The notes under the pieces were generated by a model. It was not told where the DNA came from and did not search any database. It saw only the letters and a list, made by a program, of their open reading frames with translations. Below are positions 1 to 43,792 of a stretch of DNA of 43,792 nt, in pieces. The DNA is from Frankia tisae (GTDB taxonomy: Bacteria; Actinomycetota; Actinomycetes; Frankiales; Frankiaceae). Within the stretch, counting starts at the first letter, position 1. Every line of letters begins with the position of its first letter. The stretch is taken from positions 1 through 43,792 of the forward strand of contig NZ_JANEZT010000007.1 in the NCBI RefSeq assembly GCF_025403405.1, read 5' to 3'. Both the position numbers and the translations under genes were made by a program.

Positions 1-1753
1 GTTCGGGTGGGGAAGGCGTGGTCCGCGGCCGGATGTCCGTCGGAGCAGGGGGGACCAGTGCGTCGAGGTAGGGGGCGGCGCGCTCGCCGAGGGGTCGCAA
101 CGCGAACGGGACCTGGAAGATCTTGTCAAGATAATCGACGGAGCTGGCGGCCTGGTCGACGAGGACCGTCCCGTCGAAACTGTCCGTGGCCGCGGCCGCA
201 GCCTCTCCGTCGCTGCCGGTATCGAACATGGTGTGCCGCTGGTGGGCCAGGGAGCGCAGGAGCCGGCGGGCGTCGACCGCCACCACGACGACGAACAAGG
301 GCAGGGCAAGCAGCAGGTTGACCGCGGCGAGGACGTTCATGACACGCCGTGGCGGGCAGCGGTCAAGATCGTCGATGTAGAGGATGATCCGTTCCAGGGG
401 TGGGGCCGTGGTGGTGAGGCCGGCGCGGGCCTGCTGGTCCCATAGGGCCCGAGCGTCTAGCAGATCGGTCTGGAACCGAACGAGGTCGCCGTGGACCTGG
501 CCCACCAGTCCGCGGTACCGCTCGTAGCGGTCCGGCGCGGCGAGCGTGCTCAGCGTGTCGGCGAGGCGGGCAGCGGCGTCCAGGCGGATGCGTTCGGCCC
601 GGAGGTCGGCGAGTTCACCGACGACCTGGTCGCGTCGGCGGGACAACTGCTGTTCGAGCCGCCCGCTCAGGCTGCCCACCCGCCGGTGTGCCAGCACCAG
701 GGGGGTCACAACCGCCCCGATGGGGCTGGCGATTCCGACGAGGATGACCATCAGGTCCTTCAATGCATCGCCCCACCGCCAGACGACGAACTCGGCAGCG
801 GCGCCGACGGCGAGCCAGATCAGCACGACTCGCCAGCTTGCCCGCAGGTCCTTGGCCAGCTGCCGCAGCGCCATGACCGGAGCCATCAGGATGCGGACGG
901 GGGCGCCGAGACCGGCCAACCAGCCGGTACCGCCCCGGGCCGCGGCGAGCCTGTTCAGCTGCCGGGTCAACCGCTGCTCGTCCTGCCGACCGGCATCGAT
1001 CGTCTCCTGCACCTGGCGTAGCCGGGCAGCGGGGTCGGCCTGCTCGATGCGCGGATCGGGGCGGTCGGCCGGATCCGGGTCGTCGGGCTGGGCCAGGACC
1101 CGCAGCAGCTCCTCGATCAGCCCCGTCCAGACCTGGTCGTCGCTGTAGTGCCAGGCGTTGAACCGCACCTGCCGTACCGAGGCCGCGAACGCACTGCGAC
1201 CGAGGTTGTTGCGGGAGAGTTCGGCCAACTGGGCAACACGGGTCTGCATCTGCAGCATGAAGCTGGACTTGCCCGACCCCCAGTTCCCGAGCAGCGCCAC
1301 CGACACCGGCGGCGCGGTGCTCACCGCTGCGGCCAGCGCCGCCAGCCGGTCGACGTCGCCGTCGATCTGGAGCAGGTCCTCATCGGTCGGAGCGTCGCTG
1401 CGCAGTCCCGACAGCGGCAACGGCGCCCCGACCCGGGCGCTGCCTGTTCCCCGCACCTGCCGGCCGCTACCCAGATTCCACACCCGGATCGTGCCGTCAG
1501 CACCGACGCTGACAACTTCGGCACCATCCGGGGTGACAGCCACACCATGCACCGCCGCGGTATGACCAACCAGTCGCCGCCTTGGCGTGCCGTCGGCAAG
1601 GTTCCACACCCGGGCCGTACCGTCGCCGCTGCCGGTGATGATCTGCTGGCCGTCCGGGGTCACCGCCACCGCCAGCACCCCGCCGTCGTGAGCGGGGGCG
1701 GGGTGACCAGCGAACGGGCCGTCAGGTGACCACCCGAGTGGGGACGTGTTCAC
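1..1753 (-). CDS. WD40-KAP family P-loop NTPase, partial (3' end outside window)
   Basis: Read on the minus strand, one open frame runs from a GTG at 1753 off the left edge (about 584 codons visible). Residues about 10-90 hold two WD40-type blades, each with the VAVTPDG motif and a GDGTxRVWNL-type end. A Walker A motif, GNWGSGKSS, follows at about 155-164, with Lys162. A hydrophobic pair of likely membrane segments lies near residues 295-345, and a Walker B, LYIDDLDRCPP, near 458-468. This order of ATPase motifs with membrane segments inserted between them is typical of KAP NTPases, which are membrane-anchored STAND-like ATPases. The WD40 blades are at the N-terminus, where they could sense a partner protein. 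The start is uncertain: GTG 1753 has no strong ribosome binding site and only two blades remain, so the gene may once have been longer. Function is unknown; roles in phage exclusion or membrane-associated signalling are known for the family only in general. Confidence 0.8.
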   Translation of the reverse strand, partial: MNTSPLGWSPDGPFAGHPAPAHDGGVLAVAVTPDGQQIITGSGDGTARVWNLADGTPRRRLVGHTAAVHGVAVTPDGAEVVSVGADGTIRVWNLGSGRQVRGTGSARVGAPLPLSGLRSDAPTDEDLLQIDGDVDRLAALAAAVSTAPPVSVALLGNWGSGKSSFMLQMQTRVAQLAELSRNNLGRSAFAASVRQVRFNAWHYSDDQVWTGLIEELLRVLAQPDDPDPADRPDPRIEQADPAARLRQVQETIDAGRQDEQRLTRQLNRLAAARGGTGWLAGLGAPVRILMAPVMALRQLAKDLRASWRVVLIWLAVGAAAEFVVWRWGDALKDLMVILVGIASPIGAVVTPLVLAHRRVGSLSGRLEQQLSRRRDQVVGELADLRAERIRLDAAARLADTLSTLAAPDRYERYRGLVGQVHGDLVRFQTDLLDARALWDQQARAGLTTTAPPLERIILYIDDLDRCPPRRVMNVLAAVNLLLALPLFVVVVAVDARRLLRSLAHQRHTMFDTGSDGEAAAAATDSFDGTVLVDQAASSVDYLDKIFQVPFALRPLGERAAPYLDALVPPAPTDIRPRTTPSPPE

Positions 1754-2198
1754 CTCGCGTGTCCGTGTGCTGTCGAAGTGCCGCGGTCGGGCCGTTCCCG
1801 CGGCCAACCGGCAGCCCGCCTGGCGAGCCCACCGACCACGTGACAGCTCATTCCGCCCCCGTAAGGAAAGTGATGCGCATTTTCAAGATCGCGGATATGG
1901 TTTCCCGGACACCGCTCACCGCGCCCCGGAAACCGGTCGGAGCCCGCACACCACGCACCCGTCACACTCGACGATGTTCGACCCGTGTGCACCACCCCGG
2001 TCCCAGTATGATCTCCTGCTCCATCACGTGCAGGGCGGGTCCGAGTAGTTGTGCACTCAGGTCAATACGGGAACAACAAAGATCGACACCGGCGCGAGGC
2101 GGGATCCGCCAGACGAAGGCGACCCCTGCCAAGTAACCCGGCCCGACGAGCTTTCCCGGATTCTTTGGTGGCTGCCCGGGGTCTTGCGCGGGTGGGTT

Positions 2199-2372
2199 CA
2201 TAGTCGCGCGTGTACTGTAGCTGCCGGCGAAGTAGGCGGCGGTGCTGATCGCCAGCACGCGGTCAGCTCGCTCCAGCGCCCGGCGCACGGCTTCCACGCG
2301 GTCCGGGAGCGCTGCCCACAACCTGTCGGTTATTCCCACCGCTACGACCGTGCCAGCCCATCTCCCCAATCG
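2199..2372 (-). pseudogene. TIR-domain-like remnant
   Basis: The minus-strand frame here encodes RVEAVRRALERADRVLAIST followed by AAYFAGSYSTRATM. This resembles the middle of actinobacterial TIR domains, where a helix of the form MxxALExADRVLAVLS is followed by PAYLxSxYxxxEW. The upstream part of the domain (FISY motif) and the downstream part are not recognisable, and the frame continues into sequence without family character. It is therefore called a fragment. The assignment rests on motif memory only. Confidence 0.4.
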
Positions 2373-2516
2373 TGAAACGCATTTAATCCATACGGCTCTT
2401 CGGAATGTCGGCCAACCATGACGTACTCGGGACGCCCGCGCTCGCTGCGCCTGTCGTGGAGCAGTCCGCGGGCACCGGCGCATCCACCTCACGGCCCGGC
2501 CGGTCGTCGGACGCCG

Positions 2517-2610
2517 CTACAGACGAGTGAGATCGATCTTGACGGGGAAGGGTGCGACGGCGTCGACGACGCCGGTGAAGACCTCAGCGGCGCAGTAGGC
2601 CCTGGTGGCC
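2517..2610 (-). pseudogene. Uma2-family (DUF820) C-terminal remnant
   Basis: The last 30 or so codons of a minus-strand frame end in APFPVKIDLTRL and a TAG stop at 2517. Uma2-type PD-(D/E)XK proteins typically end in a strand of the form PFPVxIDLxxL after a valine-rich strand, here AEVFTGVV. Nothing of the nuclease core is found upstream, so this would be the tail of a deleted gene. Confidence 0.4.
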
Positions 2611-2676
2611 GGATCGTGCCGGCCGCAGACGCGATGACGGCCGCAGAGGAGGCGTCGGATTTTCGTCCGGGGGCCG

Positions 2677-2703
2677 TGTCGATCGGCGGCTGTGCCGTTC
2701 GAC
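2677..2703 (+). promoter_or_regulatory. putative ECF42-type promoter
   Basis: TGTCGA at 2677-2682 is followed after 17 bases by CGAC at 2700-2703, 49 bases before the YCII start codon. From memory, the ECF42 group of sigma factors recognises TGTCGA in the -35 region and CGA/TC in the -10 region, and targets DGPF/YCII genes next to itself. Position, spacing and neighbouring genes all fit, so positive autoregulation of the operon by its own sigma factor is likely. Confidence 0.7.
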
Positions 2704-2752
2704 CTGGGAGTGAGAGGGTCGGGACGCGACCCATGATCGAGGAGACACAACG

Positions 2753-3172
2753 ATGGCGAAGTACATGCTGATCATGCGGGCCACGGACGAGTCCCTGGCG
2801 AAGATGATGTCGACACCCTTCGAGGAGATGCTCGAGACCGTGGGTCGTTTCAACGAGGAGCTGATCCGGGCCGGCGTGCTCGTCGCCGCCGAGGGCCTCG
2901 AGGACCCGGCCCAGGGTGTGGTGGTCGACTTCGGCGGCGAGACTCCGGTCGTCACCGACGGCCCGTACGGCGAGACGAAGGAACTGTTCGGCGGCTTCTA
3001 CCTGATCGATGTCGCCTCGGAGGAGGAGGCGGTGCAGTGGGCTCGGCGGATGCCGGCGAGTGCCGGCGCGAAGTGCGAGATCCGCCGGGTGCCGACCATC
3101 GACGAGTTCCCGCAGGACAACGAGTGGATCATCAGGGAGCGGGCGTGGCGCGAGCGGACCGGCCAGCTCTGA
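2753..3172 (+). CDS. YCII/DGPF-domain protein
   Basis: This 139-residue protein has the YCII-related (DGPF) fold, with the signature DGPYGETKE at residues 69-77 followed by a hydrophobic strand, FGGFYLIDVAS. The start ATG has a good ribosome binding site, GAGGAG, about nine bases upstream. The gene overlaps the next by one base (TGATG), so the two are translationally coupled. DGPF proteins are the usual partners and targets of ECF41/ECF42 sigma factors. Their biochemical role is not established; the fold resembles muconolactone isomerase-like dimeric alpha-beta barrels. It is cytoplasmic, with no signal or membrane segment. Confidence 0.9.
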   Translation: MAKYMLIMRATDESLAKMMSTPFEEMLETVGRFNEELIRAGVLVAAEGLEDPAQGVVVDFGGETPVVTDGPYGETKELFGGFYLIDVASEEEAVQWARRMPASAGAKCEIRRVPTIDEFPQDNEWIIRERAWRERTGQL

Positions 3173-4443
3173 TGCCCGCGGCCGTCGATGGCCCGCCGCG
3201 TGACGAGTCGGCGCGGCGGGTCGTCGAGGCCGTCTGGCGGATGTCCTCCGCCCGGATCGTCGGCGCGCTGGCCCGGTACACGGGCGACGTCGACCTCGCC
3301 GAGGAGGTCGCGCAGGAGGCGGTGGCCCAGGCGCTCGTCACCTGGTCGCGCGACGGCGTGCCGGCGAACCCGGTGGGCTGGCTGCTCACGACCGCCCGGC
3401 GGCGCGCCATCGACGGCTTCCGCCGCCGGTCGGCACTCGACGAGCGCTACGCCCTGCTCGCGGTGCCCTCGGCCGACCCGTCGGACGACCTGCCGTGGGA
3501 TCCCGACCGGATCGACGACGACGTCCTCGCGCTGATGTTCGTCGCCTGCCACCCGGTGCTCTCCCCCGAGGCCCGCGTGGCTCTGACGCTGCGCGCGGTC
3601 GGCGGGCTGACGAGCGAGGAGATCGCCCGGGCGTTCCTGGTACCCGTGGCGACGGTCCAGGCGCGGATCACCCGGGCGAAGAAGACCCTCGGCGCGGCCA
3701 GGGTACCGTTCGCCCTGCCGCCGGCCGAGGAACGGCGCGGCCGCCTCGGTGGTGTCCTGAGCGTGCTGTACGTGATCTTCACGGAGGGCTCGACGGCGAC
3801 AACCGGTGACAGCCTGCTGCGCCCCGACCTCGCCTACGAGGCGATCCGGCTGGCCCGGACGCTGGCCGCCCTGATGCCCGACGAGCCGGAGGCACACGGG
3901 CTGCTCGCCCTGTGCGAACTCACCGCCGCCCGCTTCCCCGCCCGCACCGGTCCCGACGGCGAGGCCGTCCTCCTGGCGGACCAGGACCGGCGCCGGTGGG
4001 ACCGCTCGGCGATCCGCCGCGGCCTGGCCGCCCTCGACCGGGCCGCGGCGCTCGGGGCCGCCGGCCTCGGACCGTACGGCCTGCAGGCGGCGATCGCCGG
4101 CTGCCACGCGGCGGCGCCGTCGGTCCCGGAGACCGACTGGGAACAGATCGTGCTCCTCTACGAGACGCTCGGCCGGGTGGCCCCGTCCCCCGTCGTCGAG
4201 CTGAACCGGGCCGTCGCCGTCGCGATGGCGCAGGGACCGCAGCAGGCGCTGGCCATCGTCGACGACCTCGTCGCCACCGACCGCCTGGCCGGGTCGCACC
4301 TGCTCCCGGGCGTGCGCGGCGAACTGCTCGGCCAGCTCGGCCGGACGGCGGAGGCCCGAGCCGAGCTGGAACTCGCCGCCCGTCTGTGCCGCAACGCCCG
4401 CGAACGAGCGGTGCTGCTGCGCAAGGCGGCCGCGCTGGCGTGA
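3172..4443 (+). CDS. ECF42-group RNA polymerase sigma factor with C-terminal extension
   Basis: The product is 423 residues from ATG 3172, which overlaps the TGA of the YCII gene. Region sigma2 spans about residues 20-87, with the conserved DLAEEVAQEA and GWLLTTARRRAIDGFRR. Region sigma4 is at about 120-172, with a helix-turn-helix around SEEIARAFLVPVATVQARI. The rest, about 240 residues, is the long TPR-like C-terminal domain that defines the ECF42 group. It includes LYVIFTEGS at 199-207 (usually YLIFNEGY) and the DQDRRRWD motif. There is no anti-sigma gene nearby, as is typical for this group, whose C-terminal domain is thought to control activity. An in-frame extension upstream to 3037 exists but would overlap the YCII gene heavily, so the coupled start is preferred. 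Confidence 0.92.
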   Translation: MPAAVDGPPRDESARRVVEAVWRMSSARIVGALARYTGDVDLAEEVAQEAVAQALVTWSRDGVPANPVGWLLTTARRRAIDGFRRRSALDERYALLAVPSADPSDDLPWDPDRIDDDVLALMFVACHPVLSPEARVALTLRAVGGLTSEEIARAFLVPVATVQARITRAKKTLGAARVPFALPPAEERRGRLGGVLSVLYVIFTEGSTATTGDSLLRPDLAYEAIRLARTLAALMPDEPEAHGLLALCELTAARFPARTGPDGEAVLLADQDRRRWDRSAIRRGLAALDRAAALGAAGLGPYGLQAAIAGCHAAAPSVPETDWEQIVLLYETLGRVAPSPVVELNRAVAVAMAQGPQQALAIVDDLVATDRLAGSHLLPGVRGELLGQLGRTAEARAELELAARLCRNARERAVLLRKAAALA

Positions 4444-4613
4444 CCGTGGCCGTGAACCGGAGCTCGCAACCGTGTCCACGCCGCGAACGACCAGGTAAGC
4501 GGCTGCCTGACAATCGACGCACCGGCCGCGGAGACTCTGCTGTACGCGCCGGACCCGGGCCAACCCGCCGCCGGGTGGAGCTACCTGCGTCATTCTCGAC
4601 CGCCGCCGCGGAA

Positions 4614-4645
4614 CCGCCAGGCCGCCAGGCCGCCAGGCCGCCAGG
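4614..4645. repeat. 8-base tandem repeat, four copies
   Basis: The unit CCGCCAGG occurs four times without change. The unit length is not a multiple of three, unlike the repeats inside coding regions of this window, which agrees with this stretch being non-coding. Confidence 0.9.
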
Positions 4646-4750
4646 CCGGCGAGCGGCCTCGCCCTTGGGGCGACCCTGCTCGCGACGTCTCATTTGTCAG
4701 CGATGGGAGAACCTGCCCGGCGACTCCCAGCAGTTTCACGGCGCCAGTTG

Positions 4751-4810
4751 GCGTTCCGCCTCGCTCGCCGCGAGCTCGACCTGGTCGTCGGGTTCGAGCA
4801 GGGACGACCG
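4751..4810 (+). pseudogene. truncated copy of the DAO-type oxidoreductase 5' region
   Basis: These 60 bases align with 5212-5268 inside the intact oxidoreductase gene, with few mismatches and one 3-base insertion. The encoded stretches are AFRLARRELDLVVGFEQGRP here and AFHLARRGLDVVVFERGRP in the intact gene, which is the second half of the FAD-binding beta-alpha-beta unit. The nucleotide-binding GxGxxG part is missing upstream and similarity ends just after, close to the palindromic repeat copy 1. It is a relic of a duplicated or paralogous gene. Confidence 0.75.
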
Positions 4811-4827
4811 CCTGCCCACCTGCCTGG

Positions 4828-4940
4828 CTTCCGGCCAGATTGCGGTCAGATCGTGCCGAGGCTTATGTACGGTTCTGCGGCCGAAAACCGCAACTAAGCC
4901 TCGGCACGATTCCACACACGACTGATCATAGAAAGATACG
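4828..4940 (-). repeat. palindromic dispersed repeat, copy 1
   Basis: A perfect 16-base inverted repeat, ATCGTGCCGAGGCTTA at 4850-4865 and its complement at 4895-4910, encloses a 29-base loop with an inner inverted repeat (ACGGTT/AAACCG region). Read on the minus strand, the element and about 25 bases on each side align with copy 2 at 20905-21020, including the outer sequences near TGATCAGTCG and ATCTGACCGCAATCTGGCCGG. See the finding on compensatory stem changes. Confidence 0.85.
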
Positions 4941-5136
4941 AAGAATGCGGTGTCCGGTGGGACGCGTCGAACCCCGCGGCCCCCCGCCACCCGACCAGGT
5001 CTCCTAATGATCATCATGGCTGCCGCCAGTTCGTCAACAGCGTTGATTATCTTGAATGTGAATGGATTCCTGAGTAGCCGCCACTACGCTTGTCTCACTC
5101 CGAGACCCGAGACCGGGGCTGCCGAGAGGACGGACG

Positions 5137-6462
5137 ATGTCACACGCGCAATCCCGCGGGGTGGTCGCCGAGGTCGCCGTCATCGGGGCGGGGGTGCATG
5201 GCGCGAGCGCCGCGTTCCACCTCGCTCGCCGCGGGCTCGACGTGGTCGTGTTCGAGCGGGGACGACCGGCGGGCGGGCCGACCGGGCGATCCAGCGGCAT
5301 CTGCCGGGCCTACTACACCCAGCCATTCCTGGCCCGGGTCGCACATGACAGCATCGCGTTCCTCGCGGAGTTCGCCGAGCACACCGACGGGGGCGATGCC
5401 GGCTTCGTCCGCACCGGCGGCCTGTACCTGCACGGCCCGGCCGACGTCGCCGACGCCCGCCGCACCGCGGCCACCCTGGTCGGCCTGGACATCACCGTCG
5501 AGACCCTCGACGCGGACGAGGTGGCACGCCGATTTCCCGGAATCGATGTCGGCGACGGCGCGGGCATCGGCCCTGGCCCTGGCCCTGGCCCTGGCCCCGA
5601 CGGTGACGGCGACGGCGCGGGTTTCGGCCCTGGTGCCGCTGGCAGAGACGGACAGGTCGCGATCGCCGTGCGGGAGGAGCAGGCCGGCTACGCCGATCCT
5701 TACCGTACGACCTGGGGCTTCGTCACCGCGGCCCGGGCGCACGGCGCGCTGGTCCACAGCAACGCCCGCGTCGTCCGGATCACCGAGACACCCGGGCAGG
5801 TCGAGCTCACCACCGCCGACGGCACGACGCACCGGGCCCGGCGCCTGCTGCTCGCCGCCGGGCCCTGGACGGCACCCCTGGCCGCCCAGCTCGGCGTCAC
5901 ACTGCCGCTGCACGCCGAACGCCACGTCGTCGCCGTCCTCGGCCCCGCCTCCCCCGCTGCCGGCGCCGACGCCGACGCCGACCCCGGGGTGATCATCGAT
6001 GTGGCGGGCGGGTACTACACGGCGCCGCAGCCCGACGGCGGCTGGATGCTCGGCGGCCTCGACAGCACCCCACCGGTCGACCCGGACACCGCGCCCGCTC
6101 CGGTACGCGACGCCGAGTTCGCCCAGCTCGCCGAAGCCGCCCTGCGCCGGCGCCCGGGACGGTCAACCGAGGCGCAGCCCCAGCCCCGGGTGCAGTCCCG
6201 GACCCGGGTCGGTGGGTGGTCCGCGTTCTACGACGTCAGCCCGGACTGGCAGCCGGTGATCGGGCAGATCACCGACCGGGTGTGGGTCGATGCCGGCACC
6301 AGCGGGCACGGCTTCAAGCTCGCCCCGGTCCTCGGCGACCATGTCGCCGGCCTGCTCGCCGGGGAACAGCCCGCCCCCGGCCTGGCCGCGTTCAGCCCCA
6401 GCCGGTTCACCGCCGGCGATTCGCTGACCGCCGGCTTCGGCACCGCCCGCATCCTCGGGTGA
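5137..6462 (+). CDS. FAD-dependent oxidoreductase, DAO family
   Basis: This 441-residue flavoprotein belongs to the D-amino acid oxidase/sarcosine oxidase group. The N-terminal Rossmann unit is AVIGAGVHGASAAFHLARRG, with GAGVHG at 17-22 and the ribose-binding acidic residue Glu40. The C-terminal half has the typical GxxxxTPDWxPVIG-like segment, YDVSPDWQPVIGQ, and ends in the FAD-contacting GTSGHGFKLAPVLG. These enzymes oxidise a C-N bond of an amino acid or N-methyl substrate; the substrate here is unknown. Residues about 141-168 are a low-complexity GPGPGPGP/DGDGDG insert encoded by a hexanucleotide repeat and probably lie in a surface loop. The start ATG follows GAGAGGACGGACG. No cofactor gene is adjacent, and the next gene begins 99 bases downstream. 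Confidence 0.88.
   Translation: MSHAQSRGVVAEVAVIGAGVHGASAAFHLARRGLDVVVFERGRPAGGPTGRSSGICRAYYTQPFLARVAHDSIAFLAEFAEHTDGGDAGFVRTGGLYLHGPADVADARRTAATLVGLDITVETLDADEVARRFPGIDVGDGAGIGPGPGPGPGPDGDGDGAGFGPGAAGRDGQVAIAVREEQAGYADPYRTTWGFVTAARAHGALVHSNARVVRITETPGQVELTTADGTTHRARRLLLAAGPWTAPLAAQLGVTLPLHAERHVVAVLGPASPAAGADADADPGVIIDVAGGYYTAPQPDGGWMLGGLDSTPPVDPDTAPAPVRDAEFAQLAEAALRRRPGRSTEAQPQPRVQSRTRVGGWSAFYDVSPDWQPVIGQITDRVWVDAGTSGHGFKLAPVLGDHVAGLLAGEQPAPGLAAFSPSRFTAGDSLTAGFGTARILG
5569..5597. repeat. hexanucleotide repeat inside the oxidoreductase gene
   Basis: GGCCCT is repeated almost five times and encodes alternating Gly and Pro. The unit is two codons, so copy-number changes keep the frame. The minus strand carries four GGG runs and could form a G-quadruplex. 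Confidence 0.9.
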
Positions 6463-6561
6463 ACCCCCCGCGCAGCTCCACCCGTCGCGGATCCGTTCCG
6501 CCGGGACGCGGATGCTCCTCGCCGAGCCGCCGCCGGCGTTTCGGGTGAAGAATGTGCGGCT

Positions 6562-7365
6562 ATGGACGTGCGGAGCAGAAACCACGTGGTGGTCACCGGC
6601 CGGGAGGGTGCCCCGGTCGTGATGCTGGCGCACGGGTTCGGCTGCGACCAGAACATGTGGCGTCTGGTGGTCCCCGCGCTGGCCCGCGAGTTCACCGTCG
6701 TGCTCTTCGACCATGTCGGCGCCGGCCGGTCCGATCTGTCGGCCTGGAACCCGCGGCGCTACGCCACCCTGGACGGCTATGCCGAGGATGTCGTGGAGAT
6801 CTGCGTGGAGCTGGCCGTCGGGCCGGTGACATTCGTGGGTCACTCGGTGAGTTCCATGATCGGGGTTCTGGCCGCCGCCCGGCGGCCGGAGCTGTTCGAC
6901 CGGCTGGTCCTGCTCACCCCCTCCCCCTGCTACCTCGAGGACGGCGACTATCACGGCGGCTTCAGCGCCGCGGACATCGACGAGCTGCTGGCGTCGCTGG
7001 AGAGCAACTACCTGGGCTGGTCGGCCACGATGGCGCCGGTCATCATGGGCAATCCGGACCGACCCGAGCTCGGCGAGGAGCTGACGAACAGCTTCTGCCG
7101 CACCGACCCGGACATCGCCCGGTCCTTCGCCCGGGCGACCTTCCTGTCGGACAACCGGGCCGATCTCGCCCGGGTCCGGGTGCCCACCCTGGTGGTGGAG
7201 TGCTCGAACGACGCGATCGCGCCGACGGGCGTGGGGACGTTTGTCCAGGCGAGTATCCCGGGCAGTGAGCTGGTGACGTTGACGGCGACCGGCCACTGCC
7301 CGCAGCTGAGCGCGCCGGAGGCCACGGCGGCGGCGATCGTCGCGTTCGCGGGCACTGGACGTTGA
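6562..7365 (+). CDS. RsbQ-like alpha/beta hydrolase
   Basis: The 267-residue product matches the RsbQ/KAI2-type alpha/beta hydrolases in length and motifs. These are the oxyanion segment AHGFGCDQNMW, the nucleophile elbow GHSVSSMIG with Ser95, Asp217 in VECSNDAIAP and His245 in GHCPQLS. Bacillus subtilis RsbQ has Ser96, Asp219 and His247. RsbQ is needed, with the phosphatase RsbP, to activate sigma-B in energy stress, probably by turning over a small hydrophobic ligand. Here the TGA overlaps the ATG of an RsbP-like gene (TGATG), the same order as the Bacillus rsbQ-rsbP operon. The protein is cytoplasmic with no signal peptide. The function as a signalling partner is inferred from motifs plus context. 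Confidence 0.88.
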   Translation: MDVRSRNHVVVTGREGAPVVMLAHGFGCDQNMWRLVVPALAREFTVVLFDHVGAGRSDLSAWNPRRYATLDGYAEDVVEICVELAVGPVTFVGHSVSSMIGVLAAARRPELFDRLVLLTPSPCYLEDGDYHGGFSAADIDELLASLESNYLGWSATMAPVIMGNPDRPELGEELTNSFCRTDPDIARSFARATFLSDNRADLARVRVPTLVVECSNDAIAPTGVGTFVQASIPGSELVTLTATGHCPQLSAPEATAAAIVAFAGTGR

Positions 7366-8591
7366 TGGGCGAGAGCGGAGGCGACGCGGTGTGCGCGGAC
7401 TCCGATGATCAGTTTCCGTTCGCCGCGCTGCTGGAGGACAGCCTCGAGGATCTGTACGAGAACGCGCCCTGCGGCTACCTCTCCACCCTCCTGGACGGGC
7501 AGATCGCAAAGATCAACGCCACTCTGCTCGGCTGGCTGGGCTACCGCCCTGAGGACCTGGTCGGGCGGCGCCGCTTCGCCGACCTGCTCACCGTCGGGGG
7601 GCGGATCTACCACGAGACCCACTTCGCCCCGCTGCTGCGCATGCAGGGCGAGGTCAGCGGCATCGCCCTGGAACTCAAGGCCGCCGACGGCACCCGGTTG
7701 CCGGTCCTGGTGACCTCGACGGTGCGGTCCGGCAGCGACGGGCAGCCGCTGCTGATCCGCACCACGATCTTCGACGCCAGGGACCGGCGCGCGTACGAGA
7801 CGGAGCTGCTGCGCGCCCGGCAGGAGTCCGAGCGCGAACGCGAACGCCTCCAGCGCCTGACCACCGCTCTGCAGCGAACCCTGCTGCCCCCGGTCCTGCC
7901 GCCGGTGCCCGGCCTGGAGGTGGCCGCGCACTACCACATCGCCTCGCCCGACGAGGTCGGCGGAGACTTCTACGACCTGTTCCCCCTCGCCGCCGGTGCC
8001 TGGGGGCTGTTTCTCGGTGACGTGCGCGGCAAGGGTGCCGCCGCCGCGGCCGTGACCTCCCTCGTCCGGTACACGCTGCGGGCCGCCGCCGTGTACGACC
8101 CGGACCCGGCCGCGGTGCTGGCCAACCTCAACACCGTCCTGTGCACCGAGTACCGCGACTACGAGCCGCGCTTCTGCACGGTGATCTTCGGACTGCTCGT
8201 CCCGGACGCGGACGCCGGCGGCTTCACCCTCGCGTTGGCCAGCGGCGGCCATCCCCCGGCGCTGCTGCTGCGGGCCGACGGCACGGTCACCTGCCTGCCC
8301 ACCCCCGGCGGGCAGCTCATCGGCGTCCTGCCCGACGCCCGGATCTCCACCACCCGTGGGCGCCTCGCACCCGGCGACACCCTGCTGCTCTACACCGATG
8401 GGCTGACCGAGGCCCGCACCGCCGGCGCCGGTCACCGCCGTTACGGCGACGACGCGCTGTTCGACCTCGCCGCCGGCCTGGCCCCCACCACCGCGGCGGC
8501 AGCCGTCGACGCCCTGATCGGCCTGTTGAACAGCTTCGGCGACGGACTGGACGACGACACCGCGGTCCTGGCCATCAGCGCAGACAGTTGA
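7365..8591 (+). CDS. RsbP-like PAS-PP2C (SpoIIE-type) phosphatase
   Basis: The 408-residue protein has three parts. An N-terminal PAS domain (about 25-135) includes ENAPCGYLSTLLDG and GYRPEDLVGR. A charged coiled coil follows at about 140-172. A C-terminal SpoIIE-type PP2C phosphatase domain has the metal-binding motifs DEVGGDFYD (196-204), LGDVRGKG (217-224), ASGGHPP and DDDTAVL. B. subtilis RsbP has the same order and a similar size, about 400 residues. It dephosphorylates an anti-sigma-factor antagonist and so frees a sigma factor under energy stress. A TTG three bases earlier is in frame, but the ATG coupled to the RsbQ stop is preferred. The target antagonist and anti-sigma genes are not in this window. 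Confidence 0.9.
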   Translation: MGESGGDAVCADSDDQFPFAALLEDSLEDLYENAPCGYLSTLLDGQIAKINATLLGWLGYRPEDLVGRRRFADLLTVGGRIYHETHFAPLLRMQGEVSGIALELKAADGTRLPVLVTSTVRSGSDGQPLLIRTTIFDARDRRAYETELLRARQESERERERLQRLTTALQRTLLPPVLPPVPGLEVAAHYHIASPDEVGGDFYDLFPLAAGAWGLFLGDVRGKGAAAAAVTSLVRYTLRAAAVYDPDPAAVLANLNTVLCTEYRDYEPRFCTVIFGLLVPDADAGGFTLALASGGHPPALLLRADGTVTCLPTPGGQLIGVLPDARISTTRGRLAPGDTLLLYTDGLTEARTAGAGHRRYGDDALFDLAAGLAPTTAAAAVDALIGLLNSFGDGLDDDTAVLAISADS

Positions 8592-8660
8592 GTCCCCATC
8601 AGATATGTGCAGAAGGATGCCGAGGCCAGTGGCCGTGCGGCGCCCGCGCGGCCCCGGCGG

Positions 8661-9572
8661 TCAGGGCGCGGAGCGCTCCTCGGCACCGTCGTCGTCAGGC
8701 TCGGGCTTGGGCCGGAAGGACGGGATCTGCTCGCCTGCCTCGATCGGGATCGTGAGGCGGTTCTGCTCCGGGGCGAGCGGGCAGGGAGCGTACGGGGTGT
8801 AGGCGCACTGCAGGTTCCCCGCGCGGTTGAAGTCGAGCACGATCTGGGTGCTGCCCGGGACGGGCAGGGAGACGATCAGCCGGCGGCTGGCCGCGTAGGT
8901 CGTGAGTCCGCTCGTCGCATCGGTGAACAGGACGAGACCGACCCCCGCGAGGTGCTCGGCGCGGATGAGGAGCAGCCGCCACTCGGTGCCGTCGAGCGCG
9001 ACAACGGCTTCACCGATGGCCTCGTGGGTGTGCACGATGCCGTCGACCGCCGCGGCGACCTGGACCGGGCGCGGGGCGGGATACGGCGCGAACTCGGCCT
9101 TGATCACCCAGGCGGGGTTGTAGTCGAACGCCGGCGTCCGGACGTAGGTCTCGCGCAGCTGGTGCCGGGGGTCGAGCGAGCGGAGCAGGTCGTTCCCGCC
9201 GCGGCGGGACAGCTCGACGACGACGTCGCCGAACGACGCCGCCCGCCGGAACTCCCGCTCGCGGACGGGGCCGAAGACGTGGCGCCCGGTCGCGGTCTCG
9301 CCGTCGATGGTGAGGGACTCCCCGGCGTCGAGGTCGACGACCGGCCCCTGCTCGCCCGTGGCCCACCGCCCCGGGAAACCCTCGACGCGGCGAGGTTCGC
9401 CGTCGAGGAAGTGCAGTGCGCTGTAGGCGAGGAACCCGTACGGCTCGCGCCGCTGGTGCTCGGACTCCTCACGCCACGCGTCCCACTCGGCTCGCGCGGC
9501 CGCTACGACGGTCGCGGACTCGGTGGCTGGCGCGGACTCGGTGGCTGGCGCGGTCTCGATGGCGGAGGTCAT
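8661..9572 (-). CDS. DUF1684 domain-containing protein
   Basis: The 303-residue protein has the DUF1684 pattern. An N-terminal helix, EWDAWREESEHQRR, is followed by the GFLAYSALHFLDGEPRRVEG segment. The near-C-terminal LDFNRAGNLQCAYTPYAPC with LAPEQNRLTIPIEAGE is the conserved end of the family. The biochemical role of DUF1684 is unknown. It is the last gene of the minus-strand run that begins with an ABC importer, 49 bases after the luciferase-like gene, which suggests a role in the same pathway. Residues 6-20 are a short repeat, ATESAPATESA, encoded by an 18-base duplication. The start ATG follows GAGGAACCGACC. There is no signal peptide, so it is probably cytoplasmic. Confidence 0.85.
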   Translation of the reverse strand: MTSAIETAPATESAPATESATVVAAARAEWDAWREESEHQRREPYGFLAYSALHFLDGEPRRVEGFPGRWATGEQGPVVDLDAGESLTIDGETATGRHVFGPVREREFRRAASFGDVVVELSRRGGNDLLRSLDPRHQLRETYVRTPAFDYNPAWVIKAEFAPYPAPRPVQVAAAVDGIVHTHEAIGEAVVALDGTEWRLLLIRAEHLAGVGLVLFTDATSGLTTYAASRRLIVSLPVPGSTQIVLDFNRAGNLQCAYTPYAPCPLAPEQNRLTIPIEAGEQIPSFRPKPEPDDDGAEERSAP

Positions 9573-9621
9573 GGTCGGTTCCTCACTCTCGATGGTCCAT
9601 CGGCAGTGGCTCGCTGGACGG

Positions 9622-10638
9622 TCACGCCGTCGGTGCGCGGTCGTGCGCCGGGAGGCGCGGGAAGATCTCCTGCGCGATCAGCCGCAGCCCGTCGCGGAAC
9701 TGGGGCGAGGACTGCGGCAGCGGGACGCTGAACAGGTAGTCGGTCGACCGCGTGAACGCCGCGTCCTGCAGGAGCTGCTCCACGACGTCGTCCGGATCGC
9801 CGTACTTGACGTTCGACCTGGTCAGGAACTCCTCGGCCGTGCCCGGCGGCCCGCCCGGGGTGACGTACTGGCCGGGGTTGCGGCGCAGCTCGGAATCGAG
9901 CAGGGCGACCGCGTCGCGCTTGGACGACGCCGGGAGCACGACGCGGGAGATGCCGATCCGCGGGCTGCGCTCGCCGGTGTGGGCGCCGAGGTAGTCGTCG
10001 ATGAGACCCGACTGGATCTGGCCGGCGTCCCCGGACGGGACCAGGCGGTGCAGCAGCAGACCGTCGCCAGCACGCCCGATCTCGGCCGCCGTCCGCGGGT
10101 TTCCGGTCGCCTGCCACAGCCGCGGCAGGAGCCCGGCCGGCGGCGGGTACAGGGTCACCTCCTTGTCGCCGGCGGCGACGGTGCCACCGAGGGCCCGGCG
10201 CAGATCGTCGAGCGCGTGGGCGTACAGCGACTCGCGGTCGTCCTCGGACAGGTTGAAGGCCTCGAAGGCGACGGTGGAGAAACCCCCGCCGTTGCCCTTG
10301 CCGACACCGAACTCCAGCCGCCCGTCGCTGAGCGCGTCGACCAGCGCCGCCGTCTCGGCCAACCGGATCGGGTTGTCGAAGGTGAGCGGGACGACCGCGG
10401 TTCCCAGTCTGATCGTCGTCGTGGTCTGCGACGCCGCCGCGAGGAAGGTGAGCGCGGACGGCAGGCCGATCAGGGTGAAGTGCGCCTCCGCGGCCCACAC
10501 CGTCTCGTAGCCGATCTCCTCCACGAGGCGGACGGTCTCGAGCGACTGGTTGTACGTGCGTACGGGCTCGCCGTCCGCGGGAATCGTCAGGAACAGCGAC
10601 AGGCCGCGCTGCGGATTTGACGTCAGGTCCGCCGTCAC
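9622..10638 (-). CDS. LLM-class (luciferase-like) flavin-dependent oxidoreductase 1
   Basis: The 338-residue product has the bacterial luciferase-like TIM-barrel sequence. It shows ETVRLVEEIGYETVWAAEAHF near the start, RLGTAVVPLTFDNPIRLAE (the strand-helix that contacts FMN) and the segment LSDGRLEFGVGKGNGGG. Such enzymes use reduced FMN and oxygen to oxidise carbonyl, sulfonate or amine-containing substrates. The GTG start at 10638 is chosen because GGAGG lies nine bases upstream; a much longer open frame to 11520 is an artefact overlapping the next gene. It lies in the minus-strand operon between the FAD monooxygenase and the DUF1684 gene. The substrate is unknown. Confidence 0.88.
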   Translation of the reverse strand: MTADLTSNPQRGLSLFLTIPADGEPVRTYNQSLETVRLVEEIGYETVWAAEAHFTLIGLPSALTFLAAASQTTTTIRLGTAVVPLTFDNPIRLAETAALVDALSDGRLEFGVGKGNGGGFSTVAFEAFNLSEDDRESLYAHALDDLRRALGGTVAAGDKEVTLYPPPAGLLPRLWQATGNPRTAAEIGRAGDGLLLHRLVPSGDAGQIQSGLIDDYLGAHTGERSPRIGISRVVLPASSKRDAVALLDSELRRNPGQYVTPGGPPGTAEEFLTRSNVKYGDPDDVVEQLLQDAAFTRSTDYLFSVPLPQSSPQFRDGLRLIAQEIFPRLPAHDRAPTA

Positions 10639-10720
10639 CGTCGGGACCTCCGATCTAGGAGTGTGGTCAGGAACGGGCCGCCGGCCGGCGCCCGGGGAAC
10701 GGACCGCGAGCAGCGGGCCG

Positions 10721-12496
10721 TCAACGTTCGGCCAGGTCGACGAGCTGCCGGGAGCCGGCGCTCCGGGTCTGGGCCGGGGGCTGGGCCGCGGCCTGGCCGC
10801 GGCCGTAGACCAGGTCCAGCACCGTGCCGGCGTCGAGGTCGCTGCCGTCGCCGCGCCAGGCGACGTGATGGTCCGGTCGGACGAGTGCGTACGGCGCGCC
10901 GTACAGTTCGCGCGCCGCCGGATCCGGCAGGTGGATGACCTCGAGTTCGAGGCCTCGGGCGTCGGCCGCCGCCTCGAAGGCGGCGACGGTGCCCGGGTTG
11001 TCGGCGGCGAGGACGAGCAGCGCGATGTGGGAGCCGATCCGGTCGTAGAGGGTGAACCCGAAGGGGTCGAGGTTGCCGTTCGGCGCCCGGTGCCCGGGCC
11101 GCGCGTCGTCGTCATAGGCGAAGGCGTCCCAGGGCGCCGCGGCCTCGGCCTCGGCCTGCCCGTCCTCGTACCGGATGACCGACGAGGTGTCGTAGCGCTC
11201 GTCGAAGACCACCCCGAGTGGCAGGCTGCGGCCCGCCCCGAGGATCGCGCCGATCTCGGCGCGCCGGCGGGCCGCGTCCGGACTGGTGTCGGCGTCGGCC
11301 GGGACCCCGAGGGCGCGGACGCGCTCGTACGCGGCCGTGTGCCGGCGGTCCTCCGCCAGGGCGTAGTCGGCGATCCGCCAGTTGTGCGGGCGTCGCTCCT
11401 CGTCGTAGGAGTCGAGCAGGCTCGGGCCGGCCTGGCCGCGCAGCACCGCCGCGAGCTTCCAGCCGAGGTTGACCACGTCGCCGAAGCCCTCGCACAGGTT
11501 GCCCCCCGGCGTGCGGACATGCGCCGCGTCGCCGACCAGCGCGATCCGGTCGCGGTAGAAGGTGTCGGCGATGCGCGTGCTCTTGAAGAACGGGGTGAGC
11601 GACACGACCTCGAGCTCGACGTCGAAGCCGAACGCCGCCCGGGCCTGCGCGATCAGCTCGTCCGTGGTCGGGTCACGGTCAAGCGGGTACGGCCCGGCGT
11701 AGGCCCGCCAGTCCGTCTCGTTGAGGGCCGCGAGGAACCCGGAGTAGCGGTCGTTGTAGATCACGGCGGTGGCGGGCGGGAACGCCCCGAGCACCGACGA
11801 GGTGTCCGAGGTGGTCCGCACGACGAACCGGAAGTACCGCTCGTCGGCGTAGCTGCCCGAGCGCCCGATCCCCGCCAGCGTGCGGACCGTGCTCTTCCCG
11901 CCGTCGGCGCCGACGACGTACCGGGAACGGATCGTGCGCCGCCGGCCGGTCTCGACCTCGACCACCGTCGTCGTCACACCGTCGGGGTAGCTCGCCAGCC
12001 CCTCGACCCGCCAGCCGCCGGAGACCGTGGTTCCGATCTCCGCGAGCCGGTCGAGGAAGACGCGCTGCAGCACCGTCTGTGGCCGGCGCAGCATCGTCTC
12101 GGTCGAGTACCGGCTGGCCGCACCGAACCCGAACGACCGCAGGGTGGTCCCCGCGAGCTGGTGCCCGGCGAGCGAGGTGAGCAGGAGGTTGCCGGTGCTC
12201 CACTCCGGCGGGAAGGTCCACTCGTGCTGGATCCGCTGCAGCAGCCCCCACCCGCGGATGACCTCGAGCGCACGGGAGGTGTACCCCGCGGCGCCGGCCC
12301 GGACCAGCGTCGCGCCAGACGCGGCATCCACCACCGCGGCCTGCACCCCGTGCCGGTGAAGCTCGAGGGCGGCGCCGAGGCCGTTGGGTCCGGCACCGAC
12401 CACGAGGACGTCGACCTGCTCGGCGGGCTCGGTCCGCGGGAACGCGAAGGCGTCGACCTGCCGCTTCCCCCGACTGATCTCGTTGCGTGCGGGCAT
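10721..12496 (-). CDS. FAD-dependent monooxygenase, PheA/TfdB (UbiH-like) family
   Basis: The 591-residue protein is a class A flavin monooxygenase. It has GAGPNG at 34-39 in the dinucleotide-binding fold, the DG motif RYVVGADGGKSTVRTLAG, and the GD motif RIALVGDAAHVRTPGGNLC followed by GDVVNLGWKLAAVLRG. A C-terminal thioredoxin-like domain of about 150 residues, usual in the phenol hydroxylase/TfdB subgroup, is present. These enzymes hydroxylate aromatic or polyketide-like rings using NAD(P)H and oxygen. Its ATG lies two bases after the stop of the upstream luciferase-like gene, so the two are coupled. It is soluble, with no membrane segment. The actual substrate cannot be read from sequence. 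Confidence 0.9.
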   Translation of the reverse strand: MPARNEISRGKRQVDAFAFPRTEPAEQVDVLVVGAGPNGLGAALELHRHGVQAAVVDAASGATLVRAGAAGYTSRALEVIRGWGLLQRIQHEWTFPPEWSTGNLLLTSLAGHQLAGTTLRSFGFGAASRYSTETMLRRPQTVLQRVFLDRLAEIGTTVSGGWRVEGLASYPDGVTTTVVEVETGRRRTIRSRYVVGADGGKSTVRTLAGIGRSGSYADERYFRFVVRTTSDTSSVLGAFPPATAVIYNDRYSGFLAALNETDWRAYAGPYPLDRDPTTDELIAQARAAFGFDVELEVVSLTPFFKSTRIADTFYRDRIALVGDAAHVRTPGGNLCEGFGDVVNLGWKLAAVLRGQAGPSLLDSYDEERRPHNWRIADYALAEDRRHTAAYERVRALGVPADADTSPDAARRRAEIGAILGAGRSLPLGVVFDERYDTSSVIRYEDGQAEAEAAAPWDAFAYDDDARPGHRAPNGNLDPFGFTLYDRIGSHIALLVLAADNPGTVAAFEAAADARGLELEVIHLPDPAARELYGAPYALVRPDHHVAWRGDGSDLDAGTVLDLVYGRGQAAAQPPAQTRSAGSRQLVDLAER

Positions 12497-12498
12497 GG

Positions 12499-13869
12499 TT
12501 ACCGCCGCCCCCCGTCGCGGACCGAACCGCTGGACTCCCCCGACGCGGTCGCGCCGCCGGGTGGTGCGCCGGCGACCCCGAGGTTGTCCCGCAGGGTGTC
12601 GTGGGCGTACTCGCGCCGGAACCGGCCGCGGTCCTGCAGCTCCGTCACCACACCGTCGATGAACTCGACGAACCCCGCAGGCTGGACATCGATGTTGATG
12701 ACGAAGCCGTCCGACGCCCGGGTGTCGACCCATTCCACGATGTCGTCGGCGACCTGCTCCGGGGTGCCCACGATCATCCGCTGGCCGCCGGTGAGGTTGT
12801 GGAACAGCAGCTGGCGGACGGTGAGCCCGCGGCGGCGCGCCTCGGCGACGAGCTGGTCGCGACGCGCGGTCACCGCCGGCGCGGCGGCACGCGTCGCCAG
12901 TTCGGCGTAGGGGAGCTGCGCGTCGAGGTCGAGCCCGGAAACGTCGAACTCCAGCTGCGCGGTGAGGAGCTCGATCAGCGGCCCCACGGCGAGCAGCTCG
13001 TCGAGCTCCCGCTTGCGCTCGCGGGCCGCGGCCTCGGTCGCCCCGAGGACGGTGAACAGGCCCGGCAGGACGAGGAGATCGTCGGGATTGCGCCCGTTTG
13101 CCGCCGCGAGCCCCTTGACCTCGGCCGAGAACTCCCGCGACAGCTCCGGGAGCCGTTGGGAGGTGAACAGCGCGTCCGCCCAGCGGGCGCCCAGTTCCTT
13201 GCTCTGCTTCGACGCCCCGGCCTGGAAGAGCACCGGGCGGCGGCCCCGGTAGCCACCGGGCAGCGGGAGCACCCCGGACGTCCGGTAGAACTCGCCCGTG
13301 AAGTCCGCCGGCCGGGTGCGCCGCGCGTCGATGTAGAGGTCGGCCGCCGCGTCGGCGACCACCGCCTCCTCGGGAAGCGAGGCCCACAGCGCGTCGACGG
13401 CGGAGATGAACTCCTCGGCCTTGCGGTAGCGCGTCTGCGGCTCGAGGACCTCGTCGACGCCGAGGGCGGCGCGGGTGACGTCCTCCTGGCTGGTGATGAT
13501 GTTCCAGCCGGCACGTCCCTTGCTGATGTGGTCGAGGGTCGCGATCGAGCGGGCGAGCAGGAACGGGTTGCCGTGGATCGCCGGGTTGGTCGACACGAGT
13601 CCGATGTGCTCGGTCTCGCGTGCCAGCGCGGCAAGCAGGACGGTCGGATCCGTCCCCCGCCAGGGCCTGCGGTACGAGGCGGCGTCGAGCGAGCCGAGGC
13701 GGTCCGCGATGAAGATCGCGTCGAAGCGGGCCCGTTCGGCGAGCCGCGCGATCTCCGTGTAGTAGTCGATGCCGGCGATCCAGTCCGACGTCGGCGGCAG
13801 GGTCTTCCAGGCCGCATCGTGGCGGCCGGTCGCCTGCAGGTTCAGGCAGAGTCGCACCTGTCGTGTCAC
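12499..13869 (-). CDS. LLM-class flavin monooxygenase 2, NtaA/SnaA/DszA family
   Basis: The 456-residue protein carries hallmarks of the NtaA/SnaA/DszA branch of luciferase-like monooxygenases. These are the strand around ATLDHISKGRAGWNIITSQE, the SYRRPWRGTDPTVLLAALA segment near the N-terminus and GRRPVLFQAGASKQSKELGA in the middle. Members oxidise nitrilotriacetate, EDTA, dimethylsulfide or dibenzothiophene sulfone using FMNH2 supplied by a separate reductase. No reductase gene is present in this window. The GTG start has an AAGGAAGG ribosome binding site. The gene begins 28 bases after the ABC ATPase gene and ends two bases before the FAD monooxygenase, which supports one transcript. Confidence 0.9.
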   Translation of the reverse strand: MTRQVRLCLNLQATGRHDAAWKTLPPTSDWIAGIDYYTEIARLAERARFDAIFIADRLGSLDAASYRRPWRGTDPTVLLAALARETEHIGLVSTNPAIHGNPFLLARSIATLDHISKGRAGWNIITSQEDVTRAALGVDEVLEPQTRYRKAEEFISAVDALWASLPEEAVVADAAADLYIDARRTRPADFTGEFYRTSGVLPLPGGYRGRRPVLFQAGASKQSKELGARWADALFTSQRLPELSREFSAEVKGLAAANGRNPDDLLVLPGLFTVLGATEAAARERKRELDELLAVGPLIELLTAQLEFDVSGLDLDAQLPYAELATRAAAPAVTARRDQLVAEARRRGLTVRQLLFHNLTGGQRMIVGTPEQVADDIVEWVDTRASDGFVINIDVQPAGFVEFIDGVVTELQDRGRFRREYAHDTLRDNLGVAGAPPGGATASGESSGSVRDGGRR

Positions 13870-13897
13870 GGGTGCCTTCCTTGTGGTTGTCGCGGCA

Positions 13898-15667
13898 TCA
13901 GGAGACGAAGAGTCCGGCCCGCAACCGTTCGCGCTGCACGCGGTCGGTCGGTCCGGAGGTGAGGGTCGGCGCCGACCCCACGAGCAGCCGGGTGTAGGGG
14001 TGCTCGGGAGCGTTGACGATGTGCGCGGTGTCGCCGGCCTCGACGATCCGGCTGCGGTAGAGCACGATCGTCCGGTCCGAGATCCCCGCGACCGACCCGA
14101 GATCGTGGGAGATGAACAGCATCGCGACGCCGACGGTGGAGCGCAGCTCGCGCAGCAGCTCGAGGATCGCGACGCGGTTGGCCGAGTCCAGCGCGCTCAC
14201 CGGCTCGTCGAGAATCAGCAGGCGCGGTGAGCTGATGAGCGCGCGGGCGATCGCCACCCGCTGGCGCTGCCCGCCGGAGAGCTCGCCGGGGAACCGGTCC
14301 AGCAGCGACTCGTCGAGCCGGACGGCGCGCACCTGCCGCCGGACGGCCTCGTCGATCGCCGCCCGGTCGAGTCCGCCCCGGATGCGCAGCGGTTCCGCGA
14401 CGGACACGGCGACGGTGTGCTCCGGATCGAGGCTGCGCAGCGGATCCTGGAACACGTACTGGACGACGCCGTCGCGGCCGAACGCCCGCCGCTCACGCCC
14501 CGACAGGTGGGTGATGTCCCGCCCGGCGACCTGCACGGAACCGGCCGAGACAGGCGCCAGGCCGAGCACCGCGCGCGCGAGGGTGGACTTGCCCGCCCCG
14601 GATTCGCCGATGACGCCGACGGTCTCTCCCGGGCGGATCACCAGCGAGGCGCCCTCGAGCGCCTGTTTGCGGCCGCGCCCACGGCCGAAATGGACACCCA
14701 GCCCGTCGACCTGCAGGACCGGCTCCGTCGACGCGGGCATGGTCGAACTTCTGGGCTCCGGCACCAACACCGGCACCGGCACCGCTGTCGACGCCGCCGT
14801 CGGCACCGGCGGGCGCGGACCGGTGGCGGAAGCGTTCAGGCCGTACTGCTCGTGCTCGGCGACGAGCAGCCGCGTGTACTCGTGCTGCGGGGTGTGCAGA
14901 ATCGCGGACGTGGGGCCCTGCTCGACGACGTGCCCCTCCCGCATGACGAGCACCTCGTCGCACAGCTGCGCGACGACGGCGAGATCGTGCGACACGACGA
15001 CGAGCGACAGCCCGATCCGGTCCTTCAGCTCGACGAGCAGGTCGAGGATGCCGGCCTGCACCGTGGTGTCGAGCGCGGTCGTCGCCTCGTCCGCGATGAG
15101 CACCTCGGGTTCGAGGGAGATCGCGATGGCGATGAGGACGCGTTGCAGCATGCCGCCGGAGAGTTCGTGCACGTACTGCTCGTAGACGTACTCGGGATCG
15201 CGCAGGTGGACGGCCTCGAGCAGCTCGATGGCCCGCTGCTTCGCCGCGGCCCGGCTGAGCCCCTGCTTGATCCGCAGCACCTCCTGGACCTGCTTGCCGA
15301 CCCGGATGGACGGGTTGAGGTACGACGCCGGGTCCTGGAAGACGGCGCTGATCGAGGTGCCGCGCAGGGCGGTCCACTCCTGCCGGGACAGGCCCCCGAC
15401 GTCGCGGCCGAGCAGTTCGATCGAGCCGCCTGAGACCTCGACGTGCTCCGGTAGGACGCCGAGCACGGCCTTGCAGGTCAGCGACTTGCCGCTGCCGGAC
15501 TCCCCGACGATGCCGACGACCCCGCCGCGCCTGAGCCGCAGGCTGACCCCGTGCACCAGCTCCTCGTCGGCGGCGTCGTTGTGGATCCGCACGTCGGTCA
15601 GCGTGAGCACCGCGTCACGATCGGCGGGGATCTGCGCACTCGGCATCACCTGCTGCTCCTTGCTCAT
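13898..15667 (-). CDS. double ATP-binding protein of an oligopeptide-type ABC importer
   Basis: The 589-residue protein holds two complete ABC ATPase domains, a fused DppD-DppF arrangement. The first has Walker A GESGSGKS, signature LSGGMLQRVLIA, and Walker B VLIADEATTALD. The second has GESGAGKS, LSGGQRQRVAIA and LLILDEPVSALD. A spacer of about 40 residues rich in Pro, Val and Thr joins them. It would energise import through the two permeases encoded just upstream in the operon. The ATG at 15667 overlaps the permease stop as ATGA. A second ATG at 15646 has a better ribosome binding site (AAGGAG), so the true start may be there. It acts at the inner face of the membrane. Confidence 0.93.
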   Translation of the reverse strand: MSKEQQVMPSAQIPADRDAVLTLTDVRIHNDAADEELVHGVSLRLRRGGVVGIVGESGSGKSLTCKAVLGVLPEHVEVSGGSIELLGRDVGGLSRQEWTALRGTSISAVFQDPASYLNPSIRVGKQVQEVLRIKQGLSRAAAKQRAIELLEAVHLRDPEYVYEQYVHELSGGMLQRVLIAIAISLEPEVLIADEATTALDTTVQAGILDLLVELKDRIGLSLVVVSHDLAVVAQLCDEVLVMREGHVVEQGPTSAILHTPQHEYTRLLVAEHEQYGLNASATGPRPPVPTAASTAVPVPVLVPEPRSSTMPASTEPVLQVDGLGVHFGRGRGRKQALEGASLVIRPGETVGVIGESGAGKSTLARAVLGLAPVSAGSVQVAGRDITHLSGRERRAFGRDGVVQYVFQDPLRSLDPEHTVAVSVAEPLRIRGGLDRAAIDEAVRRQVRAVRLDESLLDRFPGELSGGQRQRVAIARALISSPRLLILDEPVSALDSANRVAILELLRELRSTVGVAMLFISHDLGSVAGISDRTIVLYRSRIVEAGDTAHIVNAPEHPYTRLLVGSAPTLTSGPTDRVQRERLRAGLFVS

Positions 15668-16554
15668 GACCGGGACGGGTCGGCCGAGGCGGCGAGCCGC
15701 CGGGTCCTGTTGGACCGGGCGGTCTTCGCGCCGGTCAGGGCGCGGCCGGTCTCGCCCGCGGCGTCGCGGATGGCATCCGCGAGGAGGTTGCAGGCCAGGA
15801 CGGCGGCGAGGATGAGCAGGGTCGGGAAGACCGGTGCGTACGGTTTCTGGGCGAGGTAGCCCAGGTCGGAGGCGAGGATCCCGCCCCAGGTCGGGGTGGG
15901 TGGCTGGATCCCGATCCCGAGGAAGGTCAGGCTCGAGATCACCACCAGCCCGATGCCGAGGGTGTTGGCCAGCGTGACGGCGATCGACGGCAGCACCTTG
16001 GACCAGACGTGGCTGCGGACGATCCAGGTCGTCGACGCCCCGGCGATGGCGGCCGCCTCCACATACTGCGACCGGGCGACGGACATCGTCGCCGCCCGGC
16101 TCACCCGGTAGAACACCGGTGCGAGGAGCATGCCGACGACGATCATGGCCTGGGTGATCCCGTTGCCGAGCAGCGCCGTCATGGCGACCGCGAAGACGAG
16201 GAACGGCAGGGCGATGAACGTGTCGACGACCCGCAGGCTCAGCCACTCGAACACCGAGCCGAGATACACCGAGAGGATGCCGGGGATCGTGCCGAGCGCC
16301 AGCGCGATCCCGGCGACCTCCAGCGTGCTCACGATGCTCAGCGGCGCACCGGCGAGGATGCGGCTGAGCACGTCCCTGCCGATGTAGTCGGTGCCCAGCC
16401 AGTGCTTGGCCGAGGGCCCGGCGAGCGTCTGGGCACCCCCCTTGAGCGGGTCGTAGGGTGCCAGGACGGGGCCCAGCACGGCCACGACGGCGATGATCGC
16501 GAGCAGCACGAGGGCGACCCGCGCGCTCGTGAGCCGCAACAGCGTTCTGATCAT
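15664..16554 (-). CDS. ABC transporter permease, DppC/OppC type
   Basis: The 296-residue membrane protein has the family N-terminal segment AVLGPVLAPYDPL, the LGTDYIGRDVLSRILAGA motif characteristic of DppC/OppC proteins, and the EAA loop EAAAIAGASTTWIVRSHVW. Five to six hydrophobic segments are visible. It starts two bases after the stop of the partner permease and its own stop overlaps the ATPase start (ATGA). With the partner it forms the pathway for a peptide-like, nickel-like or other small organic solute. The substrate is not defined by the sequence. Confidence 0.93.
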   Translation of the reverse strand: MIRTLLRLTSARVALVLLAIIAVVAVLGPVLAPYDPLKGGAQTLAGPSAKHWLGTDYIGRDVLSRILAGAPLSIVSTLEVAGIALALGTIPGILSVYLGSVFEWLSLRVVDTFIALPFLVFAVAMTALLGNGITQAMIVVGMLLAPVFYRVSRAATMSVARSQYVEAAAIAGASTTWIVRSHVWSKVLPSIAVTLANTLGIGLVVISSLTFLGIGIQPPTPTWGGILASDLGYLAQKPYAPVFPTLLILAAVLACNLLADAIRDAAGETGRALTGAKTARSNRTRRLAASADPSRS

Positions 16555-16556
16555 GG

Positions 16557-17579
16557 TCAGACCCCCCGGTCGGCGTCGGGGGTGACGCGGTTGAGCACGA
16601 TGTTGACGAGCAGGTTGAACACCACGACAAGGACGACCGAGACGACGAGCACACCCTGCACGGCCGGCACGTCGCCACGGACCGCGGCCTGGCTGGCGTA
16701 CACGCCGTACCCGGAGAGCCCGAAGATCGCCTCGATGATCACCGCGCCGCCCAGCAGGTTGGGGAACTTCAGGCCGAGGACCGCCAACGCCGGCGCGATG
16801 CCGTTGCGCAGCACGTGCACGAAGAAGATCCGGCGCGGGCCGAGGCCGCGCACGATCGCGCCGGTGACGTAGTTCCCGCGGTAGGCCGACACCAGGCCGT
16901 TGCGCAGCTGCCGGGCGACGTCGGCGGCCGTGTCGAAGCTGAGCGCGATCGCGGGGAGGATCAGGTGGCTCAGCCACGGGCCCAGCCCGGCCTGGATCGG
17001 CACGTAGCCGGCGGCCGGCAGGATCTGCAGGCCGACCGCGAACACCGCCGCCAGCCCGATTCCCACGATGAACGGCGGCAGCACGGAGATGACCGTGGTG
17101 AAGGTCGTGATCGCCCGGTCGGGCCAACGGGTGTGGAAGTGGGCGGCGAGCGCGCCGAGCAGAAAGCCGAACACGATGCCGAGGACGAGCGCGACCCCGG
17201 CGGCCGAGAGCGTGATGGCGGCCCGCTGGCCGAGCGCGTGCGCCACGCTCAGCCCGTTGTACCAGCTTGTTCCCAGATCGCCGTGCAGGACCGAGCCGAG
17301 CCAGTCCCCGTACTGCACGAGGAAGGGTCGGTCCAGGCCCCACTTGTGCTCGATGGCCGCCACGGCCTGCGGGGAGGCCGCGTCGCCGAGCTGCAGGTAG
17401 GCGGGGCTGCGCCCGCTGAGATGCCCGAGCAGGTAGGTGAGGAAGGTGCCGAGCAGGAACACCGGGACGAAGATCGCGAGCAGCCGGGCGGTCGAGGCGA
17501 CCGCCCGGCCGATCCGGTGAGCGACCACGCCACGACGGGCGGCAGGCGGCGCGGTGAGCGCAGACGGTGGTGCGGACAC
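16557..17579 (-). CDS. ABC transporter permease, DppB/OppB type
   Basis: The 340-residue membrane protein has the DppB/OppB layout. A first membrane helix lies near residues 33-51 and is followed by the periplasmic loop ending in HKWGLDRPFLVQYGDWLGSV and HGDLGTSW. The EAA loop is ARQLRNGLVSAYRGNYV, and the usual IFGLSGYGVY motif comes before the last helices. The GTG start follows GGGAG. It lies 58 bases downstream of the binding-protein gene in the same operon. Confidence 0.93.
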   Translation of the reverse strand: MSAPPSALTAPPAARRGVVAHRIGRAVASTARLLAIFVPVFLLGTFLTYLLGHLSGRSPAYLQLGDAASPQAVAAIEHKWGLDRPFLVQYGDWLGSVLHGDLGTSWYNGLSVAHALGQRAAITLSAAGVALVLGIVFGFLLGALAAHFHTRWPDRAITTFTTVISVLPPFIVGIGLAAVFAVGLQILPAAGYVPIQAGLGPWLSHLILPAIALSFDTAADVARQLRNGLVSAYRGNYVTGAIVRGLGPRRIFFVHVLRNGIAPALAVLGLKFPNLLGGAVIIEAIFGLSGYGVYASQAAVRGDVPAVQGVLVVSVVLVVVFNLLVNIVLNRVTPDADRGV

Positions 17580-17637
17580 TGGATCTACTCCCGTTGATCT
17601 TCGTCGTGCGGGCTACTCGCCGGTCGGATGGGTCAGC

Positions 17638-19191
17638 TCAGTCGCCGTGCGTGAACGTGACGCCCTTCCAGCTCAGGAAGCCGTCGATCGCGGGCAGGTC
17701 GGAGAGCGACTTCTTCTTGGCGATGGCAGTGGCGGCGGTGAACAGCGACACCGTAGTGCCGTTCTCGTACCCGGCCTTGGCGGCGGCCTGGAGTCGGGGC
17801 TCGTAGTCCGGCGAGTCGAGGGGCGTGGCCCGGACCGCCTTGAGCGCCGCCTGGAAGGGCGCGGACGTGTAGGGAGAGCTCAGGTTGAGCACGCCCCCGG
17901 TGTCGTAGTGCTCGGTGAGCGCCTGGACGTGGGAGTCACGGCCGACGTAACCGAACAGCGACGCGGCGAGGGTCTTGCCGTAGTAGCCCTTGCCCCAGTT
18001 GGCGAAGTCGGTCAGCTTGATCGTCGTCTTGATGCCGACCGCCTTGAGCTGTCCCTGGAGGACTTCCGCGATCTGGTCGACGTTGTTGGCGATACCGGCG
18101 AGCTCGAAGGAGATCGCACCGTCCGCGTAGCCGGCCTTGGCGAGAATCTCCCGGGCGCGGGCGGGGTTGTAGGGGTGCTCGGCTTCCAGCGCGTCGACGT
18201 AGGCCGGGTGCCCCTTGGGGAAGGGCTGGTGGGTCGGCTCGCCCTCGCCGAATCCGAGCTTGCTGGCGAACTCGGCGGGGTTGACGGCGTAGCGGATCGC
18301 CTCGATGACCTTCGGGTCGGTGAACGGCGCCTTGTTGCGGTTGAGGCTCAGGAACTGCGACCCCCACTGGCGGTCGACCCCCGCCAGGATGTCGAAGCCC
18401 GCGCTGCGCGCCTGCTGGATCTGTGCCCCGTCGATCTGGGCGAAGTTGTACACGCCGGACTGCAGGCCCGGCACGAGCGTGCTCGCGTCGATGCCGAAGT
18501 CGATCTCGATCCGCTTGACGTGGATGTTCGCCGCGTCCCAGTAGCCGTCCCACTTCTCCAGGACGATCTTCGATTCCGGGACGAGATCCACGACCTTGAA
18601 CGGGCCGGCGCCGACCGGGAGCGTCTGGCTGAGCTTGACCGGGTCCGCCGCCGCGGCCACCTTGCTGGGCAGCATGCCGCCGCGCACGGCGAGCAGGCGG
18701 GGGATCTGGTAGTCCTGCTGGCCGAGGTCGAGCCGCACCGTGAGGTCGTCGATCACGGTCGCCGACTTGACGTTGTTGTACGACCCCTTCAGCGCCGAGT
18801 TCTGCTGCGTCTTGATCCGGTCGATGTTGAACTTGACGGCCTCGGCGTTGACCGGCGACCCGTCCTGGAAGGTCAGCTTGGGACGGAGCCGGATGGTGAT
18901 CTTGTCGCCAGCCGGGTTGTACTCGTAGCCCTCGGCGAGGGCCGGTTTCACGTCACGCTTCTCGTCCAGCGTGAACAACGACTCGTAGATGGGCGTGAGG
19001 TAGTTCGTCGCCCCGGTCGATCCGGTGACGACCGGGTCCCAGGCGGTGGGAATCTGCTTGGTCCCCCAGTGGACCGTGTCCGTGCCACTCCCCCCGCTGG
19101 CGGCCGAGCCGCCCGAGCATCCGGCGAGGAGAGCACCGGCCGTCACCAGCGCGGTGAGCACGCCGAGGCGCCTCTTCGTCGTTCTGATCAT
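17638..19191 (-). CDS. ABC transporter substrate-binding lipoprotein, family 5
   Basis: The 517-residue protein begins with a lipoprotein signal: basic n-region RTTKRRLG, hydrophobic core, and lipobox LLAGC with Cys25. The mature part has the SBP family 5 features: LTFQDGSPVNAEAVKFNIDR, QTLPVGAGPFKV and the AIRYAVNPAEFASKLGFGEG region. Family members bind peptides, nickel, opines or other organic solutes. Together with the monooxygenases in the same operon, a non-peptide organic substrate seems possible, but this is inference. The ATG follows GGAGAG closely. It is the first gene of the minus-strand run, so the operon promoter should lie between 19192 and the divergent regulator gene. Confidence 0.93.
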   Translation of the reverse strand: MIRTTKRRLGVLTALVTAGALLAGCSGGSAASGGSGTDTVHWGTKQIPTAWDPVVTGSTGATNYLTPIYESLFTLDEKRDVKPALAEGYEYNPAGDKITIRLRPKLTFQDGSPVNAEAVKFNIDRIKTQQNSALKGSYNNVKSATVIDDLTVRLDLGQQDYQIPRLLAVRGGMLPSKVAAAADPVKLSQTLPVGAGPFKVVDLVPESKIVLEKWDGYWDAANIHVKRIEIDFGIDASTLVPGLQSGVYNFAQIDGAQIQQARSAGFDILAGVDRQWGSQFLSLNRNKAPFTDPKVIEAIRYAVNPAEFASKLGFGEGEPTHQPFPKGHPAYVDALEAEHPYNPARAREILAKAGYADGAISFELAGIANNVDQIAEVLQGQLKAVGIKTTIKLTDFANWGKGYYGKTLAASLFGYVGRDSHVQALTEHYDTGGVLNLSSPYTSAPFQAALKAVRATPLDSPDYEPRLQAAAKAGYENGTTVSLFTAATAIAKKKSLSDLPAIDGFLSWKGVTFTHGD

Positions 19192-19868
19192 TTCTCTCCG
19201 ATCGGATGGGATCGTTCGCGCGCCGCAACGGCTGCACCGGCGGTCGTCGCATGACAGGCGCGATGGTCCGGGCGACGGGAGCGATGTCCCGTCGCCGTTG
19301 GCGAGGTCGTTGTGGGGGTCGGGGTCGGGGTCGGGGTCGTTGTCGGGGTCGGGGTTCTCGTCCTCGCCCCGGCCGGCCGGCCGGCCGGGTCACGGTGCCC
19401 GGCGACGGCGCATCAGGGGGACGTGTTCGAACCCGGCGCCACGGCTCTGGAGCGCGGGTGGACTGTGGGGTTACTGCTCAGGCTCGTCAGGGACCGGGTC
19501 GCGGACGACCGCGGATCGGCCCCGCGAGGATGTCGCGTGACTCGTGACTCGTGACTGGAGCATTCACGCTCGGGGGCGCCGCCTGGGCCCCCGTCACTCA
19601 CCGACAGATGGCGCTACCGGTGCGCATGAGGTCGACCTCACGGCAGGTGACGAGCGGCATGAGCGTGCGAAGCCCCGGCACGCCTGCCCTCGGTTCCTCG
19701 ATCGTCACGCGACTGATCAAAGCCGTCCGGAGGGACGATGTCAACCCATGTTGTAATGATTTCCGGCGAGTCACCCGAGGTAACTAGCGCTTAACCAGCC
19801 ACATCGCCCCTGCGACTCATGGCATCATCCCTTGACGAGCATCCGGTTCGAGCCGTCCGAGGAGTCAC
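19192..19868. other. divergent regulatory region between the ABC operon and the CGNR gene
   Basis: This 677-base stretch separates two divergent genes and has no convincing coding frame. Contents: a run of G tracts at 19314-19354 (listed), a GGCC-rich palindromic run near 19371-19388, and a three-copy GTGACTC-type tandem repeat at about 19534-19556. No clear -35/-10 pair for either gene could be fixed. Confidence 0.65.
19314..19354 (+). other. G-quadruplex-type sequence
   Basis: Six runs of four or more G (19314-19318, 19321-19324, 19327-19330, 19333-19336, 19345-19348, 19351-19354) are separated mostly by TC. This meets the usual G4 pattern with very short loops. It lies about 123-163 bases upstream of the binding-protein start codon, on the strand that would be template for that operon. 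Confidence 0.75.
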
Positions 19869-20528
19869 GTGACCCCATCCGTTGCGGTCGAGTCCGCCCC
19901 GATGCGCACGACCACCCGCACCAGACGGGTCGACACCGGCAGCCTTTGTCTCGACCTCGTCGCCACCCGCACCCCGAACGGCCCGAACAGCCCGCACGAC
20001 CCGGACAGCCCGGACAGCCCGGACAGCCCGGACAGCCCGGACAGCCCGGACCTGCTTGCCACCACAGACGGCATGGCGGCGTGGCTCGGCACCCTCAACC
20101 TGCCGACCCCGGCGGCCGGGCTCACCTCGCGTGACGTGGGCCGGATCCAGGTACTGCGCGCCGCCGTGGACCGCCTCGTCCGGGCCCGGCTCGCCGGCGC
20201 CGGCCCCGATCCCGAGGACGTCGGGCACCTCAACGTCTGCGCCGCGGCGCCGACGCCGACGTTCTTCCTCCGCGGGGATGCCTGGGCGCGGATCGAGGTC
20301 CCGCAGCCCGACCTGGCCGGCGTGCTGTCCGTCCTCGCGCGGGACGCAGTGCACCTGTTGACCACCAGCGAGCCGAGCCGCCTACGCTCCTGCGAGGGCT
20401 GCGGGCTCGCCTTCTACGACCGCTCGCCCTCCGGGGCCAGGCGATGGTGCTCGATGAGGCGCTGCGGCGAGCGCTCAGCCTCCGCCAACTACCGCAGACG
20501 CCACGCCGAACCGACGACAGCGACCTAG
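19869..20528 (+). CDS. CGNR zinc-finger protein with ABATE domain, putative regulator
   Basis: The 219-residue protein has the two-part layout of the CGNR family. The N-terminal ABATE-type region begins at TGSLCLDLVATR. The C-terminal zinc ribbon is CEGCGLAFYD...RWCSMRRCGERSASANYRRRH. The family motif CGNR is CGER here, while the four zinc-binding cysteines are kept. Such proteins are thought to be stress-linked transcription regulators. Residues about 44-61 are a (DSP)n repeat encoded by a 9-base tandem repeat. The GTG start has GAGGAG eight bases upstream. It is divergent from the ABC/monooxygenase operon and is the only regulator gene near it, so it may control that operon, which is inference. 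Confidence 0.85.
   Translation: MTPSVAVESAPMRTTTRTRRVDTGSLCLDLVATRTPNGPNSPHDPDSPDSPDSPDSPDSPDLLATTDGMAAWLGTLNLPTPAAGLTSRDVGRIQVLRAAVDRLVRARLAGAGPDPEDVGHLNVCAAAPTPTFFLRGDAWARIEVPQPDLAGVLSVLARDAVHLLTTSEPSRLRSCEGCGLAFYDRSPSGARRWCSMRRCGERSASANYRRRHAEPTTAT
20000..20050. repeat. 9-base tandem repeat inside the CGNR gene
   Basis: CCCGGACAG is repeated five times plus a partial copy, encoding (Asp-Ser-Pro)n. It sits between the first strand of the ABATE region and the following helix, so it would lengthen a loop. Confidence 0.92.
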
Positions 20529-20558
20529 CCGTGGCCTGGCCGAGTGGACCCCATGTGT

Positions 20559-20655
20559 TCACTGGTCGTAGGCGATCTGATGGGTGATGGGCGCGGCGTT
20601 CCGGTTGCGCCAGATCGCCGCGGCCGGCGCCAGGATCCGCCGGGCGACCCGGGCC
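20559..20655 (-). pseudogene. transposase C-terminal relic
   Basis: The minus strand encodes RRILAPAAAIWRNRN followed by ITHQIAYDQ and a TGA stop at 20559. Transposases of IS5/IS982-type DDE families often end in LAxAIWHNWxxGxPxxRSLIAYDH, which this resembles in order and spacing. The catalytic part is not present upstream, so only a tail remains. The exact IS family cannot be fixed. Confidence 0.5.
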
Positions 20656-20684
20656 GAGCCTCAGCCTGGCAGTCTGTGATGCCC

Positions 20685-20732
20685 CAGGCCGAGGTGGCTC
20701 TCGGGAGACAGGCCGAGGTGGCTCTCGGGAGA
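20685..20732. repeat. 24-base direct repeat, two perfect copies
   Basis: The unit beginning CAGGCCGAGGTGGCTCTCGG occurs twice head to tail (20685-20708 and 20709-20732). It is non-coding as far as can be seen. Confidence 0.92.
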
Positions 20733-20904
20733 GTCGTCGACAGGACTCGATGAGCTGGCGATCTTCGCCGGTAGCCTCGCTGTCACCGGCCCGCTCGGTC
20801 TCTACGCGAGGGCGGCACCGTGATGCCCGGCTCGGCCGGCGATACCCCGCGGAGTCTGGGCCGCCCGGGGTCCCGCGCACCCATCGGCCGCCGCGTCTCT
20901 CGCA

Positions 20905-21020
20905 TCTTCTGTGACCAGTTGCGCACGGAGTCATGCCGAGGTTCAGGCACGGTTTTTCGACCCAGGACCGTGTCTGCACCTCGGCATGATCTGGCCGCGA
21001 TCTGGCCGCGATCTGGCCGG
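20905..21020 (+). repeat. palindromic dispersed repeat, copy 2
   Basis: TCATGCCGAGGT at 20931-20942 pairs with ACCTCGGCATGA at 20978-20989. An inner stem CACGGT (20948-20953) pairs with ACCGTG (20967-20972). Flanks resemble those of copy 1 read on the minus strand. On the right it runs into three tandem copies of an 11-base unit ATCTGGCCGCG (about 20989-21020), of which copy 1 has about two degenerate copies. Confidence 0.85.
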
Positions 21021-21137
21021 CAATCGGGTTGGCGGGGACGCGGGCGGCAACAGGCCGGGACCGCGCCGAGATGGGTGGCTAGCAGGGTCAGCTGGCGACC
21101 ACCCAGGGTGGCGAAACAAGGGCGGTGATCAGCCGGG

Positions 21138-21926
21138 TCAGCCGCCGATGACCTTGCGGTACTCGCGTGGGCCGTCGTAGTCGTTCACCGCATAGTGCCA
21201 GGTGGCTTGATTGTCCCAGATCACGAAATCCCCGGGCTTCCAGCCGAAGCTCACGGTGTAGTTGGGCGAGGAGGCGTGCGCCAACAGCAACGGCAGGAGG
21301 GCCTCCCCCTCAGCCGCGTTGATGCCGGTCAGGCGGATTGCCGACGAGCTGATGAAGAGCCCCTTGCGGCCCGTGTGACGGTGGGTGCGCACCACCGGGT
21401 GCTCGACGGTACCGGTCACCGGCGGCCGATTGTAGGTCCCGTCCCCCGGATAATCGCTGTACACGGCGTTGACCGACTCCAGTAGCCGCTTGAACGGCTC
21501 GGACAGGCCGTCGTACGCCGCCTGCAGATCGGCCCACAGCGTACGACCGCCGACCTCCGGCACCACCTGATAGGTCAGTGACTCGATGTTGAAAGGCGGG
21601 TTCCGCCAGGTGCCGCCGACATGCCACTGCGCGGCTGCGCCCCCCTTTTCGAGGTTGAAGACGTACACCAGCCGGTTGCCCTCGTAGCGGTGCAGCCACC
21701 GGGGGTGGTCGAACGGCTTGTCGAAGATCTGCACGGCCTTCACGTGCGCGTCCGGTGCGAGGTGCTGGCCACGGAAGACCAGGACCTTGTGCTTCCAGAA
21801 GTCCTCGCGCAGGGCTTCTGCGGTGGCGTCGTCGACGGCGCCCGTCAGATCGACGCCGACGATCTCGGCGCCGAGGACGGGGCTGGCCGGACGGGTTTCG
21901 TAAGGTGCGGTTCGGGTGGCGGTCAC
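21138..21926 (-). CDS. TauD/TfdA-family Fe(II)/2-oxoglutarate enzyme with HxG in place of HxD
   Basis: The 262-residue protein is a TauD/TfdA homologue of usual length. It has GAEIVGVDLTG near the start, EDFWKHKVLVFRGQ, the region WHVGGTWRNPP (101-111), HPVVRTHRHTGRKGLFIS, and the C-terminal WDNQATWHYAVNDY with distal His244 and the 2-oxoglutarate-binding Arg254 close by. Active hydroxylases of this family bind iron with HxD in WHxDxTW. Here the residues are His102, Val103, Gly104, so the carboxylate ligand is missing, while proximal His, distal His and Arg are kept. Fe/2OG halogenases have Gly or Ala at this site, so a halogenase-like or otherwise altered chemistry is possible. An inactive protein is the other option. 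It stands alone, with no amino acid carrier gene beside it. Confidence 0.9.
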   Translation of the reverse strand: MTATRTAPYETRPASPVLGAEIVGVDLTGAVDDATAEALREDFWKHKVLVFRGQHLAPDAHVKAVQIFDKPFDHPRWLHRYEGNRLVYVFNLEKGGAAAQWHVGGTWRNPPFNIESLTYQVVPEVGGRTLWADLQAAYDGLSEPFKRLLESVNAVYSDYPGDGTYNRPPVTGTVEHPVVRTHRHTGRKGLFISSSAIRLTGINAAEGEALLPLLLAHASSPNYTVSFGWKPGDFVIWDNQATWHYAVNDYDGPREYRKVIGG

Positions 21927-22384
21927 CGCGACCCCCTCTGGGTGAGAGATGGAAAACTCGATCGGAGACGAAGTAGCGCAGCGCCCCCTCGGAAGAGGTG
22001 GCGACAGAGCTCGGCACCCGCTATCCAGCAGGTGGAAGAATGCGCGCGGCGTGGGCGCTGAAGGGCCTTCGTCACACGAACGCGGCCGGTATGCCGAACA
22101 CCGGAACCTGACAAGCGTCGCACCACGACGGAAGCACCGTCAACCGTCCGGTCAATTCACTACGTGATTACTGCCGGACTGTTTCTTCAGACGACCACTG
22201 CCCGCGCCATGCATCACCCTCGGGTGGGGCACGGCAGGTCCGAGCGACCGAAGATCATCGACAGGGACTGTCGCGGATCGGACACGACCGATCCTGGCTG
22301 GGTGGCAACGTGCGCGGGAGGGTAGGCGTCAACTGTGTGTCGGGATCCTGGTACCGGGAACTCGCTGAGCCGCGGGGAGAGGTC
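21927..22384. other. divergent intergenic region between TauD-family and kinase genes
   Basis: About 460 bases with no coding frame that can be supported. For the minus-strand gene, TTGTCA followed after 17 bases by TACCGG (about 22082-22110) is a weak promoter candidate. A 7-base inverted repeat before the kinase gene is listed separately. Confidence 0.5.
22275..22294. repeat. inverted repeat upstream of the kinase gene
   Basis: GGATCGG and CCGATCC, perfect 7-base arms with a 6-base spacer, lie about 90 bases before the kinase start codon. It could be an operator or a small hairpin in the leader. Confidence 0.5.
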
Positions 22385-24148
22385 ATGTTGACGCCTTTGC
22401 AGGCAGCGGACCCGCGGCAGATCGGTCCATATCAGGTCCGCCAACGCATCGGTTCCGGTGGCATGGGAATCGTCTACCTGGCGTTCGGTCCCGACGGCCA
22501 GCCGGTCGCCCTCAAGGTGCCGCGCATGCTCCAGAAGGACGGCTTCCGCGTCCGCTTCCGCGTCGAGGTCGAGGCCGCGAGCCGGGTGCGCGGACGGTTC
22601 GTGGCCGCCGTGGTGGACGCCGACGTGGACGCCGAGCAGCCCTGGTACGCCGCCGAATACGTCGAGGGTGCCAGCCTCGCCTCGGCGGTCGCCACCCATG
22701 GACCGCTGGCGGGCCGGATGCTCGACTCGCTGGCATCCGGGCTGGCCGAGGCGCTGGTGGCCATTCACGCCGGCGGCGTCGTTCACCGCGACATCAAGCC
22801 AGCCAACATCATCCTCGCGTGGGACGGCCCCAAGGTCATCGACTTCGGGATCGCGCGGTCCGTCGACACCACGAACCACACCCGCACCGGCGCGGTGCTC
22901 GGCAGCGGCCTGTGGATGGCACCCGAGCAGATCCGCGGCGAACGAGCCGGATCGGCCACGGACGTGTTCGCCTGGGGAACCTGCGTGGTCTTCGCGGCGA
23001 GTGGACGGCCGCCGTTCGACAGCGAAAGCATCGAGGCGGTAGCCGTGCGGATTCTGCGGACGGAGCCGGACCTCGTCGGCGTCCCGGAACATCTCGCGCA
23101 GATCGTCGGACGGGCGCTCGAGAAGGATCCGGCGGCACGTCCGACGGCGACGGATATCGCCTTCTGGCTCGCCGAGAGCGGCATCACGTCGGGCGGCGCG
23201 GACGACGTGGCCACCTCTGTGCCCGCACCCGGGGACCGCGGTGGCAACGGTGGCGGTGCCAGCGTGGTTGATGGTTACACAGGCGGCGATGTCGGCACGG
23301 GCGGTGGCGCCGGCACGGGCGGTGGCGGTGCGGGCCGTCAGCCGGGTTCGGCCGTCCCGCGAGGCCGTCGGCGGGCCGTACCGGTCGTGGCGGTGGGTGC
23401 TGCGTGCCTGCTTCTGCTGCTCGCAGCGGTGGCCTGGGCGGTGCTCCCGACCGGCCGGCCGGGTCTCACGGGAGCCCGGGCCCAGGCCGGAGTGACGGCC
23501 AGGGCGCCGGCCGGTTCGACCACCGGCTCGGTCGGCCCGCCGGCCACCACGCCAGCCGGTTCGAGCACAGGCGCGGTCGATGTCTCCCCGACCGGCGGGC
23601 CGGGCGGGCCGGCGGGCGCGGGCGTGGCCACCTCGCCGGGCCAGGGGGGCACGACGGCGGTGACCGGCCATGAGCGGGGCGGTGCAGGACAGGTGACCGC
23701 CACGGGAACGGCACGGTCGACGTGTGGCATCAGGAGCATGTGGGATGCGGAGACATTCGTCCAGGGCGAAGGAATGCAGGTCAGTGAATTCAGGGGCTAC
23801 GATCAGGGGCGTAGCCTCAACGTCGTGCTCGGTATGCTCCAGGAACCGGCGGGGACCAACATCGTGCGCGCCTTCTTCTTCGTGGGCGAGTGCTTCATCG
23901 GTTACGACGCCACCGAACCGAGTAGTGACGTGACCTTGGTACGTGCCGCGAACGACGTCAACAAACAAGTAGTCCTCCGGTACGCGCTGTATGCCCCGGG
24001 CGACTCGTTCTGCTGCCCCAGCGGAAAATCCACCGATGTGACCTTCACCCTGACGGGCAATCCACCCGCCGTCACCAACGACGGCACGCTCCCGTCCGCC
24101 GGGCAGACCGCCCCACTGAGCCGCCGGTGGCACGGCCGTTCGGCATAG
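22385..24148 (+). CDS. membrane Ser/Thr protein kinase (PknB-like) with extracytoplasmic domain
   Basis: The 587-residue protein has a Hanks-type kinase domain at about 14-285. It shows the glycine loop IGSGGMGIVY, catalytic Lys44 in VALKVPR, HRDIKPAN at 134-141 and DFG at 153-155, with an activation segment ending GSGLWMAPEQ. After a Gly-rich linker a single membrane helix lies at about 330-353. Outside is a Gly/Thr/Pro-rich stalk and a domain of about 130 residues from CGIRSMWDAETF to the end, with a Cys-Cys pair (SFCCPSGKS). That domain resembles actinobacterial LppP/LprE-like or sensor domains, which is inference. ATG 22385 after GGGGAGAGG is preferred to the GTG at 22310. The ligand and substrates are unknown. 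It converges with the recD2 gene, 12 bases away. Confidence 0.92.
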   Translation: MLTPLQAADPRQIGPYQVRQRIGSGGMGIVYLAFGPDGQPVALKVPRMLQKDGFRVRFRVEVEAASRVRGRFVAAVVDADVDAEQPWYAAEYVEGASLASAVATHGPLAGRMLDSLASGLAEALVAIHAGGVVHRDIKPANIILAWDGPKVIDFGIARSVDTTNHTRTGAVLGSGLWMAPEQIRGERAGSATDVFAWGTCVVFAASGRPPFDSESIEAVAVRILRTEPDLVGVPEHLAQIVGRALEKDPAARPTATDIAFWLAESGITSGGADDVATSVPAPGDRGGNGGGASVVDGYTGGDVGTGGGAGTGGGGAGRQPGSAVPRGRRRAVPVVAVGAACLLLLLAAVAWAVLPTGRPGLTGARAQAGVTARAPAGSTTGSVGPPATTPAGSSTGAVDVSPTGGPGGPAGAGVATSPGQGGTTAVTGHERGGAGQVTATGTARSTCGIRSMWDAETFVQGEGMQVSEFRGYDQGRSLNVVLGMLQEPAGTNIVRAFFFVGECFIGYDATEPSSDVTLVRAANDVNKQVVLRYALYAPGDSFCCPSGKSTDVTFTLTGNPPAVTNDGTLPSAGQTAPLSRRWHGRSA

Positions 24149-24160
24149 GCCGTTCGACTG

Positions 24161-26413
24161 TCAGGGAAGGGCGATGCGGTGGGTGAGGGCGGTGTGGCGA
24201 CGGCCGGCTCCCGGGGTCCGGACCGCGGCCGCCAGCGCCTTGCGGGAGCCGACCAGGACGACAAGTTTCTTGGCGCGGGTGACCCCGGTGTAAAGGAGGT
24301 TGCGTTGCAGCATCATCCACGACGAGGTGGTGAGTGGAAGCACGACGGCAGGGTATTCGCTGCCCTGGGAACGGTGGATGGTGACGGCGTAGGCATGGGC
24401 GAGTTCGTCGAGTTCGGAGAAATCGTAGACCAGGCTTTCGTCCTCGTCGGAGAGCACGGTCAGAGACTGGTCCTCGCCGTTGATGCCGGTGACGACGCCG
24501 ACGGTGCCGTTGAACACCCCGGCCTTACCCTTCTCGTAGTTGTTACGAAGCTGGGTGACCTTGTCACCGACCCGGAACACCCGCCCCCCGTAGCGGCGCT
24601 CGGGAACGTTTTCCCGGGCGGGGGTGAGGGTTTCCTGCAGCAGAGTGTTGAGGTTACCGGCCCCGGCCGGTCCGCGGTGCATCGGCGCCAGTACCTGAAC
24701 GTCGCGGCGGGGATCAAGCCCGAAGCGTTTCGGGATGCGGTGGGCGACGATGTCGACCACCATTCTGGCGGTCTCCTCCGCCGGATGCAGACCGGAGTCC
24801 TCGGCCGGATCGCAGGTGAACCAGAAGAAATCGGCGAAACCGTTCAGCTGCGGTGGTGTTCCGGCGTTGATGCGATGGGCGTTGACCACGATGCCGGACT
24901 GCTGCGCCTGCCGGAAGATCCTGGTCAGCCGGACCCTGGGGATGGCGTCGGCGGCGAGCAGGTCGCGCAGTACTTCGCCGGCGCCGACGGAGGGAAGCTG
25001 GTCGACGTCACCGACCAGCAGCAGATGCGCCCCCGGCGCGACCGCCTTCACCAGCTTGTTGGCCAGGATGACGTCCATCATCGAGGACTCGTCCACCACC
25101 ACCAGATCGGCGTCCAGCGGGTTGTCACGGTCATACCTGGCTTCGCCGCCGGGTTGCAGTTCCAGCAGCCGGTGGACGGTGGAGGCCTCGTGCCCGGTGA
25201 GTTCGGCGAGCCGTTTGGCGGCCCGCCCGGTCGGCGCGACCAGCACCACCCGAGCCTTGCGGGCCCGGGCAAGCTCCACCACCGATCGGACGGTGAAGCT
25301 CTTGCCGCAGCCAGGGCCGCCGGTGAGTACAGCCACCTTGCGGGTCAGCGCGAGCGTGACCGCTTCCGCCTGTTCGTCGGCCAGGTCCTGACCGGTCCGG
25401 CCCCGTAGCCAGCTGCGCGCCCTGCCCCAGTCCACCTCCGCGAACGGCGCCAACCGCTCCTCGTCGCAGGTGAGCAGGCGCAACAGCCCGCCGGCGAGGG
25501 AGGTCTCCGCGCGGTGGAACGGCACCAGATAGACCGCCGGGACAGCGGCGCCCCCGACCGGGACACCTTCACGGATCACGCCCTCGTCGGCGGCGAGGGC
25601 GTCCAGGCACGGGCCGATCAGCTCCCGCTCGACCTCGAGGATTTTCGCCGCGTCGGTGATCAGGTTCGGTGCGGGCAGGAAGCAGTGCCCGTCATCGGCG
25701 GCCTGCGACAGGGTGTACTGCAACCCGGCCTTGATCCGTTCGGGACTGTCATGGGGGATGCCGACCGCCTGGGCGATGGTGTCGGCGGTCTTGAACCCGA
25801 TCCCCCACACATCGGCGGCAAGCCGGTAGGGCTGCGTGCGGACCACCCCGATGGACCCGTCCCCGTACTTCTTGTAGATCTTCACCGCCAGGGAGGTGGA
25901 CACCCCCACCCCCTGCAGGAACACCATCACCTCCTTGATCGTCTTCTGTTCCTCCCACGCATCGGCGATCTTCCTGGTGCGTTTGGGTCCCAACCCGTGC
26001 ACCTCGATCAGCCGCGCCGGCTCCTCCTCGATGATCCGCAGGATGTCGGTGTCGAAATGCGCGACCATCCGCTCGGCCATCGCCGGCCCGATCCCCTTGA
26101 TCAACCCCGAGCCGAGGTAACGGCGAATGCCCTGGATCGTCGCGGGCAGCACCGTGGTGTAGGAGTGCACCTGGAACTGCCTGCCGTACCTGGGGTGGCT
26201 GCCCCACTGCCCGGTCAGCCGCAGACTCTCCCCGATCTGCGCGCCCAGCAGCGCACCGACCACCGTCAGCAGGTCCGGGCCGGACCGCTCGGTGGCCAGC
26301 CGGGCGATGGTGTAGCCGGTCTCCTCGCTGACGAAGGTGATCCGCTCCAACACCCCCTCCACCACCGCGTGTCGCGCGGCATCAGCAGACGAACGGGCAG
26401 TGGTCACGGGCAC
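24161..26413 (-). CDS. recD2: RecD2-type ATP-dependent DNA helicase
   Basis: The 750-residue protein has the RecD2 (RecD-like, not RecBCD-bound) layout. An N-terminal OB-like region begins at VEGVLERITFVSEETGYTIARL. A helix-hairpin-helix-rich segment (GSGLIKGIGPAMAERM, VHGLGPKRTRKI, DVWGIGFKTADTIA) follows. The SF1B helicase core comes next, with Walker A LTGGPGCGKSFT, motif II VVVDESSMMD, motif III LLLVGDVDQLPSVGAG, and the C-terminal motif YAVTIHRSQGSEYPAVVLPL with LLYTGVTRAKK. It is a 5'-3' DNA helicase linked to repair. GTG at 26413 or the in-frame GTG at 26407 may be the start. A CATAAT box just upstream suggests a leaderless transcript. It is about 10-30 residues longer than many homologues. 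Confidence 0.93.
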   Translation of the reverse strand: MPVTTARSSADAARHAVVEGVLERITFVSEETGYTIARLATERSGPDLLTVVGALLGAQIGESLRLTGQWGSHPRYGRQFQVHSYTTVLPATIQGIRRYLGSGLIKGIGPAMAERMVAHFDTDILRIIEEEPARLIEVHGLGPKRTRKIADAWEEQKTIKEVMVFLQGVGVSTSLAVKIYKKYGDGSIGVVRTQPYRLAADVWGIGFKTADTIAQAVGIPHDSPERIKAGLQYTLSQAADDGHCFLPAPNLITDAAKILEVERELIGPCLDALAADEGVIREGVPVGGAAVPAVYLVPFHRAETSLAGGLLRLLTCDEERLAPFAEVDWGRARSWLRGRTGQDLADEQAEAVTLALTRKVAVLTGGPGCGKSFTVRSVVELARARKARVVLVAPTGRAAKRLAELTGHEASTVHRLLELQPGGEARYDRDNPLDADLVVVDESSMMDVILANKLVKAVAPGAHLLLVGDVDQLPSVGAGEVLRDLLAADAIPRVRLTRIFRQAQQSGIVVNAHRINAGTPPQLNGFADFFWFTCDPAEDSGLHPAEETARMVVDIVAHRIPKRFGLDPRRDVQVLAPMHRGPAGAGNLNTLLQETLTPARENVPERRYGGRVFRVGDKVTQLRNNYEKGKAGVFNGTVGVVTGINGEDQSLTVLSDEDESLVYDFSELDELAHAYAVTIHRSQGSEYPAVVLPLTTSSWMMLQRNLLYTGVTRAKKLVVLVGSRKALAAAVRTPGAGRRHTALTHRIALP

Positions 26414-26415
26414 CT

Positions 26416-26421
26416 ATTATG
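26416..26421 (-). promoter_or_regulatory. candidate -10 box of recD2, leaderless transcript
   Basis: On the minus strand, CATAAT is followed eight bases later by the GTG at 26407, a spacing that would place the first transcribed base at or near the start codon. No clear -35 element is visible in the GC-rich sequence upstream. Confidence 0.35.
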
Positions 26422-26455
26422 CGAAACCCCAGGGCTCCGGGTTCGGCGCACCGGA

Positions 26456-28930
26456 TCAGATCGGTGGTCTGCCGGGTCGGCCGCCGCGTGGGAGGGACGG
26501 CTGCGGGCCGTCCGGGTCGAGCAGAGGGCCTTCCACCAGATCACAGTCCAGCTCCTGGAGGACGCGCAGCTGGGCGGGGTCCTCGACGTCTCCGGCGATC
26601 ACCTGCGCGCCCAGCAGGTGGGCGAAGTGAATGACGCTTGCGACGGCGGCGTGCTTCGTCCGGTCCCGTTCGACGCCGCGGACGTAGCCGTCGGCGATGC
26701 GTAGGCCGTCGAAGGGGAGACCGAGGAGGCCGCGGGGGGCGGGGCTCACCCTGGGGTCGCCGACGCCCACGAGTACGCCGAGTCTCCTGATGTCGGCGAG
26801 CGCTGCGGTGACGGCCGGGCGGCCCGTCCCAAGTTCGTCCTCGTCGAGTTCGACGCACAGGCGATAGCGGGTGCCGCCGCCGGTGTCGTGCAGCAGGGTG
26901 GCAAGCTCCGGCACGAACCGTTCGTCGGTGATGCAGGGACCCCAGGCGGCGACCATGAGCAGGGGCGGCCCGCCCGGTGGGCGGTCGGGCCAGCCCGGCT
27001 CACTGCTGGCGGCTCGGCCGGCGGTGTCCAGCGCCCAGCGGATGATCGAAACCCGAAGGTCGGCCTGCCGCAACCGGGGAAGGATCTCGTCGAGCCGAAG
27101 CAGTCCGTTCGACGGCTGCTGCCAGTGCGGTATTGCTTCGGCGCCCGCCAGCGCGCCGTCCGGGGTCCGGATCGGTTGGTAGCGCAGGGTCAGTTCGTGG
27201 GCGTCCTGGGCGCGGCGCAGGTCATCGGCGCGGGTCAGCTGGTCCATGAGTCGGGTGCGCATCGACTCCTGGAAGATCCGGTGTCGCCCAGGCCCGTCGC
27301 GTTTCGCGGCGTACATGGCGATGTCGGCGGCATTGAGCAGATTCTCGCTGTCCTGCAGGTCCGGGCCGGACAGCGCCAGGCCGACGCTGCCGGTCACCAC
27401 GACACAGTGGCCGAGGAGCCGGCTCGGCGTCTCCAGGGTGGCGAGGATCCGTTCGGCGATGGCCTCGAGATCCGCCGGGCCGTCGACGGCCTCGCACAGG
27501 ACGGCGAACTCGTCACCGGCGAGCCGTCCCACCACGTCACCGGGCCGCACGGCCCGGGCGAGCCGGGTCGCGGTCGCGCGGAGCAGGTCGTCGCCGGCCT
27601 GATGACCCAGGGTGTCGTTGATCGCCTTGAACCCGTCGAGGTCGAGGAAGAGCACCCCGATCCGCCGGCCGTCCCGGTAGGCCCGGCGCAGGGCCCGTTC
27701 GAGGCGCTCCAGCAGCGCGGTCCGATTCGGCAGGCCGGTGAGCCCGTCGTGCCGGGACTGGCGGCGGATGTCGCTTTCCATCTGCAGACGCAGGCCCGCC
27801 GAGCCGAGCACAGCGGCGACGGACTGGACGAAGCGGGAGTCCTGGTCGGTGAACGGGTCCGTTGCCCGCTGGATTTCGATGACCGCCAGCGGCCGATCAG
27901 GTCGCCCGGCATTCACCGTCAGACGGTCGACAGGCCGGGGCGTCTCGACCGGCACCGTCTCGACCGGCACCGTCTCGACCGGCACCGTCTCGACCGGCGG
28001 GCCGAGGGGAGGCGTCGCCGGTGCCGCGCGTCGATCCGCGCGGGCGAGCAGACGGCACCGGTCCCCGCTTTCGTCCAGCTCGTGTGCCTGCACGAGGTCG
28101 GCCCGGAGACGGTCGGCCAGGGCCGTCACCGCCCGGTCCCACAACGGAGCCGGGTCCCGGGCCTCCAACGCCCGCTGGCCGAGGTCGGCCACCACCGCCT
28201 GCTCGGCCGACCGGGCCTGCAGGCTCGCCAGCGCCTGCTGTCGTTCGGTGATGTCGGTGGCCACCGCAGCGACGGAACCCACGTTGCTGCCGTTGCCCGG
28301 GATCGGCACGAGATGCACGTCGAGACAGCGACCGAACGCTTCCATGATCTCGTGAATCCGCTCCCCGGCCACGGCCCGTCGCATGATCGAGACCGCCTGG
28401 GGCAGATCGGCGAAGGTCTCGAAGACGGATGACTCCCGAGCCTCCCCCAGCCCCGCGGCGGCCTGCGGGTTCGCTGTCCCCTCGCTCACCAGCACCCGTC
28501 CGGTCCGGTCCACCAGGAACATCGACACCGGGGTGTTCTCCACTACCAGCCGCAGCCGGTCCTGCGCCGCGATCTCCTCGGACACGTCCTGGAAGTGGGA
28601 GAGAAAGTACTGCTCACCGTCCGGATCGGTCAGCAGGGCGATGGTGGCGAGGGCGTGCACGATGGTGCCGTCCGGGCGCAGCAGGCGAATGATCATCCGT
28701 GTCCGGGACTGGCCCGCCGCGACGCGCAGCCGGGCCTGAGCCTTCCAGCGTTCCCCGTCGTCCCCGACGGCGACATCGTCCCAGGTCAGGCCGATGACCT
28801 CGGCCTCCGAGCGGCCGAGCAGGGCGCAGGCCGCCGGGTTCGCGCGCCGGACGCGATGATCCCGGGCGCCCGTCTCGATGACGGCGATGTCCAGAACCTC
28901 GAAGGGGTCTGGACGTTCTCCCTGCGTCAC
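26456..28930 (-). CDS. PAS-PAS-GAF-like-GGDEF-EAL signalling protein
   Basis: The 824-residue protein appears soluble. Residues about 10-120 and 125-235 are PAS domains, each ending in a VSEEI/DITERQ-type motif. A GAF-like region follows. The GGDEF domain, from DGLTGLPNRTALLERLERAL, has RLAGDEFAVL at the active site (AGDEF rather than GGDEF) and keeps the FLDLDGFKAINDTLGHQAGD segment. The EAL domain is degenerate: GAEAIPHW replaces the EAL motif, the DDFG-like site is GVGDPRV, and several metal ligands cannot be found. It may therefore make c-di-GMP but probably does not hydrolyse it. A four-copy VPVET repeat lies in the linker before GGDEF. The start is GTG; an ATG three bases earlier is in another frame and stops at once. 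Confidence 0.88.
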   Translation of the reverse strand: MTQGERPDPFEVLDIAVIETGARDHRVRRANPAACALLGRSEAEVIGLTWDDVAVGDDGERWKAQARLRVAAGQSRTRMIIRLLRPDGTIVHALATIALLTDPDGEQYFLSHFQDVSEEIAAQDRLRLVVENTPVSMFLVDRTGRVLVSEGTANPQAAAGLGEARESSVFETFADLPQAVSIMRRAVAGERIHEIMEAFGRCLDVHLVPIPGNGSNVGSVAAVATDITERQQALASLQARSAEQAVVADLGQRALEARDPAPLWDRAVTALADRLRADLVQAHELDESGDRCRLLARADRRAAPATPPLGPPVETVPVETVPVETVPVETPRPVDRLTVNAGRPDRPLAVIEIQRATDPFTDQDSRFVQSVAAVLGSAGLRLQMESDIRRQSRHDGLTGLPNRTALLERLERALRRAYRDGRRIGVLFLDLDGFKAINDTLGHQAGDDLLRATATRLARAVRPGDVVGRLAGDEFAVLCEAVDGPADLEAIAERILATLETPSRLLGHCVVVTGSVGLALSGPDLQDSENLLNAADIAMYAAKRDGPGRHRIFQESMRTRLMDQLTRADDLRRAQDAHELTLRYQPIRTPDGALAGAEAIPHWQQPSNGLLRLDEILPRLRQADLRVSIIRWALDTAGRAASSEPGWPDRPPGGPPLLMVAAWGPCITDERFVPELATLLHDTGGGTRYRLCVELDEDELGTGRPAVTAALADIRRLGVLVGVGDPRVSPAPRGLLGLPFDGLRIADGYVRGVERDRTKHAAVASVIHFAHLLGAQVIAGDVEDPAQLRVLQELDCDLVEGPLLDPDGPQPSLPRGGRPGRPPI
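27942..27996. repeat. 15-base tandem repeat inside the GGDEF/EAL gene
   Basis: The unit CTCGACCGGCACCGT occurs three to four times and encodes the pentapeptide repeat (TVPVE)n in a linker. Unit length is five codons. Confidence 0.92.
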
Positions 28931-29001
28931 ATCTGCTCACCCACTCAGCCGGCCTCACACCGGTGGCCATACACCCGAAGGTACTCCTGGTAAGCAACTG
29001 A

Positions 29002-29014
29002 ATACAATCTGTAT
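29002..29014. promoter_or_regulatory. small AT-rich inverted repeat in a divergent intergenic region
   Basis: ATACA and TGTAT are separated by ATC in the only AT-rich part of the 240 bases between the divergent GGDEF/EAL and phosphotransferase genes. It is a plausible regulator binding site, but short inverted repeats occur by chance. Confidence 0.25.
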
Positions 29015-29171
29015 CTAACATCTCCGAGCTCGACGGTGGCGGGTGGTGGCGGGTGGTGACGGCGGGCGAAGATCCCCGGATACGGCCACAGGTCCGGTGG
29101 GATCGTGACATCTCATGCCGCGACGCCCATGATGACCTCCGTACCTGCCGCGATGACGTTGGGAGACCAGG

Positions 29172-30524
29172 TTGCCTGACCACAGTGATGGGCACGTCGA
29201 GTGGATCACCGGCTGGTTGGAACGCGATGTGGGCGGGAAGGTCGTGCGCATCGAGCGACAGGCGCGGTGGCGCCCGGCCTGGTGGGTCGATGTCGAACGC
29301 GACGGCGTGCTCCTGCCCTTATATGTGCGTGGCGAGCGGGTCGACTCGCCGTCGGCGTTCCCGCTTGCGCACGAGATGCGTTTCCAGTCGGTTCTGCAGG
29401 AGCACGGCATTCCGGTGCCGGCCGTCTACGGCTGGTCGGAGGAGCCGCGGGCGTATGTCATGGCGCGCGTCGAGGGACGGGACTCCTTCGGCGGTGTGCC
29501 GGACGACGAACGTCGCCGGGCGATGGAGGACTACATCGACATTCTCGTTCGGCTGCACGCCCTCGACGTGGCGCCGTTCGTGGAGGCGGGCATCGTGCGC
29601 GCCGATGCCGGCGAGGATCCCGGCTCGGTGGGCCTGCGGCACTTCGAGGAGTCCGCCTACCGAAAGTTGAAGAAACGTCCCGACCCCTTCCAGGAGTTCG
29701 TGCTGGGTTGGCTGTCACGTCACCGTCCCGACTCGCGCGGCCGCGAGTCGGCGATCGTCTGGGATGCCGGCCAGCTCCTGCACTCCGACGGGCGTATCAC
29801 CGCGCTGCTGGACCTGGAGTTCGGGCACGTCGGCGACCCCATGCAGGATCTCGGGGGAATGTGGGTACGCAGCCCGTTCGTCTCCCTGGGCGACCTCGCC
29901 CCCCTCATGCGCCGCTACGAGGAACGCAGCGGCACCCCGGTGGACCTCCAGGCCGTCCATTACCACTACATTCTGTGGGCCCTGTCGAACCAGCTTGAAT
30001 TCCATTCCGTGCTCGCCGATCCGGTGCCCGGTACGGACTACATGCTCAACCTGCACTGGTGCATCGAGACGAACCTGATGGCGCTCGAAGGAATTGCCAC
30101 CGTCGTCGGGGTCGAGCTGGCGGAGGTGGCAGAACCCGAGCCGGTCGTGTCGGCCTACGGGCCGGCGCATCAGCACCTGACCCGTTCCCTCGAGCGCCAG
30201 GACCTCGGCGCCGGCGCGCAGCGGTACCACAACCGCATGTCCGTGCGGCTCTCCCGGCACCTGCAGCGCATCGACGAGATCGGGGCGGCGGTCGTCGCCG
30301 CGGACCTCGCCGACACGGCCGCCCTGGTGGGCCGGCGCCCGCGGTCGTGGGCGGACGGTGAGCGGGAGCTGGAGGACTTCGTCCTCGCCGACGACGGCCG
30401 TCACGACGCCGAGCTCGTCGTGCTGTTCCATCGTCGCCTCCACCGGGCCCGCATGCTCAACGGCCCGGCGGGCTCGTGGATCACCCAGCACCGTGACGTC
30501 CCGCAGCCCGGCACGGGCGTTTAG
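29172..30524 (+). CDS. APH-fold phosphotransferase family protein with altered active site
   Basis: The 450-residue protein has the aminoglycoside phosphotransferase/choline kinase fold. Its N-lobe has VVRIERQARWRPAWWVDVER and a conserved HEMRFQSVLQEHGIPVPAVYG helix. The catalytic loop of the family is HGDxxxxN. The corresponding stretch here is SAIVWDAGQLLHSDGRITAL, so the His is Trp, the Asp is kept and the Asn is Gln in a shortened loop. The metal-binding DxE/D is present in LLDLEFGHVGDPMQDLGG. About 150 extra residues follow the kinase core. The TTG start has GGGAG seven bases upstream. The substrate is unknown; related actinobacterial proteins are rarely antibiotic kinases. It is divergent from the GGDEF/EAL gene. 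Confidence 0.82.
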   Translation: MPDHSDGHVEWITGWLERDVGGKVVRIERQARWRPAWWVDVERDGVLLPLYVRGERVDSPSAFPLAHEMRFQSVLQEHGIPVPAVYGWSEEPRAYVMARVEGRDSFGGVPDDERRRAMEDYIDILVRLHALDVAPFVEAGIVRADAGEDPGSVGLRHFEESAYRKLKKRPDPFQEFVLGWLSRHRPDSRGRESAIVWDAGQLLHSDGRITALLDLEFGHVGDPMQDLGGMWVRSPFVSLGDLAPLMRRYEERSGTPVDLQAVHYHYILWALSNQLEFHSVLADPVPGTDYMLNLHWCIETNLMALEGIATVVGVELAEVAEPEPVVSAYGPAHQHLTRSLERQDLGAGAQRYHNRMSVRLSRHLQRIDEIGAAVVAADLADTAALVGRRPRSWADGERELEDFVLADDGRHDAELVVLFHRRLHRARMLNGPAGSWITQHRDVPQPGTGV

Positions 30525-30699
30525 GGACGCTCCCCGTTGAGGGTTGAGGTAGGGGACGACGGCTCGGGCGCGGCGGTGTTCGTCGGGGGTGGGGGCAGCC
30601 CGAGCTTGGTGAAGACGCTGTGTCAGGTGCGGCCTCGGCGACGCGGTCGGCCAGCCCCCGCAGCCCGGCCGGAGTCGAGGGTCGCACCGCCGGGGCCGG

Positions 30700-30830
30700 C
30701 CGCGCAGCCGGCGTAGGTCGCGGCGGCGAGCGCGGTGAGGGTGCCGTAGGCGAGAGTGCGGTTGATCAACCGGTCGATGTTCCACAGCCAGTAGCGCTCG
30801 ATCACGATCAGGACGAAACACACAGTGGCG
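30700..30830 (-). pseudogene. membrane sensor-kinase-like fragment
   Basis: The minus-strand frame contains VLIVIERYWLWNIDRLINRT followed by LAYGTLTALAAATYAG. Actinobacterial membrane sensor kinases commonly have a segment of the form LYDIDRLISRTLVYGLLTAxLxxxYAG at the border of their membrane domain. Nothing recognisable of the kinase domain follows, and the frame loses family character at once. Confidence 0.45.
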
Positions 30831-31055
30831 ACCCGAGCCGCCGGACCTGGCGGCCGGCGCGTCGGGCAGTAGCTAATGGCCACGGAACCGAGCAGGGGAA
30901 GCGGACCGTTGCACGGTCTGGACGAGCCGGCCCGCCCACAGTCATGTGATCGACCGCCGCGCGAGCGTCGACAGATGTCCGGTAGACGACATCCATTTTG
31001 ATCATGCCGGTGTGGCGCGCGAAAGGGCGGGGTCAAATGGTCGTAGCGACGTCGG

Positions 31056-31330
31056 TTATGACGTGGCGGGTTTGACGGGGTAGCGGCCGATCCAGTGGTA
31101 GTTGTTGTTGGCTCCCGGGGGTGTCGCTGTCCGGGAGATGAGCGGGTTGGTCGGTGCGACGGTGATCGTGCGGTGTGGGGTGACCCCGGGGGCGGTCGGC
31201 ATGGTCAACGACGCCGGCGCCTGACCCGCCTCGACCCAGGACATCAGGGGGTCACAAAGTCGGGGGTGACCTGCGGGTCGCCGCCGCCGATGGCGAGGCA
31301 GGGCCGTCACCCGATGCGCCACCGCCGCCC
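31056..31330 (-). pseudogene. C-terminal fragment of a tannase/feruloyl esterase-like hydrolase, frameshifted
   Basis: The minus strand encodes PCLAIGGGDPQVTPDFVTP in one frame and then LMSWVEAGQAPASLTMPT in another, ending NNYHWIGRYPVKPATS and TGA at 31056. The second part resembles the end of tannase/feruloyl esterase-like proteins (LxxWVExGxAPxxL). The two pieces would join if one base were restored near 31250. Both the frameshift and the missing upstream part support a relic. Confidence 0.4.
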
Positions 31331-31339
31331 GCCGACGCC

Positions 31340-31584
31340 CCCCGGAACAGACCGCCGAGCTCCTGTGGTCCGCGATGCACGGCATGATCGGAGTCCAGCT
31401 CACCCACCCGTCACCAGGTGCCGCCGACGACCCGAACACCGACGTCGACGACGTCACCCGGAAAAACCTTTACACCGACGGCATCCACGCCATGCTGGAC
31501 GGCCTGGGAATCGACGCCAAGGTGTCTTCGCCGCCCCCGCCGCCTTCCACCGGGACCGCCGAACTCGGTGAGACGGGACCATAA
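31340..31584 (+). pseudogene. possible TetR C-terminal fragment
   Basis: A plus-strand frame reads EQTAELLWSAMHGMIGVQL and later DDVTRKNLYTDGIHAMLDGL. This has the pattern of TetR-family C-terminal domains (LWAALHG helix and a final LLxGL helix). No DNA-binding domain is found upstream. The assignment is tentative. Confidence 0.3.
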
Positions 31585-31596
31585 GCAGGACGACAA

Positions 31597-31668
31597 GCAG
31601 GACGACCTGTTCGGCCACGTGAACGGCCGGTGGCCCGCCGGGACGGAGATCCCGGCCGACCGCTCGAG
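31597..31668 (+). pseudogene. duplicated 5' fragment of the M13 peptidase gene
   Basis: These 72 bases align without gaps to 35958-36029 in the intact M13 peptidase gene; the first 37 bases are identical. Both encode [12 protein letters not shown], then AGTEIPADRS here and [10 protein letters not shown] in the intact gene. Similarity ends sharply after CTCGAG. The segment carries no start codon and is followed by unrelated sequence. Confidence 0.85.
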
Positions 31669-31829
31669 ACATGCACGTCCGGGACGCTGCGGGTTACCGG
31701 GTGCCAGATACCCCGAGCTGGATGTATACATTCAAAACCGATGTTGGTTTGGCGCTTCCCGAACCGGCTGGGGTACCGTCCCTCTCGCACCTACAACGCG
31801 TTCGAGGAATGGCCAGAAGGGATTACAAA

Positions 31830-32108
31830 ATGGCCCAGCAGGGGCAGCAGGAGCAGCGCCAGCAGGTGGAACAGCAGCTGCGCCAGAACTGGCAGCAGCT
31901 TCGCTACCGGGTCCTTGACCAGTTCAATCAGGTCAGCTCGGCGGATCTCGATGCCGCGACCGACATCGAGGACCTCGTCGCGCGGATTGCGGACAGGACG
32001 CACCACAGTGAGCAGTACGTCGAGAATCGCCTGCGGCAGCTGGCGGGCGTCGGCACTGGCCGAATCGGATCGGCCGGCGAACGCTTCGGTGGCGGCCAGC
32101 AGGGCTAG
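31830..32108 (+). CDS. CsbD-like small stress protein
   Basis: The 92-residue, Gln-rich, charged helical protein resembles the CsbD family. It has W-x2-LR-x2-V near NWQQLRYRVLDQFNQV, then SADLDAATDIEDLVARIADR and SEQYVENRL, the same order as W..LKG.V...W..LTDDDL....G....LVGKIQ..YG.S.EEAE. CsbD proteins are small general-stress proteins of unknown mechanism. Start ATG 31830 has AGAAGG nine bases upstream; an in-frame ATG at 31809 would add seven residues. The C-terminus is Gly-rich. Two hairpins follow the stop codon. Confidence 0.72.
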   Translation: MAQQGQQEQRQQVEQQLRQNWQQLRYRVLDQFNQVSSADLDAATDIEDLVARIADRTHHSEQYVENRLRQLAGVGTGRIGSAGERFGGGQQG

Positions 32109-32133
32109 CCGTTCGATGCCCAGCAGTAACCTT

Positions 32134-32183
32134 CCGAGGTCAGTTTGGCCAGACCTCGGCGCACCGTAGACAAGCCGGTGCGC
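32134..32183. terminator. double hairpin between convergent genes
   Basis: CCGAGGTC (32134-32141) pairs with GACCTCGG (32152-32159). Immediately after, GCGCACCG (32159-32166) pairs with CGGTGCGC (32176-32183). Both stems are perfect 8-base pairs, and they lie between two convergent genes. There is no T tract, as is common for actinobacterial terminators. It could act in both directions. Confidence 0.7.
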
Positions 32184-32217
32184 CACCCGGCTTGGGTTCG
32201 CTACTCGGCGCGCGTTC

Positions 32218-32403
32218 TCAGAACGTCGCGTCGAGCAGCGAGCGAATCCCCAGCAGGTCGTCGATCAGCTTGATCGTGTCTGCAGTACGAGGAAGCTTGC
32301 GTAGCTCTTCCAGCATCGCGTCGGTTTCCTCGAGGGTAGGGACATCATCGATCGATGCGACTATCTGGACGATAGCGGCCTTGGGATCACTACCTGGCTG
32401 CAT
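32218..32403 (-). CDS. small hypothetical protein
   Basis: The frame from ATG 32403 encodes 61 residues, starting MQPGSDPKAAIVQIVASIDD and ending IKLIDDLLGIRSLLDATF. It is acidic with two or three amphipathic helices, and it does not look like random GC-rich translation. A GTG at 32430 would add nine residues; neither start has a strong ribosome binding site. I do not recognise a family. It converges on the CsbD-like gene and shares the double hairpin. Confidence 0.55.
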   Translation of the reverse strand: MQPGSDPKAAIVQIVASIDDVPTLEETDAMLEELRKLPRTADTIKLIDDLLGIRSLLDATF

Positions 32404-32628
32404 ACCACAGAGTCGCACACGCTGATTCACCTGAAATTACGTCAGGCTTCCTCCGCGTTAACTCCGGGGCCCGTTCGGGCACGGCAAGTGATGATCTATC
32501 GCGAGAGTCACCGTCCGTATCGGTCCCAGCGCCGATGGTGTTGTTCTGCCATGGCGCGGCTCGCCGCCATACCGCCCACTTCGCGGATGAAGCCGCCTGA
32601 TCGGTGGCACTGAGGTAGCACTGGAATC

Positions 32629-33483
32629 GTGCATCCTCTCTCGGTCGTCATCGTGCACCGTGACCAGCCGCAGCGACTCCTTGACACGATCGACGCGTTC
32701 CGCGCGCAGGACGTTCCCGTCATGATCACGATCATCGACAACGGGTCGGCGTTCGTGCCACCGGTCGAGGCCGCCGACGTCGCGGTCGTGCTGGCCGGAA
32801 GCAACCTGGGGTTCGGACCGGCTGCCAACGTCGGCTACCGAGCGTTCCTCGCCGACGCGGACGCGGGCGAGTGGGTGGTGCTCGCGCCGCACGACGCGCT
32901 GCCCGAACCCACGTGCCTGAGTCACATGCTCAGCGTCCTGGCCGAGCAGCCTCGCGCGGGGCTGGCGTGTGCCGACGTCGGCGACGCGGCGACACCGGTC
33001 CTCGACCCCTACTTCGGCGGGATCCTCGCGCCCGCGAGCGTCGGGGAAGGGTGGGAGCCCGCCGGCCACCCGCACGGCACGCTGATGTTCGCCCGGCGCG
33101 CGTGCCTCGACGAGGTCGGCATCTTCGACGAGCGCTACTTCGCGTACTGCGAGGAGGCGGACCTCGCGCTGCGGGCCAGGGCCGTCGGTTGGGAATCCGG
33201 GCTCGTGCGCGGCGCGATGGTCAAAAACCCGCACATCGGCTCGACCTCCGCAGCCATCGACTACCTACAACTTCGCAACACCCTGCTGCTCGTGCGGGAC
33301 CACTCCGGCCGCTACCACGCGTTCATCCGGTTCTGCATCGCGCTGTGGCATCTCGCCTCGGGCGCAGTCGCACCGGCCCGGCGCGGCCCCTACTGGGACC
33401 CCGAAGGACGCGTGCGAGGGCTCCTCGACTTCCTCCGCGGACGCTTCGGCCCTCCGCCTGCGCACCTGCTCGCCAAGCGCTGA
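32629..33483 (+). CDS. family 2 glycosyltransferase
   Basis: The 284-residue protein has the GT-A fold of GT2 enzymes. It shows LSVVIVHRDQPQRLLDTIDA at the N-terminus, then IIDNGS, GSNLGFGPAANVGYRA (nucleotide-sugar region), a DAL segment at the usual DxD position (LAPHDALPEP), GTLMFARRACLDEVGIFDER and FAYCEEADLALRARAVGW, the ED(V)DLxxR-type motif. This is the rhamnosyltransferase-like branch that builds surface polysaccharide. No membrane segment is evident. The start is GTG with a weak ribosome binding site (GAGG 14 bases upstream), so it is somewhat uncertain. No partner polysaccharide genes are adjacent. Confidence 0.85.
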   Translation: MHPLSVVIVHRDQPQRLLDTIDAFRAQDVPVMITIIDNGSAFVPPVEAADVAVVLAGSNLGFGPAANVGYRAFLADADAGEWVVLAPHDALPEPTCLSHMLSVLAEQPRAGLACADVGDAATPVLDPYFGGILAPASVGEGWEPAGHPHGTLMFARRACLDEVGIFDERYFAYCEEADLALRARAVGWESGLVRGAMVKNPHIGSTSAAIDYLQLRNTLLLVRDHSGRYHAFIRFCIALWHLASGAVAPARRGPYWDPEGRVRGLLDFLRGRFGPPPAHLLAKR

Positions 33484-33576
33484 GGTCGCCGTCGCCGCGG
33501 CACCGGCCTCGACACCGAACGGCAACCCCTGATCCATCCGACCCGGCGCGACGGCTGGGCGCGACAGTCTTGCCAT

Positions 33577-33595
33577 CGCCTGTAGACATCAGGCG
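33577..33595. repeat. small hairpin before the MFS gene
   Basis: CGCCTG and CAGGCG are perfect 6-base arms with a 7-base loop. It lies between the glycosyltransferase and MFS genes, directly upstream of the operator-like palindrome. It could end the first transcript or be part of the promoter. Confidence 0.4.
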
Positions 33596-33602
33596 TAGAC
33601 TT

Positions 33603-33627
33603 TGTCCATCACTGAATGAGGTGGACA
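33603..33627. promoter_or_regulatory. operator-like palindrome of the MFS-TetR pair
   Basis: TGTCCATCACTGAATGAGG followed by TGGACA forms a 25-base imperfect palindrome, with six perfect outer pairs and eight of eleven in all. It overlaps the ribosome binding site AGGTGG and ends four bases before the MFS start codon. TetR-family exporter operators often have this size and place. The TetR gene just downstream of the MFS gene is the natural candidate to bind it. Confidence 0.5.
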
Positions 33628-33631
33628 TTGC

Positions 33632-35158
33632 ATGGATCGCGACGACACGGGGCCCGGATCGCCCGCGCACAGGCTGTTGGTGCCCGGACTGGTGTTCATC
33701 GGCATGGTTGTCGCCGTGGTCGGCAGCCTGGGTGCGCCGCTGGTGCCACTGGTCGCCGCCGTCAACCACGTCTCAGTCGATGACGCGCAGTGGTCGCTGA
33801 CGATCACCTTCCTGGTCAGCGCGGTCGCCACCCCGACGATCGGGCGCCTGGGCGACGGCCGATACCGCAAACCGGTGCTGCTGGTCGGCCTGGCCATCGT
33901 GGCGGTCGGCGGCCTGCTGGCCGCCCTGCCGCTCGGTTTCGCGACGCTGCTGGTCGGCCGGGCGGCGCAGGGCGTGGGGCTCGGCCTCACGCCACTCACC
34001 CTGGCGGTGGCCCGCGACGCGCTGCCACCAGAGCGCGCCCGCCCGGCGTTGGCGATCCTGTCGATCACGACCGTCGCGGGCATCGGCCTGGGATACCCGC
34101 TGGTCGCGCTGATCGCCGAGACCTGCGGCCTGCGCGCGGCGTTCTGGTTCGGGGTTGCCATCGCGGTCGCGGCGTCGCTGGCCGCGATGGTGGTCGTACC
34201 TTCCTCACGCCACCGGCCGGCCGCCCGGCTCGATCTTGCGGGAGCGAGCACGCTCGGGATCGCCCTGGCCGGGTTGCTGCTGGCGATCAGCGAGGGCGGG
34301 CAGTGGGGCTGGGCCTCGGCGCGCCTGCTCGCAACCGTCGCGGTGGCGATCGTCATGCTGGCCGGCTGGGTGGCGCTGGAGCTGCACAGTGATCATCCGC
34401 TGGTCGATGTGCGCCGGTTGCGGCATGTCGTCGTGCTGACCGCCGACGTGTGCGCCGTCTTCACCGGTGTCGGCATGTACCTGCTGACCTCGACGGTGAC
34501 CCGCCTGGTGCAGACGCCCACGAGCGTGGGCTACGGGCTGGGCGCCTCGGTAGCCGTCGCCGGGTTGATGCTGACGCCGTTCTCGGTCGGCACGGTCGCG
34601 GCCAGCAGCCTCACCCGGGCGCTGATCCGCAGGATGTCGCCGGGCCGGGTGCTGCCGCTTGCCGCGAGCGTGCTGTTGGCCGGCATGGTCATGTTCGCCC
34701 TGGCCCACGGCACGTTCTGGGAGATCGCGGTGGTGATGGCCATCGCCGGCCTCGGGATCGGAGCAATCTTCGCGGTCATGCCCGGGTTCATCGTGCAGTC
34801 GGTGCCCGCTCACGAGACCGGCAGTGCGCTGAGCTTCAACCAGGTGCTGCGCTACGTCGGCTACGGCATCGGCAGCAGTGCCAGCGCCGCGGTGCTCCAG
34901 GCGCACACCCGGCCCGGCGCGTCGTTTCCCGCCGACGGCGGATATACCGCGGTAGGCGTCGCGGCCTGTCTCATGTGGGTCCTGACGGCGGCCGCCAGCG
35001 TGCTTCTGCCCCGCTTCGGCGACCGGCGGCCCGACTTGAGCCCGACGGCGGAGGCCATCATCGAAGAGGAGGAGCAGGATATCGAGAGCCTGGCCTCGGT
35101 GGTTCCCGGCGACGCCGACACGCGGCCCGATGGCGTCAGACCCGGACAACCTCGATGA
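33632..35158 (+). CDS. MFS transporter (drug:H+ antiporter-like)
   Basis: The 508-residue integral membrane protein has many hydrophobic helices, consistent with 14. Motif A-type GRLGDGRYRKPVLLVG lies between helices 2 and 3, and motif C-like GIGLGYPLVALIAETCG in helix 5. This fits the DHA2-type exporter group. The C-terminal 45 residues are acidic and cytoplasmic. A TetR gene follows after 18 bases in the same direction, the usual arrangement of a regulated exporter. The start ATG has AGGTGG eight bases upstream. The substrate is unknown. Confidence 0.9.
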   Translation: MDRDDTGPGSPAHRLLVPGLVFIGMVVAVVGSLGAPLVPLVAAVNHVSVDDAQWSLTITFLVSAVATPTIGRLGDGRYRKPVLLVGLAIVAVGGLLAALPLGFATLLVGRAAQGVGLGLTPLTLAVARDALPPERARPALAILSITTVAGIGLGYPLVALIAETCGLRAAFWFGVAIAVAASLAAMVVVPSSRHRPAARLDLAGASTLGIALAGLLLAISEGGQWGWASARLLATVAVAIVMLAGWVALELHSDHPLVDVRRLRHVVVLTADVCAVFTGVGMYLLTSTVTRLVQTPTSVGYGLGASVAVAGLMLTPFSVGTVAASSLTRALIRRMSPGRVLPLAASVLLAGMVMFALAHGTFWEIAVVMAIAGLGIGAIFAVMPGFIVQSVPAHETGSALSFNQVLRYVGYGIGSSASAAVLQAHTRPGASFPADGGYTAVGVAACLMWVLTAAASVLLPRFGDRRPDLSPTAEAIIEEEEQDIESLASVVPGDADTRPDGVRPGQPR

Positions 35159-35176
35159 AGAGGAACATGACCTCCC

Positions 35177-35755
35177 GTGAAGGATGAGACATCCACGGTG
35201 AAGAACACGACCGCGCCACGACGCCGCGACGCGGCCGCCAGTAAGGAACGCCTGCTCGCCGCCGCCGCGCACCTGTTTGCCGAACGCGGGTTCGACAAGA
35301 CCACCGCCCGCGACATCGGCCAGCTCGCCGGGATCGACCCCACCATGATCGCCCGCTACTTCGGCGGGAAGGCCCAGCTCTACATCGCCGTGCTGCAGGC
35401 AGAGGACGCCGGGGAGACCCCCACCGACTTCCTCGAGCCCGACCGGCTCGCAGCCCTGGTCCGGCGCACCGACCGAAGCGGTCCAGGGCCGATCTTCCAG
35501 GCCGCGCTCAAGCCCTACGACGACCAGACGGCGCAGCAGGCCGCCGCCGCCGAACTCCACCGTCGCATCGTCGCCCCCCTCACCGCCCGGCTGGCCCGCG
35601 AGCACGCCGCCGACGCGCACCTGCGGGCCGAACTGCTCACCGCCGCGCTCATCGGCGTTGTCCTCGCCCGCCACACCGGTGTCCTCGCAACACTCGCCGG
35701 CGCGGACACCGACACGGTCATCGCGCTCCTCGAACAGGCCCTCGACCAGCGCTGA
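35177..35755 (+). CDS. TetR/AcrR-family transcriptional regulator
   Basis: The 192-residue protein has the TetR DNA-binding domain: KERLLAAAAHLFAERGFDKT, then TARDIGQLAGIDPTMIARYFGGKAQLY, the conserved helix-turn-helix with YFGGK. The rest is a helical ligand-binding domain typical of the family. GTG 35177 and GTG 35198 are both possible starts; the second is preceded by AAGGATGAG. It probably represses the MFS gene just upstream and itself, through the palindrome at 33603-33627. Confidence 0.92.
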   Translation: MKDETSTVKNTTAPRRRDAAASKERLLAAAAHLFAERGFDKTTARDIGQLAGIDPTMIARYFGGKAQLYIAVLQAEDAGETPTDFLEPDRLAALVRRTDRSGPGPIFQAALKPYDDQTAQQAAAAELHRRIVAPLTARLAREHAADAHLRAELLTAALIGVVLARHTGVLATLAGADTDTVIALLEQALDQR

Positions 35756-35907
35756 CCACAGGACCGGCGGAGTCGTCCGCGTGCCACGAACCCGGCCACG
35801 AACCCGGCAGGCGCCGCGAATCCCACCGCGGCGAATCGTGCTGTCGGTCGACGGGTTCTCGGCAAGGTCCTTCCCTGATCACCCGATCGGTTGGAGACTT
35901 CCGTTCT

Positions 35908-37863
35908 GTGAGCATCCTCGACGACGCCCGCGCGGGCATGGACCTCGACGTACGACCGCAGGACGACCTGTTCGGCCACGTGAACGGCCGGTGGCTCACC
36001 GAGACGGAGATCCCATCCGACCGCTCGAGCTGGGGCCCGTTCGTCCAACTGGCCGATACCGCCGAGCAGCAGGTCCGCGACATCATCACCGACCTCGCCG
36101 GGCAGGACCCGGCCACCCAGGGCGAGGACGCCCGGAAGATCGCCGACCTCTACAACTCCTTCCTCGACGTCGAGACGATCCAGGCGCTCGGCCTGGGCCC
36201 GGTGCGGTCGCTGCTGGACGCCGCGGCCGGCCTGGGCGACGTCCGCGACCTCGCCGCGTTCCTCGGCGAGCTTGAGCGGACCGGCGGCCCGGGGTTGTTC
36301 GGCTCCTACGTCGACACCGACGACCGCAACTCCGACCGCTACCTCTTCCACCTGGGCCAGGGGGGGCTCGGCCTGCCGGACGAGTCGTACTACCGCGACG
36401 ACAAGTTCGCCCCGACGCGCGAGAAGTACGTCGCCTACCTGACCCGCATACTCGGGCTGGGAGAGCACCCCGACCCCGAGGGCGCCGCGCAGCGGATCCT
36501 CGCCCTGGAGACCCTGCTCGCGAAGGGCCACTGGGAGCGGGCCGAGACCCGCGACGTCCAGAAGACCTACAACCTGGTCACGGCCGAGGAGCTGACGGCG
36601 CTCTGCCCGTCCTTCGCCTGGGACGCCTACGTCACCGCTCTCGGCGGGCATCTGACCGGCTCGCAGGCGACGCTGGCGGAGGCGTGCGTGCGGCAGCCGT
36701 CGTACTTCGAGCACCTCTCGATCGTGCTGACCGACACGCCGATCGAGGTGTGGCGCGACTGGGTGCTCAGCCGCGTGCTGCGAACGGCGGCGCCGTACCT
36801 GCCCGACGCGTTCGTCGAGGCCCAGTTCGACTTCTACGGCCGCACGCTCAGCGGCACGCCGGAGTTGCGGGCCCGGTGGAAGCGCGCGGTGGCGTTCGTC
36901 CAGGACGCGATCGGTGAGGCCGTCGGCAAGGAGTACGTCGCCCGCCATTTCCCGCCGCGTGCCAAGGCACAGATGGACGACCTCGTCGCGAACCTGCTCG
37001 CCGCCTACCGCGAGTCGATCTCCCGGCTGGACTGGATGACGGAGGAGACCAAGCTCCGGGCCTACGACAAGCTGGCGACGTTCCGGCCGAAGATCGGCTA
37101 CCCCGACCAGTTCCGGGACTACTCCCAGCTGCGCGTCCGCCATGACGACCTGATGGGCAACGCCCGCGCCGCCGCCGCGTTCGAGACCGACCGGGACCTG
37201 GCCAAGATCGGCGCCCCGGTCGACCGCGACGAGTGGTTCATGCTCCCGCAGACCGTCAACGCCTACTACAACCCCGGCACCAACGAGATCTGCTTCCCGG
37301 CCGGCATCCTGCAGAGGCCGTTCTTCAGCCCCGACGCCCACCCGGCCGAGAACTACGGGGGCATCGGCGCGGTCATCGGCCACGAGGTCGGTCACGGCTT
37401 CGACGACCAGGGCGCGCAGTACGACGGCGCCGGCAACCTCAACGACTGGTGGACCCCCGCCGACAAGGCCGCCTTCGAGGTGAAGTCGAAAACGCTCGTG
37501 GAGCAGTACAACGCGTTCGAATCGCGCAACCTGCCGGGCGAGAAGGTGAACGGCGCACTCACCGTCGGCGAGAACATCGGCGATCTCGGCGGCCTCACCA
37601 TCGCGCACCACGCCTACGTCATCTCCCAGGGCGGCGAGGCGTCGCGCGACGACCGGCGGCGGCTGTTCATGAACTGGGCCTACGTGTGGCGCAGCAAGCG
37701 GCGGCTCGAGCTCGAGCGGCAGTACCTCACCACCGACCCCCACAGCCCGCCGGAGCTGCGCGCCAACATCGTGCGCAACCTCGACGAGTTCCACGAGGTC
37801 TTCGGCACCACCCCCGGCGACGGGCTGTGGCTGGACCCGCCCGACCGCGTCCGCATCTGGTAG
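35908..37863 (+). CDS. M13-family zinc metallopeptidase (PepO/Zmp1-like)
   Basis: The 651-residue protein matches the M13 neprilysin-like peptidases in length and motifs. [11 protein letters not shown] lies at the start, [19 protein letters not shown] before the active site, and the zinc site HEVGH at 492-496 in [19 protein letters not shown]. The third ligand Glu555 is in [10 protein letters not shown], and the protein ends in PDRVRIW. There is no signal peptide, as in actinobacterial Zmp1-type enzymes, so it is cytoplasmic or exported by another route. The GTG start is supported because the frame and homology both begin here. The gene stands alone. A 72-base copy of its 5' part lies 4.3 kb upstream. 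Confidence 0.95.
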
Positions 37864-38096
37864 GGGGCCGGGGCCGGGAGGGCCTGACACGATCACACCA
37901 CTCATACCGACTTCGTCGACGTGGCCCAGGACGGCGGCGGCGGCACTCCTGCTGGCAGGCGGGTCCGTTCGCCTCCCTGCCAGACTCGGGTGAGACACCC
38001 TCGCGGGTACGGGTTTGGCTGCCACCGGATGCCGCGACACCGTGGGAACGGAAAGCACCCCCACCGACGACCCTACGAGCGGCGAGGACGAGAACC

Positions 38097-38585
38097 ATGA
38101 CCGTGTCCGTCATCGACAACGGACCGAACCAGATCAGCCGGTCGGTCCTGGTGAACGCGCCGGTGAGCGAACTGTTCGCCATCGTGGCCGACCCGCGCCG
38201 GCACCGCGAGCTCGACGGCTCCGGCACCGTCCGCGCCACTGTCTCCGGCCCACCCCGGCTGACCGAGGGCGCGGCCTTCTCGGTGAACATGAAGGCCTAC
38301 GGCCTGCCGTACCGCATCACCAGCAGGGTCACGGCGTTCGAGGAGAACCGCCTCATCGAGTGGCGGCATCCGGTCGGGCACCGGTGGCGCTGGCAGTTCG
38401 ACCCGGAGTCAGCCGGATCCACCCGCGTCACCGAGACCTTCGACTACAGCACAATGGGACGGATCAAGGCCACGATCCACTACTACGACCTCATCCGCGC
38501 CCCGAAGACGAACACGGCTGGCATCGAGGCGACCCTCACCCGGCTCCAGGCCCGTTACGCGCCGGACGGTCCGACGATCACCTGA
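38097..38585 (+). CDS. SRPBCC-family protein
   Basis: The 162-residue protein has the START/Bet v1-like pattern: [20 protein letters not shown] at the N-terminus, followed by RHRELDGSG. The later strands are [20 protein letters not shown], then [22 protein letters not shown]. This is a ligand-binding cavity protein, often polyketide-cyclase-like, of unknown ligand. ATG 38097 has GGCGAGGACGAGAACC before it. A longer open frame upstream to 37233 is a shadow inside the M13 gene. Its 3' end overlaps the convergent membrane-protein gene by eight bases. Confidence 0.88.
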
Positions 38586-40434
38586 CAGCGCGCGGGGCCG
38601 GCCGGAATCCCTGAGCCGCCCTACCGCGACGTCGGGCGCTGACGGTCACGTCGAGGCGATTCCGGCGTTGCTGTACGACCCCGGCGACACCGCCGGGCGG
38701 CCCCTCGTGCACGGCTTCACGTGGCGGCGTGCCGCCGGCCTCACCGCCGCCGACCTCACCGCCGCCGACCTCACCGCCGCCGGCTACCGCCGGGTCACCG
38801 AGCTTCCACAGGGCGACGGCCAGCAGGACACCGCCGAGCAGGGCGAATCCCGCCAGAGCGGACAGCGCGAGATCGGTCGGCCCGGGCACCTCGGCCGCCC
38901 AGGCGGCCCGCAGCCGGTCCACTGGCGCCAGGGGCGCGAGCGCGGGATTCCGCCACGCCAGTTCGCGGGTGATCATCACCACGGTGAGCATGGCGAGTGC
39001 CGCGACGAGCCCGACCGTCGGCAGCCCCCGCCGTCCTAGCGGGAGCGCCCGGCAGGAGACCGCGACGACGAACGCGAGCACCGGCAGCATCGGCAGCAGG
39101 TAGCGGGTGAACGCCGCGCCGCCGGCGGCTGCGTAGCCCACCAGCGTGGCGACGACGAGCAGGCAGTGCGCGGCGAGCAGGATCCACACGACGCTCCCGG
39201 CCAGCCGAGCACCTGGCTGGCACCGCTCCGGCCCCGGGGAGCCCGGGGAGCCCGGGGAGCCCGGGGAGCCCGGGGCCCGAGCCGCCGAGATCCGCGCCGT
39301 CAGGACCCGTACCACCGCGGCGAGCACACCCGCACCGGTGACGACCGCGAACCCGACGGCCATCTTCTCGGCGTAGCCGGTCAGCAGGGAGACACGACCA
39401 AAGAAACCGCGGTAGACGTTCCACCAGAAATCGGGATCGCGCACCACCTGCCGCGCCGACGGCCGCGGCCCCCGAATCGGGAGCATGGCGGCAATCCGGC
39501 CGAAGGCGGTGGGGTCACCGTACCGGTGCACGTTGCGCAGGTAGAACCAGCCTGTCGCGGCGAACGTCAGTGCGGCGAGCCCACCGGCCACGGCCAGGCC
39601 GCGGCCGGCTCGCCGAGCCAAGCGGCCGGCGGTCCGCGCCGCGACGGTGACACCGACGGCCGGAACGACGAGCATCAACGCCACCGCCCCGCTCGCCCGG
39701 CTGGCCGCGGCGGCCGGGCCGAGCACCGCGAGCGCCAGCAGCGTTCGCGGCCCCGGTCCCCGGCGCGCGATCGCGACGGTCACGGCGAGCAGACCGGTGA
39801 TGGTCGCCACCGCCATCGTGTCGTTGTAGACCTGCCCGGCCGGGAACACGAACAGGCCGACAACCCCGGTGATCGCCGCCGCCCCGACCGCGACGGCCGG
39901 CCGTCTCGGCAGCAGCCCCCGGACCAGGGCCGCTGTCGCGATCAGGGCGGTCACCCCGAGCGCGATGTTGACCCCTCGGGCGGCACGGAAGCCGGCCAGC
40001 GGGTGACCCAACGCGATGCCCGACCGCAGCGGGACGGCCTCGACCGCGTAGAACAACGGCGGATGGTTCGCGGTGTAGACAAGATCGAAGTTCGTCAGCG
40101 GCCGGCGGAGCCGCCGCCCGCACAGGTGGTCGGCGTGCGTGTCCACCGCGACTCGGGCCTGCCGGGGCGATGCGCGACAGCTGGCCGGCAGCCCCGGCAT
40201 GCCCGGGATGCGGGAGCGCACGGGTGAGTCCAGCGAGGGCAACGATCCGTCGGCCACGTCAAGCGCGTACGCGGTGTGCTGCGCCTCGTCGGCGCTGGCA
40301 AAGGGCGGCACGACCACGGCGACCAGCAGTCCGAGCGCCGAGAAGACCATCCCGGCCGCGACCACTCCGACCACCAGCCATCGACGCCCAGATCGATCAT
40401 CCGACCCGGAACCGACCCGGTCTGCGCCCTTCAA
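38578..40434 (-). CDS. DUF2142-like multi-spanning membrane protein
   Basis: The 618-residue protein has about 12 predicted membrane helices. The first loop contains [18 protein letters not shown] with Asp and Glu, and a later loop has [17 protein letters not shown]. Both resemble the GT-C-type DUF2142 family, in which acidic residues of the first loop may bind a lipid-linked sugar. It may be a glycosyltransferase of the cell envelope, which is inference. Near residue 390 there is an (SPG)n repeat and near the C-terminus a GGGEV repeat, both in loops. The TTG start is the only one upstream in frame, as TGA TGG TTG occurs. The C-terminal 40 residues are basic. Confidence 0.72.
38748..38778. 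repeat. 15-base tandem repeat inside the DUF2142-like gene
   Basis: GCCGCCGACCTCACC is repeated about twice plus a partial copy, encoding the (GGGEV)n loop on the minus strand. Confidence 0.88.
39233..39277. repeat. 9-base tandem repeat inside the DUF2142-like gene
   Basis: CCCGGGGAG occurs four to five times and encodes (Ser-Pro-Gly)n on the minus strand. The unit is three codons. Confidence 0.92.
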
Positions 40435-40632
40435 CCATCACACCCCAACGCCGGCCGACCGAGGAAGCATCGGCCACGCTCGGCCTGACGGCTACCGTAG
40501 CGCCTGCCGCGCCGGCGCTATCCGGCGGATCGGACGTGCAGTGCGTCGACGGGACATACCTGAAGATCGCCAGCCGGTGGGCCTGTCCGCACCGGGTCGC
40601 CTGCCCGGTCGGACCCGGACGGGTGAACAGCG

Positions 40633-40662
40633 TTGACATGTCGACGGATGGTCTGCGACGCT
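40633..40662 (+). promoter_or_regulatory. candidate promoter of the tannase-like gene
   Basis: A perfect TTGACA (40633-40638) is followed after 18 bases by GACGCT (40657-40662), which keeps A at position 2 and T at position 6 of a -10 box. It lies about 50 bases before the start codon. The -10 match is weak. Confidence 0.35.
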
Positions 40663-40714
40663 GCAGTTCTCACAGCACGGCGAGAACCGAGGGCGACGAA
40701 GACGGAGCTGTCTC

Positions 40715-42844
40715 ATGAGCGCTATCGATCTATCCGGGTACGAGATCACCGATTCCTTCTTCGGGACGCCGTTCATCGAGGTGGACGAGCAGCGTGAGCG
40801 TCCGTCGCCGCACCGTTTTGTGCAGGGCGGATTCGAGGGTACTGATACCGAGTTCGCCTTTTACCTCCCGCCCGCCGAGTACTACACGGGTCGCATGTTC
40901 CAGCCGTTGGAAGGTGGCAACGGCGGCCACGCGGTCACCTTCGGCGGCGGCATTCTCGGCGAGATGTTCCAACGCATCGACATGAGCGCCCGGCTGGGCG
41001 GTTACATGGTCGAGTCGAATCAGGGCCACAAGGGCGACGACTACGACCCGAAGGCCGGGGAGGACCCGACACTCTACGGCCACCGGGCCAGCGCCGAGTC
41101 CGCGCGGTTGTCCAAGTACGTCGCCGCCCAGGTGTATGGCAGCGCTCCCCATCACAGCTACGTCTGGGGCGGCAGCGGCGGCGGGCGGCGCTCCCCGCTC
41201 TGTCTGGAGAACGCGCCCGGGGTGTGGGACGGGTGCATGCCCTCGACCAGCGGTGGCGAGATCGCCGAGCCCGGCAACACCGAGCGGGTCAAGGCCGGCA
41301 GCATCATGTCGTTCGGCCAGATGTTCAACGTCCAACGGCTGCTGGGCCGCGACCGGATCATCGCGCTGGCGGACCGGATGGCGCCGGGCGGCAGCGGCAA
41401 CCCGTTCGAGGGGCTCGGCACGCACGAGCGCGAGGAACTGGCGTCGCTGTACCGGCAGGGGTTCCCCCGCGGCAACGAGTTCATGATCAGTGAGCCGATG
41501 GGCCAGATGTGGCTGTGGACCTCGCTGGCCGACGAGCTGCACCGCGAGGACCCGGACTACTTCGCGAACTTCTGGACGAAGCCGGGCTACGTCGGGCACG
41601 ACGCGCCCGAGCTGGTCGAGGCCGACCTCATCCACCAGACGGGACGGGTCGTGCGCACCCTGTCGGCCCGCGACCTGAACGAGTCGCCCGACTTCGCCGG
41701 ACCCGAGTTCCAGACCATGCGGATCCTCGCGGCGATCGTCGGCGCGGGCGGCGAGGCGTACGACTTCCCCTACGCCGTCGAGATCGAGGGGCTCAAGGGC
41801 GGCTATCGCGTCGGGACCGGCGTGAAGATCCTGACCGGGAAGGCCGCCGGGCGGTCACTGTACGCCACCGGCGCGGCCGGGGACGTCTTCGCCTGCGACG
41901 GGCAGGGCGACGCGAACGTCCTGCGGTTCAAAGGTGTCGAGCCGGGCGACGAGGTGCTCGTCGACAACCGCAGGTTCCTCGCCTACTGCTACTTCGCCCG
42001 CCATCACGTCACCGACGACCCCGCGTTCGCGCACCTGCTGGTCGACGGCCGGCCGATCCATCCGCAGCACCCCGTGCCGCGGATGTCCTCGCTGATGGGG
42101 GTCTGCTACTCGGGCCAGTACGAGGGCAAGGTGCTCTGGCTCCACCACACCCACGACTCGTCGGTCTGGCCCGCCTGGGGCACCCTGTACGACCGGGCCG
42201 TGCGCCAGGCCCAGGGCGAGGCGGGCGCGCGGGCGAACTTCCGGATCCGCTGGACCGAGTACGCCGAGCACGGCCCGTACGGCATGGTCCCGCCGGAGCC
42301 GAACCGCGTGGCCGCGACCCGGCTCATCGACTTTCGCGGCATCACCGAGCAGTCGATGCTCGACCTGATCGACTGGGTGGAGAACGGTGTCGAGCCGAGC
42401 GGCACCCACCACACCTTCGCCGACGGCCGGGTGCACCTGCCGGCGAGCGCGGCCGAGCGGGGCGGCATCCAGCCGGTCGCGTCGGCCACGGCGAACGGCG
42501 GGTCCCGGGCCGACGTCGGCGTGGGCGAGCCGGTCACCCTGACGGTCACCGCCGCCGTCCCACCGGGCACCGGCACGATCGTCTCGATCGAGTGGGACTT
42601 CGACGGCACCGGCACCTACCCGCTGCGCCATGCCGAGATCGACGGCACCGCCGCCGAGCTGACCGTGGCGACCACGCACACCTACGACCGGCCGGGGACC
42701 TACTTCGCCACCGCCCGCGTGACCTCCCACCGCACGGGCGACGTGCGGGCCGAACTGTGCCGGATCGAGACGATCGCCCAGGTCCGCACCGTCGTCGCCG
42801 CGGCCGCCGCCAGTTCCGGGGCCGCTGCCGGGGCGGGGATCTGA
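40715..42844 (+). CDS. tannase/esterase-like alpha/beta hydrolase with C-terminal PKD domain
   Basis: This large 709-residue protein shows the tannase/feruloyl esterase pattern. It has GGNGGHAVTFGGG and YMVESNQGHKGDDYD near the start, and the nucleophile elbow YVWGGSGGGRRSPLCLENAPG with Ser in GGSGGG. LMGVCYSGQYEGKVLWLHHTHDSSVWP is a likely part of the catalytic His/Asp region. The ESMLDLIDWVENG-type helix is at about 548-558. Residues about 590-680 form a PKD-like domain with VSIEWDFDGTGTYP and HTYDRPGTYFATARV, normally an extracellular module. No signal peptide or membrane segment is seen. The SDR gene follows two bases after its stop, so the two are probably cotranscribed. The substrate is unknown. 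Confidence 0.75.
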   Translation: MSAIDLSGYEITDSFFGTPFIEVDEQRERPSPHRFVQGGFEGTDTEFAFYLPPAEYYTGRMFQPLEGGNGGHAVTFGGGILGEMFQRIDMSARLGGYMVESNQGHKGDDYDPKAGEDPTLYGHRASAESARLSKYVAAQVYGSAPHHSYVWGGSGGGRRSPLCLENAPGVWDGCMPSTSGGEIAEPGNTERVKAGSIMSFGQMFNVQRLLGRDRIIALADRMAPGGSGNPFEGLGTHEREELASLYRQGFPRGNEFMISEPMGQMWLWTSLADELHREDPDYFANFWTKPGYVGHDAPELVEADLIHQTGRVVRTLSARDLNESPDFAGPEFQTMRILAAIVGAGGEAYDFPYAVEIEGLKGGYRVGTGVKILTGKAAGRSLYATGAAGDVFACDGQGDANVLRFKGVEPGDEVLVDNRRFLAYCYFARHHVTDDPAFAHLLVDGRPIHPQHPVPRMSSLMGVCYSGQYEGKVLWLHHTHDSSVWPAWGTLYDRAVRQAQGEAGARANFRIRWTEYAEHGPYGMVPPEPNRVAATRLIDFRGITEQSMLDLIDWVENGVEPSGTHHTFADGRVHLPASAAERGGIQPVASATANGGSRADVGVGEPVTLTVTAAVPPGTGTIVSIEWDFDGTGTYPLRHAEIDGTAAELTVATTHTYDRPGTYFATARVTSHRTGDVRAELCRIETIAQVRTVVAAAAASSGAAAGAGI

Positions 42845-42846
42845 CG

Positions 42847-43620
42847 ATGACGGGTTCGCTGGACGGCAAGGTCGTCCTGATCACGGGTGCCGGGAGCGGC
42901 ATGGGCCGGGCCGGGGCGCTGCGGTTCGCCGCCGCCGGCGCCACCGTCGTCGGCTGCGACCTCAACGCCGAGGGCAATGCCGAGACCGAGGCCCTGGTGA
43001 AGGCCGCCGGTGGTCGGATGTTCGGCACGGCGCCGGTCGACCTCGGCGACTACGCCGCGTGCGAGAGCTGGATCGACCAGGCCGTGCGGGCCCACGGACG
43101 CATCGACGTGCTGTGGAACAACGCCTCGGCGTGCGTGTTCGCCACCCTCGACACGATGACGGTCGAGCAGTGGGACTTCTCGATCCGCAACGAGCTGAGC
43201 ATCGTCTTCCTCGTGACCAAGGCGGCCTGGCCGCACCTGAAGGCGAGCGCCGGCACGGACGCGAAACCGGTAGTGATCAACACGGCGTCGGTGGCCGGGC
43301 ACGGTGGTGGTCCGGGCGGGATCGCGCATTCGGCGACCAAGGCCGCCGTCCTGGCGATGACGCACGTCATCGCGGCCGAGGGGGCGCCGTACGGCATCCG
43401 CGCCGTCAGCATCAGCCCGGGCGCAATGGACACCCCGGGCTCGGCCGAGCAGCTCGCCCTGCCCGGCGCCCGGGAAGCGCTGCTGAGCCTCTCACTCGTC
43501 CCCCGCCTCGGGGATCCCGACGAGGTCGCGCGGGCCGCGGTCTTCCTCGCCTCCGACGACGCCTCCTTCATCACCGGTACCGATCTGCTCGTCGACGGCG
43601 GCCTGACCAACCACGGCTGA
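42847..43620 (+). CDS. short-chain dehydrogenase/reductase with His at the catalytic Tyr position
   Basis: The 257-residue SDR has the classical TGAGSGMG (14-21) cofactor motif, Asp38 (suggesting NAD preference), NNAS at 91-94 and catalytic Ser148. The active-site YxxxK is HSATK here: His161 and Lys165 at the normal distance from Ser148. Some actinobacterial SDRs with HAATK-like motifs are known, so this is probably a subfamily trait rather than a mutation. The C-terminal part has VSISPGAMDTPG and GTDLLVDGGLTNHG. It is two bases downstream of the hydrolase gene, so they may act on the same compound. Confidence 0.92.
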   Translation: MTGSLDGKVVLITGAGSGMGRAGALRFAAAGATVVGCDLNAEGNAETEALVKAAGGRMFGTAPVDLGDYAACESWIDQAVRAHGRIDVLWNNASACVFATLDTMTVEQWDFSIRNELSIVFLVTKAAWPHLKASAGTDAKPVVINTASVAGHGGGPGGIAHSATKAAVLAMTHVIAAEGAPYGIRAVSISPGAMDTPGSAEQLALPGAREALLSLSLVPRLGDPDEVARAAVFLASDDASFITGTDLLVDGGLTNHG

Positions 43621-43683
43621 GACCGGCGGCCTGCCTTGCCCTCCGGGGGACAGGGCCGTCCGGCCGCCGGTCCGGGCAGCGGT

Positions 43684-43792
43684 TTACAGGTCGGCGTAGA
43701 GCGGCTCGTCAGCGATGAGGATGCGCTCGAGCAGGCGCGGCGTCGACCCGTAGTTGCGAACCGCGTAATGCACAGCCGCCCGGTTGTCCCAG
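43684..43792 (-). CDS. TauD/TfdA-family protein, partial (5' part outside window)
   Basis: On the minus strand the last 35 codons encode WDNRAAVHYAV, then LLERILIADEPLYADL and a TAA stop at 43684. This is the C-terminal end of a TauD-type enzyme, including the distal iron ligand His and the Arg-containing segment. Whether its HxD is intact cannot be seen. Confidence 0.8.
   Translation of the reverse strand, partial: WDNRAAVHYAVRNYGSTPRLLERILIADEPLYADL

Follow-up and report, generated by a model that had tools for sequence, protein, structure and literature searches.

A Conserved Branch of Actinomycete TauD-Family Proteins With HxG in Place of the Iron-Binding HxD Motif and a Putative Role in Sulfur Scavenging

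Overview

The window analyzed here, i.e., a stretch of 43,792 nucleotides of Frankia tisae, encodes a TauD-like protein in which glycine replaces the metal-binding aspartate, and this glycine is shared by one clade spanning six actinomycete families. On balance, the protein is probably an active Fe/2OG oxygenase of a conserved actinomycete TauD branch, made under sulfur starvation, that would free sulfur from an organosulfur compound and would hold its iron on two histidines, with Glu115 filling or anchoring the carboxylate site. We infer each of these elements, i.e., the expression under sulfur starvation, the organosulfur substrate, the oxygenase activity, and the role of Glu115, from the comparisons described below. 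A TauD-family branch with an iron site rebuilt in this way appears to be new, and searches of the open-licence literature showed no description of comparable TauD proteins with HxG.

A TauD-Like Protein With a Modified Iron Site

According to its translation and to Pfam, the gene 21138–21926 (minus strand) encodes a TauD/TfdA-family protein of 262 amino acids, which contains no Cys and, past the start, no Met. The start codon is GTG, and a purine-rich CAGAGGGGG lies a few bases upstream. The match to the Pfam TauD model (PF02668) covers residues 11–255 with an E-value of 1.7e-48 and 166.2 bits (cut-off 27). There are also three NCBIfam matches, all of them below cut-off and none to a halogenase, and the protein does not reach the cut-off of the equivalog for the E. 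coli-type taurine dioxygenase (161.2 bits vs. 313). An AF2 model built with 44 aligned sequences (mean pLDDT 93.1, pTM 0.90) matches the fold of TauD in Foldseek with a TMq of 0.86–0.88, and the first ranks of the best 50 matches include TauD (6edh), AtsK (1vz4), and PlaO1 (7qtf). The nearest sequences with solved structures are likewise PlaO1, AtsK, and TauD-like enzymes.

The original prediction located the motif WHVGGTW at residues 101–107, with a GGC codon at 21617–21615, and proposed that the carboxylate ligand was lost while His102, His244, and Arg254 remained. The translation agrees with this description on every point. Gly104 (GGC, 21615–21617, minus strand, as are the following codons) aligns without gaps with the Asp of the WHTD motif in PlaO1 and AtsK, replacing the metal-binding residue, and thus the protein has HxG at residues 102–104 and does not contain the HxD...H motif (2-His-1-carboxylate). 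The codons of the first iron ligand His102 (CAT, 21621–21623), the distal iron ligand His244 (CAC, 21195–21197), and the expected 2OG-binding Arg254 (CGC, 21165–21167) are intact, and in the PlaO1 and AtsK alignments the three residues fall on the conserved His, His, and Arg of these solved relatives. The roles of His102 and His244 in binding iron, and of Arg254 and Thr129 in binding 2OG, are taken by us to be those of the aligned residues in the TauD and AtsK structures.

The Fe/2OG sulfonate and sulfate-ester dioxygenases TauD, AtsK, and Rv3406 share the fold (28–35% identity among the structural matches listed), the two His, and the Arg and Thr for 2OG with the window protein. Unlike them, the clade of the window protein has Gly for Asp and the typical residues Phe72, Phe112, Glu115, and Trp243, the last one placed just before the distal iron ligand. 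AtsK has Arg where the window protein has Lys258, and the Frankia-type HxG proteins end four residues past this lysine.

The Glycine Is Shared by a Single Clade Under Purifying Selection

A scan of one genome per each of 84,980 species, seeded by six query peptides including QWHVGGTW and therefore favoring HxG relatives, yielded 52 loci, 51 of which have HxG; the sole exception (L052, 31% identity) has Asp. Close homologues that all had Asp would have pointed, in the original prediction, to a sequencing error or a recent mutation, and with Gly in nearly all loci of the scan both are rejected. The nearest Asp-bearing relatives (L062, L063, L079, and L080) are 36.5–37.5% identical by tblastn, or 38–39% by the measure of the genome search. 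At the level of whole genomes, a HxG copy is present in 9 of the 13 genomes of the genus and in 16 of the 35 of the family. In a spread of 396 genomes across the phylum, four had a match at E ≤ 1e-40, and two of these (L062 and L063) have Asp. To set beside the seeded scan, a sample free of seed bias was taken from 60 genomes of the class with PF02668, in which 98 matches were listed and 70 loci were read, three of the listed matches being known clade members and the remaining unread ones being partial, weak, or paralogues already included. HxG was absent from all 58 rows of this sample that could be aligned at residue 102. The plasmid search returned ten records, all with at most 37% identity, and a search by sequence pattern matched 19 of 393 genomes, while its reversed control matched at least five.

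In a quick, unrooted tree of TauD proteins, in which 89 of 157 rows were kept after removing those more than 88% identical and several HxD rows have long branches, the HxG rows (28/89) form one clade with an SH-aLRT of 99 that requires one change. This answers positively whether the Gly is shared by a clade, as the original prediction had proposed to check by alignment with TauD/TfdA homologues. Since Asp is usual in the TauD family, the change most simply runs from Asp to Gly, although the root of the tree was not inferred. Subclade A comprises 25 tree rows from Frankiaceae, Mycobacteriaceae, Streptomycetaceae, Thermomonosporaceae, Pseudonocardiaceae, and Nocardiaceae, together with an unclassified MAG, and subclade B comprises three rows, from Crossiella and two Streptomyces.

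The dN/dS of the window gene against eleven relatives is 0.05–0.24 (Nei–Gojobori), and thus the HxG gene is under purifying selection. These values and the invariant ligands disfavor decay, and the sharing of Gly, the single clade, and the low dN/dS together imply that neither error nor decay accounts for Gly104. In a Mycobacterium MAG (L044) and in Pseudonocardia alaniniphila (L049) the HxG gene copies are frame-broken, which may reflect assembly error or decay.

Glu115 Is the Acidic Residue Private to the HxG Clade

Positions were compared in 126 distinct TauD rows, i.e., 57 of the HxG clade and 69 others. Five positions are fixed in at least 98% of the clade, and their residues occur in no more than 5% of the other rows, namely Phe72, Gly104, Phe112, Glu115, and Trp243. 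Gly104 occurs in 57/57 clade members, a count that follows from the definition of the clade by this very residue, and in 0/69 of the other TauD proteins. Glu115 (GAG, 21582–21584, minus strand) is likewise found in all 57 members, whereas none of the 69 others has an acidic residue there. His102 and Thr129 are kept in 57/57 HxG rows, and His244 and Arg254 in all the 54 that reach residue 244; Arg254 and Thr129, the residues expected to bind 2OG, are also invariant in A1 and A2.

Seven acidic positions are conserved in the clade. Glu21, Asp26, Asp133, Glu206, Asp233, and Asp249 were discarded as substitute ligands, because between 23 and 49 of the other TauDs also have an acid at each of these positions. 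Glu115 alone is confined to the clade, and thus it is the one candidate for a carboxylate that substitutes the lost Asp, either relocated to the metal or anchoring a water. In the AF2 model, Phe112 and Glu115 lie where the strand that follows the HxG loop (114–121) begins, or immediately ahead of it. The link between Gly104 and Glu115 amounts to one evolutionary event and not to repeated covariation, because both changes sit on a single branch, and Phe72, Phe112, and Trp243 show the same clade-wide pattern as Glu115. Arg108 is invariant as well (41/41), as is Trp107, and Glu115 could simply pair with Arg108.

A bolder proposal is that His102, Glu115, and His244 constitute a relocated facial triad, in which the acid would have left the HxD loop for the beginning of the strand that follows it. 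The first coordination sphere would then have been rebuilt in a sulfur-scavenging oxygenase of the TauD fold, and HxG would be a false sign of halogenation. We regard this proposal as possible, but doubtful.

The Proteins of Subclade A Are Depleted in Cys and Met

Passages of PMC8557817, PMC11022551, and PMC7661421 describe a low content of Cys and Met as a mark of the sulfur-starvation and sulfur-acquisition proteins of actinomycetes. The window protein shows this depletion in full, with zero Cys and Met, and so do 50 of the 51 subclade A proteins in their core (residues 10–254), the remaining one having a single Met. This composition is also found in part of the other actinomycete TauDs, since 18/63 non-HxG cores are free of Cys and Met (mean 1.37%). 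None of the three subclade B cores is free of them (mean 1.48%), and the baseline over 552 ORFs called in the loci is 1.84% on average. As for the clusters of neighboring proteins, the mean Cys+Met content is 0.25% in the NtaA/DmoA-like cluster, 0.58, 0.79, and 1.28% in three other luciferase-like clusters, and 0.91% in the DUF1684 cluster.

Flavin Monooxygenases and Transporters Often Lie Near the HxG Genes of Subclade A

In the window, eight genes on the minus strand between 8661 and 19191 lie near the TauD-like gene. They encode a DUF1684 protein (8661–9572; two Cys, no Met), a luciferase-like monooxygenase (9622–10710; neither Cys nor Met), an FAD_binding_3 monooxygenase with an open frame of 589 residues (10721–12490; one Cys, one Met), an FMN monooxygenase of the NtaA/DmoA family (12499–13869; TIGR03860, 403 bits, cut-off 279.7; one Cys, one Met), an ABC ATPase with two ABC_tran matches and an oligo_HPY tail (13898–15667; two Cys, five Met), an OppC-type permease (15664–16554; one Cys, four Met), an OppB-type permease (16557–17579; neither Cys nor Met), and an SBP_bac_5 solute-binding protein of an Opp-type ABC transporter (17638–19191; one Cys, one Met). 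The luciferase-like and FAD_binding_3 genes are open frames whose start codons are not fixed. Six of the eight products have a Cys+Met content of at most 0.66%, whereas no depletion is seen in the OppC-type permease (1.69%) or in the ATPase (1.19%). A distance of 1.9 kb separates the TauD-like gene from the transporter genes on the same strand, and a gene for an ABATE/CGNR zinc-finger regulator (19869–20528) lies between them on the plus strand. Given this gap and the opposite-strand gene, the TauD-like gene need not be co-transcribed with the transporter.

The association with monooxygenases extends to the rest of subclade A, for which 47 loci were considered after dropping a 98% copy (L001) and a partial one (L047). 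Luciferase-like monooxygenases are encoded within about 8 kb in 33/47 of these loci, in comparison with 5/20 HxD TauD loci and 0/20 random regions (Fisher p = 0.001 and 3e-8, respectively, computed over related loci that are not independent). The count was again 33/47 when the search model applied to each genus excluded the sequences of that genus. For the narrower NtaA/DmoA-like class the figures are 21/47, 2/20, and 0/20, and ABC transporters are often found near subclade A loci as well. Outside the window, gene calling relied on a simple script based on GC3, so that the gene starts there are approximate. No luciferase-like monooxygenase was found in the DNA examined for the other 14 loci, some of which are short contigs; these 14 include 6/8 Frankia, 6/22 Streptomyces, the Protofrankia, and the Williamsia loci. 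Short flanks are present at L004, L005, L006, L008, L012, L020, and L028. Cys/Met depletion and monooxygenase neighbors would mark sulfur-related TauDs in general, since the former also occurs in 18/63 non-HxG TauDs and the latter at 5/20 HxD loci.

A DUF1684 gene lies near 5/47 subclade A loci, including L011 of Mycolicibacterium and L046 of Actinomadura, and near 0/40 control regions. At the Mycolicibacterium and Actinomadura loci this protein recurs next to monooxygenases of the NtaA/DmoA type, which makes it a possible partner in sulfur scavenging. The region downstream of the HxG gene in L015 (9736–11596) encodes a DUF427 protein and also contains an ORF that, by eye, begins like an isopenicillin-N-synthase-like 2OG oxygenase.

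Passages of PMC10863075 place flavoenzymes of the DszA/YxeK type in C–S cleavage, in the CmoO/CmoJ and YxeK salvage of thioethers, and those passages name no TauD-type enzyme. By analogy, the NtaA/DmoA-type neighbors may be of the CmoO/CmoJ/YxeK kind, which we use as a lead.

Proposed Mechanism and Alternative Explanations

In the mechanism that we propose, the substrate, either an organosulfur compound or one of its breakdown intermediates, would be oxidized alongside the NtaA/DmoA-type flavin monooxygenases and the ABC uptake system, resulting in the release of sulfur. His102 and His244 would hold the iron, and Arg254 and Thr129 the 2OG. The carboxylate of Glu115 might have been relocated so as to fill the vacant Asp site directly, or Glu115 might anchor a water in that site, in analogy to the water of human AspH. 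Oxygen rebound would remain the outcome, i.e., a hydroxylation next to sulfur that would be followed by C–S cleavage.

Human AspH is an active hydroxylase with an HxG...H motif and two His as iron ligands, and HxG alone is thus not equivalent to halogenation. Its combination of this motif with hydroxylation appears in passages of PMC10947486 and PMC13168262; the latter describes the two His holding the iron, a water in the carboxylate position, and the destabilization of that water by the loss of Asp721, and the former reports that the Asp-to-Gly form of FIH retains some activity. AspH differs from the window protein in acting on EGF-like protein domains, and it is not named among the sequence matches of the window protein to solved structures. 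The HxG clade could constitute a natural test of the purpose of the carboxylate ligand, either because the acid moved to Glu115 or because two His and a water are enough, as in AspH.

The original prediction suggested a halogenase-like enzyme, in which chloride or another anion would occupy the vacant site and be taken up by the substrate radical. HxG/A serves as the sequence mark of Fe/2OG halogenases in passages of PMC12871659 and PMC13244439, the iron sites of SyrB2, WelO5, and BesD resemble that of the window protein in this respect, Gly104 agrees with the rule of Gly or Ala at the carboxylate position, and the invariant Arg108 and Trp107 are close to the site in sequence. In contrast to the halogenases, however, subclade A has a composition nearly devoid of Cys and Met and often a neighborhood of monooxygenases and ABC transporters, both of which are suggestive of sulfur scavenging. 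The 41 sequence matches to solved structures (E up to 10; solved structures only) include no protein named as a halogenase, and a further Glu close to the site, if it pointed inward, would disfavor halide. Moreover, according to PMC13244439, Asp-to-Gly alone was insufficient for efficient halogenation in a BesD homologue, and AspH does not halogenate its substrates in spite of having HxG (PMC13168262). A halogenase or pseudo-halogenase is thus very unlikely, and the earlier suggestion finds no support here. This matters for the genome mining of halogenases by HxG/A, as practiced in passages of PMC12871659, for which a sulfur-scavenging HxG TauD branch, if true, would represent false calls.

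The fold might instead have been retained as a binding or regulatory protein. When 2OG oxygenases lose the carboxylate ligand, their activity is often lost with it, and in L059, a paralogue encoded by this genome, Val replaces Asp and Met replaces the distal His. Unlike in this paralogue, in the HxG clade the two His, as well as the Arg and Thr expected to bind 2OG, are invariant, which argues against the inactivity that the original prediction had allowed for; the low dN/dS points in the same direction, although a binding protein could also show purifying selection. We consider a non-catalytic role unlikely. The data that suggest a sulfur-scavenging oxygenase fit equally a different oxidative chemistry on two His and an open site, such as desaturation, C–S or C–N cleavage, or the use of the substrate as a ligand, with Glu115 off the iron; if the substrate were a sulfinate, a sulfonate, or a thioether, it could occupy the open site on its own. 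Such chemistry would require a purely structural role for Glu115, and in our opinion it is rather unlikely.

Subclade B and Other TauD Paralogues

The genes of subclade B (L048, 7971–8783; L050, 7977–8792; L051, 8004–8834; and L098) are 38–41% identical by tblastn, and L098 and L050 seem to represent one and the same gene. They share HxG and Glu115 with subclade A, and luciferase-like monooxygenases are neighbors in 0/3 of the loci. Their neighbors encode a spare leucyl-tRNA synthetase, a HAD hydrolase, an NAD-binding/F420H2 protein (dehydrogenase), and an amino-acid permease, as well as a DegT aminotransferase in L048, which suggests a biosynthetic cluster. Since subclade B has an ordinary content of Cys and Met and other neighbors, the altered iron site occurs outside a sulfur role as well, and a biosynthetic use, even halogenation, is possible in this subclade.

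The genome of the window contains additional TauD-family genes. The paralogue L059 (1480–2304, contig C332) is likely a true pseudoenzyme, and it lies about 1.5 kb from the HxD TauD gene L054 on the same contig. Three tandem TauD-family genes (L056, L057, and L060; contig C880, 15369–18138) encode proteins 31–32% identical to the window protein, one of which has HxE.
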